This document shows positions 1-64,000 of a stretch of DNA of 64,000 bases, piece by piece. Under the pieces are notes generated by a model. It was not told where the DNA came from, ran no database searches, and saw only the letters and a program-made list of their open reading frames with translations. Source of the stretch: Shewanella benthica (GTDB lineage: Bacteria > Pseudomonadota > Gammaproteobacteria > Enterobacterales > Shewanellaceae); NCBI GenBank assembly GCA_023284085.1, contig JAKVHY010000032.1, forward strand, positions 1-64,000, given 5' to 3'. Every line of letters begins with the position of its first letter. Positions within the stretch are counted from its first letter, which is position 1. A program made the translations under genes and the position numbers.

Positions 1-60
1 GAAAAGATGCCCGGCAATATCATGTCCTATGAAGAGATGGAGAAGGATCTGAACCTCTAG
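1..60 (+). CDS. 3' end of an unidentified gene (partial)
   Basis: An open frame enters from the left edge and reads EKMPGNIMSYEEMEKDLNL before a TAG stop at 58-60. Only 19 residues are visible, so no family can be assigned. The same tail is encoded again from 71 to 130 with only synonymous changes, which supports this being real coding sequence. A rho-independent terminator follows at about 167-197. Confidence 0.6.
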   Translation, partial: EKMPGNIMSYEEMEKDLNL

Positions 61-130
61 CTTGGTAATAGAAAAGATGCCCGGCAATATCATGTCCTAT
101 GAAGAGATGGAAAAAGACCTGAACCTATAG
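1..130 (+). repeat. Tandem duplication of a gene 3' end (two copies, 70 bp period)
   Basis: Copy 1 (1-60) and copy 2 (71-130) each encode the same 19-residue C-terminus plus a TAG stop. They are separated by a 10-bp linker, so copy 2 is in a different frame and lies after the stop of copy 1. The few differences (GAG/GAA, AAG/AAA, GAT/GAC, CTC/CTA) are all synonymous. That fits a copy from a diverged coding allele better than neutral drift of dead DNA. Confidence 0.9.
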
Positions 131-166
131 GCTAAATTTTGAGCCCTTATGGTGTAAACTTTGATT

Positions 167-197
167 AAAAGCAGCTTATCGCTGCTTTTTTTGTTTT
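167..197 (+). terminator. Rho-independent terminator
   Basis: Stem AAAAGCAGC / GCTGCTTTT with loop TTATC, followed by a T-rich run. It ends the partial gene at the left edge. Confidence 0.85.
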
Positions 198-699
198 TAT
201 TGTCGAGCCGGACATTACTGGATCGGCATATAGGTTATTATATTAACGAGTTTTGTGAGTATCTGTTTTTTGACAGAGCAAGGATATAATTACCGGGCTC
301 TGTAGATAAATCGATACGCAAATTCTATTTAATAGCTGGGCTGCAGCTTGCTCTAACACCTTGAGTCTTCAATTGGGATTCGGATCTTGTGTTCATGAGT
401 TAGCGTGAACCGGACTCACTTAAGTGAAAGTCTTGGGCTGGGTTATTCAATATGATTTGTTTCAGCATCTTTACGCTAAATTTCCTATTTTATCTATGAA
501 ATGGATAAAAGGCTGTTAAATACCTAAGCGTATGCCTGAAGGATTTAGCTAGCTTTACCACAAAATGCAACTTTCTCGTTGCAACGTATACTTAACCTAT
601 GGCGGATTTTATGCGCCATAGTGTGAGTGTGTCGTGCTTCGGGATCCGAGTGGCGTCATCAATATTATGTGTCGCCGCATGTTAACGTGCGGGAGCTAT
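198..699. other. Intergenic region upstream of the BCCT transporter
   Basis: No convincing coding frame. It holds an inverted repeat GTTCA-N10-TGAAC at 391-410 and a perfect 12-bp palindrome TCACTTAAGTGA at 416-427. Either could be an operator, but no regulator gene is adjacent. The long leader suggests the transporter promoter lies here; no promoter was pinned down. Confidence 0.5.
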
Positions 700-2676
700 A
701 TGTCTATTAAGACCAGTATCAATCCACCTGTTTTTTTTCCATCGTTATTTCTCATCATCTTGATGGTGCTCGTAGGCTCTGTGTGGCCAGAACAAGCCCA
801 GGAAGTATTCAAATCGGCTCAGACTTGGTTTCAGGTTAAAGCCGGTTGGCTCTACATCTCAGGCGTAGCCATCTTCCTTATTTTTATCATCTTCGTCATG
901 GTTAGCCGATTCGGTGATATCAAGCTTGGGCCGGATCACGCCGAACCCGATTACAGCTATAAGAGCTGGATAGCCATGCTGTTTTCTGCCGGTATGGGCA
1001 TAGGCCTGATGTTTTTCGGCGTTGCCGAGCCTGTTATGCATTATATGGCGCCACCGGATGCCGCCCCTGAGACGATTCAGGCGGCAAAAGATGCGATGAA
1101 GATAACCTTCTTCCATTGGGGGATCCATGCTTGGGCTATCTACGCCGTCGTTGCCCTGAGTCTGTCTTATTTCTCCTATCGTCATAAATTACCTCTGTTG
1201 CCCAGAAGTGCCCTTTACCCCTTGATTGGTGAGCGCATTTATGGACCCATAGGCCATGCGGTCGATACGTTTGCCGTGATAGGTACCATGTTTGGTGTGG
1301 CTACCTCGCTCGGTTTTGGAGTGTTGCAGGTTAACTCGGGTCTTAACTATCTACTCGGTGTGCCAGTGAATGCCGGGGTGCAGGTAGGCTTGATTATCGC
1401 TATTTCGCTGATTGCCACCCTGTCTGTATTCTCAGGTTTGGATAAAGGGGTCAAACGTCTCAGTGAACTCAATCTGGGGCTGGCGGTGCTCTTGTTGATT
1501 TTCGTGCTCATTTTTGGCCCAACGGTCGAATTACTACAAGCCTTCGTGCAAAATACCGGTGCCTATCTGAGTGATATAGTGGGTAAGACATTTAACTTAT
1601 ATGCTTATGAACAGAAGAATGACTGGATAGGTGGCTGGACTTTACTCTATTGGGGCTGGTGGATCTCCTGGTCACCTTTTGTCGGCACCTTTATCGCACG
1701 TGTTTCTCGAGGCAGAACCATCAGGGAGTTCCTGATTGGCGTGTTACTTGTGCCAACGGCTTTCACCTTCTTGTGGATGACGGTATTTGGTAATACCGCC
1801 ATAGATGCCATCATGAATCATGGTGCTACTTATCTGTCCGAAGCAGTTTCATCGGACGTGTCTGTCGCCCTGTTTGTCTTCTTCGAACACATGCCTTTCT
1901 CGACTCTGTTGTCGACTATAGCCCTGTGCTTAGTGATCACCTTCTTCGTCACTTCGTCAGATTCCGGGTCCTTAGTGATAGATAACCTGACTTCGGGAGG
2001 CGATCTAGAAGCTCCTGTGTGGCAGCGTGTCTTCTGGGCTCTACTTCAGGGTGTGGTTGCTTCGGTGCTCTTGTTGGCTGGTGGTCTACAGGCCTTGCAG
2101 ACAGTGGCTATTGCCAGTGCGCTGCCATTCTTGCTAGTGATGTTGTTGATGTGCCTAGGTCTCTATAGGGCGCTGCGAGATGATTGGATTAAGATCAACA
2201 GTGTACAGTCACATAATACCAGTGTGCAGTACAGTAAGACGGATGTGGACTGGGAAGACCATCTCGATGTCCTGGTGTCTCATCCCAGTGAAAATGATGT
2301 GAAGGAGTTCCTCGAGCAAGTGGCGACCCCTGCGCTGACTAAGGTGTGTGAGAGCTTCATTCGTCGCGGTATCCCGGCTAAGATCATGAATTTAGACAAT
2401 CGAGTCAGGTTTGTTATCCCTAGTGAGGAGCATAACGATTTTGTCTATGGTCTGCGGATCAGAGCCTTCACCATTACCAATCCGTTAGTCAGCGAAGTCG
2501 ACGATGGTGAGACAGATTATTATCGCGCCGAAGTCTTCCTTGAGTATGGTGGCCAGCACTATGACGTGATGGGTTTCACTCAGAAACAGATCTTGGCCGA
2601 TGTGGTGACTCAGTACGAGAAGTACAACTACTACCTGCATATCTCAAGTTCAGAATACCTAGGCGAGGATACATAA
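700..2676 (+). CDS. BCCT family transporter, BetT-like
   Basis: Secondary transporter of the betaine/choline/carnitine family, acting in the inner membrane to import quaternary-ammonium osmolytes. The GMGIG substrate/ion motif is near residues 98-102, and the tryptophan-rich segment WGWWISWSPF is near 318-328. The hydrophobic core ends near residue 520. It is followed by a cytoplasmic tail of about 140 residues, as in E. coli BetT rather than the shorter BetP/OpuD type. The ATG at 700 is chosen because GGGAG lies just upstream; an in-frame ATG at 634 has no such site and would add an unlikely N-terminus. No betA/betB/betI genes are adjacent, so choline versus betaine cannot be settled. A strong terminator follows. 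Confidence 0.9.
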   Translation: MSIKTSINPPVFFPSLFLIILMVLVGSVWPEQAQEVFKSAQTWFQVKAGWLYISGVAIFLIFIIFVMVSRFGDIKLGPDHAEPDYSYKSWIAMLFSAGMGIGLMFFGVAEPVMHYMAPPDAAPETIQAAKDAMKITFFHWGIHAWAIYAVVALSLSYFSYRHKLPLLPRSALYPLIGERIYGPIGHAVDTFAVIGTMFGVATSLGFGVLQVNSGLNYLLGVPVNAGVQVGLIIAISLIATLSVFSGLDKGVKRLSELNLGLAVLLLIFVLIFGPTVELLQAFVQNTGAYLSDIVGKTFNLYAYEQKNDWIGGWTLLYWGWWISWSPFVGTFIARVSRGRTIREFLIGVLLVPTAFTFLWMTVFGNTAIDAIMNHGATYLSEAVSSDVSVALFVFFEHMPFSTLLSTIALCLVITFFVTSSDSGSLVIDNLTSGGDLEAPVWQRVFWALLQGVVASVLLLAGGLQALQTVAIASALPFLLVMLLMCLGLYRALRDDWIKINSVQSHNTSVQYSKTDVDWEDHLDVLVSHPSENDVKEFLEQVATPALTKVCESFIRRGIPAKIMNLDNRVRFVIPSEEHNDFVYGLRIRAFTITNPLVSEVDDGETDYYRAEVFLEYGGQHYDVMGFTQKQILADVVTQYEKYNYYLHISSSEYLGEDT

Positions 2677-2735
2677 GCCCAACTGTGGTTTTTAGCAGTA
2701 GGCTTTTCGTGGAAAGTCAGTTAAACAGTTAAATT

Positions 2736-2775
2736 TACCCTGTAGCGATGTTATTATCGGTACAGGGTATTTTTT
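2736..2775 (+). terminator. Rho-independent terminator after the BCCT gene
   Basis: TACCCTGTA at 2736-2744 pairs with TACAGGGTA at 2761-2769. An inner CGAT/ATCG pair extends the stem, and a run of T follows. Confidence 0.85.
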
Positions 2776-2830
2776 TGCTATCGTGCCGATAAAGATGAAG
2801 TCACGATAGCTGTGAGCAGGATTAAAGTAT

Positions 2831-3193
2831 ATGTCGGTAAGCCAAGGTCAAAGTAAACTCGATAAAGTATTAGCTGAAGCCAGAGACTATAAAGCGAAGC
2901 GCGAAACGGGCTACCGTGAGCAGGCGCTGAAGTTATATCCATGGGTGTGTGGTCGTTGTACTCGTGAGTTTACTCATTCAAATCTGCGTGAGCTGACCGT
3001 GCATCATAAAGATCATAACCATGATAACAACCCATCTGATGGCTCAAACTGGGAGTTACTCTGTCTTTATTGTCATGATAATGAACATTCGAAATTTGAA
3101 GAGTTGATTCAGTACGGTGCGACTACTGAGACAAAAGTAGAATCGGCAACCTATAACCCCTTCGCCGATCTTAAAGGCATGATGAAGAAGTAG
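2831..3193 (+). CDS. yajD: YajD family HNH nuclease-like protein
   Basis: 120 residues, close to E. coli YajD (115). The HNH core is visible: zinc-knuckle cysteines CGRC near residues 41-44, the VHHKDHNHDN catalytic region near 57-66, the family Asn in NWELLC, and the second pair CLYCH near 78-82. Such proteins are predicted metal-dependent endonucleases; the cellular role of YajD is not established. GAGCAGG lies upstream of the ATG. It is a single-gene unit between two terminators. Confidence 0.88.
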   Translation: MSVSQGQSKLDKVLAEARDYKAKRETGYREQALKLYPWVCGRCTREFTHSNLRELTVHHKDHNHDNNPSDGSNWELLCLYCHDNEHSKFEELIQYGATTETKVESATYNPFADLKGMMKK

Positions 3194-3213
3194 TCTATCG
3201 GCTAGACAAGATA

Positions 3214-3250
3214 AGAGATATATGTCGGTATCGGCTATATCTCTTTTTAT
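3214..3250 (+). terminator. Terminator between convergent genes
   Basis: AGAGATATA (3214-3222) pairs with TATATCTCT (3236-3244), followed by TTTTT. It ends yajD and faces the end of the DUF1289 gene. Confidence 0.75.
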
Positions 3251-3265
3251 CGCTTTTTATATCAA

Positions 3266-3511
3266 TTAATGTTCGTTCAGCGCAATTCGTGCCTCGGCTT
3301 CTAGCCATTTCTGTCGACTGATACTATTACTTTCGCTGAACTCACCTCTGGCTAGTTCGGTCTTACGCTGGGCTAGTTTCTCCCACACTTGAGTTTTAAA
3401 CACATCGTCACCCGCACTCCAGCCGACAATCTCATCGATAGTCCGGTAACACCCCATACAGATGTCATCATCGTTTAAACCACATTTGGCCACGCAAGGT
3501 GAGTGAATCAT
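3266..3511 (-). CDS. DUF1289 domain-containing protein
   Basis: Small cysteine-rich protein with the DUF1289 signature SPCVAKCGLN, then CMGCYRTIDEI, then a Trp. These four cysteines are the invariant residues of the family, which is proposed to bind metal or an Fe-S centre; the function is unknown. The ATG at 3511 directly before HSPC gives 81 residues. A TTG at 3538 would add nine residues but has no ribosome-binding site. Monocistronic and convergent with yajD. Confidence 0.85.
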   Translation of the reverse strand: MIHSPCVAKCGLNDDDICMGCYRTIDEIVGWSAGDDVFKTQVWEKLAQRKTELARGEFSESNSISRQKWLEAEARIALNEH

Positions 3512-3835
3512 AGGTTTCGGCTCAGATTTTAATTGCAAAATTATTGTTCGAGATTTTAGTGATCCTTGTCACGATTTTCAAGAGTGGGTGAGGAATATCA
3601 AAATTAAATTGACTAAGTCTGTTGTTATTTCATTGTAAACTTGATTTTTATCAGCATATTAATGCTGTTTCTTCAATGAAAACAGCGTGAGGTGTATTGA
3701 GCTGATGAATGATCTATAGCACTGTAAGCTATAGGTAAAGCGGAATTCAAATGCTAGACTCGATTGAATTTTTATCGATTTGTTTTTTCATTGATTTAGC
3801 TTTTCAATGGATTATGGAAAGTTACTGGGGGCTTT

Positions 3836-5023
3836 ATGAAAGCGTTACTACGCTTAAGTGTTTTTGTTGTGCTGGCTCTGCTTACGACGGCATGTTCTCT
3901 GTTAGAGGTAAAACTTGAAAGTGGTGTGGTACCTCTGCCACAAGAGCAGCTAAATATGCGGGTATTTAGTCGTGATTTTAGCAGCACTTTTTACAGTCGG
4001 GTTGAGCAGACTGCCGATCAGATTTCAGCGCTTGAATCTAACGATGAGCAAGATATTTATCTGAAATCTAACGCTCTGATGTGGAAGATAAATGCTGAAC
4101 AGGCGCTGCAGAGGACTATTTTTCAGGCCTCACCTGTGGCTGCTATGGTCGATACCTGGGCATTTACGGCGCAGATGAGTGAATTTTATGACACTGGCGC
4201 GGGTAAAACCCTATTTGGTGAGCAACAAGCGCAGGTTATCGAGACCAGCAGGGCATTAGAAGCTCAGTTTGAGAAGACGGTTAAAGGTTTCGTCTCCCAG
4301 AGTGACTTCAACAACAACCGCGATTTTATCAAACAATACGTGCTGGAAAATCCCCTTACAGACATCACATTTAGTCGCAAGTCGGCATTCAATGACTGGC
4401 TAATATTCAGAGAGATCAATGAATTTGAAGCCGTGACTACCTTTGGTTCAGTGCCGGAAGTGATGAGTGATATCTCAGATCGTATGGCGATGATCTCTGA
4501 GCAGATGCCCAAAATATTAGGTTGGAAAGCCGAGCTCTATGCACTGCATTCCAATATCAATGCCGAAGAAATCCAGGCAACCCTAGTGAGCATCAGTGAG
4601 ACATCGGCAAGGTTTCGGGAGTTGATGGCACAGAGCCCTGAGATGATGCAAAGCCTAGCCGTGGATATGCGACGTGAGCTGAGCCCCTTACTACAGCAGC
4701 TCAGTGATTCTACCGACGATAAACTTAAGCAGCTATCGGTTGAGCGTCAGGCACTTGAATTGATGGTTAAGAATGAGCGTTTGGCTCTGGAAGAGATGGT
4801 AACCAGGGAGCGTGTCGCCGGGGCGGCTAACCTGGATGAGATCTCCAAACATACAGTAGAGGTAGTTTTTCAGGAACTGACCAAGACTCTTAAGAGTCTG
4901 ATCCTCTATTTCGTGCTCTTTTTGCTAGTGGTTTTCTTCGCTCCTCTTGGTCTTGGCGTCTGGTTGGGTAAGAGAATGGGAAATAAGAAAGCCAATAAAT
5001 TAAGTAAGGAGACGATTTCCTAG
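3836..5023 (+). CDS. Predicted lipoprotein with coiled coil and C-terminal membrane anchor
   Basis: 395 residues. An N-terminal signal ends in a lipobox-like LLTTAC with Cys about residue 20. A long helical, Glu/Gln-rich region follows, with a probable coiled coil around 240-340 that resembles methyl-accepting protein helices. A hydrophobic segment LYFVLFLLVVFFAPLGLGVW lies near 357-376, then a basic tail. No sensory or signalling motif is recognised. The topology suggests a periplasmic body held at both ends. GGGGG lies upstream of the ATG. The TAG stop is also the first unit of a heptamer array that fills the gap to the next gene. Confidence 0.75.
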   Translation: MKALLRLSVFVVLALLTTACSLLEVKLESGVVPLPQEQLNMRVFSRDFSSTFYSRVEQTADQISALESNDEQDIYLKSNALMWKINAEQALQRTIFQASPVAAMVDTWAFTAQMSEFYDTGAGKTLFGEQQAQVIETSRALEAQFEKTVKGFVSQSDFNNNRDFIKQYVLENPLTDITFSRKSAFNDWLIFREINEFEAVTTFGSVPEVMSDISDRMAMISEQMPKILGWKAELYALHSNINAEEIQATLVSISETSARFRELMAQSPEMMQSLAVDMRRELSPLLQQLSDSTDDKLKQLSVERQALELMVKNERLALEEMVTRERVAGAANLDEISKHTVEVVFQELTKTLKSLILYFVLFLLVVFFAPLGLGVWLGKRMGNKKANKLSKETIS

Positions 5024-5066
5024 TTCCTAGTTCCTAGTTCCTAGAGCCTAGAGCCTAGAGCCTAGG
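5021..5066 (+). repeat. TAG-phased heptamer array
   Basis: Three copies of TAGTTCC (5021-5041) are followed by three of TAGAGCC (5042-5062) and a partial unit. The first TAG is the stop codon of the lipoprotein gene. CTAG recurs every 7 bp; since CTAG is palindromic and 7 is not a multiple of 3, the array places TAG stops in all six frames. A related array follows mtrB. Confidence 0.9.
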
Positions 5067-5069
5067 AAA

Positions 5070-6419
5070 TTGCTGCTAACTCTGTATCATGCAGGGTTAG
5101 CAGCCGTCTTTGTTCCTGTCTTTTCCTATCTTTTACCTATAAACAAGAGTGCCAACATCTTGCTAGAAACCTCTCACCGCGATCGACTAAAGCAACTCGA
5201 TACATTGTTAGTTCAGAGCCGTGCGCTATGGCAGGTGAAGGCGTTCGATTGCACGCAATTGCCCTGGGAGAAACAGTTTCCTAGTTTGGCAGAAAAAGTG
5301 TGGTCGATATCTGATGTCGATATCGATGAACTAGATAAAGGTCAAACTAAGCTCAACGCTGAGTTGTTGCCTGCACTACAAAGAGACCTTGCTCGACATG
5401 ATCTAGCATGGGGACTGGACTTGCTCCAGCAAGTGGACCCCGTGTTAGCTGATGGGGACACAAGCCAAGTTCGGCACTTGGGTCTGCTGTTGTCTGATAA
5501 GGAAGCCTCTCATTTCAGCGCTGGAATAAAAGGGCGTAAATGGTCACAGATCACGGCATTTGCGGCTCAAATCAAGCAAGATAACAGCGAAGTACTGGAG
5601 TGGTGCGCCGGAAAGGGGCATCTTGGTCGACTCATCGCCAAGGCTCATTCTCGTCCTGTGGTGAGTCTGGAATGGCAGCAGAGTCTGTGTGATGAAGGAA
5701 CAAAATTTGCCGATAAGTGGCATCTGCCTCAGGAATTTATCTGCGCCGATGCATTTGCACCTCAAGAGTCCAAGCTAAAGAGGGAGCAGCAGGCCGTAGC
5801 ACTTCATGCCTGTGGTGATCTCCATGTGCGCTTGCTAAGGCTGGCATCCCAGGCACACACTCGGTCCATTATCATCTCTCCCTGTTGTTATCATCTTATT
5901 CAAGCTGAGCAGTATCTGGGGATGTCTGAAGTGGTACTCGATAGTGAGTTGGTATTATCTCGACATGATCTGCAGGTGCCGTTGCAGCACAGTACTATTG
6001 CCAATGCGAAACAGGTTGAATATCGCCATAGGGAGATCGTTTGGCGTCTGGGATTCGACTCCTTGCAGCGAGAAGTGAATCGAAGTAGGCGATATCTCCC
6101 CATTCCATCGATAAAGCAGAGTCAACTGAATGAAGGTTTTGAGGCATTTTGTAACTGGGCTGCGGGGAAAAAGTCGGTGGAATTACCTGTCGATCTGGAT
6201 GTTGACCTTTACCTTGAGTTAGGCGTTCAGAGACAGAGGCTCACCCGGCGAATCGATCTGGTTGCCCATCTGTTTCGTGCCACACTGGAACATTGGTTAC
6301 TGCTCGATAGAGTCTGCTTTCTCGAAGAGCAAGGTTACTCGGTAAAGCTCACTAGATTCTGCAGTGAAGCCATTACCCCAAGAAATTCACTGATTTTGGC
6401 TGAAAAAGCAGCAAACTAA
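5070..6419 (+). CDS. SAM-dependent methyltransferase (Methyltransf_32-like)
   Basis: 449 residues with a class I SAM-binding motif VLEWCAGKGHLGRL near residues 175-188 and an acidic residue after the next strand (SLEWQ). A downstream ALHACGDL element is typical of Methyltransf_32/METTL25-type proteins. A conserved SPCCYHL follows near 270. The substrate is unknown; relatives act on RNA or protein. The start is a TTG at 5070, immediately after the heptamer array, with AGGA only 2 bases upstream; no ATG lies near the N-terminus, so the start is uncertain. Confidence 0.75.
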   Translation: MLLTLYHAGLAAVFVPVFSYLLPINKSANILLETSHRDRLKQLDTLLVQSRALWQVKAFDCTQLPWEKQFPSLAEKVWSISDVDIDELDKGQTKLNAELLPALQRDLARHDLAWGLDLLQQVDPVLADGDTSQVRHLGLLLSDKEASHFSAGIKGRKWSQITAFAAQIKQDNSEVLEWCAGKGHLGRLIAKAHSRPVVSLEWQQSLCDEGTKFADKWHLPQEFICADAFAPQESKLKREQQAVALHACGDLHVRLLRLASQAHTRSIIISPCCYHLIQAEQYLGMSEVVLDSELVLSRHDLQVPLQHSTIANAKQVEYRHREIVWRLGFDSLQREVNRSRRYLPIPSIKQSQLNEGFEAFCNWAAGKKSVELPVDLDVDLYLELGVQRQRLTRRIDLVAHLFRATLEHWLLLDRVCFLEEQGYSVKLTRFCSEAITPRNSLILAEKAAN

Positions 6420-6501
6420 TATTTAGCCTATAAAGGATTAACTAAGCCTATGTTTTTATAGTGAAGATATACTAATTTATGTGTTTTTCTTTCTTTTAGA
6501 C

Positions 6502-6524
6502 CGCATTTTTTTGATCAAAAATGG
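6502..6524. other. AT-rich palindrome upstream of oleA
   Basis: An imperfect palindrome centred on TGATCA, with T-rich and A-rich arms, lies about 150 bp upstream of oleA. It could be a weak terminator of the methyltransferase gene or an operator of the olefin operon; nothing in the sequence decides between them. Confidence 0.3.
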
Positions 6525-6667
6525 AGTTTATGAGTGAAAAAATCATACCTATGACGGTTTTTTATTGAATCATTAGCCTTTTCTTGCTCAAATGATGGGT
6601 TAATACTAAATAATAATACTTATTGGCTGAAGTCGCGCCGATAATGAGAGCGAAATAATACTGTTTC

Positions 6668-7717
6668 ATGAAATATTCCCGAGTATTTATCAATAGCCTG
6701 GCATATGAACTGGCACCTGAAGTTGTGTCAACTTCCGAATTAGAATCTCGTTTGGCACCTCTATATAAGAAGTTTCGCATCCCAATGGGGCAACTTGCCG
6801 CATTAACCGGGATCACCGAGCGTCGCTGGTGGCCAAAGGGTCATAGATTATCAGACGGTGCTCTGGCCGCTGCACACAAGGCTATTGATGAAACCGGCGT
6901 GAAAGTGAGTGATTTAGGCGCCGTGGTTTATACCGGGGTTTGCCGCGATCAGCATGAGCCAGCAACGGCGTGCCGTATCGCAGCAGAACTCGGGGTGTCG
7001 AAAGATACAGCCATCTATGACATCAGTAATGCTTGTCTTGGCGTGCTCTCTGGGATCTTAGATATTGCTAACCGCATCGAACTCGGTCAAATTAAAGCTG
7101 GCTTAGTGGTCTCCTGTGAATCCGCCCGTCATATTGTCGATATCACCATAGATAATATGTTGGCCGATCAAACCATGCAGAACTATGCCCAGTCTCTGGC
7201 TACCTTAACCGGTGGCTCTGGAGCAGTAGCCGTCTTGCTTACCGATGGCAGCTTGCCATTAAATACCGATCGTCAACATCAGCTGTTAGGCGCGAGTCAT
7301 CTTTCTGCACCTGAGCACCATAACTTGTGTCAATGGGGCCTGCAGGAAGCGGGTTTACATCTCTACCGTGAGTTTATGCGCACCGATGGTGTGACACTAC
7401 TCAAAGAGGGAGTTGAGCTTGCCCGTCATACCTGGAGTCATTTTCTGGAGCAGCGTGACTGGGTGGTGGGGCAGGTCGATAAAGTGATCTGTCACCAAGT
7501 GGGGTCAGCAAACCGCCTGAAAGTGCTCAATGCACTGAATATTCCCCCAGAGAAAGAGTTTCCTACTTATCAACTGCTGGGCAATATGGGGACAGTTTCT
7601 CTGCCCGTCACAGCAGCAATGGCCCACGATCAGGGCTTCCTGAAGAAGGGTGATCAGGTGAGTTTCTTAGGCATAGGTAGCGGACTTAACTGCATGATGC
7701 TTGGGATCAAGTGGTAA
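6668..7717 (+). CDS. oleA: OleA, acyl-CoA head-to-head condensing enzyme
   Basis: First enzyme of long-chain olefin synthesis: a thiolase-fold, KAS III-like enzyme that joins two fatty acyl-CoAs into a 2-alkyl-3-ketoacid. 349 residues. The nucleophile is Cys123 in SNACLGVLSG; Glu97 in RDQHEPAT, the base described for OleA, is present, as are His276 in CHQVGSANR and Asn306 in LLGNMGTVS. The following oleB, oleC and oleD in the usual order make the assignment firm. In Shewanella this pathway makes polyunsaturated C31 hydrocarbon; that product is family knowledge, not visible here. Confidence 0.95.
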   Translation: MKYSRVFINSLAYELAPEVVSTSELESRLAPLYKKFRIPMGQLAALTGITERRWWPKGHRLSDGALAAAHKAIDETGVKVSDLGAVVYTGVCRDQHEPATACRIAAELGVSKDTAIYDISNACLGVLSGILDIANRIELGQIKAGLVVSCESARHIVDITIDNMLADQTMQNYAQSLATLTGGSGAVAVLLTDGSLPLNTDRQHQLLGASHLSAPEHHNLCQWGLQEAGLHLYREFMRTDGVTLLKEGVELARHTWSHFLEQRDWVVGQVDKVICHQVGSANRLKVLNALNIPPEKEFPTYQLLGNMGTVSLPVTAAMAHDQGFLKKGDQVSFLGIGSGLNCMMLGIKW

Positions 7718-7771
7718 TGAGTTACAGCCATTAGTGCTGTTTTAGCGCGTTTCAGTCCCATACCCCACATA

Positions 7772-7807
7772 ATCACGTTATGCGCCTCGAGTTTGAGGCG
7801 CGGTGAT
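7772..7807 (+). promoter_or_regulatory. Hairpin in the oleA-oleB intergenic leader
   Basis: GCGCCTC (7782-7788) pairs with GAGGCGC (7795-7801) around loop GAGTTT. An outer ATCAC/GTGAT pair extends it. It ends about 23 bases before the oleB start and lacks a T tract, so it looks more like an mRNA stabiliser or processing site than a terminator. Confidence 0.55.
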
Positions 7808-7830
7808 GCAAAGAATATTTAGGAAGAGTC

Positions 7831-8703
7831 ATGTTAGACACTCTGTTTCCCTTCAAGCGCAATTATCTCGACAGAAATGGTCATAAGCTACAGTACGTAA
7901 ATGAAGGCCAAGGTGAGCCTGTGGTCATGGTTCATGGCAACCCTAGCTGGTCTTTCTATTATCGAAATCTGGTGTCTGCTCTGAGCGGTAACCACCAGTG
8001 TATCGTGCCGGATCATATCGGTTGTGGTCTGTCTGATAAGCCGGATGACACTGGCTATGACTACACATTGAAGAATCGTATCGACGATCTCGAAGCCTTA
8101 CTCGAACATCTAAACGTCAAAGAAAACATTACCTTAGTCGTACATGACTGGGGCGGGATGATAGGCATGGGTTACGCTGCGCGTTATCCTGAGCGGATAA
8201 AACGTCTGGTTATTCTCAATACTGGCGCGTTTCATCTTCCTCAATCTAAGCCGTTTCCTTGGCCCTTGTGGATCTGCCGTAATACCTTATTAGGTACGGC
8301 TCTGGTTCGTGGTTTCAACGCCTTTTCATCCATAGCCTCCTATGTTGGTGTTAAACGTAAACCTATGCCGAGTGAGATACGTAAAGCCTATGTGGCGCCT
8401 TTCAATTCTTGGGCTAACCGGATCTCGACCTTGAGGTTTGTCCAGGATATTCCCCTCAGAGAGGGTGATAGAAACTATGAGTTGGTCTCTGAAATAGCCG
8501 CCAGCCTGCCAAAGTTTGCCAATGTGCCGACTATGATCTGTTGGGGCCTGAAAGATTTCGTTTTCGATAAGCATTTTCTTGCCCAGTGGAAAGTAGAGAT
8601 GCCCCATGCGAGCGTGCATGAATTTGCAGATTGCGGTCACTATATTCTTGAAGATGCCACTGATGAAGTCGTTGGGTATATTACTCAGTTTATGAATAGC
8701 TAA
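7831..8703 (+). CDS. oleB: OleB, beta-lactone decarboxylase
   Basis: Alpha/beta-hydrolase of the haloalkane-dehalogenase type that decarboxylates the cis-beta-lactone made by OleC to the final cis-olefin. 290 residues. The oxyanion region HGNPSWSF is at 35-42, the nucleophile is Asp106 in VVHDWGG (Asp instead of Ser, as in OleB and dehalogenases), and the catalytic His270 lies in DCGHY. Asp242 in GLKDF is a candidate acid residue. AGGAAGAG precedes the ATG. Separate oleB and oleC genes are typical of gamma-proteobacteria; some other bacteria have an OleBC fusion. Confidence 0.95.
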   Translation: MLDTLFPFKRNYLDRNGHKLQYVNEGQGEPVVMVHGNPSWSFYYRNLVSALSGNHQCIVPDHIGCGLSDKPDDTGYDYTLKNRIDDLEALLEHLNVKENITLVVHDWGGMIGMGYAARYPERIKRLVILNTGAFHLPQSKPFPWPLWICRNTLLGTALVRGFNAFSSIASYVGVKRKPMPSEIRKAYVAPFNSWANRISTLRFVQDIPLREGDRNYELVSEIAASLPKFANVPTMICWGLKDFVFDKHFLAQWKVEMPHASVHEFADCGHYILEDATDEVVGYITQFMNS

Positions 8704-8740
8704 TACTCGCGGTCAGCTTTTTAGCGAGAGGATAAAATAC

Positions 8741-8770
8741 AAATAAGCGGTCAAGATTGACCGCTTATTT
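8741..8770 (+). terminator. Strong hairpin between oleB and oleC (attenuator or stabiliser)
   Basis: A perfect 13-bp stem, AAATAAGCGGTCA (8741-8753) with its complement at 8758-8770, around loop AGAT. There is no clear T tract beyond the stem, so readthrough into oleC, 29 bases on, is likely partial or complete. Confidence 0.6.
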
Positions 8771-8799
8771 CATATAAGCAATGAGAAAGGTCATCGAAC

Positions 8800-10545
8800 A
8801 TGTCAGCCTCTTTAACTGCCAAGCATTCTTCAACAGTACAAGACAGAGGATCGGGTGCAAATCTCTGTCGTCACCTCATTAGCGCCGCAAGCCATTCCCC
8901 TGAAGATCTCGCCGTAGCGGTACAAACAGCTAGAGGGTCTATTTTCTCTGCCAAAACGCTGGAATATCAAGAGCTCAACTTTTCCGAGCTCAATCAACAA
9001 AGTGATCGTTTAGCCCATGGCCTAAATGCCTATGGGATAACGCGTGGCATGAAGGCCGTGTTGATGGTGACCCCGAGTGTCGACTTTTTTACGTTAACCT
9101 TCGCCCTGTTTAAGGCGGGCGTTGTGCCTATCTTGGTGGATCCTGGCATGGGGGTGAAGAACCTCAAGCAATGTTTCATCGAATCAGAGCCCGACGCCTT
9201 TATCGGCATTCCTAAAGCGCACCTAGCCCGTAAGCTCTTTGGTTGGGGCAAGGGCTCGGTTAAGCATCTGGTGACAGTAGGTGGTCACAGTTTGTTTGGG
9301 GGAGTCACACTGGAAGCCATCGCAGCACATGGCTCATCAGAGCCTTATGAGATGCTCTGGCTAGACCAAGATGAGATGGCCGCCATCTTGTTTACCAGTG
9401 GCAGTACCGGGACGCCCAAGGGGGTTGTCTACTCCCACAAGATGTTTGAAGCTCAGATAAGCGCTCTGAGAGATGATTACGGCATTGAGCCAGGTGAACG
9501 TGACCTGGCTACTTTTCCGCTATTTTCTCTGTTTGGTCCCGCATTAGGCATGGCCTCGATTATTCCAGAGATGGATGCCAGCAAGCCGATAACGGCCAAT
9601 CCTGATTACTTGTTTGCCGCTATCGAGAAGTACCAATGCAGCAATATGTTTGTCAATCCGGCTTTGATCGAGAGGTTAGGGCAAGCGGGTGTGCAAGAGG
9701 GACAGGGCGTTGAGGCTAGTCAGCACAAGTTGCCAAGCATAAAACGTGTCATATCGGCCGGCGCACCGGCGACTATCTCCTCTATAAAGCATTTTAGCAA
9801 GATGTTGAGTTATGGCGTGGAAGTGCTTAACTCCTACGGTGCCACCGAGTCTCTGCCCCTGAGCAAGATGGGCAGCCAAGCACTGTTTGACACCAGGGCC
9901 ATCACAGATAATGGCGGCGGGATTTGTGTCGGTGACGCCATCTCAGGTGTGGATATTGCCATCATAGAGATCACCGAGAAACCTATCGAAGTCTGGAACG
10001 ATGAGCTCAGACTGGAGTCTGGCAAGATCGGTGAGATAGTCGTTAAAGGCCCCATGGTGAGCCGCAGTTACTATCGCCGTGATAGCGCGACCGAACAGGC
10101 TAAGATTCAAGATGGTGACATGATACGTCACCGTATGGGCGATCTCGGGTATCTCGACAGTGAAGGCAAGTTATGGATGTGCGGCCGTAAGGCCCATAGA
10201 GTCGATGCCGCAAGTGGTAAACGCTATTTTTCCATTCCCTGTGAACGCATCTTCAATACCCATTCCCAAGTCAAGCGCAGCGCATTAGTTGGCGTTGAGG
10301 TCAATGGCGATGCTGGTACCCCTGAGATTGTGCCTCTGCTGTGTATTGAGCTGGATAAATCTCTGGCATGCTCGTTAGGCGCCGGTTTATATGCTGAGCT
10401 CAATGCCATCGCCGAGCAACATAGCCAAACTATGGGTATCAAACGTTTTCTCATTCATCCTGAGTTTCCCGTCGATATTCGTCATAATGCTAAGATTTTT
10501 CGTGAGAAATTAGCTGTCTGGGCCCAGAATAAGCATAAGGAATAA
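8800..10545 (+). CDS. oleC: OleC, beta-lactone synthetase (AMP-binding superfamily)
   Basis: ANL-superfamily enzyme that converts the beta-hydroxy acid from OleD to a beta-lactone with ATP. 581 residues. The AMP/ATP P-loop [11 protein letters not shown] is near 197-207, followed by SYGATES near residue 345 (adenine/phosphate contact). An aspartate-containing GDLGYLD segment near 446 contacts ribose in this family. Its position between oleB and oleD identifies it as OleC rather than a generic acyl-CoA ligase. oleD starts 3 bases after its stop, indicating translational coupling. Confidence 0.93.
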
Positions 10546-10548
10546 TCC

Positions 10549-11643
10549 ATGTCAGTGACTCATGCCTCAGTCGACACACAAGCAGCTTCAATTGCTTTAG
10601 CAGAGTTTCATGCTCTGGAACAAGCCGCGCTCCAAGCTCTTAAAGACAAGGTGGAACATGCCTTTGTCACAGGTGCCGGTGGTTTTTTAGGTAAGGCTAT
10701 CTGCCAGCGTTTATTGGCGGCTGGGATTCGGGTGACAGGCTTTGCTCGAGGTGAATATCCTGATTTAACTGCCATGGGCGTGATTATGGTCAGAGGCGAC
10801 ATTGCCGATAAGGCTGCAGTTGTTGATGCCATGAAAGGCTGCGATCTGGTTTTTCATGTGGCTTCCAAGGCGGGTGTCTGGGGCAGCAAACAGAGCTATT
10901 TTTCACCCAATGTGGATGGCGCGGCCAATGTCATCATCGCTTGTCAGCAACTCAAGATCAGTAAGCTTGTCTACACCAGTACGCCGAGTGTGACCTTTGC
11001 CGGTGAGGACGAGTCCGGGATCGACGAGAGTGCGCCTTATGCCGCTAACTATCTGAATCATTATGGCGAGTCTAAGGCGGTTGCCGAGCAGATGGTGCTC
11101 GAAGCCAATAGCCAGACACTGAAGACACTGGCGTTGCGCCCTCATCTTATCTGGGGGCCTGAAGATCCTCATCTGGTACCGCGTGTCATTGAGAGGGCGA
11201 AAGCCGGACGACTCAAGCTAGTCGGCAAAGAAGATAAACTGGTGGATACCATTTATGTGGGCAATGCTGCCTATGCTCATATCCTAGCCGCCGTTAACTT
11301 GTGCAGTGAGGATACGTTGGCTGCGGGTAAGGCTTACTTCCTCAGTAATGACGAGCCAATCACCATGGCTGCCATGTTGAATAAAATTTTAGCCTGCGCA
11401 GACTTGCCGGAAGTGACCAAACGGGTTCCCGCTGGCTTAGCCTATGCCGTTGGTGTCGTGCTCGAAAGTGTCTATGGCGTCCTTGGTAAGACAGATGAGC
11501 CTATGATGACCCGCTTTGTGGCTAAGCAATTGTCTACCAGTCACTATTTCGATATCTCAGCTGCGAAAACAGATTTCGGATATTCTCCTATTATTAGCAT
11601 TGACCAAGGAATGGTAAAACTGAGAGAGTATCTCAAGTCTTAA
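10549..11643 (+). CDS. oleD: OleD, NAD(P)H-dependent 2-alkyl-3-ketoacid reductase
   Basis: Extended SDR/3-beta-HSD-type enzyme reducing the OleA product to the beta-hydroxy acid. 364 residues. After about 35 extra residues comes the Rossmann motif TGAGGFLG near 42-49. A Ser/Thr-rich STPSVTFAG segment sits near 144-152, and the catalytic YGESK (Tyr and Lys of YxxxK) near 172-176. It is the last recognisable ole gene and starts 3 bases after oleC. Confidence 0.94.
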   Translation: MSVTHASVDTQAASIALAEFHALEQAALQALKDKVEHAFVTGAGGFLGKAICQRLLAAGIRVTGFARGEYPDLTAMGVIMVRGDIADKAAVVDAMKGCDLVFHVASKAGVWGSKQSYFSPNVDGAANVIIACQQLKISKLVYTSTPSVTFAGEDESGIDESAPYAANYLNHYGESKAVAEQMVLEANSQTLKTLALRPHLIWGPEDPHLVPRVIERAKAGRLKLVGKEDKLVDTIYVGNAAYAHILAAVNLCSEDTLAAGKAYFLSNDEPITMAAMLNKILACADLPEVTKRVPAGLAYAVGVVLESVYGVLGKTDEPMMTRFVAKQLSTSHYFDISAAKTDFGYSPIISIDQGMVKLREYLKS

Positions 11644-11701
11644 ATCAATCCAGTTTGGGCATGTTGAATGAAATATGCCCGAGCTCTCTCAAGGAAGATG
11701 T

Positions 11702-12184
11702 ATGCTCGCTCCAAGTCGTCTGCTCTTATCTGCTTTAGTCTCACTCTCGTTGATTTTATCTCTACCCCCTTTACTCTCATTAAGCTCCAGGGCACTCGCA
11801 AGCGAGCTAATGACTAACCCTTTTATCGGTAGTTGGCAGCTAGAATCGGGCAAGTATCTGGATGATAAGGGTCAATGGCAAGACTATAAAAACCTTAATT
11901 TGAAAGCCATCAAGGTTATCTCATCTTCCCACTTTAGCTTCACTACTATGAAAGAGATTGAGCAAGCTGATGGTGAGAAGAAGCAAGAGTTTTGGGCCGC
12001 AGGCACGGGACGCTATGAGTTTACTGACAGCCTATATACCGAATATCCAGAACTTAACTCCTTCGGCGTTGTATCTGGTGAGTCTTTTGCCTTCGAGTAT
12101 CGAATTAAAGGTCAACAACTGCATACCAAACGCATCGAGGAAGGTGTACTTAAAGAAGCGGAAGTCTGGCAGAGACTGGATTAA
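11702..12184 (+). CDS. Secreted lipocalin-like hypothetical protein
   Basis: 160 residues with an N-terminal signal peptide (hydrophobic stretch about 6-26, cleavage likely after ALA). The mature part begins NPFIGSWQLES, as in lipocalin-like/DUF4488-type small barrels, and is rich in alternating beta-type sequence. Function unknown. The ATG at 11702 follows AAGGAAG; an upstream in-frame ATG at 11675 has no such site. It lies 58 bases after oleD on the same strand and may share the ole transcript. Confidence 0.65.
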   Translation: MLAPSRLLLSALVSLSLILSLPPLLSLSSRALASELMTNPFIGSWQLESGKYLDDKGQWQDYKNLNLKAIKVISSSHFSFTTMKEIEQADGEKKQEFWAAGTGRYEFTDSLYTEYPELNSFGVVSGESFAFEYRIKGQQLHTKRIEEGVLKEAEVWQRLD

Positions 12185-12193
12185 TTTTCATCT

Positions 12194-12367
12194 ATGTCAC
12201 CAGTTAAGGCAGATAAGGACAGCTCAAACAATCCCTGGGCAGAGCTTGCTGTTACCGTTATCAAGCAGATCTACCAGACGGTAAAAGCCGATCACCCCAG
12301 GGCGGTAGATGATAATTCCTATTTTAAGGCATGGTTAGAGCAAGGGGATCGACAACGTTCAACCTAG
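12194..12367 (+). CDS. Small hypothetical protein (57 aa)
   Basis: A short frame starting MSPVKADKDSSNNPW and ending QGDRQRST before TAG. Composition is protein-like, with a helical middle (ELAVTVIKQIYQTVKADH). It starts 9 bases after the secreted protein and its end overlaps the convergent pseudouridine synthase gene by 9 bases. No good ribosome-binding site is visible, so translation would rely on coupling. Confidence 0.45.
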   Translation: MSPVKADKDSSNNPWAELAVTVIKQIYQTVKADHPRAVDDNSYFKAWLEQGDRQRST

Positions 12368-13237
12368 CATAAAGAGCTTCGGCCTTAATCTCTGTGGCAG
12401 TTCAAATTCTTTTATCTCGTCTGTGATGGGACAGGTAAATTTAAGGTAACAAGAGGTGAGCTGCAGATTCAGTTCATCTTCTTTCGCTACGCCATGGAGT
12501 CTATCCCCAACAACTGGATATCCAATAGATGCCATATGAATGCGGATCTGGTGTTTACGTCCTGACTCAATTTTTACCTGCACTAAAGAGCGTTTTTTCT
12601 CTTCATCAAAAGCTAACAAGGTGGCGTGTGAACGGGCTGCTTTGCCATCGACATCAGTCTCTATAGTGACACACTCCAGATTGCCTAAGTTAAATTGACC
12701 TTCTACTATCACCTGATAGTACTTCTCGAGTTGTCTCAATTCAAATAGCTTAGCCAGGGCCGCCGTGGTTTTCTTGCTGTGACCGATTAGTACCAATCCA
12801 GTCGCGGCTCTATCTAGTCTATGTATGATAAATGCTGGGCGATCGGGGACTAGGTGAGTCTCGGCGTAACGGTTAATGGTGGTGTGATCGCCCCATTTAG
12901 AACCCTGACACAACATGCCATAGGGCTTGTACCAGATACTATATTGACCCCCATCGAATATCAGTTCGGCTGCATCGACACTGTGTGCTAATACTTGCTG
13001 GTTGTAATACAGATGCAGTTCATCGCCAAGCTTTAAAGTCCGTTTAGCACGGCGAAGCCTTTGGGTCTGTTTGCCTCGTGTTAACCAAACTGCTCCCTTG
13101 TTCATCGCTTGTTTTATTTGTTGCTTTGACAGATGACTTTCGCTGGCAAGTTGCGTGGCAGCATCGAGCTCCAAAGAGCTAACGGTCACGTGTATTTCGA
13201 CTGGGTTTGAGCTGGTTTGAGGCATAAAAATAGACAA
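12359..13237 (-). CDS. RluA family pseudouridine synthase
   Basis: 292 residues. An N-terminal S4-like RNA-binding part contains the AVWLTRGKQTQRLRRAKR region. The catalytic domain has the RluA motif HRLDRAATGL near residues 139-148, whose Asp attacks the uridine. A C-terminal GRKHQIRIHMA segment near 225-235 is another family hallmark. It isomerises uridine in rRNA or tRNA; the target site cannot be assigned from sequence. Single gene, convergent with the small frame at 12194. Confidence 0.88.
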   Translation of the reverse strand: MSIFMPQTSSNPVEIHVTVSSLELDAATQLASESHLSKQQIKQAMNKGAVWLTRGKQTQRLRRAKRTLKLGDELHLYYNQQVLAHSVDAAELIFDGGQYSIWYKPYGMLCQGSKWGDHTTINRYAETHLVPDRPAFIIHRLDRAATGLVLIGHSKKTTAALAKLFELRQLEKYYQVIVEGQFNLGNLECVTIETDVDGKAARSHATLLAFDEEKKRSLVQVKIESGRKHQIRIHMASIGYPVVGDRLHGVAKEDELNLQLTSCYLKFTCPITDEIKEFELPQRLRPKLFMLG

Positions 13238-13418
13238 AACTGGGTAAATTATCGCTATTTTACATCATTTGATAATGAAGATTTGTTTAATCTTTCTTTT
13301 TTAAGTGCAAATGTTCTTGTTCTCTGTAGAGGCTAGGTTTAGGGTTAATGATAACTATTTCCAATTGCCGACGGTAATTTAGGCCAGGCGGCACAATTTA
13401 TATCAGGTGAAGTGAATT

Positions 13419-15140
13419 ATGGATATACAGTTAAAGTTTAGGGTTAAACATTGGCTTGATAACGATCCAGATCCTCGTTCTCGACAGGAGCTGCAGGCAC
13501 TAGTTGATAATGGCAACGAAGCGGAATTACAGCGGCGTTTTTCGGGGCGACTCGCATTCGGTACCGCCGGGCTAAGAGGCGTCGTCGAAGCGGGTCCCAT
13601 GGGAATGAATCGCTTGGTAGTGCAGCAGACATCTGCAGGCCTCGGAGCCTATCTTAAGCAACAGGTTAGCGATGTTGACACTCGTGGTGTGGTCATTGGA
13701 TACGATGGGCGCCACGATTCAAAGCAGTTTGCCTATGATGCGGCGGGCGTACTCACTGCCATGGGGATCAAAGTCTATCTGACCTGTAAGGTAGCACCGA
13801 CTCCTCTTGTGGCATTTGGGGTGATTCATCTCGATGCGGCGGCGGGAATAGTGGTGACCGCGAGTCATAATCCACCTCAGTACAATGGTTATAAGGTGTA
13901 CTGGGGTAACGGGGCGCAGATCATCCCGCCTCACGACTCAGGTATTGCGGCGTGTATCGATAAGGCGGCGACCGATTCCATCCATTTATTGGATCTCGAA
14001 TCTGCCAGGGCCAAGGGTAAGCTGATCATGCTGGAAGATGATTTCTATCAAAGCTATCGTCAAGGGGTCAAAGCTGCAGCCGTGCTGCAAAACCATACTC
14101 AGCCAGAGCTGGTCAGTCTGTCATACACCGCAATGCACGGTGTCGGCGCCGAAATGGCCGAGACTGTACTGGCCGATGCTGGCGTGACTCAGGTCTATTC
14201 GGTGGCCGCTCAGCGTGAGCCAGATGGTGACTTTCCTACGGTGAATTTCCCTAACCCCGAAGAGAAAGGGGCGATGGATCTTGTGATAGCCGAGGCGAAG
14301 AAGCACGGCGCCATGTTGGCTTGTGCTAACGATCCTGATGCCGATCGTTTTGCGGTTGCCGTGCGTACTGAGGCCGGTGATTATCAAATGCTGACAGGGG
14401 ATCAGGTGGGTGTGCTGTTTGGCCATTACCTGATGACTCACGCCGCTAAAAATCAACGCTTGACCTGCACAACGATTGTGTCTTCAAGCCTATTATCGAA
14501 AGTGGCGGCGAGTCTGGATGCGACTTGCTTGACCACATTGACGGGCTTTAAGTGGCTCACTAATGTTGGCATGGCGGAGCAGACAGAGGATAACCAGTGC
14601 CTATTTGCCTATGAAGAAGCCTTAGGTTACATGGTTGGCTCTATGGTATGGGATAAAGATGGTCTATCAGCGCTGGTGGCATTTGCTCAGTTAACTGCCG
14701 AGCTTGCCAGTCAAGGCAAGACCATATGGGATAGATTAGAAGCCATCTATCGTGAGCATGGTTTCCACCTCAATACTCAGGTGAGCATAGCGCTTAAGCC
14801 CACTACGCCTAACATCGGGGCATATTTGCGTAAGGAGTTACCGAGTGTGATCGCCGGGAAGCAGGTATTGAGCATGGATGATATCAGTTCTGGTCTGCGA
14901 ACTTTTAAAGATGGCACTAGTGAAGTTATCGATCTGCCTGCTAGCGATGTGCTCATCTTTAAGTTGGAAGGTGGAGGCCGTGTCATTGTCAGGCCGTCAG
15001 GCACAGAGCCCAAGATTAAGTGTTACTATGAAGTGGTCGCCAACATGACGAGTAATGACAGTCTAGAGAGCGTTCAGACTCGTGCTCAAGCCGAGATGGA
15101 TGACTTTATCTCAGCGCATCAGGCGTCATTGCCTCAGTAG
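13419..15140 (+). CDS. Phosphohexomutase (phosphoglucomutase/phosphomannomutase family)
   Basis: 573 residues, alpha-D-phosphohexomutase superfamily, interconverting hexose 1- and 6-phosphates. The substrate-entry TAGLRG is at 49-54. The phosphoserine loop TASHNPP has Ser149 as phosphate carrier. The metal-binding DPDADRF is near 304-310, the sugar-binding GYMVGS near 406, and the phosphate-binding RPSGTEPK near 527-534. Length and motif spacing resemble PGM2/PgcA-type enzymes rather than AlgC or GlmM. Monocistronic, with a perfect terminator. Confidence 0.9.
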   Translation: MDIQLKFRVKHWLDNDPDPRSRQELQALVDNGNEAELQRRFSGRLAFGTAGLRGVVEAGPMGMNRLVVQQTSAGLGAYLKQQVSDVDTRGVVIGYDGRHDSKQFAYDAAGVLTAMGIKVYLTCKVAPTPLVAFGVIHLDAAAGIVVTASHNPPQYNGYKVYWGNGAQIIPPHDSGIAACIDKAATDSIHLLDLESARAKGKLIMLEDDFYQSYRQGVKAAAVLQNHTQPELVSLSYTAMHGVGAEMAETVLADAGVTQVYSVAAQREPDGDFPTVNFPNPEEKGAMDLVIAEAKKHGAMLACANDPDADRFAVAVRTEAGDYQMLTGDQVGVLFGHYLMTHAAKNQRLTCTTIVSSSLLSKVAASLDATCLTTLTGFKWLTNVGMAEQTEDNQCLFAYEEALGYMVGSMVWDKDGLSALVAFAQLTAELASQGKTIWDRLEAIYREHGFHLNTQVSIALKPTTPNIGAYLRKELPSVIAGKQVLSMDDISSGLRTFKDGTSEVIDLPASDVLIFKLEGGGRVIVRPSGTEPKIKCYYEVVANMTSNDSLESVQTRAQAEMDDFISAHQASLPQ

Positions 15141-15156
15141 TGGCTAAATATTTGCT

Positions 15157-15192
15157 CAATAAAAAACCACCTAATCTGGTGGTTTTTTATTG
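15157..15192 (+). terminator. Rho-independent terminator after the phosphohexomutase gene
   Basis: A 15-bp perfect stem with loop TAATCT; the core is ACCACC/GGTGGT flanked by A6 and T6 runs. It could act in both directions. Confidence 0.9.
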
Positions 15193-15359
15193 AGTGTTGA
15201 AGCAAGTTGTTTATTGAAGGGGAAGTTGCAGCGTTCGCTTCACCTTCCCGATCATGCTCTATGTTGTACTTTTCACGAACGGCTACCTAGATACGCTCTA
15301 CTTAAAAATAGGCTGTTTTTCTCTTATTTAGGAAAATTAAAATATTTGAGAATAGAGGC

Positions 15360-15390
15360 TTGACCCTCCACTAAGGGGAGAGATTATCCT
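15360..15390 (+). promoter_or_regulatory. Promoter with MerR-family geometry (19-bp spacer, central dyad)
   Basis: -35 TTGACC at 15360-15365 and -10 TATCCT at 15385-15390 are 19 bp apart, the elongated spacing used by MerR-type activators such as CueR. The spacer contains a near-perfect dyad, CTCCACT-A-AGGGGAG (6 of 7 pairs). The controlled gene would be the secreted repeat protein at 15477. No MerR regulator gene lies in the window. Confidence 0.65.
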
Positions 15391-15476
15391 GCAGTTATTG
15401 AAAGCGAGGCAGCTAGTTGGTGCATATCAACCCTCGTGAATAGCAGTTAATGACAACGTAAATTATGGAGTTAAAC

Positions 15477-15782
15477 ATGAACTTAGTGACCAGTGCAGCC
15501 CTATCAGCCATCCTAGTATTTACTTCTGCTGCCGCATTTGCCGAAGTGCCGGATTTTTCAAAAACGGCCGCAGCGCAATCTAGTTATGATTTTTCAAAGA
15601 ATCAGCCTGCCAAGGGAAATAATGTGCAACTGAGCTCGGCGCAACACGATTTTTCCAAAACTGCGGCTGCTACTAGTCAGTATTATTTCTTGAATAACCA
15701 AGCTGCAGAGAAAGCGCATCATCTTCTCGCTTCCACACAGCATGATTTTTCGACAACAACGGCAATAAAGCAGTCCTGTTAA
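15477..15782 (+). CDS. Small secreted protein with internal repeats
   Basis: 101 residues with a clear signal peptide (cleavage likely after AAAFA). The mature part holds three repeats headed by DFSKT/DFSTT: PDFSKTAAAQSSYDFSKNQ, HDFSKTAAATSQYYFLNNQ and HDFSTTTAIKQ. His residues precede repeats 2 and 3, and the protein ends in Cys. No family is recognised. The ATG at 15477 is preceded by TGGAG at 6-bp spacing; an earlier in-frame ATG at 15465 overlaps that site. The upstream MerR-type promoter suggests induction by a metal ion or other MerR signal. A terminator follows, so it is a single-gene unit. Confidence 0.75.
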   Translation: MNLVTSAALSAILVFTSAAAFAEVPDFSKTAAAQSSYDFSKNQPAKGNNVQLSSAQHDFSKTAAATSQYYFLNNQAAEKAHHLLASTQHDFSTTTAIKQSC

Positions 15783-15800
15783 TTCAGAGATTCAAGGTGG

Positions 15801-15827
15801 AAAGCCAAGCATGTCTTGGTTTTTATT
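15801..15827 (+). terminator. Terminator after the secreted repeat protein
   Basis: CCAAG (15805-15809) pairs with CTTGG (15815-15819) around CATGT, with a flanking A/T extension and a T-rich tail. Confidence 0.65.
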
Positions 15828-16004
15828 ATAGTTTTTTGATTATATAAGCTGTGGATTGAAAAACTGTAGCTGGGAGGGGGCTAAATTTATCGATTTTTCT
15901 GCCAGCGATATGCTTATCTGCTGATATGGGGGGGATAGGTTATCGTCACTCAATTTGTTATTACTGCATAGAAGCAGTACTTTTTAATCACTCCAAGAGT
16001 ATTG

Positions 16005-16050
16005 AAAAATCAAAGCCGTCGAGCACGCGTTAGCGTGTCTGACGGCTTTT
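16005..16050 (-). terminator. Terminator of the cold-shock gene
   Basis: AAAGCCGTC and GACGGCTTT form the outer stem, with CACGC/GCGTG inside. On the minus strand a T-rich tail follows. Confidence 0.8.
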
Positions 16051-16075
16051 GCATGTTATGCGTAAGTGACCTAAA

Positions 16076-16282
16076 TTAAACAGGAACCACTTTATTTGCA
16101 CAAGGACCTTTTTGGCCTTGGCCTACTTCAAATTCAACTTCTTGGCCATCATTCAATGTAGCGAATCCACCGCCAGCTTGAATTTCTGAATGATGAACAA
16201 ATAGATCTTTACTACCATCTTCAGGTGTAATAAATCCAAAACCTTTATCTGCGTTGAACCACTTAACTGTACCTTTAGCCAT
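16076..16282 (-). CDS. Cold-shock domain protein (CspA family)
   Basis: 68-residue single cold-shock domain, a five-stranded OB fold binding single-stranded RNA/DNA. RNP1 GFGFI at 14-18 and RNP2 LFVHH at 27-31 are intact. It ends with the usual [11 protein letters not shown]-type strand. Length equals that of CspA-family members. It has its own terminator. About 250 bases lie upstream before the next gene, enough for the long leader typical of cold-inducible csp genes, but no cold box was verified. Confidence 0.93.
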
Positions 16283-16534
16283 TTTATTTACTCATGTTTG
16301 TTGGTGAGATATAAAAGTTTATATCAGCAGACATAATAACACAATAATGCGATATATGGAGGCTCAAAATCAGTCAAAGCAATACTTATTAACTAAGATT
16401 TAGTTAGCTTTTTGATTTTGACTAATTAAACTGCAATTTGATGAGGCTCATAGCCGCAAAAGTGGTTGTATAATCAACACAGAAGAAAAGAAAAAGGGAC
16501 ACCCTGAGTTAATGGCGCATTTTTATACTGCTGA

Positions 16535-17560
16535 CTAATTTCTCAAAGAGTTCATTTGTAAGTTTTTAGTACAGGTATAATAGTTCTCTGGCGTACAAAA
16601 CTTCACCGGAGTGTGGATTACTTCCTCATATTTTTGTTTTTCCACAATTTTAAGAAGCGTGAAAATTGCTTGTCTCCCCATTTCATAGGGGCTTTGACCA
16701 ACATTTGCATGAGCAAGATTGTCTTGCAACATGGCTAGTTGAGGGGGAGACGTGTCAGAAATTACAATTACCATCTCCTTCCTATCAATTTTCCCTTTGT
16801 ACGGAGCAATCATTTTACGATAGAGGCCTTCATCATTTTGAGGCCAACCACCAACAGCAATAAATGAGTCTGCTTGTATTGGCTTTCCTTTCATCACTGA
16901 CTCCATTTGTTTAACTGCGCGAGTAAGCTGGTCAAAATTGAAAAAAGGTTCTCGAACTTCAGTCCATCCACGATCGTTTTGGAGTAATTGTCCAGGAGGC
17001 GTGTCATATTTTTTTCCTGATAGAGCAGTACGTACACCCATAATTCTCAGATTTAAATTTGGAGAATCAGGTCGCCCGGTTTGAATAATAAGCGTTCCTC
17101 CATTGGGCCGAAGTTTTTTCAATTCTTCTCCTAAAGCCCTACCAAACTCAAAATTATCTGTCCCTATATAAGCTAAACGCAAATCCTTATGTTTTTCCAG
17201 CGTAGGAGCGTTAAAATCAGAGTCATATGTAATCACAGGTATTCCTGCTTTTTTAGCTTTTTGTAGGCTATGTTCTGCCAGGTATTTAGAATGAGTAACG
17301 GCTACAGCGATGCCATCTATACCTTCATTTATCAGTTGTTCAATAATCTGGTCTTGTATTCTTACACTTGCTTTTTCAGGCCCTCGATATACGCATTCTA
17401 TTCCTTCTATTTGGCTGGCAGCGTCTTGACAACCATTTTTACTTTGATCAAAAAAAACACCATAAAACTTTGGCACTACAGCAAATCTAAGGTCTTTTCC
17501 GCTAACTGAAAATACTGTGAATATGGTCAATGCGATAAACATGATAAGTATTCTTGCCAC
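16535..17560 (-). CDS. Orphan periplasmic sugar-binding-type protein
   Basis: 341 residues with a signal peptide (about 1-21) and a type-1 periplasmic binding fold (Peripla_BP_4). It opens LRFAVVPKFYGVFFDQSKNG, with IDGIAVAVTH and IPVITYDSDF near 80-115 and YIGTDNFEFGRALGE near 131-145. The first strand, the aspartate-containing hinge and the GTDN element are family hallmarks. Two C-terminal Cys (FCTPENYYTC) could form a disulfide. No permease, ATPase or sensor kinase is adjacent, so it may feed a distant transporter or a chemoreceptor. The GTG start follows AGGAGG. The gene looks more AT-rich than its neighbours, suggesting acquisition. Confidence 0.8.
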   Translation of the reverse strand: MARILIMFIALTIFTVFSVSGKDLRFAVVPKFYGVFFDQSKNGCQDAASQIEGIECVYRGPEKASVRIQDQIIEQLINEGIDGIAVAVTHSKYLAEHSLQKAKKAGIPVITYDSDFNAPTLEKHKDLRLAYIGTDNFEFGRALGEELKKLRPNGGTLIIQTGRPDSPNLNLRIMGVRTALSGKKYDTPPGQLLQNDRGWTEVREPFFNFDQLTRAVKQMESVMKGKPIQADSFIAVGGWPQNDEGLYRKMIAPYKGKIDRKEMVIVISDTSPPQLAMLQDNLAHANVGQSPYEMGRQAIFTLLKIVEKQKYEEVIHTPVKFCTPENYYTCTKNLQMNSLRN

Positions 17561-17983
17561 ACTTCCTCCTAAAAATAATGAGACAGTAGTTAAACTTCAA
17601 TTTCAAAGTTACAGAACGCAGCGCTAACCTATGAGGTAAGCTGGCTGGTGTTTTTCCCTGCAAAATCATGACCGTTTACGGATTTTGTGTGCCGTACTTT
17701 GTTAGAAAGATTACCCGTTAACCTCTTCGCCTTCATAAACTACCTTTATAACATCAAGTGTGCCATGCATAATTTGTTTATAGCTATTCATACCATGATA
17801 GTCATAACATTTGCCTCGTCCGTGTGGGTCAGAGGGGAAGATCTTAAGATGTAGGGAGCATATCAGAGTATTTCACCGCGGCAATTGTGGAGCCATTCAC
17901 ATCTGATGGGTCGCAGAATGCCTAGGGGTTGACTGTTTGTTAACCATTATAGGCTGCAGATGTTATTATCGAGATCTTAATAT
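17561..17983. other. Intergenic region with a possible gene remnant and hairpins
   Basis: It holds a possible C-terminal coding remnant on the minus strand (17711-17866). A hairpin CAAAATC/GATTTTG at about 17662-17688 encloses an inner CCG/CGG. Near 17615-17640 is a further weak dyad. The order (short frame, structured spacer, next gene on the same strand) loosely recalls an integron cassette junction, but no convincing attC core pair is present. Confidence 0.35.
17711..17866 (-). pseudogene. Possible gene remnant (C-terminal fragment)
   Basis: A minus-strand frame without a good start reads IFPSDPHGRGKCYDYHGMNS and continues through KQIMHGTLDVIKVVYEGEE to a TAA at 17711-17713. The residue mix looks like a real protein tail. 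No start codon with a ribosome-binding site precedes it, and the frame is blocked by TGA upstream, so it is either a decayed gene or chance. No family recognised. Confidence 0.3.
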
Positions 17984-19078
17984 TTGTATGACATTGGATA
18001 TCCGTTGTTGCAGGTTAGAAGCTTATTATTTTCACTATTGCTTAGCTTTATTGCTCTGACTCTAGCTCAAGCAAGCGAGGTCAAACAGTATATTGTGGCG
18101 AGTAATGATGGACTCTCTATTGCTCAAGAAGCTATTGATCAAGAGGTTGATGCGCAGGAGGTTGCAGAACCAGTACAAGAGACTGACCATGAAAAAAGTA
18201 CGCCCGATAAGGCAGAAGAGGTCATCGATCCCTGTTTAACCCATTCCGCGGATGACACCGCCTTCGATCAAGCCTTCGATTATCTCAATACTAAGTTTTG
18301 TCAGCCGGCGATCTGGTTCGATAGCTTCTTTGTCGATGATCGTACTCAGGAAGATGCACGAGCCGGGACCTTAGTTCGCTGGACTAATGATTTCTCTTAT
18401 TACGGCAAGGAAGGCTTCAAATATAGCGCTAACCTAAAGGCTAGGTTAAATCTTCCCGGGGTCAACCAGAAGCTTAAAGTGGTCATAGACTCTCAAGGGG
18501 AGGACGATCCTTTTGCATTCTTAAAAGGCCCTGACGATGAGGGAGAACGGGAGATCGGGCTTAGGTATGATTGGTATGCTAAAGACAGAGTCAGCTTTAA
18601 TATTAAGGCGAACCTTAAGCCTAAGTTAGAGGCGAGGTGGCGCTATACCTATCCCATCTCCCAGAGCACCATCACTCGGCTAACTCAGAAAATCTATCAA
18701 GAGAAGAAGGTGACCGGTGAGTCTACCGAGTTCGATATCGAGCACTCATTCGATGAAGATTTTTTACTACGTTGGAGTGTAGTCGCTCAGTACGAAAATC
18801 GTGATAATGGCTGGGAGTTTGGCAGTAGTGTTAATCTCTATCATTACCTCAGTAGCAAGCAGGCGCTTAATTATATTGCCAGTATTTATGGGGTCGATAC
18901 GCCCTATCATTATGTGAAAAATGCCAGAATAGCCGTCACCTATCGACAAAATTTCGCCAGGGACTGGTTATTCTTCGAAATTACCCCTGAGTATAACTGG
19001 AGTAAAGAGGTCGACACAGACAGGTTAGATCAAGTCATTATCACCTTTAGGTTAGAGGTTCTGTTCCAGAATATTTAA
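17984..19078 (+). CDS. Predicted outer-membrane/envelope hypothetical protein
   Basis: 364 residues. A signal peptide is followed by an acidic, Glu/Gln/Asp-rich linker (about 35-80). From about residue 100 there is alternating beta-type sequence with many aromatic residues, ending TFRLEVLFQNI. This looks like a small barrel or surface-associated protein. Two Cys flank the start of the folded part (PCLTHSADD and TKFCQPAIWF). No named family is recognised. The first residues MYDIGYPLLQV look unlike a signal start; the internal start used in vivo may be later. Confidence 0.55.
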   Translation: MYDIGYPLLQVRSLLFSLLLSFIALTLAQASEVKQYIVASNDGLSIAQEAIDQEVDAQEVAEPVQETDHEKSTPDKAEEVIDPCLTHSADDTAFDQAFDYLNTKFCQPAIWFDSFFVDDRTQEDARAGTLVRWTNDFSYYGKEGFKYSANLKARLNLPGVNQKLKVVIDSQGEDDPFAFLKGPDDEGEREIGLRYDWYAKDRVSFNIKANLKPKLEARWRYTYPISQSTITRLTQKIYQEKKVTGESTEFDIEHSFDEDFLLRWSVVAQYENRDNGWEFGSSVNLYHYLSSKQALNYIASIYGVDTPYHYVKNARIAVTYRQNFARDWLFFEITPEYNWSKEVDTDRLDQVIITFRLEVLFQNI

Positions 19079-19192
19079 ACACTACTGACACTATGCTGTC
19101 AGTAGGCCTGGCTTATCCTTGTTTCATCGCTAAGGGAGAAGCACTCATGTCGAGTGTCAGCTTAGCGAAATAGGTATTACAAGGAGTTCAAC

Positions 19193-19576
19193 ATGTTACA
19201 TCAAGCACCGCTAGTCTGGGGCGAAATTGCCGTCGAAAACATGGATAGAGCCGTTGAGTTTTATGGCAAGCATTTTGGTGTCAGTTTTAGACGCGAAGTC
19301 ATGAACGATATGGAGATGGCCATTCTAGAAACTGAGGATAAGGAAGCGGCCAGTATTGGTCTGGTTAAACATGAGATGATGAAGCCGTCGGCCCATGGTA
19401 GTGTGCTTTATCTTCACTTGAGTGAAAAACTATCTCCTCTGGTTGAGAGTATTACTCAAGCTGGCGTAAAAGTGCTCCTTCCTGTCATGCCAATCAAAGA
19501 AGGCGAGTGCGGTTTCATCGCGTTATTCGAAGACAGCGAAGGCAATACCGTAGGTCTCTGGTCAAAAGATAAATAG
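19193..19576 (+). CDS. VOC (glyoxalase-fold) family protein
   Basis: 127 residues with paired beta-alpha-beta-beta-beta modules: VWGEIAVENMDRAVEFYGKHFG at the start and FEDSEGNTVGLWSK at the end. The latter is the usual final strand of VOC proteins, where a metal-ligand Glu (FEDSEGN) sits. The substrate is unknown. AAGGAG precedes the ATG. It begins a same-strand group with a GyrI-like protein and a WYL regulator. Confidence 0.82.
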   Translation: MLHQAPLVWGEIAVENMDRAVEFYGKHFGVSFRREVMNDMEMAILETEDKEAASIGLVKHEMMKPSAHGSVLYLHLSEKLSPLVESITQAGVKVLLPVMPIKEGECGFIALFEDSEGNTVGLWSKDK

Positions 19577-19678
19577 TTGCTAGCTGTATATAGCGAGTCA
19601 GTGGGCCGGATTTGATCCGGCTCATGCCAGACTGGTATAAGGGAACGAGTAAAATAGCTTTAGGCCAAAGGAGAGCAG

Positions 19679-20173
19679 ATGACTGTGATAAATGAAGATG
19701 TGGTTGCGCCGGTTTTGGTAAACCAAGATGTGATTGAGTTAAGCGGACTGGCGATAAGAACATCTAATCGTGCCGAGCAAGATGCCAAAACTCAACAAAT
19801 TGGGCCTCTTTGGCAGCAGTTTATGAGCCGTGCTGATGTTCAGAGCAATATGAGTTCGCCAATTTATGGCAGTTATTACGACTATGAATCCGATCATAAT
19901 GGTGAGTTCTCTGTTCTCGCGGGATGGGTAGCTGGATTAACTCTAGTGGCAGCGGATTATTCGGCATTGACTGGACTGACGTTAGCTGCCGGAAAATACC
20001 TGCGTTTTAGTGCTATTGGCGAGATGCCTGCCGTGGTGATCAGTCTTTGGGGTCAGGTATGGCACTATTTTAGTGATGACAATTGTCAATTTGAGCGGAA
20101 TTACAGCACTGATTACGAGTGCTACACCTCCAATGACGGTGTAGATATTTACATTGGCGTCAAGCTTAAATAG
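19679..20173 (+). CDS. GyrI-like/effector-binding domain protein
   Basis: 164 residues consisting only of an effector-binding (GyrI/AraC C-terminal) domain. Visible elements are VIELSGLAIRTSN near the start, IGPLWQQFMS near 41-50, SPIYGSYYDYESDHNGEFSV in the middle and VDIYIGVKLK at the end. No DNA-binding domain is attached. Such stand-alone domains bind small molecules, and one (SbmC) protects gyrase. GGAG lies shortly before the ATG. Terminator-like hairpin downstream. Confidence 0.72.
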   Translation: MTVINEDVVAPVLVNQDVIELSGLAIRTSNRAEQDAKTQQIGPLWQQFMSRADVQSNMSSPIYGSYYDYESDHNGEFSVLAGWVAGLTLVAADYSALTGLTLAAGKYLRFSAIGEMPAVVISLWGQVWHYFSDDNCQFERNYSTDYECYTSNDGVDIYIGVKLK

Positions 20174-20195
20174 CCATAATTTCGTACCAGAGAGT

Positions 20196-20226
20196 GTGCT
20201 TAGCCAATCGGGCTTGGCACTTTTTC
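20196..20226 (+). terminator. Terminator-like hairpin after the GyrI-like gene
   Basis: An imperfect stem between GTGCTTAGCC and GGCTTGGCAC, followed by TTTTT. Confidence 0.6.
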
Positions 20227-20292
20227 ATTTTACGGAGCCAGTGTTTTTAGAGCTGGATGCCATCTGTTTGATGCTTAATATGGAGGTGAGTC

Positions 20293-20973
20293 ATGCGCCG
20301 AGCTGATAGGTTATTTCAGCTAGTTCAACTACTTCGTCATCGTCGTTTAACTACGGCTAAAGAGCTGGCCGAGAGGCTGGAGGTGTCGACCCGAACCATA
20401 TATCGCGATGTGCAAGATCTCTGTCTCAGTGGTATCCCTATCGAAGGCGAGGCCGGAGTGGGCTACCTGCTGCGCCATGAGGTCAATGTCCCGCCCTTGA
20501 TGTTCAACGAAGCTGAGCTTGAAGCGATTCAGGTTGGCATGCGTATGGTACAAGCCTGGGGCGGGAAAGAGCTCTCCAGCGCCGCCAAGCAGGCGATGAT
20601 CAAGGTCGAAGCCGTCTTACCTGCACGCTTGCAGGATTATCAGTCCTTGATGTTTGCCCCGGACTTTTATATCGACACCGACGAGTTTAAATTTCTCGAT
20701 GTGTTGAGAATATCATCCCGATTACGGGAATATCTGTTGATGGAATATCGGGATGTTAAAGAGGCCAATACCCAGCGAGAAATCCGCCCTCTGGCCATCT
20801 ATTTTTGGAAGGGAACCTGGACCTTGCTCGCTTGGTGTGAGCTCAGAAATGACTTTCGTAATTTCAGGGTCGACAGGATCACCGGACTCACAAATTTAGG
20901 GCGGCACTTTGATGTGACGCCCGGTGAGGAGATGCAGGACTATATCGAGGCGATGGAGGCGCAGTATTCCTAG
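20293..20973 (+). CDS. YafY family transcriptional regulator (HTH_11 + WYL)
   Basis: 226 residues. The N-terminal DeoR-like helix-turn-helix includes TAKELAERLEVSTRTIYRDVQDL (about 20-43). The C-terminal WYL domain contains REIRPLAIYFWKGTWTLLAWCELRNDFRNFRVDRI, where the W/Y/L-type and FRVDRI ligand-contact motifs are visible. The YafY type usually represses or activates adjacent stress genes; the VOC and GyrI-like genes just upstream are plausible targets. Its stop overlaps that of the convergent azlD gene (CTAG at 20970-20973). Confidence 0.85.
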   Translation: MRRADRLFQLVQLLRHRRLTTAKELAERLEVSTRTIYRDVQDLCLSGIPIEGEAGVGYLLRHEVNVPPLMFNEAELEAIQVGMRMVQAWGGKELSSAAKQAMIKVEAVLPARLQDYQSLMFAPDFYIDTDEFKFLDVLRISSRLREYLLMEYRDVKEANTQREIRPLAIYFWKGTWTLLAWCELRNDFRNFRVDRITGLTNLGRHFDVTPGEEMQDYIEAMEAQYS

Positions 20974-21272
20974 TGAATAACGAAGAAGAGCCCCATGCTT
21001 AGCACTGTGGTTAACAGGACACTGCGTGTGGTATATGCCAAGAATGCGGCTAAGATTGCGCATATCAAATAGCTGTTATCTAAACTCAAATCTAATTGGT
21101 CCTCCCGAATAAATACGATGGGAGCGAAAATAGCTGTGAGCACGGCAGGGGCTGAATAACTCAGGAATGCTAAGGTGTTTTTGCTTAATCGTACCGGCAG
21201 CCTTGGCTCCAAAAACAGATATCGACTGGCAAATACTACAGCCGCCATGGCTAAAATTGTCAACCAAATCAT
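20970..21272 (-). CDS. azlD: AzlD family branched-chain amino acid export subunit
   Basis: 100 residues with four hydrophobic segments, the small partner of AzlC. Conserved AzlD features include an N-terminal ASRYLFLEPR and the SYSAPAVLTAIFAPIVF segment. Together AzlC and AzlD export branched-chain amino acids or analogues. The gene overlaps azlC by 4 bases (translational coupling) and shares its stop region with the convergent WYL regulator. Confidence 0.85.
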   Translation of the reverse strand: MIWLTILAMAAVVFASRYLFLEPRLPVRLSKNTLAFLSYSAPAVLTAIFAPIVFIREDQLDLSLDNSYLICAILAAFLAYTTRSVLLTTVLSMGLFFVIH

Positions 21273-22015
21273 GTTTTCTCTCCTGTCAGCTTGGCGTAGA
21301 GCGTACCGCTGGTCATGCCAAGTAGTGCCGCTATGAGTAATCCTGCGGGAATGGCCAATAGCTCACAGACCACAGCGCCGACGAGAGAGACGAGTACGCA
21401 AAATAGCATCGAAGGTTTCTTCACCGAAGGAACGACAATGGCGATAAAGGTGGCTGCGATGGCGAAATCCAGTCCCCAGCTGTCGAGATTCGGGATTGTT
21501 TGACCCGCGATAATGCCGGCCGCGGTGGCCAGGTTCCAGCCCAGATAAAAGCTAAAGCCGCCGCCGAAGGCATACCAGGGATCCAATTTGTGTTGCTTGC
21601 CTTGATTGGCGATGGCAAAGAGCTCATCGGTAAGCAGAAAGCCTAAGACTAGCCGCCATTTGAGTGGTAAGGGACTGATCTGTGGACGCATGGCCATGCC
21701 ATAGAGAAAGTGCCGCGAGGTGATGAGTAAGGTGGTGATTAAGATGCTGGTTAAGCCTATGCCAGCTTTTATCATCCCAAGGGCCACTAGTTGCGCCGAG
21801 CCTGCGAAAATAATAGCCGACATGGCCTGACTCTCGAAGGGAGAAAGTCCGGCATCCAGGGCAAAGGAGCCTGCTAAAATTCCCCAGGGAATGACGGCTA
21901 TGGTTAATGGCATCACAGCTAAGGTGCCTTTCAAGAAACCGTTAAATTTCCCCTCACCCTTTAGTGCTTGTATTTGGGAACTCATTAATCTTTTGATCAC
22001 TTCTATTGGTAACAT
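21269..22015 (-). CDS. azlC: AzlC family ABC-independent amino acid exporter
   Basis: 248 residues, multi-spanning inner-membrane protein of the AzlC/LIV-E family. Signatures are PWGILAGSFALDAGLSPFESQAMS near 43-66, IFAGSAQLVALGM near 69-81, and the conserved SRHFLYG near 101-107. The likely job is export of branched-chain amino acids. The start is uncertain: the ATG at 22015 gives 248 residues, and one at 21985 would still leave a complete family domain. Downstream of the AraC regulator. Confidence 0.87.
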   Translation of the reverse strand: MLPIEVIKRLMSSQIQALKGEGKFNGFLKGTLAVMPLTIAVIPWGILAGSFALDAGLSPFESQAMSAIIFAGSAQLVALGMIKAGIGLTSILITTLLITSRHFLYGMAMRPQISPLPLKWRLVLGFLLTDELFAIANQGKQHKLDPWYAFGGGFSFYLGWNLATAAGIIAGQTIPNLDSWGLDFAIAATFIAIVVPSVKKPSMLFCVLVSLVGAVVCELLAIPAGLLIAALLGMTSGTLYAKLTGEKT

Positions 22016-22070
22016 TAACCACTAAGCTAACCTATCTGAGATCCGCTGGCTTGTACAAACTTGCACTCAT

Positions 22071-22946
22071 TTATCTGGTGAACTCTTTTGCATATTGGCC
22101 CGGTGTGACGCCCATGGTGCGTTTAAAGTGACGATTGAGATGGCTCTGATCGTGAAAACCACAGGCTAAGGCGACATCCAGTAGCTTATTGCCACTTCGG
22201 ATCAGTTTCTTGGCGAGTCTGACTCGCGCTTGGATCTGATAGGCATGGGGCGGCAAGCCAAAGGTGCGCTGAAATTGTTTGATTAAATAGAAGGGGCTGA
22301 GTCCGGCTAATACCGCCAGCTCTTCCAGAGAGATATCGGCGCTGGGGTGATCGTCGAGAAACAGTTTAACCAGTGCCAGTTGAGGCTGAGCCAAGGCCTG
22401 TGTCTGGTTCTCTCCTCTGTTTTTGCTGTGACGTGCCATGAGTTTAATCATGGTGGAGTAGACAACAGATTCTCGCAGCAGACGGTTATCTGACTCCTTA
22501 AGAGTCTGAAATGTCATGCGGAGCATGTCGGCCATCGGCTTGTCGTGGACCACAGCGTCGGGGAAGTAAGGTGCGCCTGTCGAGGTCAGCCCTAATTCCT
22601 GGTTGATCGAGGCAAATTGTTCGGGAAGAGGGTACATGGCGCGATAAGACCAGCCATTTTCTGTGGCTGAGCAGCCGTTATGTACCTCATCTGCGTTGAC
22701 TAAGATAATACTGTTCTGTGGCGCGAGGTGATTACTGCCGGTACGAAAGAATTTCTGGGCACCTGTCTCTATCACACCAACGGTGTAGCCTTCATGACTG
22801 TGACGGGAAAAGTTCTGTTTGTGATAGCTGGCATCGAGCAGCTCAATACCACCTAACTCTTGGGCCAAGGTAAATTCCGCTTTTTCACTATTTTTTCTCT
22901 GTCGGTCAGAACCTTGCTTGTCAGCTTTAAGTGTCGCTTGCTCCAT
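22071..22946 (-). CDS. AraC family transcriptional regulator
   Basis: 291 residues. An N-terminal cupin-type sensor domain contains FSRHSHEGYTVGVIETGAQ (about 49-67). The C-terminal double helix-turn-helix includes ISLEELAVLAGLSPFYLIKQFQRTFG (about 202-227) and the AraC signature VALACGFHDQSHLNRHFKRTMGVTPGQY. Regulators of this subtype commonly sit next to azlCD or LysE-type exporters, as here. The ATG at 22946 is preceded by AGGAG; an ATG four codons upstream overlaps that site. Confidence 0.88.
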   Translation of the reverse strand: MEQATLKADKQGSDRQRKNSEKAEFTLAQELGGIELLDASYHKQNFSRHSHEGYTVGVIETGAQKFFRTGSNHLAPQNSIILVNADEVHNGCSATENGWSYRAMYPLPEQFASINQELGLTSTGAPYFPDAVVHDKPMADMLRMTFQTLKESDNRLLRESVVYSTMIKLMARHSKNRGENQTQALAQPQLALVKLFLDDHPSADISLEELAVLAGLSPFYLIKQFQRTFGLPPHAYQIQARVRLAKKLIRSGNKLLDVALACGFHDQSHLNRHFKRTMGVTPGQYAKEFTR

Positions 22947-23101
22947 GATGCTCCTCATTGTGTTGAGTTATCATAGCGCATAAGTGGCTAATGCTTTTGT
23001 ACAAAATTGTGTTCACCTAATGCCGTGGATGCGGCTAATCCTTGCCTGTTAACGGCATCGGCTTTGCCGTTATTTTTAGTCACTATAAATCTCAGTAGCT
23101 A

Positions 23102-23578
23102 TTACGTGATTTTGTCATCGAATTGTCGCAGGTTTTGTTCATTGTTCTCGACAAACTCTTGTATCAGCTGTGTCTTTTGCTCCTCTAATAGTTTGATCTG
23201 TGCTTCCTTCTGCTCTTTGCTTAAGGTATCACTCTTTGCAATAGCCTGTATTTGAGCCTCTATCTCATCTAATTTCTCACGGTCAATGCCAGTGCGTTTA
23301 TCCAGTATGGCCTGCATGACATCTTCTAAGCTGGCCCTTTGTTTGGCTGGTGAATCAAGTTGTTCATAGGTGTGGGGCTCGGGCTTTTCAGCGGTTTGAG
23401 TGTTCGATGAAAGTGTGACTCGGTCTTGATATTGGCTGCCTGGGTCGATGATAGGACTCTGGGGCTCCGGATATTTGACTGAATTTGGTACAATATGATG
23501 ACTCGTTTGAACCTGTGATGACTTACTAATATATGTGCCTGTATTCAAGTAAGTATTGTAGCCATTAACTGTCATCAT
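23102..23578 (-). CDS. Hypothetical protein with helical coiled-coil C-terminus
   Basis: 158 residues, not recognised. The first half is Ser/Gln/Pro-rich and probably disordered. The second half (about 80-158) is strongly helical and charged, with heptad-like DEIEAQIQAIAKSD and KEAQIKLLEEQKTQLIQEF segments, suggesting a coiled coil. No signal peptide. GGAAGGA precedes the start. It stands alone between the AraC regulator and the DCC protein. Confidence 0.6.
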   Translation of the reverse strand: MMTVNGYNTYLNTGTYISKSSQVQTSHHIVPNSVKYPEPQSPIIDPGSQYQDRVTLSSNTQTAEKPEPHTYEQLDSPAKQRASLEDVMQAILDKRTGIDREKLDEIEAQIQAIAKSDTLSKEQKEAQIKLLEEQKTQLIQEFVENNEQNLRQFDDKIT

Positions 23579-23833
23579 GTTACTGTCCTTCCTTGAGAAC
23601 TATGGGATACTTTTGCGTCTCATCGAGTCGATTACGAGTCATTGTCAGCTTTATTCTTTAGCGTTATTCGAGTAAAAAGCGATAGTAATCACTGAACCAA
23701 ACAGCGATGGCGGCTTCGCCCCAGCAAACCAAGCAATTCCTGAACCAGAAATCAGGATTTGAATGTAAACCTCAAACTCAATAGCCACTTGGTTTAAGGC
23801 TTACTCAGTGATTAAGCAAAGATAAGGAGTGCC

Positions 23834-24235
23834 ATGGAAACCAGAAATATCATCATCTTCGATGGTGTGTGTAATCTCTGCAATGGTGCGGTCAACTTCA
23901 TTATTAAGCGAGATCCTAAGCAGATTTTTTGCTTTACGCCTATGCAAAGCCAGGCTGCGAAAGACTTGATGAGCAGATATTCGCTGGTGAATGATTACGG
24001 TGATACCTTCTTTCTTATCAAGCTGGGGAAATGTTATACCCGTACAGATGCGGCGCTTGAGATTTGTAAAGATCTGCCCGGTTTATGGCCTCTGTTGAGG
24101 ATATTTTCGGTCTTGCCTCGCTCATTCAGGGATTATTGCTATAACTGGCTGGGGAGTCGGCGCTATTCCCTCTTCGGCAAGCGCGATACCTGTATGCTGC
24201 CTACAGAAGATCTGCGCAGCCGGTTTCTTGATTGA
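23834..24235 (+). CDS. DCC family thiol-disulfide oxidoreductase-like protein (DUF393)
   Basis: 133 residues with the defining N-terminal DGVCNLC motif (Asp-x-x-Cys-x-x-Cys, near 10-16), followed by VNFIIKRDP, FTPMQSQ and a basic C-terminal YSLFGKRDTC. These are predicted thioredoxin-fold thiol/disulfide proteins of unknown substrate. AAGGAG precedes the ATG. Single gene. Confidence 0.88.
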   Translation: METRNIIIFDGVCNLCNGAVNFIIKRDPKQIFCFTPMQSQAAKDLMSRYSLVNDYGDTFFLIKLGKCYTRTDAALEICKDLPGLWPLLRIFSVLPRSFRDYCYNWLGSRRYSLFGKRDTCMLPTEDLRSRFLD

Positions 24236-24352
24236 TGTTAAATCATTTATCTTAGAAGGGAGTGATATAAAAGCTCAGCTTAATTGTGCCGATTCGAGAC
24301 CCTAAGGCTGGTTATTCTTGGCCTGTAAGATGAGTAAGGGGCTGCTGACTCG

Positions 24353-25270
24353 TCATTTGGTGAACGCCTCCTGGGCCGATTGCAAACTGTGCTGCTGATC
24401 TTGTTGGTTTTTCTGGTCTAGGACGGCGGAGGCTCGCTTCGTCTGGTAGCCGGAATAGATGAACACACAGATGAAGACCAGTGTCATCAGCATGATGATG
24501 GTGGGCGCCGGTGCGCTATCGATGAAGAAGCTGAGGTAGACGCCCAGGAAGGAGGTTAGGGTCGAGATAAGCAGGGCGATTAGCATCATAGATTGAAACT
24601 TACGGGTCAATAGGAAAGCGATGGCCCCGGGAGCGATAAGCATGGCGACAACCAGAATCATGCCAACGGCTTTAAGTGCGCCGACTATGGTGAGAGAGAG
24701 TATCGACAGCAGACCATAATGCAGCAGACCCACGGGCAGTCCTATGGCTTTGGCATGTTGGTGATCGAAGACAAACACCAGCAGATCCCGCCCCTTGAAG
24801 AGGATAAAGCTTATTACCAGCAGCGCGATCCCCCCAGCTTCGAGTACGTCAGTCCAGCTCACTCCGAGCACATCGCCGAACAAGATATGATCCAGATGGA
24901 CCCCGGTCTCAATCTTAGTCATCAGTACCAGGCCTAAGCCAAACATGCTGGAAAACACCACTCCCATCACGGTGTCTTCTTTTAGACGACTATTGTCCTT
25001 GATAAACCCCGTGGCTAAGGCGCAGAACATGCCAGCGGCGAACGCGCCTATGGCATAGGGGATAGACAGCACATAGGCCAAGATAACTCCGGGCAGTACC
25101 GAGTGGGAGATGGCATCTCCCATTAGGGACCAGCCCTTGAGCACGAGAAAGCAAGAGAGCAGAGCGGTGGGAATCGCCACTAACAGGACTATCACGAAGG
25201 CCTGTTGCATAAAGGTAAAGCTAAAGGGTAAGAGTAATGTGTCCAGACCCGAGTTAAATAAGCTGGTCAT
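24353..25270 (-). CDS. sitD: Mn/Fe ABC transporter permease, SitD/YfeD-like
   Basis: 305 residues with eight to nine hydrophobic segments of the ABC-3 permease family. The conserved coupling region SLMGDAISHSVLPGVILAY lies near 48-66, and a second hallmark IGLPVGLLHYGLL near 176-188. The C-terminal tail is charged and Gln-rich. Last gene of the sitABCD-type operon; it overlaps the upstream permease gene by 17 bases. With its paralog it would form a heterodimeric channel. Specificity (Mn, Fe or Zn) is inferred from the operon's binding protein and Fur box. Confidence 0.88.
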   Translation of the reverse strand: MTSLFNSGLDTLLLPFSFTFMQQAFVIVLLVAIPTALLSCFLVLKGWSLMGDAISHSVLPGVILAYVLSIPYAIGAFAAGMFCALATGFIKDNSRLKEDTVMGVVFSSMFGLGLVLMTKIETGVHLDHILFGDVLGVSWTDVLEAGGIALLVISFILFKGRDLLVFVFDHQHAKAIGLPVGLLHYGLLSILSLTIVGALKAVGMILVVAMLIAPGAIAFLLTRKFQSMMLIALLISTLTSFLGVYLSFFIDSAPAPTIIMLMTLVFICVFIYSGYQTKRASAVLDQKNQQDQQHSLQSAQEAFTK

Positions 25271-26216
25271 TGGGGACTCCTGTATCGGCTGTGATGTTTT
25301 TTGGCTTTTGTTCTAGCATGCTTGGCGACATGTTTTTAGAGGACGTTTTTAAGCTTGAGTCTGAGTAGTGTTTCGCCCGGCGTCTCGCTGCCAGGTAGCC
25401 ATGTTTAGGTGCAAACACAAATGTCAGCATGAAGACGCATGCCTGTAAAACCACTATGATGCCGCCGGTAGCACCATCGATAAAGAAGCTTAGGTAGGCG
25501 CCAACAAAAGAGGTAATGGCGCCTATGGCGACGCTCAGGATGACGACAATGCCAAATCGGTCGCTAAGCTGATAAGCGGTAGCTCCCGGGGTCACTACCA
25601 TGGCAATAACCAGAAACGCGCCCACGGTCTGTAACGCTGCCACCGTCGATGCACTGAGTAAAGTGAAGAAGAGAATCTTCAGGCCATTGGGATTAAGGCC
25701 TATGCTTCTGGCATGGTTCTCATCGAAGAAAACCACCATAAGATCTCGCCATTTCAGCACCAGCACGGCCAAAGATATACCGGAAATCAACAGGAGTTGC
25801 AGCGTATCTTCCGGAGTGATGGCCAGGATATTCCCCAGCACTATGGTCTGAATGTTTACCGAAGTGGGAGAGAGAGAGACCATAAACAGGCCGAGACCGA
25901 AGAAGGAGGTGAAGATTAGGCCTATGATGGCATCTTCTTTGAGCTTAGAGCGTTGACTGAGAAACAGCATGGTCGTTGCCGCGAGTCCTCCGGAAAAGAA
26001 GGCGCCCAGGGCGAAGGGCAGGCCTAACATATAGGCGCCGGCGACACCGGGAACGATGGCGTGTGACAGGGCATCGCCGATAAGAGACCAGCCCTTGAGC
26101 ATCAGATAGGCTGATAGGAAGGCGCATACGCCACCGACCAGGGCACTGATAAAGATGGCATTTACCATGTAGCCATATGCGAATGGCTGTAATAGAGTTT
26201 CAATCATAGGACTCAC
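25254..26216 (-). CDS. sitC: Mn/Fe ABC transporter permease, SitC/YfeC-like
   Basis: 320 residues, ABC-3 family permease paralogous to the next gene. The coupling motif SLIGDALSHAIVPGVAGAY is near 48-66, and ARSIGLNPNGLKILFF near 173-188. About 45 polar residues extend beyond the last membrane segment, longer than usual. Ends within sitD, so translation is coupled. Confidence 0.88.
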   Translation of the reverse strand: MSPMIETLLQPFAYGYMVNAIFISALVGGVCAFLSAYLMLKGWSLIGDALSHAIVPGVAGAYMLGLPFALGAFFSGGLAATTMLFLSQRSKLKEDAIIGLIFTSFFGLGLFMVSLSPTSVNIQTIVLGNILAITPEDTLQLLLISGISLAVLVLKWRDLMVVFFDENHARSIGLNPNGLKILFFTLLSASTVAALQTVGAFLVIAMVVTPGATAYQLSDRFGIVVILSVAIGAITSFVGAYLSFFIDGATGGIIVVLQACVFMLTFVFAPKHGYLAARRRAKHYSDSSLKTSSKNMSPSMLEQKPKNITADTGVPNDQLI

Positions 26217-26270
26217 TTTTTAACCTAGCACTTTAATCAAGAATTCACTTCTATCGCTATTTCCCAAGTG

Positions 26271-27134
26271 TTATTCACTGCTTACAACCTGAGTCTTGCT
26301 GTCATCACCGTATAACACCACAGGTCGCTCATGATCCGTCAGCAAGGTTACCTGCCTGGCATCTTCATCTTCATGGAGGTCTTTACCGCCTAATACGAAG
26401 TGGCGCAGCACGCCGCCAAATGCCAGTTGCAGATTTTCCTGAGTGAATACCGATTTGGTGGGGCCGGCGGCGAGTACAGTGCGGTTGATGAGTACCGTTC
26501 TGTCACAAAACTCGGGTACGCTGCCCAGGTTATGGGTCGATACTAAGATAACCTTGCCCTCGGCGCGTAGCTCACGCAGCAGTGCCATGATCTGATCTTC
26601 GGTCTTCACATCCACGCCGGTGAAAGGCTCATCGAGCAAGATGACTTGACTCTCTTGGGCCAGGGCTCTGGCGAGAAAGATACGTTTCTTTTGTCCACCG
26701 GAAAGCTCACCTATCTGACGCTTGCGAAATTCCCTCATGTTGACCCTGTCCAGGGCGATATTCACCATCTCTTCATCACGCTTGTTGGCGATGCGAAACA
26801 TGTTCATATGACCATATCGACCCATCATGACCACATCTTCCACCAGCACAGGAAAATTCCAGTCTATCTCTTCGCTCTGGGGAACATAGGCCACCAAGTT
26901 GCTTTTTAGGGCCTGTTTAACCGGCAGACCCAAGATTTCAACCTTGCCCTTAGCCAGAGTGACGAAGCCCATGATGGATTTAAATAGGGTGGATTTACCG
27001 CTGCCATTGACGCCGACCAGGGCTGTGATTGAGCCCTTAGGCAGGTCAAAGCTGGCATCATGAATCGCCGTATGACCGTTGCGGTAGGTGACAGTGATGT
27101 CGTTAACTGTGAGTCCGCTTTCTAATTTACTCAT
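26271..27134 (-). CDS. sitB: Mn/Fe ABC transporter ATPase, SitB/YfeB-like
   Basis: 287 residues. Walker [10 protein letters not shown] is at 41-49, the Q-loop in VPQSEEIDW near 84-92, the ABC signature LSGGQKKR near 144-151, Walker B VILLDEP near 164-170, and the switch His in STHNLG near 199-204. It couples ATP hydrolysis to metal uptake with the two permeases. Its start overlaps the end of the binding-protein gene by 8 bases. Confidence 0.92.
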
Positions 27135-28020
27135 TTAGCCCCCTAGCTATGGTACTCAAGGTTGTCGTTAGCAGCTCGATATAGGTCGGCACCGGCCCAG
27201 AAGTGCTGCTCAGAGAGTCGACATAGAGCATGCCCCCGTATTTGGCTCCGGTTTCTCGTGCCACCTGCTGAGCTGGTTTGGCCGATACCGTGCTCTCACT
27301 GAAGATGACTGGGATTTTATGCCGTCTCATCTGGTCGATAACCTTTCTCACCTGTTGCGGTGTGCCCTGGGCATCGGCATTGATGGGCCAGAGGTAGAGC
27401 TCTTGCAGGTTATAGTCTCGAGTCAGGTAGCTAAACGCCCCCTCACTGGTCACCAGCCAACGTCTCCCCTCCGGCACCGCGTCTAATTGCGCCTTGAATG
27501 GCTCGACGGCGGCGAGGATCTGCGCCGAATAACGTTTGGCATTGGCGTTATAACTTGCGGCATTGCCGCTGTCGTAGCGGACCAAGGCCTGACGGATATT
27601 TTCCACATAGATGAGCGCATTGGGGGCGGACATCCAGGCGTGGGGATTAGGCTTACCGGAATAGGGCCCTTGAGAAATCCCCATAGGCTCAATGCCTTCG
27701 GTGACTATGGTGCGGGGGACTTCACTGAGATTCTGAAAAAACTTATCGAACCAGAGCTCCAGATTGAGGCCGTTATACAAGATAAGATCGGCCCCTTGTG
27801 CGCGGCGAATGTCGCCCGGCGTCGCCTGATAGTTATGAATTTCGGCATCTGGTTTGGTGATGGACTCGACAATAGCGGCATCACCCGCCACGTTTCTCGC
27901 CATGTCGGCGATAACGGTGAAGGTGGTGATGACCTTAAATTTATCGCTCTGGCTGGCAAACAGGCCTTGGGACCAGAAGGAGAGGGCGATAGCGAGCAGA
28001 AAACCAAATGTACGAAGCAT
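27127..28020 (-). CDS. sitA: Mn/Fe-binding periplasmic protein, SitA/YfeA-like
   Basis: 297 residues, cluster A-I (TroA-like) binding protein with signal peptide (cleavage near LFAS). The metal ligands of the SitA/YfeA group are visible: His in EIHNYQATP, His in NPHAWMS, Glu in TSEGAFSY and Asp in YVDSLS. The His-rich loop of ZnuA-type zinc proteins is absent, favouring Mn/Fe. The ATG at 28020 with AAGGA upstream is preferred; a frame extension to 28065 would put 15 residues before the signal peptide. First gene of the sitABCD-type operon, below a Fur box. Confidence 0.9.
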
Positions 28021-28096
28021 ATTTTTTCCTTGTGATGTGCGCTTATGTGCGGGAGGGAGACTCAATGCTAGCAGGGAATAAGTAATTTCTCAATGC

Positions 28097-28117
28097 AAAT
28101 GATAATTATTATCGTTT
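28097..28117 (-). promoter_or_regulatory. Fur box upstream of sitABCD
   Basis: The 7-1-7 element TGATAAT-T-ATTATCG matches the Fur consensus (TGATAAT-n-ATTATCA) in all but one position. It lies about 80 bases upstream of sitA, as expected for iron-dependent repression. It is also about 85 bases before the divergent ParD-like operator. Confidence 0.8.
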
Positions 28118-28199
28118 AAGTTGTAAGGTGTAAAGGGAAAAAAACAAGGTGTGGATCTGGGTTATAGGTACAGGTATTTGAGTCAGGGCTTGATGGCTA

Positions 28200-28236
28200 T
28201 ATATGTTTTATATACAATGCATATACGTTTTATATA
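28200..28236 (+). promoter_or_regulatory. Tandem operator upstream of the ParD-like gene
   Basis: Two near-identical 15-mers, TATATGTTTTATATA (28200-28214) and TATACGTTTTATATA (28222-28236), are spaced 22 bp start to start, about two helical turns. A further half-like ATATA lies just downstream. Tandem sites at helical spacing, 20 bp ahead of a ribbon-helix-helix-type gene, suggest autoregulation. Confidence 0.6.
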
Positions 28237-28257
28237 TAAACCATATAAAGGTGTATT

Positions 28258-28473
28258 TTGGGACTGGTTAAAATTTCCGATGAACTCCATGAAGAGATCA
28301 GAAAGTCGAGCAGTGTTATGTCGAGATCGATCAACTCCCAAGTGGAGTTTTGGATAAAGACCGGCATGTTGGCCGAGTTAAATCCGACGTTAACCTTCAA
28401 TGAGATACTGCAGCAACGCCTCAGGGATGAAAACGTATCTTTAGAAGGCATTATTCATGAAGGTAAGTCATGA
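28258..28473 (+). CDS. ParD-like protein (ribbon-helix-helix type)
   Basis: 71 residues, resembling the ParD-like family: VKISDELHEEIRKSSSVMSRSINSQVEFWIKTGML fits a strand followed by two helices of a ribbon-helix-helix DNA-binding dimer. No ParE toxin follows; instead the stop overlaps the start of a methionine aminopeptidase gene (ATGA). The start is TTG, with AAAGG six bases upstream. Candidate to bind the repeats immediately upstream. Confidence 0.8.
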   Translation: MGLVKISDELHEEIRKSSSVMSRSINSQVEFWIKTGMLAELNPTLTFNEILQQRLRDENVSLEGIIHEGKS

Positions 28474-29243
28474 GTGACATTCAGATCAAGTCAGCCGTTG
28501 AAGCTGAGTTAATGAGGCAATCGGGCAAGCTACTGGCTCGGGTGTTTAAGATGCTAGATGAGTATATTCGGGTGGGTATCACCACCATGGAGATCAACAA
28601 TAAGGTCGAAGATTTCATCGTTAACGAGCTTGATGCTCGTCCTGCCAGCAAAGGCCAATACGGTTATCAATATTCGCTTAATACCTCGGTTAATGAGGTG
28701 GTCTGCCACGGCGTACCTTCTGCAACTTATAGGTTGAAGAGCACTGATATCGTCAATGTTGATATCACCTTGGAAAAGCATGACTTCATTGCGGACTCGA
28801 GTAAGACCTATCTGTTACCCGATGCCAGCCCACTGGCTAAGAGACTGGTGCAAACCACCTATGAAGCCATGTGGCTGGGGATAAATGTGGTTAAACCCGG
28901 CGCCACACTGGGAGATGTAGGCCATGCTATACAAAAACACGTCGAGAAATCGGGTTACAGCGTAGTGAAGGAGTATTGTGGTCATGGTATAGGCCGTGAA
29001 ATGCATGAAGAGCCACAAGTATTGCATTACGGTCGGCCAGGTTTGGGCTTAACATTGAAACCTGGAATGACTTTTACCATTGAGCCTATGATCAATCAGG
29101 GAAATGCCAAAATAAAAACCAAGAAAGATGGCTGGACCGTGGTGACCCGGGATAAGAAGCTATCGGCCCAGTGGGAGCACACTATCCTAGTAACCCAAAC
29201 TGGTTTCGAGGTGTTGACCTTAAGGGAAGCGGAAGCCGTTTGA
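28470..29243 (+). CDS. Type I methionine aminopeptidase (second-copy type)
   Basis: 257 residues, removes the initiator Met from nascent proteins. All five metal ligands of E. coli Map have counterparts: Asp98, Asp109, His172, Glu205 and Glu236; catalytic His80 (CHGVP) is present too. It lacks an N-terminal zinc-finger extension. The housekeeping map gene normally sits by rpsB, so this copy, coupled to a ParD-like gene, is probably an additional regulated enzyme. The stop codon lies in the loop of the terminator. Confidence 0.92.
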   Translation: MSDIQIKSAVEAELMRQSGKLLARVFKMLDEYIRVGITTMEINNKVEDFIVNELDARPASKGQYGYQYSLNTSVNEVVCHGVPSATYRLKSTDIVNVDITLEKHDFIADSSKTYLLPDASPLAKRLVQTTYEAMWLGINVVKPGATLGDVGHAIQKHVEKSGYSVVKEYCGHGIGREMHEEPQVLHYGRPGLGLTLKPGMTFTIEPMINQGNAKIKTKKDGWTVVTRDKKLSAQWEHTILVTQTGFEVLTLREAEAV

Positions 29244-29260
29244 TAAACGGCTTCTTTATG
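29232..29260 (+). terminator. Terminator overlapping the map stop codon
   Basis: GAAGCCGTTT (29232-29241) pairs with AAACGGCTTC (29245-29254) around GAT, then TTTATGGTTTT. Lies between convergent genes. Confidence 0.75.
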
Positions 29261-29274
29261 GTTTTGTCACATGG

Positions 29275-30933
29275 TTAAGACGAGTGAGAGGCGAGTGCTA
29301 ACAGTTGCGGCAAGAATTTATTATCTTGTTTGGCTATCTCAATCTGCTCGGCTAAGACCTGCTGCAATATCTCACGGGTGGTGAGAGGGTTAGCCAAAAC
29401 CACACGAAAAACCACAGATTGAATATTGAGTCCACTGCTACTTTCGGGATTAATACGGGTACGAGACACAAATGAGGTGCCTTGTTCTCGTTGACGTTTC
29501 TGGACAAACTTAGTCAGGCCATCGAGCAAGCCGTTAAATTCGATTAACTTCTCGGTGTTGCCAGTGTCTCTAGTGTCTTGCATCGCCAGCTGCACCGATT
29601 TTGGCACATAGCGATAGGTGAGCAGACAGAGCTCGGGGTCAGATACCAGCTGGAAATCTTCTTGCTGCTGGATAAGCTCGGCGAAATAACGCGCCTTCTC
29701 CAAACTATTGTTGATTAAGATCTCATAACCATCCCGGCCAATGACTTGCAGGCAGGCGTGGACCAACATGGCCATTCCCGGACGAGATCCCTCCAGAGTC
29801 TGGCTGCCCAAGTCTTTGGAACCTTTTCGTAATATGTATTCGGCGTGGTGCTTGATGGCGTTGGCGAAGGCCGGGTCTTTGAATATCACCATTCCCGCGC
29901 CCATGGGCACATACATCTGTTTGTGAGCATCGATTGTGACTGAGTCAGCACGCTCTATGCCTTTAAGCAGATGGCGGTACTTGTTCGATAATAGCGTGGC
30001 GCCGCCCCAAGCCGCATCGACGTGGAAATGGCACTCAAGCTCTACAGCCAATGTGGCAAGTTCATCTAAGGGGTCGATATTGCCTGTTTCTGTGGTGCCT
30101 GCGACGCCAACTATGGCCATGACCTTGATGTTGTCATGCTCAAGCTGTTTCGCCATGGCGCGCATCTTATCCACATCGACCTTATTATCATTCGATGTGG
30201 GGATTTTAATGATGTTTTCACGGCCTATGCCAAGCAAGTCTGCCGTTTTTGCCAATGAGTAGTGACCACGCTCTGAGACTAAGATGGCCAGATCATCATA
30301 GCCATAATGACGTAGGGCTTTCATCAAGCCTTGAGCGGAAACCCCCTTGAAGTCACCGTCGGCCTTGAGTAACTGATTGCGGGCTATCCACAGGGCCGTG
30401 ATGTTAGCGACCGTGCCGCCTGAGCAAAATGCCCCGAGGGAGTAGTTGGCGCTGTGCATCCAATTTTTGTAAAAGTCATCATCTTCACTGTAGATCAGGT
30501 GATGCATCATGCCTAAGACCTGACGTTCCAGTGGCGTGAAGGCCTTAGAAGTCTCAATTTTTACCAGATTCTGGTTGAGGCCTACCATCATTTTAGACAG
30601 AGGCAAGACGAAGTAGGGTAGAGCCGAGGTCATATGACCGATAAAGCTAGGCGATGAGGTATGAACCGAGTGCGCCACTAAGGTCTTCATCATCTCATCG
30701 GCATAGTCTGAGACAAACTGAGGCGCAGAGGGGATTTGATGCTGTTGGAAGTCTAGCTCTATCTCAGACAGAGGCTTCTCGATGGCAACCACACTTTCTT
30801 GCAGGAAGCCCATCAAGTTTTGCGATATGTTTTGCTCGATGACGCTTAATGTTGAATCAGGGGCTTCCGGTACGGTGAAGATGCGCAGTAATGCCTCTTC
30901 AGAAGCTGTGGCTCGTCTGGGTGTCATCGACAT
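29275..30933 (-). CDS. panP: PLP-dependent aspartate 1-decarboxylase (PanP-type)
   Basis: 552 residues, group II PLP decarboxylase. The cofactor lysine is Lys338 in TIDAHKQMYVP, the ring-stacking His224 is in SERGHYS, and the PLP-contacting Asp is in HVDAAWGG near 304-311. Length and N-terminal helical extension resemble PanP of Vibrio (about 547), which makes beta-alanine for coenzyme A where PanD is absent; glutamate or diaminobutyrate decarboxylase is the main alternative. Monocistronic. Confidence 0.78.
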   Translation of the reverse strand: MSMTPRRATASEEALLRIFTVPEAPDSTLSVIEQNISQNLMGFLQESVVAIEKPLSEIELDFQQHQIPSAPQFVSDYADEMMKTLVAHSVHTSSPSFIGHMTSALPYFVLPLSKMMVGLNQNLVKIETSKAFTPLERQVLGMMHHLIYSEDDDFYKNWMHSANYSLGAFCSGGTVANITALWIARNQLLKADGDFKGVSAQGLMKALRHYGYDDLAILVSERGHYSLAKTADLLGIGRENIIKIPTSNDNKVDVDKMRAMAKQLEHDNIKVMAIVGVAGTTETGNIDPLDELATLAVELECHFHVDAAWGGATLLSNKYRHLLKGIERADSVTIDAHKQMYVPMGAGMVIFKDPAFANAIKHHAEYILRKGSKDLGSQTLEGSRPGMAMLVHACLQVIGRDGYEILINNSLEKARYFAELIQQQEDFQLVSDPELCLLTYRYVPKSVQLAMQDTRDTGNTEKLIEFNGLLDGLTKFVQKRQREQGTSFVSRTRINPESSSGLNIQSVVFRVVLANPLTTREILQQVLAEQIEIAKQDNKFLPQLLALASHSS

Positions 30934-31153
30934 GTTTATCTCTTAGCTATCACACTATTCAACAGGAACTGCTATTTGTTGCAGTTTTCCAAAGGGGGGT
31001 CACTTTACTTTATGCGCTTTGGTGCATCAAGTGGAAAAGTTAAAACGATTCATGGGGAATGTAAAGCGGTGGCAATTGTTTGGCCTGAGTGCCATTGAGG
31101 TTATCTGAAGACGGTAAACAGAGGAAGCCTCCATTTTACCGTCTCAGGGATAC

Positions 31154-32338
31154 TTATGACCGCTTTACCTTCATGGCATAGAGAGCGGCGATATTCTGCG
31201 AGGTGGTAAACAAGTTGTGTTTAGCATTGGCCAGCACATCTTCCAGTGGCAGCGCCCTGGGGGTGATGGAGAAGATGGCTGATATGCCGTGTTCGAGTAG
31301 CATATTGGCATCATCACTGACGCAGCCTGCTATGGCGATAACAGGAATACCCTGTGAGTTGGCGATGCGCGTGACGCCCATAGGGGTCTTACCGTGCAGG
31401 GTTTGGCTGTCGAGTCTGCCCTCTCCGGTGATCACCAGATCTGCGCCGGCAATTTTTTCGTCGAGCTTTACGGTTTCCATGACGATATCAATGCCGGGTT
31501 TGAGTGTGGCGTTTAGGAATGCCATGGCACCCAATCCCATTCCGCCGGCTGCGCCAGCACCCGGTGTATTGCGTTTATCTGCAATTTTAGTGTTATTGAT
31601 CTGCTTGTTAGCAACAGTCTTGGCGATAATGTCGGCATATCGAGTCAAGGCCGCATCCAGGCAGGTTACCATCTCGGGTGTAGCGCCTTTTTGTGGACCA
31701 AAAATAGCCGATGCACCTTTATCACCGCACAAAGGGTTGTCTACGTCACAGGCGACGATAAATTCACAGCGCTGGATAAGGGGATGGATATCTTTCATGT
31801 CTATGGTGTGAAGCTCGCTTAATGCCGAGCCGCCCACACTCAGGGCCTTGCCTGATTCATCGAGCAGATGAATGCCAAGTGCCTGTGCCATACCCGCGCC
31901 GCCATCGTTGGTGGCACTGCCACCTAAGCCGATTATGATGTGTTTGATGCCGCGGTTGAGCGCATCACAAATAAGCTGGCCTGTGCCATAGCTGGTGGTG
32001 ATACTAGGGTCGCGCTTCTCGACTGAGACATGATGTAGGCCCGAGGCCGACGCCATCTCTATGATGGCTGTCTTACTGTCACCAATAAACTCATTGCCTA
32101 AGATCCCGTAGTGAGCACTGACTGGTTTCCCCAGGGGCCCGATGACATCGAGCTCGATAATGGAGCCCTTGGTAGCATCGACCATAGACTGCACAGTGCC
32201 TTCACCGCCGTCGGCAACAGGCAGTTTCAGATATTCAGCGTCGGGCAGGACAGATTTAAAGCCGCGTTCGATTTCGTTGGCTACTTCCATCGCACTCAGA
32301 CTTTCTTTGAATGAATCGGGAGCGATAACTATTTTCAT
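31154..32338 (-). CDS. Glycerate 2-kinase, GarK/GlxK family
   Basis: 394 residues. Phosphorylates D-glycerate to 2-phosphoglycerate. Family hallmarks: N-terminal IVIAPDSFKESLSA, ADGGEGT near 42-48, GLGGSATNDGGAGM near 137-150, and TGEGRLDSQTLHGKTP near 299-314. Length fits type I glycerate kinases (about 380). Downstream of the GntP-type permease in one minus-strand unit, with a hairpin in the gap. AGGA lies upstream of the ATG. Confidence 0.92.
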   Translation of the reverse strand: MKIVIAPDSFKESLSAMEVANEIERGFKSVLPDAEYLKLPVADGGEGTVQSMVDATKGSIIELDVIGPLGKPVSAHYGILGNEFIGDSKTAIIEMASASGLHHVSVEKRDPSITTSYGTGQLICDALNRGIKHIIIGLGGSATNDGGAGMAQALGIHLLDESGKALSVGGSALSELHTIDMKDIHPLIQRCEFIVACDVDNPLCGDKGASAIFGPQKGATPEMVTCLDAALTRYADIIAKTVANKQINNTKIADKRNTPGAGAAGGMGLGAMAFLNATLKPGIDIVMETVKLDEKIAGADLVITGEGRLDSQTLHGKTPMGVTRIANSQGIPVIAIAGCVSDDANMLLEHGISAIFSITPRALPLEDVLANAKHNLFTTSQNIAALYAMKVKRS

Positions 32339-32393
32339 TGGTTGGGATCCTAAAGCAGTCAGAAGAACTGGGTACTGAAAAACTATAAAATGT

Positions 32394-32417
32394 CAGTGGC
32401 TGCTGTGACAGCCACTG
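32394..32417 (-). terminator. Hairpin between the GntP permease and glycerate kinase genes
   Basis: CAGTGGCTG (32394-32402) pairs with CAGCCACTG (32409-32417). On the minus strand it is followed by ATTTTATAGTTTTT, so it may lower expression of the kinase relative to the permease. Confidence 0.6.
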
Positions 32418-32434
32418 AACTCTGGAACTAGCGT

Positions 32435-33793
32435 TTAAAGAAGAATAAGACTCAAAATATACACTAAAGTCATGGCGGTTATGCCTTGAACTAGCGTCGC
32501 CATTGTTTGTGCTTTATAGGCTTGTTTAACACTCATGCGGCTAAACTGAGTCACGACCCAGAAGAAGCTGTCATTGGCATGAGAAACTGTCATGGCACCA
32601 GCTCCGATGGCCATTACCGTCAGTACTCGTCCCATGTCACTGGCAAGACCGATATCGCCCAGCATAGGTGCAACTATGGCCGATGTGGTCACTAATGCTA
32701 CTGTCGATGAACCTTGGGCCGTTTTAAGGGCTGCGGCGACGATAAATGGCATGAAGATGCCTATGCCTAATGCAGAAAGTGATGTCCCTAGGAAGGCGCC
32801 AATCTCTGTCGCCTTAAGCACAGCACCGAATGCACCGCCTGCACCTGTGATTAACAGAATGGGGGCGGCAACCACTAGACCTTGAGTGATACGCTCGCTG
32901 AACTCTTTAATCTTTTCACTGCTTTTAAGCAGTGAAATAGACAGGAACAGGCCAATCATAAGGGCGTTTACAGGATGACCCAGGAAGGCGAGTACATCGA
33001 ATAACAGACCATTGCCAAGCGGTGCTGATGGGAAGTTAGCTATGGATCCTAAACAGATGAGTAAGATGGGCACGAAGATAGGGGCAAAGGCACGAGTCGG
33101 GCTTGGCAGTGTGCCATAGGCTTCTTTTAGTTGGTCGAAGTCTTCTACATTATGTTTAAGTTCTTCGGCGCCTTCACCGTCTGGCTCAACATTGGCAAAA
33201 AGGTTAGCCCACAGCGTGCCTGCAAGTGCGGCAACCGCCGCGACAAATACACCGACAAAGATGACTAAGCCGAGATTCGATTCCAGACCTAAGTTAGCCG
33301 CAGCGGCAATAGGGCCCGGTGTTGGTGGTACGAACGTGTGAGTCGCATACAGACCCGTGGCTAAGGCGACACTCATAGAGACACTGGAGACCTTCATGCG
33401 ATTGGCCATAGACTGTTTAAGCGAGTTAAGGATCACGAAACCCGAGTCACAAAAGACAGGAATTGAGACCAGGTAGCCGATAATCGACATGGTCAGGGTC
33501 GGATAGCGTTTCCCCAGCACCTTGATGACCACGTCTGCCATGGTGATGGCCGCGCCGCTCTTCTCCAATATGGTACCGATAATGGTACCTAATACGATAA
33601 CCAGGCCGATATAACCCAAGATACCGCCAAAGCCGGAGGTGATGGTCTTGACGATATCGGCGCTGGGTAAACCGTAGGCAAATGCGGTAAAAAATGAGGC
33701 TAAAATCAGCGTCAAAAATGGATGTAGTTTGAATTTTGAGGTGGCAATAACAATGAAAAATATCACTGCCAACAAGATCAGTACTTGGCTCAT
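32435..33793 (-). CDS. GntP family permease (probable glycerate uptake)
   Basis: 452 residues, about 12 hydrophobic segments, GntP/GntT gluconate transporter family. Typical motifs are IPVFCDSGFVILNSL near 109-123, FVPPTPGPIAAAA near 154-166, and SHANDSFFWVVTQFS near 403-417. Neighbouring glycerate kinase argues for glycerate rather than gluconate as substrate. AGGGA precedes the ATG. A long palindrome lies about 170 bases upstream. Confidence 0.88.
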   Translation of the reverse strand: MSQVLILLAVIFFIVIATSKFKLHPFLTLILASFFTAFAYGLPSADIVKTITSGFGGILGYIGLVIVLGTIIGTILEKSGAAITMADVVIKVLGKRYPTLTMSIIGYLVSIPVFCDSGFVILNSLKQSMANRMKVSSVSMSVALATGLYATHTFVPPTPGPIAAAANLGLESNLGLVIFVGVFVAAVAALAGTLWANLFANVEPDGEGAEELKHNVEDFDQLKEAYGTLPSPTRAFAPIFVPILLICLGSIANFPSAPLGNGLLFDVLAFLGHPVNALMIGLFLSISLLKSSEKIKEFSERITQGLVVAAPILLITGAGGAFGAVLKATEIGAFLGTSLSALGIGIFMPFIVAAALKTAQGSSTVALVTTSAIVAPMLGDIGLASDMGRVLTVMAIGAGAMTVSHANDSFFWVVTQFSRMSVKQAYKAQTMATLVQGITAMTLVYILSLILL

Positions 33794-33962
33794 AGGGGGT
33801 CCCTGGTTTATGGGTATTATTAATAGCTATTTTTATAGGTTAACCCGGCTCGCTAGTCGTATTTAAGGTCGACGGCTAAGGTATTTCAGGCTGTGGCTAT
33901 TATCCTGTGCTAAGCACAATCTGGCATCGTGTCTAATGACTGATCTATCACCTTTATTGGCA

Positions 33963-33990
33963 ATATATTTGTGCGTTTGCACAAATATAT
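33963..33990 (-). promoter_or_regulatory. Perfect palindromic operator upstream of the glycerate operon
   Basis: ATATATTTGTGC (33963-33974) is the exact inverted complement of 33979-33990, around GTTT. A 12-bp perfect dyad at this distance upstream of the permease is a strong operator candidate. The SdaR/CdaR-type regulator at 45462-46610 is the likely ligand-responsive partner. Confidence 0.7.
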
Positions 33991-34064
33991 GCGGTGGTCA
34001 GATGAGGCTCAGCGATAATTTGAGCGTTTAACCACACCTGTTGAGAAGCGGCTGCGTTGTTTAT

Positions 34065-34964
34065 CTAATTGAGTGCCGGATGTTGGCTAAGCTGTTCTGC
34101 TAACAGGTCGACCAGGCTGCGCACCTTGGCTGAGCCATTGGGGCCCTCTCGATGGATGATGTGCACAGGCCTAGACTCAGGTTCATAGTCTTCTAGTAAA
34201 ATTTTAAGCTCACCCGAGGCGAGTTGCGGAGCTATTTGATATGAGAGTAAGCGGGTGATCCCCAAGCCAGAGGCAGCGGAAGAGATGGCGGCGTCGTTAG
34301 TAGTGACCGTTAGACGGGGTTTGACCTTAACCGATTTAATCGTTTTGCCATCGGGAAAGCGCCAATCCAGACCATTATTGCCGGCTTTAGAGGCGATAAT
34401 GGTGTGTTGGTCTAGTTCGTCGGGATGCAGGGGAATGCCGTGTTCCTGGATATATTGTGGTGATGCACAAAGCACCAGTCTGACAGAACCAACCCGTCTG
34501 GCACGCATGCTGGAATCTGGGAGTTGACCTATTCTCACCCCGACATCTATGCCTTCTTCAAGCATATTGACCACACGGTCGAGAAAGATGGCCGAGACCT
34601 CCATTTTGGGGTGCTGCTGCAGGTATTTGACTAGGGTCGGCATCACGAACAGGCTGCCGAACATCACCGGCGCCGTGACGGCAAGATGTCCCTGGGGCTC
34701 TGCGTTTATGCCTGTTACCGCTTCATCGGCAGCTTTCAACTCAGCCAAGATGCGTCTGGCATCATCTAAATAGCGCAGCCCTACATCGGTCGCTCTGACA
34801 TAACGTGTGGTGCGATTGAGTAGTTTTACATTCAATTGCTCCTCCAGTGCAGCAATCGCTCGGGTGACCGCCGGTGGTGACATATTCAGCCTTCTTGCCG
34901 CTGCCGCAAACCCTTGCTCTTCAGCTACGGCAATAAACACCTTGAGTAGATGAAATCTATCCAT
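34065..34964 (-). CDS. LysR family transcriptional regulator
   Basis: 299 residues. The N-terminal winged helix includes FAAAARRLNMSPPAVTRAIAALEEQLNVKLLNRTTR (about 18-53); the rest is a substrate-binding-like effector domain. The subtype resembles CrgA/AaeR-like single-gene neighbours. Divergent from the AhpD-like gene 172 bases away, its most likely target together with the following oxidoreductase. Confidence 0.9.
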   Translation of the reverse strand: MDRFHLLKVFIAVAEEQGFAAAARRLNMSPPAVTRAIAALEEQLNVKLLNRTTRYVRATDVGLRYLDDARRILAELKAADEAVTGINAEPQGHLAVTAPVMFGSLFVMPTLVKYLQQHPKMEVSAIFLDRVVNMLEEGIDVGVRIGQLPDSSMRARRVGSVRLVLCASPQYIQEHGIPLHPDELDQHTIIASKAGNNGLDWRFPDGKTIKSVKVKPRLTVTTNDAAISSAASGLGITRLLSYQIAPQLASGELKILLEDYEPESRPVHIIHREGPNGSAKVRSLVDLLAEQLSQHPALN

Positions 34965-35136
34965 CGATTATTCCCCTCTGCTTTTTATTGTTCCACTAAT
35001 TGGAATTATTAAATGCAATATACGGGTATTCTTCTTTAAAGAGAAATTTGGCAAAGTAGTTCTCAAGCAAGCGATGTAAAGGCTTGCTACTGATAAACCA
35101 CAAACTGAATTTCATTTTAAACTTTGGAGAATGACC

Positions 35137-35682
35137 ATGAGCCGCATTAATTTAATCGAAAACGACACTGCCAATAACGAACAAAAAGCATTGCTAGAGG
35201 CGATTCAATCTCAGCTGGGTATGGTGCCAAATTTCTTGAAAGTGTTCGCCAATTCGCCCGCCGCGCTTCGCGCTTTTTTAGGCTTACACGGCATTGCCGG
35301 CGAAGGTAGCTTAACGCCGCCGACACGTGAACGAATTGCATTAGCCTTAGCCGAGCAAAATGCCTGTGAGTATTGCCTATCTGCCCATACGGCACTGGGA
35401 CGAAAAGCCGGGTTAAATGGTGCTGAAATTGAGGCCAATCGTGCCGGTACTAGTCAAGATGCCAAAGCCGCGGCCGCAGTTAAGTTTGCAGTCTCTCTCG
35501 GCGAACATAAGGGTGACGTGACCAATGCTGAGTTAACTGAAGTGCGCGCTGCGGGCTATACCGAGGCCGATATTGTCGAAATTATTACTCATGTTGGCAT
35601 GAATCTAATGACCAATATTCTAGGTAAGGCGAGTCAATTAGATATCGATTTCCCGAAAGTATCATTGAACAAAGTGGCTTAA
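35137..35682 (+). CDS. Carboxymuconolactone decarboxylase/AhpD-like peroxidase-related protein
   Basis: 181 residues of the AhpD fold. The redox motif CEYCLSAH (Cys-x-x-Cys then His, near 78-85) is the active site of AhpD-type thiol reductases. Helical ERIALALAEQNA precedes it. Likely role: peroxide or thiol stress; the substrate is unknown. GGAG lies 7 bases before the ATG at 35137; an ATG six bases upstream is too close to that site. Divergent from the LysR gene. Confidence 0.85.
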   Translation: MSRINLIENDTANNEQKALLEAIQSQLGMVPNFLKVFANSPAALRAFLGLHGIAGEGSLTPPTRERIALALAEQNACEYCLSAHTALGRKAGLNGAEIEANRAGTSQDAKAAAAVKFAVSLGEHKGDVTNAELTEVRAAGYTEADIVEIITHVGMNLMTNILGKASQLDIDFPKVSLNKVA

Positions 35683-35701
35683 GTCGCTCAAGTTAAACTT
35701 G

Positions 35702-35726
35702 ATACTCATGTCACATGAGTATTTTC
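35702..35726 (+). terminator. Terminator-like hairpin after the AhpD-like gene
   Basis: ATACTCATG (35702-35710) pairs with CATGAGTAT (35714-35722) around TCA, then TTTT. Confidence 0.65.
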
Positions 35727-35750
35727 CATAGATGTCAGGTTAGGGGAACG

Positions 35751-35782
35751 TCTGATGGTCATTTGTTGAAATGACCATCAGA
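35751..35782 (+). promoter_or_regulatory. Perfect 14-bp hairpin upstream of the fusion oxidoreductase
   Basis: TCTGATGGTCATTT (35751-35764) is exactly complementary to 35769-35782 with a GTTG loop, and no T tract follows. It ends 41 bases before the ATG. Operator or mRNA leader structure are both possible. Confidence 0.6.
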
Positions 35783-35823
35783 TGGAGTCACGGGTAAGGT
35801 TATCGAGTTATTGGAGGTCGGTC

Positions 35824-37473
35824 ATGGGTCATAAATTTGCTGAGATAGGTTTCACTCAAGCCGTGAAAACGGTCCAAGCACAGCTAGGTAGCCGTAAAGG
35901 CTATGAGCGGATGGAAGGCGGTGAGGACTTTAATCATCGACTCGGTGTGGCCGAGACTGAATTTATCCAGGCTCGTGACAGTTTCTATATGGCCAGTGTG
36001 AGTGAAACTGACTGGCCTTACATTCAACATCGAGGTGGGCCGAAAGGCTTTATGAAAGTGCTCGATGAAAAGACTCTTGGCTTTGCCGATTATAATGGCA
36101 ACCGTCAGTATATCAGCACAGGTAATTTCGCTAGCAATGACAAGGTGTCACTGTTTTTTATGGACTACCCCAACAAGACCCGACTGAAGTTACTCGGTAG
36201 GATAAAGCTTGTCGATACGGCAGACCATGAACTTCTCACTAAGCTGCAGGACGATGATTACCGGGCGAGAGTCGAGCGCGCTTTCGTTATCCAAGTTGAA
36301 GCCTTCGATTGGAACTGTCCTAAACATATTACACCGCGTTTTAGCGAAGCAGAAGTAGAGGAGATTGTCGCGGCTAAGCTTTCAGAAGCGGCGCTATCTG
36401 AAACTAAACAGCTTGAAGCTAAGCCTGTGGAAAAGACCGAAAACGTTTGGAGACAGAGCCCTGCCACGCTAGGTGAGGGGCCTCTTAGTCTGGTTATCAG
36501 TGGCATACGTCAATTAACACCTGAAATTCGAGCCTTTGAATTTAAAGCCGCTGGTGGAGGAGAGCTGCCTTTAGTGACTGCAGGTTCTCATATACGAGTT
36601 CCGGTTCAGCTCAATGATGGCTCGGTGGTGCATCGCTCCTATTCTATCTGCTCTAATCCCTCGCGCCGCAATTTCTATGAGATAGCCGTACTCGCGACAC
36701 GACTAAACAGTGAAGCTGATGATGTACGGCAAGATGATCTCCACAAGAGTGCGTCCCATGGGATTCACCATAACTTTCAGCTTGGGACTGTGATTAACTG
36801 TGATTTACCAGGCAACCACTTTGAGGTGCATTTAGGTACTGAACCAGCAGTCTTGATAGCTGGTGGAATAGGGATCACAGTGATAAAACCCCTTGCTCAA
36901 CATTTTAAGTCCAGAGGTGTGGCACTTTCGCTGCATTACTCGGGACGAAGTGTTAAGGATATGGCCTTCAGGGACCGATTACAGCGAGAATTTGGTGAGT
37001 CGATATCAATTTATCCCAGTGATGAAAGTAGGCGTTTGAGTATCAGTCAGGTGTTATCGAGTGCGCCAAAAAATACCATCTTCTACATTTGCGGCCCACA
37101 AAAGATGTTGAATGAAGTGAGATTTATGGCAAACCAGCTAGATATAGATAGCAGCAGGATTAGAAGTGAAGGCTTCGGTGGCGGGGCTGAAACCTCAATT
37201 GAGGATAAGGCATTCACGGTGAAGCTAGTTAAATCGAAACTGGAACTTAACGTTGCTGCCAATAAATCGGTTCTCGATACCTTGCTAGCAGCCGATATTG
37301 ATACGCCTTTTAGCTGCCAATCTGGAAGTTGTAAACAGTGCGCGATACCTGTGATTGAAGGAGACATTGAACATAGAGACACAGTATTGACCCATCTTGA
37401 AAAAGAGCAGCTACAGCTATTTTGTCCCTGCGTCTCCCGAGCAAAGACACCAGTGCTTGCTCTGGACCTTTGA
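35824..37473 (+). CDS. PPOX-type flavin domain fused to ferredoxin reductase and 2Fe-2S ferredoxin
   Basis: 549 residues in three parts. Residues 1 to about 200 form a pyridoxamine-5'-phosphate-oxidase-like FMN split barrel (IQHRGGPKGFMKVLDE, GFADYNGNRQYISTGN). About 225-450 is a ferredoxin:NAD(P) reductase module with FAD motif HRSYSICSNPS and nucleotide motif IAGGIGIT. The C-terminus is a plant-type 2Fe-2S ferredoxin with CX4CX2C (CQSGSCKQC) and a final Cys in LFCPC. This could pass electrons from NAD(P)H through FAD and 2Fe-2S to FMN or outward to a partner. GGAGG precedes the ATG at 35824; 14 upstream in-frame residues are less likely. Confidence 0.85.
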   Translation: MGHKFAEIGFTQAVKTVQAQLGSRKGYERMEGGEDFNHRLGVAETEFIQARDSFYMASVSETDWPYIQHRGGPKGFMKVLDEKTLGFADYNGNRQYISTGNFASNDKVSLFFMDYPNKTRLKLLGRIKLVDTADHELLTKLQDDDYRARVERAFVIQVEAFDWNCPKHITPRFSEAEVEEIVAAKLSEAALSETKQLEAKPVEKTENVWRQSPATLGEGPLSLVISGIRQLTPEIRAFEFKAAGGGELPLVTAGSHIRVPVQLNDGSVVHRSYSICSNPSRRNFYEIAVLATRLNSEADDVRQDDLHKSASHGIHHNFQLGTVINCDLPGNHFEVHLGTEPAVLIAGGIGITVIKPLAQHFKSRGVALSLHYSGRSVKDMAFRDRLQREFGESISIYPSDESRRLSISQVLSSAPKNTIFYICGPQKMLNEVRFMANQLDIDSSRIRSEGFGGGAETSIEDKAFTVKLVKSKLELNVAANKSVLDTLLAADIDTPFSCQSGSCKQCAIPVIEGDIEHRDTVLTHLEKEQLQLFCPCVSRAKTPVLALDL

Positions 37474-37518
37474 TCGTTAATGCTAGAAATAAAGATAGAA
37501 ATAAAGAGAGAAACTGAA

Positions 37519-37992
37519 ATGAATAATGAGATAAAAGCGCCATTACCGCCTTATGATCTAACCAGTGCTGTTATCAAGGCGAGAATGGCAGAAGATGCCT
37601 GGAACGGTCAAAAACCGGCAAAAATAGCCATGGCATATAGTCAAAATTCTAAGTGGCGCAACCGCAACCACTTTGTTCTGGGACGAGATCAGATTATCGA
37701 GCTACTTACCGCTAAATGGCAGAAAGAACATGAGTACCGTTTGATTAAGGAAGTGTGGGCGGTGGAGGGGCATCGGATTGCGGTACGTTTTGCCTATGAG
37801 TATTGCGATGCCGGCGGTCAGTGGTACCGCGCCTATGGCAACGAGAACTGGCAATTTGATGATAACGGCCTGATGGAGCAGCGCCACGCCAGTATCAATG
37901 ATCTGAAGATAGATGAGCGTGAGCGACAATTTCATTGGCCCATAGGTCGTCGCCCAGATGAGCATCCCGGGCTCACAGAACTGGAACTATGA
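37519..37992 (+). CDS. DUF1348/NTF2-like (SnoaL-fold) protein
   Basis: 157 residues of the DUF1348 family: VIKARMAEDAWNGQKPAKIAMAYSQNSKWRNRN, then HWPIGRRPDEHPGL at the C-terminus are characteristic. NTF2-like fold, function unknown. It begins 45 bases after the fusion oxidoreductase, same strand, likely the same transcript. The ATG at 37519 is chosen because upstream residues are low-complexity Lys/Glu/Ile. Confidence 0.82.
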   Translation: MNNEIKAPLPPYDLTSAVIKARMAEDAWNGQKPAKIAMAYSQNSKWRNRNHFVLGRDQIIELLTAKWQKEHEYRLIKEVWAVEGHRIAVRFAYEYCDAGGQWYRAYGNENWQFDDNGLMEQRHASINDLKIDERERQFHWPIGRRPDEHPGLTELEL

Positions 37993-38001
37993 CAAACGGT
38001 A

Positions 38002-38027
38002 TTGATATGCCCTGTTGGGCATATCAA
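38002..38027. terminator. Bidirectional hairpin between convergent genes
   Basis: TTGATATGCCC (38002-38012) pairs with GGGCATATCAA (38017-38027) around TGTT. Serves the DUF1348 gene and the convergent glycosyltransferase; T tracts are weak. Confidence 0.65.
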
Positions 38028-38033
38028 TCTTGA

Positions 38034-39260
38034 TCACTTGGCATTTTTAGCCGCGATCCATTGGGACATATACTTGGTGCTCGCCATGGAGTGATGCTTC
38101 ATCATGGCGCCGGTGAAGTTATTTAATCTGTGCTGTGCTAAGTTCTCTTGAGTATGGTTTAACTTATTTATCCATTCTTGGCCTAATTTCTGGCCATCAT
38201 ATTTTGCCGTTAATAGACTCGAGGCGTGGCTTTGAGCCTCTGTCCAGAGTGATTCTTGAACGTATAAATCCACTGCAGCCTGGGCAAAGTCATCGATATT
38301 ATCTGTGATATGTCCGGGCCACGGCTCATCGTTATACATGCCTTCACTGCCAACGGATGTGGTGACGCTCGGGGTCTGCATGATCATGGCATCGAGTAGC
38401 TTGCCCTTGATGCCTGCACCGAAACGAATGGGTGCTAAGCAGACACGAGATTGCTCCATCACTTGGTAGGCATCTTCTGCCCAGCCCTTAATGATAAAGC
38501 CTGTTTTGGGGTTATTAAGCGCCGTTGCTTTCGGTGGCGGGTAGGAGCCATAGATATGTAGCTCGGCCTGGGGCAGCTTTTTTCTGATCAAGGGCCAGAT
38601 CTTTTGCAGATATAGCACGGCGTCCCAGTTAGGAGCATGACGGAAGTTGCCTATGGTCATAAAATGCTGGCGATCAGTGTAGGTTTTTGTCTTAGGCGGG
38701 CACTTTTTCAAGTCCACCATAAACGGCAAGTGATGTAAGAGACTTGGGTCAAGCTTAAACTGGCTTTGTAGCAGCTCCATCTCGAAACTTGAGATGATAA
38801 GTGAGATATCACAGCGAAGGATTGCCGCAATTTCACGTTTTGCGATATCACTGAACAGGTCTGCTTGAGTGAGTGCTCGCTCCCCCTTAACGGCTTGATG
38901 ACGTGCATTACGCAGGCACTGCAGGTCTTCCGTGTCGAGTACCTTTAATGCATTAGGGCAGTTTTTTTCGACACGCCAGCCAAACTGCTCTTCCATCATA
39001 AAGCGGTCAAACATGACAATATCTGGTTGATACTCCAAGATATAAGCATCGAAGCTGTCGCAGTTAAGGCTAATGTTCTTACTGCTTATGCCTTCTAAGC
39101 TTAGGTCTATCATGTGATCCGATGGCTGCGCCGGGGTGGCGAATTCGACCTGCCAACCTTGTTGCTTGTAAAGCCTCAAAAGCGACAACATATGTGTACC
39201 TGCAGCAGACGAGTTGGGTTCTGGCCACACATAGCCGATCACTAATACTTTCTTCATCAT
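38034..39260 (-). CDS. Glycosyltransferase (GT-B fold, Glyco_trans_1_4-like)
   Basis: 408 residues. N-terminal Rossmann part VLVIGYVWPEPNSSAAGTHMLSLLRL; central VLDTEDLQCLRNAR; C-terminal half FMTIGNFRHAPNWDAV, LHIYGSYPP, and the nucleotide-sugar region LAPIRFGAGIKGKLLDAMIMQTPSVTT near 275-301 with the expected Gly-rich loop. Donor and acceptor are unknown. No polysaccharide cluster surrounds it, so it is an isolated glycosyltransferase. Confidence 0.85.
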   Translation of the reverse strand: MMKKVLVIGYVWPEPNSSAAGTHMLSLLRLYKQQGWQVEFATPAQPSDHMIDLSLEGISSKNISLNCDSFDAYILEYQPDIVMFDRFMMEEQFGWRVEKNCPNALKVLDTEDLQCLRNARHQAVKGERALTQADLFSDIAKREIAAILRCDISLIISSFEMELLQSQFKLDPSLLHHLPFMVDLKKCPPKTKTYTDRQHFMTIGNFRHAPNWDAVLYLQKIWPLIRKKLPQAELHIYGSYPPPKATALNNPKTGFIIKGWAEDAYQVMEQSRVCLAPIRFGAGIKGKLLDAMIMQTPSVTTSVGSEGMYNDEPWPGHITDNIDDFAQAAVDLYVQESLWTEAQSHASSLLTAKYDGQKLGQEWINKLNHTQENLAQHRLNNFTGAMMKHHSMASTKYMSQWIAAKNAK

Positions 39261-39705
39261 TGCTCACATAATAGGTACTTTAATGGGAGGGTATTGTATA
39301 CCAGCAGAAGGTTCAAGCTTGTCGGATAACAAGTTGGTTAAATATCTATTGTGGGTTCATTGGGCTGGTTTTGTTATTTGGTTAGTTTGTTGATCACCAA
39401 TACAGTTTTGTTATCAAACGCCTGCCCGGCGAGGGATGTGCGAACACTTCAGTGACACGCTGTGAACACATCCGTGTGCGCTCTACGGTTTCATCCCTGA
39501 AACCGAAGGTCACAGCCGCGTTCACACCTGAGTGTTTATTTCTTCGATTGGATTCTTTAGGGAAGGACTAACTCATTTGTGGACATTTCTGAGTTACAAT
39601 CGCAAATCTACTCGCTGTATTATTGTGAGTATCTAAAACGAACAATTAAATAATTGACTACAAAATATCGATGTAGAATCAGTCAAATTAAGAAAGAATC
39701 TAAAT
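39261..39705. other. Intergenic region with a structured repeat element
   Basis: AT-rich flanks surround a GC-richer block at about 39420-39540 that folds on itself. No convincing coding frame. The TetR gene ends at 39706. Confidence 0.6.
39420..39540. repeat. Imperfect inverted-repeat element
   Basis: The left arm contains AACACTTCAGTGACACGC and the right arm, read in complement, AACACTCAGGTGTGAACGC. Inside, GGTTTCA and TGAAACC form a perfect pair around TCCC. The element has the size and layout of non-coding miniature repeats scattered in Shewanella genomes. Other copies cannot be shown in this window. Confidence 0.55.
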
Positions 39706-40431
39706 CTATCGTAAATCATTTTTGATGAGCACTTGCTCAATTTCAGATAGCTCTTTTCGTGTCACTGGGTATTTCCAAGGGTAGCTATTCGTCATACGGA
39801 TAGTCGCTCGCATTAATGGGTGATCCAATGTCAGCGGTACATTAACGTTTACCTTAGCTTCATTTATATGAGTCTCATGCGGGTGGTTAAGGATTTGAGG
39901 GGACCCTATATTTACGGCCCAATGCAGCAGCATAAACTCTTCAATCAGAGCTTCTTTTTCTTCCTCTTCACAAAGTAATTCTTCTGAACCTACGGCCTCT
40001 CGTAAAGCATCTTGAAACTGAAACCTAATTTCTGTAGACACTAAAGATAATTTAGCTAGCCATTTATCAGAGGCTTTGGCTAGCAAATCTCTACTATTTA
40101 TCATCGTAAGTAGCTGATAAGAAAAAGAATAAATATACATTGATTCTTGTGACACAAGGTTAATTGCCACGATCTTCGCTGGAAGTGAATAGGGTAGAGC
40201 AAGAATGAATCGAATAACATTGGATGCTTGACTATCAAGACGTACAGACAGGGCAACCAATACATCTTCTTTAGATTGGATGTGCTTATAAACTGAGCCC
40301 ATTGATAAACCAGCTTTTTTAGCAATCGCCGACATCTTAAAATCGATCAACGAAGTATCGAGAATACATTGTGCAGCAGCATCTAATATTAGCTTCTCTT
40401 GTTCAGCGATAGTGTGTTTAGGGGCTGGCAT
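39706..40431 (-). CDS. TetR family regulator of the adjacent RND efflux genes
   Basis: 241 residues. The N-terminal helix-turn-helix includes FKMSAIAKKAGLSMGSVYKHIQSKEDVLVAL (about 31-61). The remainder is an all-helical ligand domain without recognisable relatives. Divergent from the RND genes; three CGAAT-N3-ATTCG sites in the shared gap, one of them just upstream of this gene, support repression of both directions. The gene looks AT-rich compared with neighbours on the left. Confidence 0.88.
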   Translation of the reverse strand: MPAPKHTIAEQEKLILDAAAQCILDTSLIDFKMSAIAKKAGLSMGSVYKHIQSKEDVLVALSVRLDSQASNVIRFILALPYSLPAKIVAINLVSQESMYIYSFSYQLLTMINSRDLLAKASDKWLAKLSLVSTEIRFQFQDALREAVGSEELLCEEEEKEALIEEFMLLHWAVNIGSPQILNHPHETHINEAKVNVNVPLTLDHPLMRATIRMTNSYPWKYPVTRKELSEIEQVLIKNDLR

Positions 40432-40445
40432 AGTGAACCTTCATT

Positions 40446-40458
40446 CGAATAATATTCG
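40446..40458. promoter_or_regulatory. TetR operator candidate 1
   Basis: CGAAT-AAT-ATTCG, a perfect 5-3-5 dyad 15 bases upstream of the tetR-type start. Same dyad as the two sites next to the RND promoter. Confidence 0.7.
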
Positions 40459-40637
40459 GGTGAATGCTAATAAATCTGCCTACCTGAGTCAATCTTTATG
40501 GATAAGCTGCTATGAATACTAAAAGGTTGTCAATGAATATAATTTCAACACAAGTACGCTGTCTTAAAGTGATTGATATTTAAAGAGTAAAATTACCTTC
40601 CTGCTCTCACCATTGCTTGAAACTTAAACCTTTCAGT

Positions 40638-40665
40638 TTGACAAAAAATTCCAACAATTCATAAT
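40638..40665 (+). promoter_or_regulatory. Promoter of the RND efflux operon
   Basis: TTGACA (40638-40643) and CATAAT (40660-40665) with a 16-bp spacer. Operator dyads begin directly after the -10. Confidence 0.65.
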
Positions 40666-40666
40666 C

Positions 40667-40690
40667 CGAATCTTATTCGAATATCATTCG
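40667..40690. promoter_or_regulatory. TetR operator candidates 2 and 3 (overlapping)
   Basis: CGAAT-CTT-ATTCG (40667-40679) and CGAAT-ATC-ATTCG (40678-40690) share a CG. They cover the transcription start region of the RND promoter, ideal for repression. Confidence 0.75.
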
Positions 40691-40722
40691 AATGTAATTA
40701 TTTAAACTTTTGTGGTGATTAT

Positions 40723-41871
40723 ATGAAAAAGAAAAGGTCTTCATTCGTAGGTTGGCTATGGGTGCTATCAAGCTTAGCCTTGATTATAGGTGGTTTAGGG
40801 TATTACAAATACAATCAAATAAAAGTCGCAATAGATATAGCGTCCTCCTTCCCTGAGCACTACGAAGTCGTCGATGTCACCTACGTAAAAGTTTCGGAGC
40901 ATACACCGACTGTCAGCGTACTTGGCAGTGCGGCATCGCCACTGCAATCTAATTTATCACTGGAGCTGTCGGGGAAAATCGCCTCTGTTGGTTTCCAAGC
41001 TGGTGGAAAGGCTAATGGAGGAGATCTATTATTTCAGGTCGATATTTCTGAAGAACGCGCGAGAATAAAATCGGCACAAGCACGCAAAAAACATGCTCAA
41101 TCAGTACTTCAACGTTATCAAACTTTGCTAGAAAAAAAATCGATTAGCCAAGAGCAATATGATCAAGCTTACGCTGACCTTATCGTGATTCAATCTGAAA
41201 TTGAGGTACTACAAGTCACAATCAAACAAAAGACCGTTATTGCGCCATTTGATGGGGTAATAGGACTTCATGATATCAAGTTAGGCGACTATGTCTCTGC
41301 TAACCAAGTACTTTCAACGTTTATTGGAGACAGTGACAAAGTCTGGGTAGATTTTAGCGTTCCACAATTCTACCCAGAGCTCGACATAAGCTCTCAGATA
41401 CGAGCAAGAAACATTGATTCTCTTGGTACATCGTCTTTCCAGCAGGCAACAGTCATAGCAAAAGACACACAAATATCGGAGACAACTCGTAGCCTGAGAT
41501 ATCGCGCAGAGATTAGCCGAACCCTCGCCCCTTACACACCAAACATGCCATTGGAAGTGCTCATTCCGATAAGTGAGAACAAGACAGTATATCAAGTCCC
41601 TGTTATTTCTGTTAATCAGGATCTTTATGGCTCATATGTCATGAAGCTAATCGCACTCGACAGTGAGCCCGGAGCTTACCGGGCAAAACGCGTACCCGTA
41701 CAGGTTATCTCAGAGATTAATGGATCGAAACTAATCACTGAAGGCGTACATGAAGGTGAAAAAATTGCGGCGGCTGGCGCATTCAAACTTTATGAAGGCT
41801 TGTTGGTTCGCTCAAGGGAAGGAGCTTTACCACAAGAGCCGCCACTCGTTGCAGCTATTGTTGGAGAATAA
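40723..41871 (+). CDS. RND efflux periplasmic adaptor (MFP) subunit
   Basis: 382 residues. An N-terminal membrane anchor (about 9-27) comes first. The lipoyl halves are SLELSGKIASVGFQAGGKANGGDLLFQVD and IAPFDGVIGLHDIKLGDYV, flanking a helical hairpin (about 110-160). Beta-barrel and membrane-proximal domains follow. It links the inner-membrane RND pump to an outer-membrane channel. The pump gene starts 3 bases downstream. Confidence 0.92.
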   Translation: MKKKRSSFVGWLWVLSSLALIIGGLGYYKYNQIKVAIDIASSFPEHYEVVDVTYVKVSEHTPTVSVLGSAASPLQSNLSLELSGKIASVGFQAGGKANGGDLLFQVDISEERARIKSAQARKKHAQSVLQRYQTLLEKKSISQEQYDQAYADLIVIQSEIEVLQVTIKQKTVIAPFDGVIGLHDIKLGDYVSANQVLSTFIGDSDKVWVDFSVPQFYPELDISSQIRARNIDSLGTSSFQQATVIAKDTQISETTRSLRYRAEISRTLAPYTPNMPLEVLIPISENKTVYQVPVISVNQDLYGSYVMKLIALDSEPGAYRAKRVPVQVISEINGSKLITEGVHEGEKIAAAGAFKLYEGLLVRSREGALPQEPPLVAAIVGE

Positions 41872-41873
41872 CA

Positions 41874-44800
41874 GTGGATATCTTTGTTAAAAAGCCAGTT
41901 ATAGCAATCGTCATTTCTTTGATCATTATCATTGCCGGTTTGATGGCATCACAACGACTATCGATTTCGCAGTTCCCCCAGATCGAAAGTTCGTCTCTTA
42001 TCATCACCACTGAGTATGTTGGTGTCTCTGCTGATGTCGTAAAAGGTTTCGTTACAGAACCAATCGAAAGAGTTGCAATGAGTGTTCCGGGCGTCGACTA
42101 CGTCGATTCATCAACAACAGCAGGACTGAGTAAGGTAACGGTATGGCTCAAGCTCAACGAAAATAGTACCAATGCGCTTGCTGAACTCAACTCACGGCTC
42201 AGCCAGATCTCTTATGAACTGCCAGATGGCGTGCAAGACCCAAGCGTTTCTGTTACCCGTGTCGACAGGCCAGGAGCCACTTTTTATCTGAATGTTTCTA
42301 GCACTACAATGGACAGAGCAGATCTCACCGACTTTTTAGAACGCGACGTAACACCTTGGTTTGCGTCTGTGCCTGGCGTTCAAAGTGCGGATGTACTTGG
42401 TGGACGCAAGCCGGCTATGCGTGTATGGCTCGATCCTCTGAAAATGGCAAGCTTGAATATTGGTGCCGATCAAGTTCATCAGGCTTTAATTGATAACAAT
42501 GTTATCGCTTCTTTAGGTCATGTAGAAAGCGCTAGCCAAAACATAAGTATCATGAGTAATGCACTATACCAAAGCGCCGATGATTTTCGCCAAATGATCG
42601 TAAAAAAGAGTGGTGATACTTTTATTTACCTTAGCGATTTCGCTCGTATAGAGCTTGGAGAGGATCGCGGTACCGACTCTGCACGCTTAAATCTTAGTGA
42701 GTCAGTTTTTATCGGCATCGTAACGTCACCGGGTTCGAACGAAATTTCAATTGGGGATGCATTATACAAGCAACTTGTGGTCACTAATTCACGCTTACCA
42801 GAAGGAACAAGTATCACCATTGGCTATGATGGCACTCAATATATGCGAGACGCACTCAAAGAAATTTTCACCACTCTTGTCGAAACTGTATTGCTGGTAG
42901 GCGTAGTGATTCTGTTGCTAATGGGATCATTTCGAGCGGCGTTGGTGCCTTTGGTGACGATTCCTATTTCAATTTTAGGCAGTATCGCAGCGATGCTATT
43001 AGCGGGTTTCTCACTTAATTTACTGACCATTTTGGCAATCGTCTTATCTGTAGGACTGGTTGTCGATGATGCGATTGTCGTTGTAGAAAATGTCGCACGT
43101 CATATGCGAAATGGTAAAGGCCGAATTGAAGCTGCATTAGTAAGCTCAAGAGAGCTGCTGCGGCCTATTTTCTCTATGACAATCACCTTGGCTTTAGTAT
43201 TTGTCCCCATTGGTTTTGTCGGCGGTTTGTCTGGTGCTCTATTTAAAGAGTTCGCGTTTACGTTAGCCATTGCTGTTCTTGTTTCCGGTATCGTTGCTAT
43301 TACTTTATCGCCAATCATGAGTGCCTACGTCTCTCAAGAAAAGGGGCAAGAAAGTCGCCTAACGCACAAGGTCAACCTCATATTCGATCGATTGTCAGCG
43401 CGTTATGAGAATGGACTATATCGTGTTTTCTCTCATGACCGAGCCCTATTGACTGGAGCATTTGTTCTTTCGCTTTTGATCGTTCCTTTCTATCTATTTT
43501 CACAGCAAGAGCTTGCTCCTGTTGAAGACCAAAGTTCGCTATTTGTTATTTCTGAAGCCCCTTCAGGTGGTTCTTTAGACTATAGCAATCAATTTATGCA
43601 AAAGGCGGTCAGCTCTATTGAGAAAATGGAAGGCATAGACATGGTATGGCAGACCCTTACTGAGTCAGGCGGTTTCAGTGGCATTAACTTCGTTCCATAC
43701 GACCAACGCTCATACTCAACCTCAGATGTTGTACAAAATATTTATTTTGCACTCAAAGAAATCACTGGCTTAAGAATTTACCCAACGTCACCGATGCCAC
43801 TGCCGACGGCTGGGCAATTTGATGTAGAAATGGTCATTCAATCGCAAGATAGTCACAGCGATATGCTTAGGTATTCATATGCACTGCTAGAGGCCGCGCA
43901 AAAAAGTGGCAAATTCATGTTTGTTGATACGGACCTGAAGCTAGATATGCCTCATGCACGACTCGAGTTTGACAGTACAAAAATGATGGACTTGGGGTTA
44001 ACAACCAAAGCGGTAACAGACCAAATATCATTGATGGTGTCGGAACAAGACGTGACACGTTTTGATAGTGATGGTAGGGCCTATCGTGTGATACCCATGA
44101 TTGAGGAGCAACAGCTAAATAGCAGTGAAACATTACTCACCTTACAAATAAAAACACCGAATGGCGATTTTGTACCCTTAAGTAGCATCGCAAACTTAGA
44201 GCAAACAGCTAGCGTACGCAGCGCGAACCGATTTAATCAACTCAACTCGTTTCGTGTTTTAGGTGGGTTGGTGCCAGGGACAACACCTGATCAAGCGCTG
44301 AGTATTCTGGAACAAAAGGCAGAGGAGATATTACCGCCAGGATACCAAGTGAATTATGCGGGCAGCTCTCGTCAACTACGCCAAGAAGGAAACAGTTTAT
44401 TCTCTGTGCTTGCCATCTCTTTATTCATGGTTTACATGGTTCTAGCTATACAGTTCAACAGCTTTCGTTCGCCATTAGTGGTATTACTCGGATCCGTACC
44501 TTTGGCTCTTGCTAGCGGTATGTCGTTTTCGTTTCTTGGTATGACAACGATGAATATCTACGCCCAAATCGGTTTTATTACTCTCGTGGGCTTAGTCGCT
44601 AAAAATGGAATACTAATTACAGAGTTTGCGAATGAGCTTCAACAAAAAGGGTATCGAAAATTGGACGCTGTCGTATATAGCGCAAAGTTAAGGTTACGAC
44701 CTATTTTGATGACAACAGCTGCGACAGTACTTGGTCACTTTCCTTTAGTTTTAGTGACAGGACCAGGCGCAGAAGCCAGGAATAGTATTGGTATTATTTT

Positions 44801-44933
44801 GGTAGCAGGCATGTTTATCGGCACAATCTTTACCCTATTTGTGTTACCGGCAGTCTATTTGGCTCTAGCAGAAAATCTCAATAAATCTTCAGACGCCTTG
44901 TTTGATGAGAGGCAAGCCGTGTTAACTAAGTAA
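41874..44933 (+). CDS. RND efflux pump, HAE1 family
   Basis: 1019 residues, 12 membrane segments and two large periplasmic loops, proton-driven multidrug export. The paired aspartates of the proton relay are in SVGLVVDDAIVVVENV (TM4, near 394-409) and the relay lysine in LVAKNGILITEF (TM10, near 907-918). GTG start with GGAG upstream. No outer-membrane factor gene follows, so it must borrow a TolC-like channel. A hairpin and then a terminator follow. Confidence 0.93.
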   Translation: MDIFVKKPVIAIVISLIIIIAGLMASQRLSISQFPQIESSSLIITTEYVGVSADVVKGFVTEPIERVAMSVPGVDYVDSSTTAGLSKVTVWLKLNENSTNALAELNSRLSQISYELPDGVQDPSVSVTRVDRPGATFYLNVSSTTMDRADLTDFLERDVTPWFASVPGVQSADVLGGRKPAMRVWLDPLKMASLNIGADQVHQALIDNNVIASLGHVESASQNISIMSNALYQSADDFRQMIVKKSGDTFIYLSDFARIELGEDRGTDSARLNLSESVFIGIVTSPGSNEISIGDALYKQLVVTNSRLPEGTSITIGYDGTQYMRDALKEIFTTLVETVLLVGVVILLLMGSFRAALVPLVTIPISILGSIAAMLLAGFSLNLLTILAIVLSVGLVVDDAIVVVENVARHMRNGKGRIEAALVSSRELLRPIFSMTITLALVFVPIGFVGGLSGALFKEFAFTLAIAVLVSGIVAITLSPIMSAYVSQEKGQESRLTHKVNLIFDRLSARYENGLYRVFSHDRALLTGAFVLSLLIVPFYLFSQQELAPVEDQSSLFVISEAPSGGSLDYSNQFMQKAVSSIEKMEGIDMVWQTLTESGGFSGINFVPYDQRSYSTSDVVQNIYFALKEITGLRIYPTSPMPLPTAGQFDVEMVIQSQDSHSDMLRYSYALLEAAQKSGKFMFVDTDLKLDMPHARLEFDSTKMMDLGLTTKAVTDQISLMVSEQDVTRFDSDGRAYRVIPMIEEQQLNSSETLLTLQIKTPNGDFVPLSSIANLEQTASVRSANRFNQLNSFRVLGGLVPGTTPDQALSILEQKAEEILPPGYQVNYAGSSRQLRQEGNSLFSVLAISLFMVYMVLAIQFNSFRSPLVVLLGSVPLALASGMSFSFLGMTTMNIYAQIGFITLVGLVAKNGILITEFANELQQKGYRKLDAVVYSAKLRLRPILMTTAATVLGHFPLVLVTGPGAEARNSIGIILVAGMFIGTIFTLFVLPAVYLALAENLNKSSDALFDERQAVLTK

Positions 44934-44940
44934 ACATTGA

Positions 44941-44968
44941 AAATGGTGAGTGTAGTAACTCACCATTT
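44941..44968 (+). terminator. Hairpin directly after the RND gene
   Basis: AAATGGTGAGT pairs with ACTCACCATTT around GTAGTA; no T tract. Likely an mRNA-end stabiliser. Confidence 0.5.
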
Positions 44969-45028
44969 CAAGAAACAAAGGGGTCGTAGCGAATAAGGTA
45001 GGCCTCACGATTCAAGATTGTTTACAGG

Positions 45029-45054
45029 GAAAGTTAAATAAATAACTTTCTTTT
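45029..45054 (+). terminator. Terminator of the RND operon
   Basis: GAAAGTTA (45029-45036) pairs with TAACTTTC (45043-45050), followed by TTTT. Confidence 0.7.
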
Positions 45055-45059
45055 GAATA

Positions 45060-45400
45060 ACCCAGTGTAGATACGGCTGCGAGCTTCGATTTCAGGGTGA
45101 GGTATCGCGAAGTGATACTCTTCGAACGAGAGACAGGATGTCGAACTGGCCGTTAAACACGGAAGTTGTTGGAAGCCGCAGAGCGTATAGGGACAGCTCT
45201 TTTAAAATCAAGAGCCAGCGTGCCGCAGAAGCATCTGCACATAAGGTCGTTCTTAGGCATCCAGCCTTCACGACATTGGTATATCCCTATACTGCACCGC
45301 CGCAGGCTATAAGTGACAATGAAGGTACAATTTTAAAACATACCGCCCAACAACCCTTAGATTCCGGCTCAAAAGATCTGCCGGAATGACGGGAAAAGAC
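45060..45400. repeat. Non-coding repeat-rich block
   Basis: It includes several short dyads, such as ATCGCGAAGTGAT and, at 45361-45387, ATTCCGG/CCGGAAT around a 13-base loop, typical of chromosomal intergenic repeats in marine gamma-proteobacteria. A frame of 83 codons at 45138-45389 exists but has an untypical composition and is judged non-coding. Confidence 0.5.
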
Positions 45401-45461
45401 CGATGACCAAATTAGCCTAAAATAAAATGTGATCAGTCTTCATTCGAAGACTGGGGCCAAA

Positions 45462-46610
45462 TTATTGTTTACTCAATACCTGCCCCAGATATAGCTGAAG
45501 CAGGCCATCGAGTTCTTGAATATCGACGCCAGTCAGTTGTTGGATCTTGTCCAGGCGATACCTTAAGGTATTTCTATGGATAAACAGTTCATTAGCACAC
45601 TGCTGTAGATCACCAAAATGTTGTAGGTAAGCGGTTAAGGTTTTTCTGAGCTGACCATTCTTATCTGCTCCTATGAGTGCCTGATATGGTGTGATCAGCT
45701 CTTCTCCTCGCCAGTCTCCCCGTAATCCGGATAGGAGTACCAGCAGCGAGAAATCTTCATACAGATATTTACTCTCATGGGGTCTGAGCTGCTGACCTAA
45801 TGTTAACGTTTCTCTGGCGGTGAAATAGGAGCGACTTATGTCTGCCGCATTGGGGAAAAAGTGGCCCAAGGCAATTTTGAGTCTCACGTTCATCTCTGCT
45901 GGTATGCGGGATAAGAGTTGATCGATTCGTTGACTCTCCAGATGTGGATCCCATCTGTTCCCATCCAAAAATGCGGGTTTTAAGATCACTAGCTCAGTCA
46001 TGGATGTCATGGCCACTAAATTACCACGAGAAGGATTTTCGAGTAGGTTGAGCACTTTTTTCAGCAATGAGTTGGCAGATGTTTGCTCCTCATCGCCTTG
46101 GACCTGAATAACCGCTACGACTCTGGGCGCATCTATGTCTATGTTGAGTTGCAGTGCCCAGTCTTTTAGCTGGCTTGAAAACCCCGTTTCAGACTTTATC
46201 AGCTGCAGAATAAATTCCTCTTTCTGACGATATTGCCACTGAGCCTGCTCTATGGAATTGGCCTGCTCGACGATCATCTCGGCGGTCATTTTTAATAACT
46301 CGCCATAGTTGTGCAGGGTTTCAGGTTCTCCTGTGATACCGATAACCCCGATGATCTCGCCTTTGTAGTGCAGAGGTAGGTTTATTCCAGCTTTTACTCC
46401 ATGTAGGTTGGCGGCGGTAGCCGAATTGATCTCTACTGTGCGGTTTTGGCTTATCGCTAACAGTGCCCCTTCATGAGTCGAGTCGATACGATGGGGATCG
46501 CCAGAGCCCAAAATAACACCGCGATTATTCATCACATTGATGTTGTGGCCAATGATCTTCATTGTGCGATCAACAATCTGTTGGGCCAGGCTAGGATCTA
46601 GAAAATACAC
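45462..46610 (-). CDS. SdaR/CdaR family sugar-acid regulator (probable glycerate regulator)
   Basis: 382 residues. The N-terminal sugar-acid-binding part MYFLDPSLAQQIVDRTMKII and GVILGSGDPHRIDSTHEGAL (about 30-49) is characteristic of CdaR/SdaR. The C-terminal PucR-type helix-turn-helix is seen in LQQCANELFIHRNTLRYRLDKIQQLTGVD (about 337-365). It normally activates glycerate/glucarate genes. The GTG start has no strong ribosome-binding site. The glycerate kinase and permease genes lie 11.7 kb to the left, an unusual separation. Confidence 0.88.
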   Translation of the reverse strand: MYFLDPSLAQQIVDRTMKIIGHNINVMNNRGVILGSGDPHRIDSTHEGALLAISQNRTVEINSATAANLHGVKAGINLPLHYKGEIIGVIGITGEPETLHNYGELLKMTAEMIVEQANSIEQAQWQYRQKEEFILQLIKSETGFSSQLKDWALQLNIDIDAPRVVAVIQVQGDEEQTSANSLLKKVLNLLENPSRGNLVAMTSMTELVILKPAFLDGNRWDPHLESQRIDQLLSRIPAEMNVRLKIALGHFFPNAADISRSYFTARETLTLGQQLRPHESKYLYEDFSLLVLLSGLRGDWRGEELITPYQALIGADKNGQLRKTLTAYLQHFGDLQQCANELFIHRNTLRYRLDKIQQLTGVDIQELDGLLQLYLGQVLSKQ

Positions 46611-46776
46611 ATTGACTGTCTCGAAGGAGTTTTCATTAGCTTAAGGTATTTTGGCCGGGCGAACTATGAGATATGGCAAACTTTAACGGCGATGTGTTTG
46701 TTTGCAGCTCTTGTTTGTCCAAAGAGAGAGGACAGACAAGAACTGCGGCTTTTATTCCATGATGGTATAAATAATG

Positions 46777-47571
46777 CTATTCAGAATAGTGATTTATTTG
46801 CCAGCGAGTTAATGCACCAGGCTTTGCCACTAGCACGCTTAGTGTGTCACTCGATTCTTGGGTGATCACGGTCTGTAGCAGGTAGTTACTGGTGTTGCTG
46901 TAATCCGGGCTTGTGCCAGAGGGAATTGCGAAGACATTAATTTCAGCCAGGTTTTGATCATATTTAATAGGCGCAGACACTTGATTAAAGGCCAAGTTGA
47001 GGGCAATAGCGGTTTGTGCATCAGCATTATAGAGATCGATACTGCGGGGATCTAAGGCGTTAGCGTGAAACAAGCGATAACTGGTTTGCTCACCTTCGAG
47101 TTTGTTGATGCGGGTAAGTGACACGGCTTGAGTCGTAGGTTTCTCGCCAGTAGCGAGCAGAAAGAGCGCTTGTTGAGTATTGCTATAGCTCATCGTTTTT
47201 GTACTCAGCAAGGACTGGTTATTGAACGCGTCTTTTACTGTGAAGCTTAGATTGGCTTGAGGTAAACCCGTCCAACCGAAGCTAGCCGTTCTTTGGCGTT
47301 CTAAATAATCGATATTTGAGGCTATCTCAACTTCATCTATGCCGATATGCTCATAGAAAAGATCGACTTTAGTGGCTGCTTGAGTACTAGGAATAAGGTT
47401 AATAAAGTCAGCATTGAATTGATACGTGCTGCTGTTGCCTGAAGTTCCATTAGTCTCGGCTGTGGAGTTTGCGCCACCACCGCCACATGCCGTGAGCACA
47501 CTGATTGATAATAAGGCGAATAACCGAGGTAGGTGAAATTGTGCCAGGCGAGAAGATACTACTGATGCCAT
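46777..47571 (-). CDS. Lipoprotein, DUF4397-like
   Basis: 264 residues with signal and lipobox LLSISVLTACGGGG (Cys about residue 29), then a Ser/Thr/Asn-rich linker. The body is beta-rich, with RLFHANALDPRSIDLYNAD near 162-180 resembling DUF4397 repeats, which have the pattern h-x-N-A-D-x-x-x-x-D-v-Y. Function unknown; surface or periplasmic. Single gene. Confidence 0.65.
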   Translation of the reverse strand: MASVVSSRLAQFHLPRLFALLSISVLTACGGGGANSTAETNGTSGNSSTYQFNADFINLIPSTQAATKVDLFYEHIGIDEVEIASNIDYLERQRTASFGWTGLPQANLSFTVKDAFNNQSLLSTKTMSYSNTQQALFLLATGEKPTTQAVSLTRINKLEGEQTSYRLFHANALDPRSIDLYNADAQTAIALNLAFNQVSAPIKYDQNLAEINVFAIPSGTSPDYSNTSNYLLQTVITQESSDTLSVLVAKPGALTRWQINHYSE

Positions 47572-47658
47572 AAATTTAGGTTCCGTCTAAACTAATCCAT
47601 ATGCTAGTAATTTTATATGTGTTACGGGTATTACATCAAGGTATATAACTTGTTGAAT

Positions 47659-48330
47659 CTAACATTTATGGTATTTATCGATGCAATCAATATTATGGAT
47701 TTTCTGCCCGACCTGAGCGTGTAAAATATCTGCCACCCTGTTTCTGAGTCTTGGAATGACCTCTGCCTCAAACTCTGGATGGCGTTTAAGCCAGATATTG
47801 TTCCTCGGACTTGGATGAGGCATGACGACATATGCTGGCCAGTATTCCTGCCAGTTCATCACAGCCTGAGTCACTGGCAGCTTATGTTTCTCTTGTTTTC
47901 TATTCAGGTGATAGTCAATTGCGTATTGGCCAAGAATGATAGTCAGCTCTATATGGGCTAACTCTTCAAGCAGGGCTTTACGCCAGGTTGGTGCACATAA
48001 TGGCATGGGCGGCTTGTCGCCGGACTTTTTGCCATTTCTGATGATGGTGCCGGGAAAACAAAACCCCATAGGTACTATGGCAAACAGGTTAGCATCGTAA
48101 AACTGCTCTTCTGTTACACCTAACCAGTCTCTGAGTCGTTTACCACTGGGGTCGTGAAAGGGCGCTCCTTTCTCGTGGGCTTTTATGCCTGGTGCTTGGC
48201 CAGCAATTAATATCTTGGCATTTTGCGAGATTTGGATGATAGGCTTTGCAGGCAAAGGCAGCTTAGCCTGACATAAGTTACAGGCTAAGATTTTTGCTTG
48301 GAGCTGCAGGAACTTATCAGATGGTTTCAT
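47659..48330 (-). CDS. Uracil-DNA glycosylase family protein
   Basis: 223 residues. Motif 1 AGQAPGIKAH near 43-52 (water-activating region), FHDPSGKRLRDWLG near 58-71, and motif 2 MPHPSPRNN near 169-177 (DNA-minor-groove loop) match the UDG superfamily. An N-terminal CNLC pair might bind metal. It would remove uracil or another damaged base; precise substrate unknown. Confidence 0.82.
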   Translation of the reverse strand: MKPSDKFLQLQAKILACNLCQAKLPLPAKPIIQISQNAKILIAGQAPGIKAHEKGAPFHDPSGKRLRDWLGVTEEQFYDANLFAIVPMGFCFPGTIIRNGKKSGDKPPMPLCAPTWRKALLEELAHIELTIILGQYAIDYHLNRKQEKHKLPVTQAVMNWQEYWPAYVVMPHPSPRNNIWLKRHPEFEAEVIPRLRNRVADILHAQVGQKIHNIDCIDKYHKC

Positions 48331-48372
48331 TCACTATGTGAGGTCATTGTTTATCGAATCATTATGACTCAT

Positions 48373-48975
48373 CTATTGTGTGAATACTTGTAAGGTTTGA
48401 ACTCCCCAATAAGCTAACACTGAGTATCCGCCGATAAGAGTCAGTATGCTTAACATTTTAGCTTTGGTATCTGATTGACCTTTTAGCGCAATGTGGGCTG
48501 ATGCTAGTGCAAAAATCGCAATGGGCTGGACTAGGTAAGAGAGGGCCAGAAAGCCGATAGCGCCAAGGATGAGTAGTAGGCTGGTGTAGCTATGTTCGGC
48601 TCTTTGATGCAGTGATAGTTGCAAAGGTAGTAAGGCTAAACCAACAGCGACTGTGATAAGACCAATATTTAACGCGAGATCGGCAAATCCCACATGATCG
48701 ATCAAGGTCCAGATAAGGGCGATAGCAGGCAGAACAAGGCTGACTGAAGTATGGCCTCGGCTAAAGCCTTTACTCTGGTATTTACCCGCAAAAAAGAATA
48801 ATCCATTCAGCATAAGGTTCATCAATAAAAAGCCGCCTAGCACTAAAATGATAAAAGCACTCGCCGAGTAACCTATGCCATCAGTTGCATGGGCCGAGAA
48901 AGAGCTAGTGAGTAGTAATGGGGTTAAAATTGGAAATATTGCTGAAAGTAATGCAGATGGCTTAGGGGCAGACAT
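48373..48975 (-). CDS. Hypothetical multi-spanning membrane protein
   Basis: 200 residues with a possible signal (ending SAHA) and about five hydrophobic segments. No family recognised. It lies between the UDG-family gene and mtrB; other Shewanella have feoAB near this end of the locus, but neither FeoA nor FeoB is present here. Confidence 0.6.
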   Translation of the reverse strand: MSAPKPSALLSAIFPILTPLLLTSSFSAHATDGIGYSASAFIILVLGGFLLMNLMLNGLFFFAGKYQSKGFSRGHTSVSLVLPAIALIWTLIDHVGFADLALNIGLITVAVGLALLPLQLSLHQRAEHSYTSLLLILGAIGFLALSYLVQPIAIFALASAHIALKGQSDTKAKMLSILTLIGGYSVLAYWGVQTLQVFTQ

Positions 48976-49100
48976 GTTAACTCATAGATAAAACACCGGG
49001 TAGGTTACCTTCCCCTAAAGCAAATCTGAGTTCAAGGTTTATGAGTCGGTTCTGAGACCTAGATAGTGACGGTAGAGCCTGTGTGTGAGGCCGGTTAAAA

Positions 49101-49142
49101 ATAATAAAAATGCCAGCGACTAATAAGATAGCAGCTGGCATT
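49101..49142 (-). terminator. Terminator of the mtrCAB unit
   Basis: AAATGCCAGC (49106-49115) pairs with a GCTGGCATT-type arm near 49132-49141. On the minus strand it is followed by a T-rich stretch. Confidence 0.8.
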
Positions 49143-49153
49143 TATGTTTTAGC

Positions 49154-49181
49154 TAGTTTCTAGTTCCTAGGCCCTAGGAAC
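49154..49181. repeat. TAG-phased heptamer array downstream of mtrB
   Basis: Four 7-bp units TAGTTTC, TAGTTCC, TAGGCCC and TAGGAAC. The last three also make a hairpin, GTTCCTAGG-C-CCTAGGAAC. It starts 3 bases beyond the mtrB stop and belongs to the same heptamer family as 5021-5066. Confidence 0.8.
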
Positions 49182-49184
49182 TTC

Positions 49185-51296
49185 TTACAACCTATAATTT
49201 ATGCTAAGCATGATTAAGTGGGCGGTGTAATCGTGGCTATTAGAGCCAAAACTTACAACGTTCCAAATACCGTCAGGTGCTATCTCATTGCTGGCATCAT
49301 TATCTTCATACTTCTCCATCTTATAATCTAAGCGAAGCGCCATTTTCTCAGTGGCTTGATACTGACCATAGATGTTGACGTTATGAGACTTGGCATAGTA
49401 ATCGCCGTAATCGCCGCTGACACCTTGAGTGACCTGAGTATTACTGTCTGAGTTCGAATAAGTGTAATCAACGCCTAAACGTAACTTCTTCTCCATCAGG
49501 TTGTTGTAACTCCAGCCAGCACCGATCACATCGACTTGATCTTCTACCACACTAAACCAGTTTGGCGTGCTGAAGTTAGAGCTGCCTGATTGATCTGATT
49601 CTATGTTCTGACGGTTATAAAATGCCGTCAATGTCATATCATCGTTGATCAAGTAACTTGCACTGACATCATAGCTAAGATCTGTCGACTCAGTTAAGCC
49701 TATTTGGGTGTCGTTATAGTCATCAAGGGCATAACGTGTACCGAAGTCGATAGTCAACGCCTCGGTAGGGCTGTGAGTGACACGAGCCTCAACCATGGTG
49801 CGTTTGCGATCGGCTAGGTTGTACTTACGCAGCAGGTCGTTAGACTCGTTTGAAGTCCACTCTGATGCTTGGTATTCAGAACCGTCACGCTCGCCATAAC
49901 TACCTTTGATCCACATGTCCCAGTTTTCGAACTGACTCAGACGGAACTTGCTCCAGAGTGTGTGTTCGTTAGTGGTTTCTCTATCTTGATAGCTGCGGTC
50001 ATCCTGGCGATAGTCATAACCCGCTTCGAGTCGCATACCGCGAGTGATGCGATAGTTGGCACTTAATTTAGCCCTTTGTGTGGTGATGTCATAGGGCGTG
50101 TTATAGGCAACTTGACCTGTTGTTGGGTCTATGCTGATCTGTGTCCATTCTTCAACGTTAGTCTTGTTGTCACGATCGCTATAATCATAGCTTGCCTTGA
50201 TACGCACGCTGCGATTTAAGCGGGAGACAAGCTTCAAGTTAACGCCTTTCATGTCGACGCGACCATCGAGGGACTCTGCCGGCATCTGGTAACCATACCC
50301 AGAGGAGACAAACTCTTGATCTTGGGTCATCTGTCCGTAGTGAACGCGGCCACTCAGGATTGTCTTATCGGCAGTGACTCGGCCCATCAATGAAATGGTA
50401 TGAGCTTCATTGTCAGGATCTAATGCCATGGTGCCTTGAGTTTGCGCGCCGAACGTTGGGTTAAAGGCGTTATCAAACGTTAGCTGGCTATACTGATTTT
50501 TAAAGCTCGACCCTGAGTAGCTAAGTGCCGTGAACCAGTTGTCACCTTTAAGCTTAATACCCGCTTCTAGCGTATCTGTAGTGTAATCCACCGGCTCTGC
50601 CAGCATCATAGACTGGTTATAGAAACTGCCAGAAGCTTGCTTAAGTCCGGTCTTATCTTCACGTTGATAATTTAGATAAGTTGTCCATAATTGTTCACCG
50701 GGCTCAGCATCAAACGAGTACTCGAAACCCAATCCGGCGCGCTTACGCTTAAGCGATAGCTCCATAGGGTTCAAGCTGCTGTATAGCTGAGTCATATCTT
50801 GACTCGAACCCGCTGTCTGCCAATTATCGGCTAAAGTTAGCTGGTCCCCACCAACGCCCTGATAAGGCGTCATGGCACTATCTGTTTTGTAGGTGGCAAT
50901 CTGACGATAGTTAAGGTTCAGATTGTATTGACCCACTTTACCGGCATTAATATCTAAACGGCCATTTTCCATGCCGAGATTATCGGCCTCGACTGTAGCG
51001 CGGTAACCTGACTCGCTAATATATTTAAGGTCGGCATCGAGCTTATAGGCGAACTCATCTTCTGCTGCAAATGCGTTGGCAGAACGAATATCATCGCTAT
51101 CGTTATAACCCATGCCAACACCGACAGTACCATTAACGCCAGTTTCGACAACACAGCGTTTACACGCCCACTTGTCGAACTTAACCTTGTCGGTATTCGC
51201 ATCTTGAATACCGTAGCCGCCAGCCGCCATTGCTGTGCTGACAAAGCCAGCATTAGCGAGTAGGGCGAGGGTGACTAAATTTAATTTGAATTTCAT
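49185..51296 (-). CDS. mtrB: MtrB, outer-membrane beta-barrel of the electron conduit
   Basis: 703 residues (MR-1 MtrB about 697). Signal peptide ends near AMAAGG. A CKRC motif (Cys45, Cys48), essential for MtrB maturation in MR-1, is present. The rest is alternating beta-strands, fitting the 26-strand barrel that sheaths MtrA and anchors MtrC. It starts 14 bases after mtrA; the three genes mtrC-mtrA-mtrB form one unit. Confidence 0.96.
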   Translation of the reverse strand: MKFKLNLVTLALLANAGFVSTAMAAGGYGIQDANTDKVKFDKWACKRCVVETGVNGTVGVGMGYNDSDDIRSANAFAAEDEFAYKLDADLKYISESGYRATVEADNLGMENGRLDINAGKVGQYNLNLNYRQIATYKTDSAMTPYQGVGGDQLTLADNWQTAGSSQDMTQLYSSLNPMELSLKRKRAGLGFEYSFDAEPGEQLWTTYLNYQREDKTGLKQASGSFYNQSMMLAEPVDYTTDTLEAGIKLKGDNWFTALSYSGSSFKNQYSQLTFDNAFNPTFGAQTQGTMALDPDNEAHTISLMGRVTADKTILSGRVHYGQMTQDQEFVSSGYGYQMPAESLDGRVDMKGVNLKLVSRLNRSVRIKASYDYSDRDNKTNVEEWTQISIDPTTGQVAYNTPYDITTQRAKLSANYRITRGMRLEAGYDYRQDDRSYQDRETTNEHTLWSKFRLSQFENWDMWIKGSYGERDGSEYQASEWTSNESNDLLRKYNLADRKRTMVEARVTHSPTEALTIDFGTRYALDDYNDTQIGLTESTDLSYDVSASYLINDDMTLTAFYNRQNIESDQSGSSNFSTPNWFSVVEDQVDVIGAGWSYNNLMEKKLRLGVDYTYSNSDSNTQVTQGVSGDYGDYYAKSHNVNIYGQYQATEKMALRLDYKMEKYEDNDASNEIAPDGIWNVVSFGSNSHDYTAHLIMLSINYRL

Positions 51297-51310
51297 CTTC
51301 TCGACTCCGT

Positions 51311-52312
51311 TTAGCGCTGAAATAGCTTGCCAGATGGGTGGTTAGAACCATGGATCTGGCTATGACAGTTCAAACAACTGCGACCACCGGTGAACGCATT
51401 GCCACCTACGGTTGAGCCTTGATCTGTGTTGCCCATGTAGGCACTACTGGAATGACCGTCACTGGCATGACACTGCTGACAGAGTTGTGGAGCACGAGTC
51501 TTCAGCATCGCTTCGTTCACCGAACCGTGTGGATTGTGACAAGCGACACAATCTTCAGTTACGGGTGCATGCTCCCACAGCTTTGGGCCGCGTTTCTCGG
51601 CGTGACAGGAGTAACATGTCTCGTTAACCGTAGGCTTTACAAGATCTGAGTCGCTCATAGTGCCATGTGGATTATGACAATCACTACACACCATTTGGCC
51701 CCACTTCATCGGGTGGCTTGAGCGCTTGTTCATGTCAGCTTTTTGCTTAGTGTGACAACTAGTACAGACTTCCATCTCGGTGTTTTTAGACAACACAGGG
51801 TCTTTATCTGTGTGTATGGAGTGACAAGAAGCACAGGCAACGTCGGCATTGTCATGGTGTCCACCATTCCAATCCATACGCTTATCATCTAAGTGACAGC
51901 TCATACAGACACTGTTTTGCTTTTCAGCTGATAGCGTTGAGTCTGGACCAAAGGCGATCATGGGCTCCTTGCCGCCGCGGTTATGCTTACCCAGAGGGCC
52001 GTGACAGGCTTCACATTGAAGACCAGCCATAGGGCTCTTACTCGAATCAATTGAGCCATGGACACCTTTAAACAGGTCCATCACTTTTTCAGACTTACGG
52101 TGACACATTAAGCAGGAATCGGCGCCTTTAGGGGAGTATTTACCTTCGGCAAACTTCTTATCTAATGTGGCTTCGACTTCATCGGGAGTCATCGTGGCAT
52201 CCCACTTCGACGCGTGAGCGACAGAAGTCATACCTAGAGACAAGACTGCTGACACGAGCAGTGCGGGTAGCACTGACAGTGAAACAGATTTTAGTGTATT
52301 TATGATTTTCAT
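51311..52312 (-). CDS. mtrA: MtrA, periplasmic decaheme c-type cytochrome
   Basis: 333 residues, identical in length to MR-1 MtrA when started at the ATG at 52312, which has AGGAAA upstream; an earlier ATG at 52333 would add seven residues. Signal peptide to about residue 34. Ten CXXCH haem motifs: CLMCH, CEACH, CMSCH, CASCH, CTSCH, CSDCH, CYSCH, CVACH, CQQCH, CLNCH. It carries electrons through the MtrB barrel from periplasmic or CymA-linked donors to MtrC. Confidence 0.97.
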
Positions 52313-52350
52313 ATTTGGTTTCCTAATCTGCACAAATTCGCTTGAAAGCA

Positions 52351-52368
52351 GGGGGAGAGGACTCCCCC
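52351..52368 (-). terminator. GC-rich hairpin between mtrC and mtrA
   Basis: GGGGGAG (52351-52357) pairs with CTCCCCC (52362-52368) around a 4-base loop; short AAAG/CTTT flanks extend it with a bulge. No T tract, so it is more likely a processing or stability element than a full terminator. Confidence 0.6.
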
Positions 52369-52405
52369 TTTCAAACTCTCTATTTATCGTTAAGAGTTGA
52401 GCAAA

Positions 52406-54412
52406 TTACATCTTCACCGAAGTGTGATCATTGATGTTTGGGTTGTGACACAAGAAACAGGTTTCAAGTTGGGCTGCATCGTTGGCGGCTTCATAAGAAC
52501 CGTCGATGATAGCGCCTTGACCTTCAGCGTGTGGCTTGAAGCTATCGCTATGACTATGACAAGAACCACATGTCGCCGCGATAGGTGTGCTGTACTTGCC
52601 TGATGAAGTTGCTAACGCACCTTTCACCTTGAAAGCATCGAGGTTGAAGTCGTTATGGCACTGACTACATTGCAAGCCCTTGATGATGCCGTAATCGCCA
52701 CCGCTATGCAGGCTGTGCAGTTTCATCTCGAGTGCACCTTTATTGCCGCCACTCATGTAAGTACCATCCGGTGTGTGACAAGCTACACAGCCATCAACAC
52801 CAACAATCATCTCACCGGCTTCGTTGATTCGGCCTAGCTGCTCTGTCATGACGAAACCTGCATGGTACTCTTGATGTAGTTCCCACTCGGTGCCATGACA
52901 ACTTTCACAAGCTGCAAAGTTAACGGAATCTGTGTGACGTACACTCGGTGCTTCACCAGAAAGTGTGCCGTGGGCAAGCTCTGCTTTCATTGATGTACTA
53001 TCAACCCCTTCACCACAGGCAACCAGATCAGTACCGTCGTTGCATAAAGCTAGGCCGATAAAGCTAAATGCTGTATCAGTATCTGCGCCGACTTCACCGT
53101 AAGGAAGGTTAGAGATTGTTGTGACAAATTTACCATCAACAATTGAGGCATTTTCATCGAGGGTGCCATTTTTAACTAGATTAATAAGCACCTTATGCTC
53201 ACCATTACCTGGGCTTGGGTTGTAGCCCATTATCGGGAAGTTAGGACCCACGTTCGTGATAGATTCTAGCTGCTCAATATTAGTCAATAGTGTCGCAGCA
53301 TCTATTGCCGCGCCGTCAGCACCAGTAATGGTAATGCTAAGTGTGGTATCGCTACCTGAGTCAGTGGCTACCGCAGTAAGAGTTGCTTCCATAGCGTACT
53401 GGTCGATAAGTGCTTTCTTCTCAACGAAGCCATCGGTGTGAATTTCTTCTGTCCAACTGGCGTTATGACAAGCGATACAGTTGCTATTGTCATTTTGCTG
53501 AGAGTGACCTTTACCGGCTTTAAAATCGATATCGACGTGACAACTCGTACAGGTTTCCATGGTTGGAACGCGAGTCCAGTTGCCCCATTCGGTGAGTTCA
53601 CCGCTATCTGCATCTGGCTCAACGTGACAACTCTTACAGTTGTTTTGAATTAAGGCTTCGGCGGCTTCGCCAGTGTACTCGTTGCCTTTCTTATCTTCGA
53701 ATGTCTTAGCAGTGTTGTGAATGTTGTGGATCAGGTGGTTCCACTGCTTTTCTTCAGACATAGAACTGCTATGACAAGTCGCACAGGTCTCTTGAGTGTA
53801 ATAACTGCTATGACGGCGTGTTATCGGCTCGCCTTCGGCGTGGCATGAGGTACAGGTTTCATGTGAGACGATATTCTTGGTGTACAGGGCTTGATAGCCT
53901 TCACCCGAGAAGTCTTTAACAATTTCACGACGTGGTACGCTTGTGGTGCCATCGGCAAGAGTTGAGTCTTTACCGCCAGCGGTTACATTGAAACGCTGAG
54001 TCATGTCAGCATTGTATTCACTTAGCTCAAGTGTGAATGTGTATGAGCCATTCTTGTTATCAATGTAGCTATCTGTACCGGAAACTCTGGCTGTACGTGT
54101 CCACTGTGCGCTATTGCCAGCGCCAGTAGCACCCATTGGTGTCAGTTGCGCAGCGGTAACACCAAGGTCTTGTAGGCCCACAACTGGAATGTCTTCTTCG
54201 TTAGTGGCGAAGACTTCAATGGTTGGCATGCCATCTTGATAGGTGACTTTAGTCACATCTAGGTTAAGGACATTGACCACGTCAGCAGCCGGGCCGCCTG
54301 GGTCACCAGGGTTTCCGTCGGTACCATCGTCGCCACCACAGCCGGTTAAGGCCAGAGACACTGCACTTGCTGCCAAGAGCAGCGCAAACTTATTATTTTT
54401 TACGTTCATCAT
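52406..54412 (-). CDS. mtrC: MtrC, outer-membrane surface decaheme cytochrome
   Basis: 668 residues (MR-1 MtrC 671), lipoprotein with LTGCGG lipobox near 21-26. Ten CXXCH motifs in two pentahaem blocks (CTSCH, CATCH, CKSCH, CTSCH, CIACH, then CESCH, CVACH, CSQCH, CGSCH, CFLCH) separated by a beta domain containing a CX8C pair (CNDGTDLVAC). Strong resemblance to MR-1 MtrC, including the ETCFLCHNP-to-KM C-terminus. The start at 54412 follows AGGGAAAAAA; the ORF extends to 54445 without a better site. Extracellular terminal reductase of metals and flavins, docking on MtrAB. Confidence 0.95.
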   Translation of the reverse strand: MMNVKNNKFALLLAASAVSLALTGCGGDDGTDGNPGDPGGPAADVVNVLNLDVTKVTYQDGMPTIEVFATNEEDIPVVGLQDLGVTAAQLTPMGATGAGNSAQWTRTARVSGTDSYIDNKNGSYTFTLELSEYNADMTQRFNVTAGGKDSTLADGTTSVPRREIVKDFSGEGYQALYTKNIVSHETCTSCHAEGEPITRRHSSYYTQETCATCHSSSMSEEKQWNHLIHNIHNTAKTFEDKKGNEYTGEAAEALIQNNCKSCHVEPDADSGELTEWGNWTRVPTMETCTSCHVDIDFKAGKGHSQQNDNSNCIACHNASWTEEIHTDGFVEKKALIDQYAMEATLTAVATDSGSDTTLSITITGADGAAIDAATLLTNIEQLESITNVGPNFPIMGYNPSPGNGEHKVLINLVKNGTLDENASIVDGKFVTTISNLPYGEVGADTDTAFSFIGLALCNDGTDLVACGEGVDSTSMKAELAHGTLSGEAPSVRHTDSVNFAACESCHGTEWELHQEYHAGFVMTEQLGRINEAGEMIVGVDGCVACHTPDGTYMSGGNKGALEMKLHSLHSGGDYGIIKGLQCSQCHNDFNLDAFKVKGALATSSGKYSTPIAATCGSCHSHSDSFKPHAEGQGAIIDGSYEAANDAAQLETCFLCHNPNINDHTSVKM

Positions 54413-54846
54413 TTTTTTCCCTGCATAGGTTTGACATTGGCTCAAGTGCTTGGTCAGCTTAGCTAACCGATTATCATTTAGATGATTTCATTATTAGTGG
54501 CTACTTAAGTCGATGCTGGAAATATAATTCCCTAGGTGAAGGCTAACGTAATAGGGGGGTAAAATCTGCAAACTAGGTCTTATAGTGTGACCAAGATCCG
54601 CCTATTTATAAAGGGGTAGTTTGGGGAAGGGGTAAACTTGATTCTAGATCAATAATCGAGTGTTGTAGTTGAGAATTGTTCTCACATAAGTTGATGTTAT
54701 GTATGGTAAGTGTTTAATGTTTTCTTTTTTTGCTTACGCAGATAAAACAAAGGGAGGCAGAGCCTCCCTTTGGGTATAAATAATGATGATTTAACGGCTA
54801 GAGATCGAGTGTTAATTCATCATCTTTAGTTAGTACTTGTCGCTGA
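54413..54846 (-). promoter_or_regulatory. mtrC upstream region with a module shared with omcA
   Basis: Elements at 54518-54548 (GGAAATATAATTCCCTAGGT then AAGGCTAACG), 54572-54580 (ACTAGGTCT) and 54601-54618 (CTATTT...AGGGGTAG) recur in the same order upstream of omcA. A perfect TGAGAA-TTG-TTCTCA palindrome sits at 54670-54684, resembling a Fur box. The omcA terminator at 54748-54772 separates the units. mtrC therefore has its own promoter. Confidence 0.65.
54748..54772 (-). terminator. Terminator of omcA
   Basis: CAAAGGGAGGC (54748-54758) is complementary to GCCTCCCTTTG (54762-54772). On the minus strand a TTTTAT tail follows. Confidence 0.88.
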
Positions 54847-57018
54847 TTAGTTACCGTGAAGTTCCATCAACTTCTCTGGAGAGTGACAAGTTGAACAGGT
54901 TTCTTTAGCACGATTTTGAACGTCTTCAGCACTGATACCATCTAAGATACCGCCGTTTGTTTCAATGTGAGACTTGCCTGAATCACTGAGGTATTTCTGA
55001 TGACAGCTTAAACAGGCCCCTGCATCTGAAGAAACATAGATACCACCTTTATCGAATGTTTCCATATTTGGATAAGTCCAAACACGTTCAGGAGAACGGC
55101 CCAATTTAATACCGTCATCGGTATGACAGGTCATACAGTCAGTTTTAATTACAGTGCTTGAACCGACACCTGCATACTTGAGGTAGTGGCCTTCAGCTTC
55201 ATGCGCTTTATAGGCAAAGCTAGTGGCTTTGTCATACTTGCCAGAATTGCGCACAGACTCTTTAATTGACTTATCTGATGTATGACAAGTTTGGCAATTG
55301 ACACCATTGTCGTAGTGATAAATCTCTTGGTTGTGACACCCCTGACACTTAGATGCATCGATAATGTCACGGCGCATTGTAGCCTCAACTTCAGGTTTTT
55401 CACCTGTACCGGACCAAACAAAGTGGTATGGTGCATCTTTCACTTCTATAGAACGCGTGTTATCAGAACATTCAGTCATTACAACTTCTGCAACGCCATA
55501 GCCGCCATTGTTGAAACAAACTTCTACAGCAGACCAAAGCTCAAAAGTTTTACCCGCTGCATCAGTTGGTAGTTCAAAGTTATCGCCGATGATAGTGAAA
55601 GTTTTAGTTCCTTCATCGTAGCTACCATCTTGTAGTTTTATACGGCGATCGCTGTATGATGCCTCTGTATATGCTGGGTAGTCTTTATCACTATCCCAGG
55701 CAACAACGACTCGAGTTCCCTGATTAATAAATTCACCGGCGATAGCTACGCCATCTTTATCGAGAATTTGAACCTCGAAGCTAAATTTACCATCAGTTAA
55801 GCCTATGTTGCTGAACTTAACAGTCATCGCTTCTGCGTCTTTGTATGCTTTTAGCACATCACCGTGACGTTTCTCTGCACTGCCTGTACCAGAATAGGTA
55901 TCAGTAGAGTTATGACAGGAAACACAGTTTGTACTGCTGTGGTTTTGAGATGGTTTCTCTGTGTGGCAACCGATACAAGCAGTATTGCTTAAATCAGCTT
56001 TAAATAGGTCGGCATTTGCTGGTGCATTTTCACCTTCTAGGTGACAAGAGCTACAGTCAGCTGCTGGGCCTTGTGGGAACATGACCTTACCGTAATCATG
56101 GATACCGCCGCCATAACCGATCACCTTGTATGGAGCTGGAACCATGCCTTCAGGTGTGCTGGTCATTCTGTCTTGTCCCTTATGAATCGCATGGATCATA
56201 AAGGTAAAGTCAACACTGTTACCACTCTCTGGATCACCCGATGTAGCAGTATGGCAAGATACACAGTTTTCTAAATTGATACGACGGCCACCGTGGAACT
56301 CTAAGCTATCTGGCTGGTGACAGGTGTAACAGGTTTCGATTGATACTACTTCACGAGTCTGAATGCCTTCAGTGGTGCCAGTAGATGGCTGCCAGTCGAA
56401 GTTAGCATTTGCAGCAAAGCTTGGTAACTCAAGTTCCAATGTGGCACGTTGGGTGTAGTCAGCACTGTAAACCACTTCAACAGGCGTTGTGACACTGCCG
56501 ATATTTTGTTGGAAGGTGTAAGTATACGTACCGTCACCATTATCAACAAAACAGGTTTCACAATCACTGGCTTTTTCTACATTAGCCTGGAATTGATTCG
56601 TTGGATTAATATCTGACTCACCCTCAGGAATCCAATCTGGATTGGGTGCTTTTTCAGCATTGATGTAGGCTTGCCACTGATAGCCTCTATCAGCTCCTGT
56701 CTCGCCCATCAACTCAGTGACATGTGTGAGTTGAGCTATACCGAATCTTAGGTCGTGGTCTTTAGTCAGGCCGAGAACGGCAACACCATTATCATTTTCA
56801 AGACTGAAGTCGACGGTGACTGTGCCCGCTTCGACAGTAGCATTAGTAAATGTCGCATTGACACTCTTAGCCGAGTCTATATTTACGCCAACGGGACCTG
56901 GTTTGCCATCTTCACCATTTTTACCATCATCACCGCCACAGCCAGCCAGAGCAATAGATAAGGCTCCGGCCGCCAATAGCGCTTTAGATGCTGCACTAAA
57001 ATTGAACTTTTTCATCAT
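54847..57018 (-). CDS. omcA: OmcA, outer-membrane surface decaheme cytochrome
   Basis: 723 residues (MR-1 OmcA 735). Lipobox LAGCGG near 24-29. Ten CXXCH motifs: CYTCH, CVSCH, CSSCH, CIGCH, CVSCH, CQGCH, CQTCH, CMTCH, CLSCH, CSTCH. Distinctive OmcA features are VLGLTKDHDLRFGIAQLT near 85-102, RRINLENCVSCHTATSGDPE and the C-terminal KSHIETNGGILDG. A CX15C pair lies in the second beta domain. Start at 57018 with AGGGAAT upstream. Cell-surface terminal reductase partnering MtrC. Confidence 0.95.
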   Translation of the reverse strand: MMKKFNFSAASKALLAAGALSIALAGCGGDDGKNGEDGKPGPVGVNIDSAKSVNATFTNATVEAGTVTVDFSLENDNGVAVLGLTKDHDLRFGIAQLTHVTELMGETGADRGYQWQAYINAEKAPNPDWIPEGESDINPTNQFQANVEKASDCETCFVDNGDGTYTYTFQQNIGSVTTPVEVVYSADYTQRATLELELPSFAANANFDWQPSTGTTEGIQTREVVSIETCYTCHQPDSLEFHGGRRINLENCVSCHTATSGDPESGNSVDFTFMIHAIHKGQDRMTSTPEGMVPAPYKVIGYGGGIHDYGKVMFPQGPAADCSSCHLEGENAPANADLFKADLSNTACIGCHTEKPSQNHSSTNCVSCHNSTDTYSGTGSAEKRHGDVLKAYKDAEAMTVKFSNIGLTDGKFSFEVQILDKDGVAIAGEFINQGTRVVVAWDSDKDYPAYTEASYSDRRIKLQDGSYDEGTKTFTIIGDNFELPTDAAGKTFELWSAVEVCFNNGGYGVAEVVMTECSDNTRSIEVKDAPYHFVWSGTGEKPEVEATMRRDIIDASKCQGCHNQEIYHYDNGVNCQTCHTSDKSIKESVRNSGKYDKATSFAYKAHEAEGHYLKYAGVGSSTVIKTDCMTCHTDDGIKLGRSPERVWTYPNMETFDKGGIYVSSDAGACLSCHQKYLSDSGKSHIETNGGILDGISAEDVQNRAKETCSTCHSPEKLMELHGN

Positions 57019-57494
57019 GATTATTCCCTGCAATAGTTTTAATCATCACTGAGTCGCTACTTAATCGTTTGCTTTATAAGCTTGTCGATATATAAGAGTA
57101 ATTCTCATTATCAACTTGTTGTTAAACAGCAACTTAGTGTGTGGAATTTATTTCCCTTGTTAAGGCTAACGAAGCAACCAATTTTTAGCAGTTGTTTTAA
57201 TCGCTTTATGTGAACTAGGTCTGACTATTTCTTTAGGGGTAGATGAAAAGAGGGGTTTTCAGCCGATTTTAAGGATCGGATAAGCTAAACACTCGTGGAG
57301 GTGTTAAATATTTCTCAGGTGTTTAGTGGGATTTGATATTTCGTTGTTATTGGGTGGTGTTCTTAGCCTGCGGTGTTAGGTATCTAAATAGTGAGTGTTA
57401 GAGTGTTACTTTTTAGATATAAAAAGCAGGAAGGTTTACTTCCTGCTTCAGATTGCTCAATTATACTATTTTCGTAGCTCGTAGCTCAATGTAC
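57019..57494 (-). promoter_or_regulatory. omcA upstream region
   Basis: Contains a Fur-like site GATAATGAGAATTACTC (minus strand, 57096-57112), about 80 bases before omcA. It also holds the module shared with mtrC (57143-57171, 57214-57222 and 57225-57241). The terminator of the upstream cytochrome lies at 57421-57450. No gene in the interval. Confidence 0.65.
57421..57450 (-). terminator. Terminator of the extra decaheme cytochrome gene
   Basis: AGCAGGAAG (57425-57433) pairs with CTTCCTGCT (57439-57447). On the minus strand a T5 tail follows. Confidence 0.85.
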
Positions 57495-59654
57495 CTAATA
57501 CTGAGTTGGATGTACCGCATCGACGCCGTTTGTTTTACCTTCGGCATGACAAGTTGCACAGCTTTCACTTCCTGGGACGTAGCTTCCTCTGGTGTCGTTA
57601 GCTGCGCCACCATTGGTACGGATATGGGCCACTAAAGCGTCTGTCGCACCATGACAACTCACACACGTTGCCGCGATAGGTGAGAATTCAACGGGCCCTA
57701 GTACTGAGTCTGTTGATGGTGTTGCAACCATAGCGCTCAGTCCATCCATCTTTAGCTGGCCCTTATCATGACAGACAGCACAGTTGCCATAATGCTCAGG
57801 GAAAGTCACAGGATCTTGGCTCGAGCGCTTGCTGGCATGATGTGCATGAATACGGACTTTAAAGTCGATATGATCTTGAATCGCTTTCGAGTCAGCGCCT
57901 GAACGAGTGGGGTTATGACACATCTGACACTCGCCCTCGAAGTTGCTGTAACTGCCATTGTGTTTGAAGCCGATACCAAACTTACCGATAAACTTCTCAT
58001 CATGGCAATTGGCACAGGTATTGTTACTGACAACCACTCTTCTGGCCATCACGCTAGTATCACCATCTAGATTGAACGCGACAAGCTCGCCGGTGATCAC
58101 CGCTGGATTGATAGACTCATCGGTACCGGTTCCACAGATAACTCCCATTAAACTGTCTCTGTCGACACACATCTTAGTGGAAACAACGCCAGTTGCTGCT
58201 TGACTGGCGTCGGGTGTTAACGATGTGGTGGTCGCATATCGATAAACCCCATTACTGACCGATGTAGGAGTCATTGAGCGTAAGTCTACTTTTTGTGTTC
58301 CTGAGCCAAAGTCTATGTCATTGCCAAAGCCGAAATAGAGGTTGCTCAATGAGATACGAGCATCGGCATCGGGACTCATCACAGCGCTAGTGAGTGCGCT
58401 ATCGGTAAACTCGACATCGAAGATGAGCATACCACTTGCTATAGATACTGAACCTGGCACTAAGCTCGCCGAGTAGCTGTCCTTGGCATTATCCTTGGCA
58501 ATCGCGTCGGTCATATGGTGTCCTGCACCTTCTTGGCCTTGGTCTGCATGACAGGTGCTACAACTGTGGTCGGGTTGATACTTATCATGCATCTCAGATT
58601 TGATTACCGCGGGATCGCTTGAGTCTGAATGACATGAACCACAAGCGAGAGCTCTGTGATGTTTAAAGTTTGCAGCATCGGCTGGCGCTGCTTCGCCTTC
58701 GATATGACAGGTACGGCAATCGTATATATCGGCAGGGAAGGTGACATCTTGGTAGTCATGGACACTACCGCCATAGCCCACCATAAAATACTCGGACTTG
58801 TGGATCTTATGCACCATATAGCCCATGTCGATAGGGGCACCCGTTTCTGGATCGCCCGCATAGCTGGTATGGCACATTTGACAATTTTCGATGGCGTAAC
58901 GCTTTGAGCCATGCATGATCAATTTAGGTGCCCAAGCGTGGCCATAATTATCACTGTGACAGCGTAAACAGGAGTCTTCTAAAAACTCGACCGTGCGCGT
59001 GTTCTCTGCACTGACCATCTCACCCGATGAAGGTAAAAAGTCATAATGGGTATTAACCAGCTTATTGATGTCGCCATCGGCGCGCATCTCCATGGTGACC
59101 CTATGAGTCAAACTGTCATCAAACGTCAGGTCTAAATCACCTACAGGTTCAACCGCACTGAGATTGAGTTGGAAGGTATAGGTATATTCACCAGCGGAAA
59201 TTTTTTCAACGCACTCTTGTTTACAACTTCCCTCAAGAGATGGTTGGATCTGAGGGCCTGCCAACTCTTCATATCCCGCTGGAATATTCTCTGAAACTGG
59301 TTCGACCATATTATTGATATAGTTGATCCACTGGGGTGTTTTATAACCTTTACCGCTTTGAGGAAGCAGCTTAGCGATCCCCATGCCTAATGTGTCGACG
59401 CCTTCATAGGTATCAAAGTCTGTGATGGCGACACCATTGGCATTTTCAACACTGAAGCTTACTGTGATAACGCCATCGAGAATGTCGACGGCACTAATAT
59501 TGGTGACGAGCTCATTGGCTTGACTAACGGAGAAGCCGACTTCACCGTCTTGGCCATCTTCACCATCTTTACCATCACTTCCACAGCCAAGTAGTAGGGC
59601 AGAGCAGGCCAGTGCGATAAAGCTTAGCTTCGAACCTTTTCTTTTGATATCCAT
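57495..59654 (-). CDS. Additional OmcA/MtrC-family decaheme cytochrome
   Basis: 719 residues, lipoprotein (LLLGCGSDG lipobox near 20-28). Ten CXXCH: CLRCH, CQMCH, CRTCH, CGSCH, CSTCH, CANCH, CQMCH, CAVCH, CVSCH, CATCH. The first half resembles OmcA (YGGSVHDYQDVTFP, then CHIEGEAAPADAANF). The second resembles MtrF (RRVVVSNNTC, YGNCAVCH, GSESCATCHAEG and a final DAVHPTQY). It has a CX3C pair in domain I (SCKQEC) and a CX10C pair in the second beta domain. MR-1 has no gene in this position; other Shewanella carry extra cytochromes such as UndA or MtrG/MtrH here. Predicted surface terminal reductase. Confidence 0.9.
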   Translation of the reverse strand: MDIKRKGSKLSFIALACSALLLGCGSDGKDGEDGQDGEVGFSVSQANELVTNISAVDILDGVITVSFSVENANGVAITDFDTYEGVDTLGMGIAKLLPQSGKGYKTPQWINYINNMVEPVSENIPAGYEELAGPQIQPSLEGSCKQECVEKISAGEYTYTFQLNLSAVEPVGDLDLTFDDSLTHRVTMEMRADGDINKLVNTHYDFLPSSGEMVSAENTRTVEFLEDSCLRCHSDNYGHAWAPKLIMHGSKRYAIENCQMCHTSYAGDPETGAPIDMGYMVHKIHKSEYFMVGYGGSVHDYQDVTFPADIYDCRTCHIEGEAAPADAANFKHHRALACGSCHSDSSDPAVIKSEMHDKYQPDHSCSTCHADQGQEGAGHHMTDAIAKDNAKDSYSASLVPGSVSIASGMLIFDVEFTDSALTSAVMSPDADARISLSNLYFGFGNDIDFGSGTQKVDLRSMTPTSVSNGVYRYATTTSLTPDASQAATGVVSTKMCVDRDSLMGVICGTGTDESINPAVITGELVAFNLDGDTSVMARRVVVSNNTCANCHDEKFIGKFGIGFKHNGSYSNFEGECQMCHNPTRSGADSKAIQDHIDFKVRIHAHHASKRSSQDPVTFPEHYGNCAVCHDKGQLKMDGLSAMVATPSTDSVLGPVEFSPIAATCVSCHGATDALVAHIRTNGGAANDTRGSYVPGSESCATCHAEGKTNGVDAVHPTQY

Positions 59655-59758
59655 AAGTTGCGTTCCATTATCTATGCATCATCTCGGGTTGAGGCACTCA
59701 CTCTTTTTATGTGACAGAGTTTATCGAGTGCTTCACTCTTTATTTTCATTCTGTGTTG

Positions 59759-59911
59759 TTATTTCATTGGATGGACTGCTAGAACGTCTGCCGTAGCCCC
59801 TTGTCCATGCTACTTTATAGGGTGGACTGTCAGTACGTCTGCTGTCGCCCCTTGTCCATGTCACTTTATAGGGTGGACTGTCAGTACGTCAGCTGTCGCC
59901 CCTTGTCCATG
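59759..59911 (-). repeat. Threefold tandem repeat of the mtrF 3' end, including stop codons
   Basis: Three exactly abutting 51-bp units (59861-59911, 59810-59860, 59759-59809), in frame. Each encodes HGQGATADVLTVHPIK (third copy HGQGATADVLAVHPMK) and ends in a stop: TGA, TAG and TAA in order. Copies 1 and 2 differ by one synonymous base change plus the stop. Copies 1 and 3 differ in 10 sense codons, 8 of them synonymous. Confidence 0.95.
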
Positions 59912-61789
59912 ACAGGTTGCACAGCTCTCTGTACCAGAAGTTGCATCTTCCTCGGTCCCCATAAATACAGCGCCTTGCTGAGTCATATGATTCTTTGCAC
60001 TATCAGATGTGTGACAAGCACTACAGATGGCAGCTGTTGGACTCGTGAATGAGCCATCATTTAGCATTAATGGTTGCACAGCTGAGTCAAGTGGCAGTGC
60101 TGCTGTAAGCACACTGTCTTCATCTTCAATATGGCACTGAGCACAGTTACCGATATCACCTGGATACTTGATATCGGCATAATTAGACCTCATCCCTGCA
60201 TGTAAGGTATGGGCTAAATGTTTATAGTCACTGCTGGTTGCTTGTGGGTTTTGTGCCGTTTCATCTGCAGTCTTGAAGTTGTTATGACAAAGCTGACATT
60301 GAGCCTCAGCATCGTTACGCTCGCCGCTGTGCTTCTTCAATTGAGTCAGTACATGACATGTGGAGCAAGTCTCGTTGGTGACGACGACTCTACGGCCTGT
60401 AGCTGTGATATTGGTGGTATCGAAGAACTGATGACTGGCTTGTAAAACTAAAACGGTACTTGTTTCCATCTCACAGTCTGCTAATTGATTGCCATTAGCA
60501 CAGATGCTGCCTTTGATTACAATTGCTCCTCTATCTGTTTCACTTCCTGTGGGGATGGTTAATCCCGTTACTTGATAGGTATAAATGCCATCGGCACCAG
60601 AATCGGGAGTCTCACTGCTTATCGTTAGTCGTTTTGCTGAATTGCTAGAATAATCAAAGCTTGTTCCCCAGTTGGTTTCTACTCCTAATCTGGAGATAAA
60701 ATTAAGTTTGTCTGCACTGTCTGTATAGACTTCACCTGACTCAGGGTTTGAAAGTTTGATACTGAAGGTGACAGTGGTGCCAGAAAGGCTAGCTGCGGTT
60801 ATTTGGGCATTAAATTGAGCTAATGCCTCATCGTTACCACCATCATGTACACTCATGGTCCAATCGGGGTTATGACAAGCCACACAATTGCTGTTATCGA
60901 CTTGGGCTGGATGCCCTTCACCTGCAGGAAAGTTGATATCGGTATGACATGAACCACATGCCTCCATACCCGGCACGCGGGCCCAGTTCATATTTTCAGT
61001 CAATGTTTCATCATTGACATGACAAGTCTGACAATCTGCCAGGGAGCCCGGGAAACCGGTTAAATGTTTACCGTGTATCATCTGCGGGAAGATATTGTCA
61101 TTGCTGCTCACTTTCCCTTCACTATGGCAGGTCACACAGGTTTCTATTTCATTGTATTTGCTACCATGAAACGCCAGATCGTTATGACAAGTGTTACACG
61201 TCTCCATGGAGATCAAATTACGCGTGTAGGCGACTTCACCTGAATCTTGCCAATCGAAATTTTGGTTAGTTGTTGGTAATGCTGTTCCGTCAGGTAAGCT
61301 ATCCCCACCAATTTTAATGACTATGCGTTGGGTGGCCCCCGGCATATAGCTCATCTCATTCATGCCATCGAAAGCTGCACTAAAGGTATAGCTATACTTT
61401 CCATTCTTGTGATCGACAAGCTCGCCAGTACAGCTGCTGGTGCAACTCTCAGAGGTAAAGTACTGCCACTGACTAGTATTTCCGGCATTGGTAAAACCTT
61501 GGGGAAGAAGCTGAGCAGCAATATACGTTGAGCTAGGTATGCCGACAACAGGCTCATCGTCTTGGTTATTGACGCTGTAGTTCACCGTGGCTACGCCATG
61601 AGTAAAAATGACTTCATCAACCTCGACATTAAGTGAAGATATATCGGTAGCAGGAGGACCTCCTGGTTCCCCTGGGTTACCGGGCTCACCGTCATCACCG
61701 CCACAAGCCGTTAGCAGTACAGCAAGGATAAGCGCTGCTGCATTTTTTACGTCAAATACACATATTAGATTGGTAATTAGTTTCATCAT
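59861..61789 (-). CDS. mtrF: MtrF, outer-membrane surface decaheme cytochrome
   Basis: 642 residues (MR-1 MtrF 639), lipobox VLLTACGGD near 24-32. Ten CXXCH: CNTCH, CVTCH, CQTCH, CGSCH, CVACH, CSTCH, CQLCH, CAQCH, CSACH, CATCH. A CX8C pair (CANGNQLADC) lies in the second beta domain. The protein closely follows MR-1 MtrF throughout. AAGGAAG precedes the start, which lies 72 bases after mtrE. After the TGA stop, two further copies of the last 17 codons follow. Surface partner of MtrDE. Confidence 0.95.
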   Translation of the reverse strand: MMKLITNLICVFDVKNAAALILAVLLTACGGDDGEPGNPGEPGGPPATDISSLNVEVDEVIFTHGVATVNYSVNNQDDEPVVGIPSSTYIAAQLLPQGFTNAGNTSQWQYFTSESCTSSCTGELVDHKNGKYSYTFSAAFDGMNEMSYMPGATQRIVIKIGGDSLPDGTALPTTNQNFDWQDSGEVAYTRNLISMETCNTCHNDLAFHGSKYNEIETCVTCHSEGKVSSNDNIFPQMIHGKHLTGFPGSLADCQTCHVNDETLTENMNWARVPGMEACGSCHTDINFPAGEGHPAQVDNSNCVACHNPDWTMSVHDGGNDEALAQFNAQITAASLSGTTVTFSIKLSNPESGEVYTDSADKLNFISRLGVETNWGTSFDYSSNSAKRLTISSETPDSGADGIYTYQVTGLTIPTGSETDRGAIVIKGSICANGNQLADCEMETSTVLVLQASHQFFDTTNITATGRRVVVTNETCSTCHVLTQLKKHSGERNDAEAQCQLCHNNFKTADETAQNPQATSSDYKHLAHTLHAGMRSNYADIKYPGDIGNCAQCHIEDEDSVLTAALPLDSAVQPLMLNDGSFTSPTAAICSACHTSDSAKNHMTQQGAVFMGTEEDATSGTESCATCHGQGATADVLTVHPIK

Positions 61790-61861
61790 CTCTTCCTTGG
61801 AACATGCTCACACACTGATTTTCCAAAAAACGTGCTATTAATAAGTCGTTTCAGTTTAAAT

Positions 61862-63988
61862 TTATAGGCTATAGCTCAATGTCACCCCGAAGTAATGCGC
61901 ATTATAGTCATGGCTAAGATCGCCAAATATCAATACATTTGGGATGGAATCGACGCTCATCCCTTGGTTACTCCAATCGGCATCTTGGTACTGTTCAAAA
62001 ATCCAATCAAAGCGTAGCGCTATCGACTCACTCATTTGGTAATCGGCGAATGCATTCACATTATGACTGGTGGAGAAGTACGCGCCGTAGGGGGTTGTTA
62101 ACCCTTGGGAGACTTGCGTATCGCTCTGGCCATCTGAATAGTTGTAGTCGACTCCCAGAGATAATGTCTTATCCAAAAGGTTCTGATACAGGATGCCAAG
62201 GCCGACGACAGTGGATTGCTCATCTGCAGTTGTGTACCAGTTAGGAGTACTGAAATTGCTGCTCCCGGCTTGCTCGCTATCACGCCAGTCCTGATTGAGA
62301 AAAGCGTTGAGACTGAGGTCTTCATTGACCCGATATTGGCCAGAAATGTCATAACCGGAGGTGTCGATATCGGTTAAGCCTATCTGGGTATCGGTATAAT
62401 CATCCTGGCTTATATGTAGACTGGCTGAGGCTGAGAATAATGCAGACCCAGTGTAATTTGCCGAGAGTTTATATTCCTGATGCTCTCTATCCGCAAGATA
62501 GGTTTTTCTCAGCAAGGGATTGCTGGGACTATCAGTTCTACTGACCGGCTTGTATTCACTGCCGCTTCTGTCTTGCGCTTTTGCTTTAAATCTAAATGAC
62601 CAAGCGTGAGAAGGCCGGTAGCTCAAGTGTCCGTATAGGCTGGACTCGTGTAATGTTTCTCTGTCCAAATCACTATAATTATTATGATCATATTCATAAC
62701 CTACATCGAGATAGACATTACGGCTAAATCTGTATTTAGCGGCAAGCTTTGCCTTTTGACGTGTACGATCATATTCAGGGTTTGTTGCTGTCCCGCTAAA
62801 ATAACTGTCGGTGATCACCTGAGGGTAGTCATGAATCTCAGTTTTATTATCCCTGTCTTTATAGTCGTAGCTGGCACGTAAACTTAATTCACTGGTTATG
62901 CGCCCCGAATACTTAATGGTCATCTCAATCATATCGACTTGACCATCTAAATTAGCCGAAGGTAAGTCAGGAGAGGGGCCGTTGATAGTCGCTGGCAGGA
63001 ATGTTTGTTCTTGGGTGAAGCGGCTAAAACCTGTGTGCATTAAAATTTGTTGGCCATTGTCGCTAAATTGCGCATTGCCCGCTATTCGATAAGCCTTGTT
63101 ATCTGGTGCGGTGGCACTTTGACCCGAATAGGCTGCACCAAATGTTGGGCTAAATGCTGAATCCCAACTCAGTGCATCATGATCGTTTTTATATTGGCTG
63201 AGCATGGTATTTATACCTGCAAGCCAACCATCACCATTGAAGTAGATTTTTGCGCCTAGATTATCGATGGAGTCATCGATTGGTTGTGCCAACATGGCAC
63301 TGTTTGTTAATAAGTTACCACTAAAGGCCCCTTGTCCTGAGCGCTCTTGGTGCTGGTAATCCAGCTCAGCTTTATAGAAATCACCTTTATAATGTGCATC
63401 TAGAGTCAGGCTGTCACGCTGGGTCATCAGCTCAGCTTGTTTGACGCTATCTATTAGCGAGACCATTTGTCCAGTAGTGGCACCTGTTTGCCAGTCTTCG
63501 GGGAGAAGCATGGCATCACGTTTAACCATATAAGGTGTCAGAGCCCTGTTAGTATCGTAATTGGCGATACCTCGATATCCGAAAGCGACTTCATATTGCC
63601 CTGGCTTGCCAGTGGTCAGCGTTGCACTGCCGTTGTCATAACCTAGTTTGTTCGCTGTAATTTCGGTGCGATAGCCTGACTCGTTTTTTAACGTCACATC
63701 GGCATCTAAGTGGCCGACGAGTCCGTCTTTGTCTGTTCCTGAAGTATTACCGAATCGAGGATCTGAGCCATCATTATAGGCAAGTCCTGCGCCGATACTC
63801 CCTTGGGTATCAGTTGAAATTTTGCAGCGCTTACATTGCCACTTATCAAGTTTTAAACTGGTACGATTCACTTGTGCCAGACCGTAGCCATCGGCTATTG
63901 CGGGGGAAAACACACTCGTCATGGCGATGGCAACTAAGCTCATTTTTATCGTGTGTTGCGCTAGGGTATTCATAATATGTGTCTTCAT
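61862..63988 (-). CDS. mtrE: MtrE, outer-membrane beta-barrel paralog of MtrB
   Basis: 708 residues (MR-1 MtrE about 712). Signal peptide ends near PAIADG. CKRC motif (Cys52, Cys55) as in MtrB, then alternating beta strands to the C-terminus. It would sheath the MtrD decaheme and anchor MtrF. AGGGAG precedes the ATG at 63988. The gene before it, expected to be mtrD, lies outside the window. Confidence 0.94.
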   Translation of the reverse strand: MKTHIMNTLAQHTIKMSLVAIAMTSVFSPAIADGYGLAQVNRTSLKLDKWQCKRCKISTDTQGSIGAGLAYNDGSDPRFGNTSGTDKDGLVGHLDADVTLKNESGYRTEITANKLGYDNGSATLTTGKPGQYEVAFGYRGIANYDTNRALTPYMVKRDAMLLPEDWQTGATTGQMVSLIDSVKQAELMTQRDSLTLDAHYKGDFYKAELDYQHQERSGQGAFSGNLLTNSAMLAQPIDDSIDNLGAKIYFNGDGWLAGINTMLSQYKNDHDALSWDSAFSPTFGAAYSGQSATAPDNKAYRIAGNAQFSDNGQQILMHTGFSRFTQEQTFLPATINGPSPDLPSANLDGQVDMIEMTIKYSGRITSELSLRASYDYKDRDNKTEIHDYPQVITDSYFSGTATNPEYDRTRQKAKLAAKYRFSRNVYLDVGYEYDHNNYSDLDRETLHESSLYGHLSYRPSHAWSFRFKAKAQDRSGSEYKPVSRTDSPSNPLLRKTYLADREHQEYKLSANYTGSALFSASASLHISQDDYTDTQIGLTDIDTSGYDISGQYRVNEDLSLNAFLNQDWRDSEQAGSSNFSTPNWYTTADEQSTVVGLGILYQNLLDKTLSLGVDYNYSDGQSDTQVSQGLTTPYGAYFSTSHNVNAFADYQMSESIALRFDWIFEQYQDADWSNQGMSVDSIPNVLIFGDLSHDYNAHYFGVTLSYSL

Positions 63989-64000
63989 TATCTACTCCCT

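Follow-up and report, generated by a model that had tools for sequence, protein, structure and literature searches.

Bacterial minisatellites, or VNTR loci, consist of imperfect copies of a unit of tens of bases, arranged head to tail and gained or lost between lineages. Displaced gene ends of another kind are found at integrative elements and in the C-terminal modules of the Rhs and CDI systems, where the old 3' end survives downstream of the new one. The arrays of gene tails described here, each of which spans a stop codon, can be seen as a variant of the minisatellite that appears to show concerted evolution. In contrast to minisatellites, the first unit of a tail array is the end of a working gene, stop included, and the arrays recur behind unrelated genes, with unrelated units, and more often over stops than over starts under the stricter of the tests reported below. 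They differ from integrative elements and Rhs/CDI loci in that neither an element nor a toxin module is present, and in that the copies encode the same peptide.

Homology-facilitated illegitimate recombination is known in S. pneumoniae, Acinetobacter and P. stutzeri (PMC2884548), according to the portion of that paper considered here, in which small segments, some of them highly diverged, are ascribed to illegitimate or homeologous recombination (Genome Biol 2010 R45, PMC2884548). Its homologous and short-homology junctions would place a new gene end before the old one; the difference is that in our case such exchange is read from codon patterns, with no donor or event identified. The passages of the same paper on microdiversity and homeologous loci contain no tandem gene-end copies, and the words "stop codon" are absent from its main text. 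A limited search of the open-access literature, by titles and the beginnings of abstracts, returned no description of stop-spanning gene-tail arrays.

The locus studied lies in a stretch of 64,000 nucleotides from Shewanella benthica (hereafter, the window), which is part of contig C32 of a 5.7 Mb draft genome in 91 contigs (G000). The gene mtrF (59861..61789, minus strand) encodes a decaheme cytochrome of 642 amino acids and ends in TGA. Its product was identified by a match to PDB entry 3pmq, "Decaheme cytochrome c MtrF" (E 7e-265), in an alignment that reaches residue 640 of the 641 queried. The end of the gene is followed by two further copies of itself, all three being read on the minus strand, 51 bases long, placed head to tail without a linker and in the same frame. 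Copy 1 (59861..59911, minus strand) lies inside mtrF and comprises its final 16 codons plus TGA, its first residue being the His of the last CxxCH motif. Copy 2 (59810..59860, minus strand) ends in TAG and differs from copy 1 at 3 bases, one synonymous and two in the stop. Copy 3 (59759..59809, minus strand) ends in TAA and shows 11 base differences from copy 1 and 10 from copy 2. The peptide encoded by copy 1 is HGQGATADVLTVHPIK, that of copy 2 is identical, and that of copy 3 is HGQGATADVLAVHPMK, with two replacements relative to copy 1. An earlier, sequence-only reading had reported that the last 17 codons of mtrF are triplicated in frame with three different stops, which is exact, and that copy 3 differs from copy 1 mostly by synonymous changes, which also holds with the two replacements just mentioned.

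This triplication is more than chance. Tandem Repeats Finder (TRF) gave the array a score of 224, the top of its 8 rows for the window, with a period of 51, 2.7 copies and 91% matches. The array has the composition of a minisatellite or VNTR locus (a unit of roughly 10-100 bases present at least twice, head to tail), and it also offers the open in-frame extension that characterizes programmed stop-codon readthrough. Searched with the array, its own genome returned, apart from the array, no more than seven short matches (16-23 bases), and a search of plasmids gave no match. Further along the strand, a spacer (59655..59758, minus strand) leads from the array to an omcA-like gene. Two consecutive multiheme ORFs that look OmcA-like by eye (54847-57033 and 57495-59654) stand between mtrF and an mtrC-like gene.

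The mtrF copies begin with CATGG and the spacer 3' of copy 3 begins with CAAC, so that CA is common to both. Copy 3 is joined to the same mtrF-omcA spacer that is found directly behind mtrF in two related genomes, G003 and G010. The spacer starts with CAACACAGAATG in the window and with CAATACAGAATG in G003 and G010, and by eye it resembles the gene end CCAATACAGTAG of G010, which suggests that the spacer start behind copy 3 may itself be an older, shorter copy of the mtrF tail.

Three outgroups, G003, G010 and G092, were used to polarise the differences between the copies. With these outgroups, the copy inside the gene carries two derived third-position states, while all four changes assigned to copy 3 fall at third positions (chance 0.012), one of them being a replacement, Ile to Met; the remaining four sense differences are ambiguous after polarisation. 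It had been proposed from the sequence to align mtrF ends so as to learn which copy is ancestral: the comparison assigns two new states to the gene copy and four to copy 3, and no copy is wholly ancestral. Because its assigned changes show a codon pattern, copy 3 probably evolved as a coding end, and it probably served as the end of the gene until it was displaced by copies 1 and 2.

In 97 genomes of the genus, the window's own included, mtrF was sought and matched in 93. By eye, 30 fetched loci were compared over the end of the gene and the 117 bases that follow it, and none of the 29 besides that of the window has an extra tail copy behind mtrF. The count is thus three tails in the genome of the window and one in each of the 29 other loci, these being other species, and within the sampled loci the mtrF array is confined to the window's genome. 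In G010 (L002), whose MtrF is 91% identical to that of the window, an independent 11-base duplication, CAATACAGTAG, lies over the mtrF stop instead of the 51-base array. The two cases together point to more than one duplication of this stop within the group.

The gene in front of the array is a mosaic. When mtrE-mtrF-omcA was compared in 150-base windows, the sequence under study was mostly nearest to G003 (83-98%). A segment of mtrF at 60040..60800 (minus strand) belongs to another allele type, since in 90-base windows most of it, read from about 60800 to 60040, is 83-94% identical to G010 and 43-68% identical to G003, G092 and G094, which are 59-90% alike among themselves; identity to G003 by itself is 49-68% over this stretch, and the flanks of the segment are mostly nearest to G003. 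The C-terminal half of mtrF exists as two very different allele types, one in G000 and G010 and the other in G003, G092 and G094, and this pattern of identities indicates that the middle of the gene and its flanks have different histories. One of the breakpoints falls about 80-130 bases upstream of the tail copies. To find a donor for copy 1 or copy 3, 129 genomes of the genus were searched, and 52 of them gave a match. The best match was in G010 (86% over 388 bases), and G003 matched at 79% over 313 bases and at 90% over a 155-base spacer part. Copy 1 differs from the mtrF end of G003 at 6 positions and copy 3 at 8 (counted by eye), so that a donor was identified for neither. Homology-facilitated recombination would call for a homologous junction on one side, microhomology on the other and an identifiable donor; observed at this locus are the CA microhomology and a mosaic gene, and no tail donor among these genomes.

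A second gene end copied past its stop had been reported at positions 1-130 of the window (plus strand), and it is real: these are probably the last two units of the tail array of phoU, with a unit of about 70 bases, whose start lies at the end of another contig, C17. (Names of genes other than mtrF, such as phoU, hemG, fliG, rsmJ and the RsmF-like gene, were assigned from the look of the proteins and are to be taken as presumptive.) The end of C17 (L063, 1501-1795) contains phoU and then the array; C17 ends and C32 begins within it, and it is probable that the two contigs adjoin, with some number of phoU units between them. All of the 127 genomes searched contain phoU, and its end was compared by eye in 30 fetched loci. 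Tail arrays stand behind it in five species (G000, G003, G010, G027 and G128), with a decayed trace in G073, and none was seen in the other 24 loci within 150 printed bases (36 bases for one). Most phoU copies keep the synonymous codons and the stop of their own gene (TAG in G000, TAA in G003 and G027, TGA in G010), and the last copies tend to deviate (TAA in G010, other codons in G000). In G128 two unit types alternate. A third and very small case in the window is found at 5017..5065 (plus strand), where TTCCTAG, the last 7 bases of the ORF 3836-5023 with its stop, occurs four times over that stop and is followed by CCTAGAG repeats. Elsewhere in the window, at 6668-11643, four genes resemble an oleABCD hydrocarbon cluster.

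Tail copies were surveyed in one 400-kb block each from four related genomes (G000, G003, G010 and G128) and from two other Shewanella (G053 and G091), the related group being set by a phoU identity of at least 97% (89-90% for G053 and G091). Genes were mechanical ORFs of at least 100 amino acids, with overlaps resolved by length. The peptide test looked within 800 bases downstream for copies of the C-terminal codons, aligned from the stop, with a score of at least 40. Copies were found behind 19 of 1229 genes in the related genomes (2/281 in G000, 7/332 in G003, 3/327 in G010 and 7/289 in G128) versus 1 of 643 in the other two (1/315 in G053, 0/328 in G091; Fisher p 0.004). In eight 50-kb stretches of E. 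coli MG1655, with 340 genes, there was no peptide match even at a score of 30 or more. A stricter nucleotide test, in which the repeat needs at least 15 bases inside the gene, revealed 21 repeats over stops versus 3 over starts in the four related genomes (p 0.0003), the stops being 3 in G000, 8 in G003, 2 in G010 and 8 in G128 and the starts 0, 0, 1 and 2. G053 had 1 over a stop and 1 over a start, G091 had 1 and 0, and in the nucleotide test E. coli MG1655 had none over stops and 2 over starts.

In the looser form of this test (without the 15-base condition, score 14), stops and starts numbered 7 and 7 for G010, 11 and 1 for G000, and 13 and 4 for G053, a genome from outside the group. Both biases, towards stops and towards the group, thus hinge on the criterion chosen. 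Many of these looser repeats are of low complexity and merely touch the stop; shuffled downstream DNA gave 0. A control in which gene tails were paired with the downstream DNA of other genes (score of at least 24, three replicates) yielded 4 in G010, 3 in G000, 3 in G053 and 0 in the window.

In all, 21 array genes were considered, 20 from the four related genomes and one from G053, whose single clear array lies behind a moaB-like gene. Four of the 21 are doubtful and are kept in every count: G003:271362 and G003:395908 are repetitive ORFs, and G000:320925 and G128:354278, with offsets of 1377 and 727, are perhaps paralogues. The length of the unit varies from gene to gene (51, 65, 70, 89, 122, 134 and 163 bases). 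From these data, the mtrF array belongs to a class of stop-spanning tail arrays behind unrelated genes in related Shewanella, of which the mtrF triplication is a minor member. In another case, behind a gene at G128:C1:350425-351645 that looks like pilC, the last 10-11 codons (WDMLNVVKGGN) recur within 800 bases as six copies aligned at the stop, which differ mostly at third positions.

Several genes have arrays in more than one species: the hemG-like and fliG-like genes in G003 and G010, the rsmJ-like gene in G010 and G128, a third gene in G003 (184141) and G128 (180998), and the RsmF-like gene in G000, G073 and G128, with traces in G027. The gene and its copies are 0.95-0.99 identical for hemG in G010 and 0.87-0.91 in G003, 0.97-1.0 for rsmJ in G010 and 0.99 in G128, and 0.98 for the third gene in G003 and 0.92 in G128, whereas the genes of the two species are 0.787 (hemG), 0.812 (rsmJ) and 0.778 (third gene) identical to each other. 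For the hemG-like gene, the rsmJ-like gene, the third gene and phoU, copies thus resemble one another more closely inside a species than across species. Provided that the arrays are shared by descent, as common unit borders suggest (by eye), a gene end and its copies appear to undergo concerted evolution.

There are also signs of exchange between alleles. Copy 2 of hemG in G003 is 0.853 identical to the gene of G010, to which the gene of G003 itself is 0.787 identical; in its sense codons this copy departs from its own gene 10 times, always at a third position. At G003:10261, the end within the gene is like that of G128, and the downstream copy and flank are like those of G010 (by eye). In the RsmF-like gene, G003 has a single tail; by eye, this tail and its downstream flank resemble the displaced copy in G000 and G073 and the flank there. 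Two readings fit this pattern: the array has collapsed in G003, or the native end has been displaced in the other genomes.

Combining these data, we consider it fairly likely that the mtrF locus is a small stop-spanning array that arose by duplication, turnover and partial exchange between strains, with copy 3 displaced from the gene. A short tandem duplication would first have been joined at the CA common to the start of the unit and to the spacer, which would put a second 3' end behind the first; duplication across a stop is without cost, since translation still terminates at the first copy. Units would then be lost, regained and homogenised, a step supported in the sister arrays and extended by us to mtrF, and this turnover would leave the gene end and its copies sharing codons and stop within a species. 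Finally, and with moderate confidence, some copies would be the displaced ends of other alleles, brought in by recombination between strains. For mtrF, copies 1 and 2 would represent a later duplication than copy 3, and neither copy 2 nor copy 3 would be expected to yield a product. The evidence that displaced alleles contribute to tail arrays is moderate, and the part of it that comes from codon patterns is modest.

Unlikely, though the most probable of the alternatives, is a local origin by slippage and drift, in which two in-place duplications of the 51 bases were followed by free decay of copy 3, without exchange or any link to other arrays. The CA at the junction and the near identity of copies 1 and 2 suit it, and so does the mismatch spectrum. 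By our own reasoning, mismatches between a gene under constraint and a copy that drifts freely should stand at about 25:25:50 by codon position; they number 61, 53 and 162 in all alignments and 36, 37 and 94 for the nearest copy of the 21 genes, and the latter are so near this expectation that the pooled numbers alone would also fit drift. However, the changes in copy 3 of mtrF lie four out of four at third positions with the stop retained, the gene is mosaic close upstream, and the same genes carry arrays in several species. Outgroup-assigned changes in the copies amount to 9, 9 and 26 by codon position (26 of 44 third, p 0.0004), a larger third-position share than drift would give, but a pooled figure in which related copies are counted more than once, mostly with one outgroup. 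The tail divergence of array genes had opposite signs in different species pairs, and its absolute deviation was slightly above that of other genes (p 0.02, 12 versus 456 pairs), which is not taken as support.

It is very improbable that the copies are a 3' UTR or translation element acting, for instance, on mRNA stability or on the next gene. This idea draws on a copy of the fliG-like tail in G003 and G010 that holds AGGTGG seven bases before the next ATG, but arrays of different genes have no sequence in common by eye, and the relatives compared lack extra mtrF copies. That fliG-like copy (G010, L192; G003, L193) keeps the last seven codons with synonymous changes only; diverged versions are present in G092 (L195) and G094 (L194), and none was seen in G053 (L196).

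We find it hard to credit that MtrF gains one or two C-terminal units through programmed or leaky readthrough, as had been proposed from the sequence. The units are in frame and without a linker, and the first stop is TGA followed by C, UGA-C being a leaky stop context. Against this, the extension is not conserved, as the 29 other mtrF loci are single-tailed; the alignment with the solved MtrF structure ends within a single tail; the added unit has no CxxCH; and the first-copy offset is divisible by three in 4 of the 21 array genes (two of these being doubtful) and not in the other 17, which indicates that the class is not built for in-frame extension. The proposal is thus not supported.

Just as implausible is a scar left by elements that a site-specific recombinase inserts into gene 3' ends, every element carrying in its own version of that end. 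Displaced and synonymously diverged 3' ends are what such elements would leave, but the copies abut with no insert or integrase between them, the neighbouring ORFs look like mtrE and omcA, and the unit length differs between genes. An assembly artefact is very unlikely, for in spite of the 91-contig draft and the phoU array at a contig break, any two copies are 3 to 11 bases apart and phoU arrays stand in three one-contig genomes (G003, G010 and G128).

A low coding density has been described in deep-sea strains, with 77-80% for three strains in the part of the source considered (PMC10059138). It is thinkable that tail arrays contribute to it; mechanical ORFs in the 400-kb samples gave no clear difference in coding density (0.80-0.84 in the four related genomes, 0.81-0.84 in G053 and G091), and the link of tail arrays to deep-sea species is suggestive only. 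As a tentative suggestion, for a share of the gene ends in this Shewanella group a tail array could act as a reservoir in which alleles of the last codons and stop, some of them from other strains, are kept behind the gene and returned to it on collapse or conversion, so that C-terminal codons and stop would change in jumps and not by point mutation. Stacked stops of this kind are a warning against taking them as readthrough. If the preferred reading, duplication and turnover with partial exchange between strains, is true, tail arrays would be a readable record of displaced alleles, and some bacterial gene 3' ends would evolve as parts of repeat arrays, distorting rate estimates and recombination tests there.
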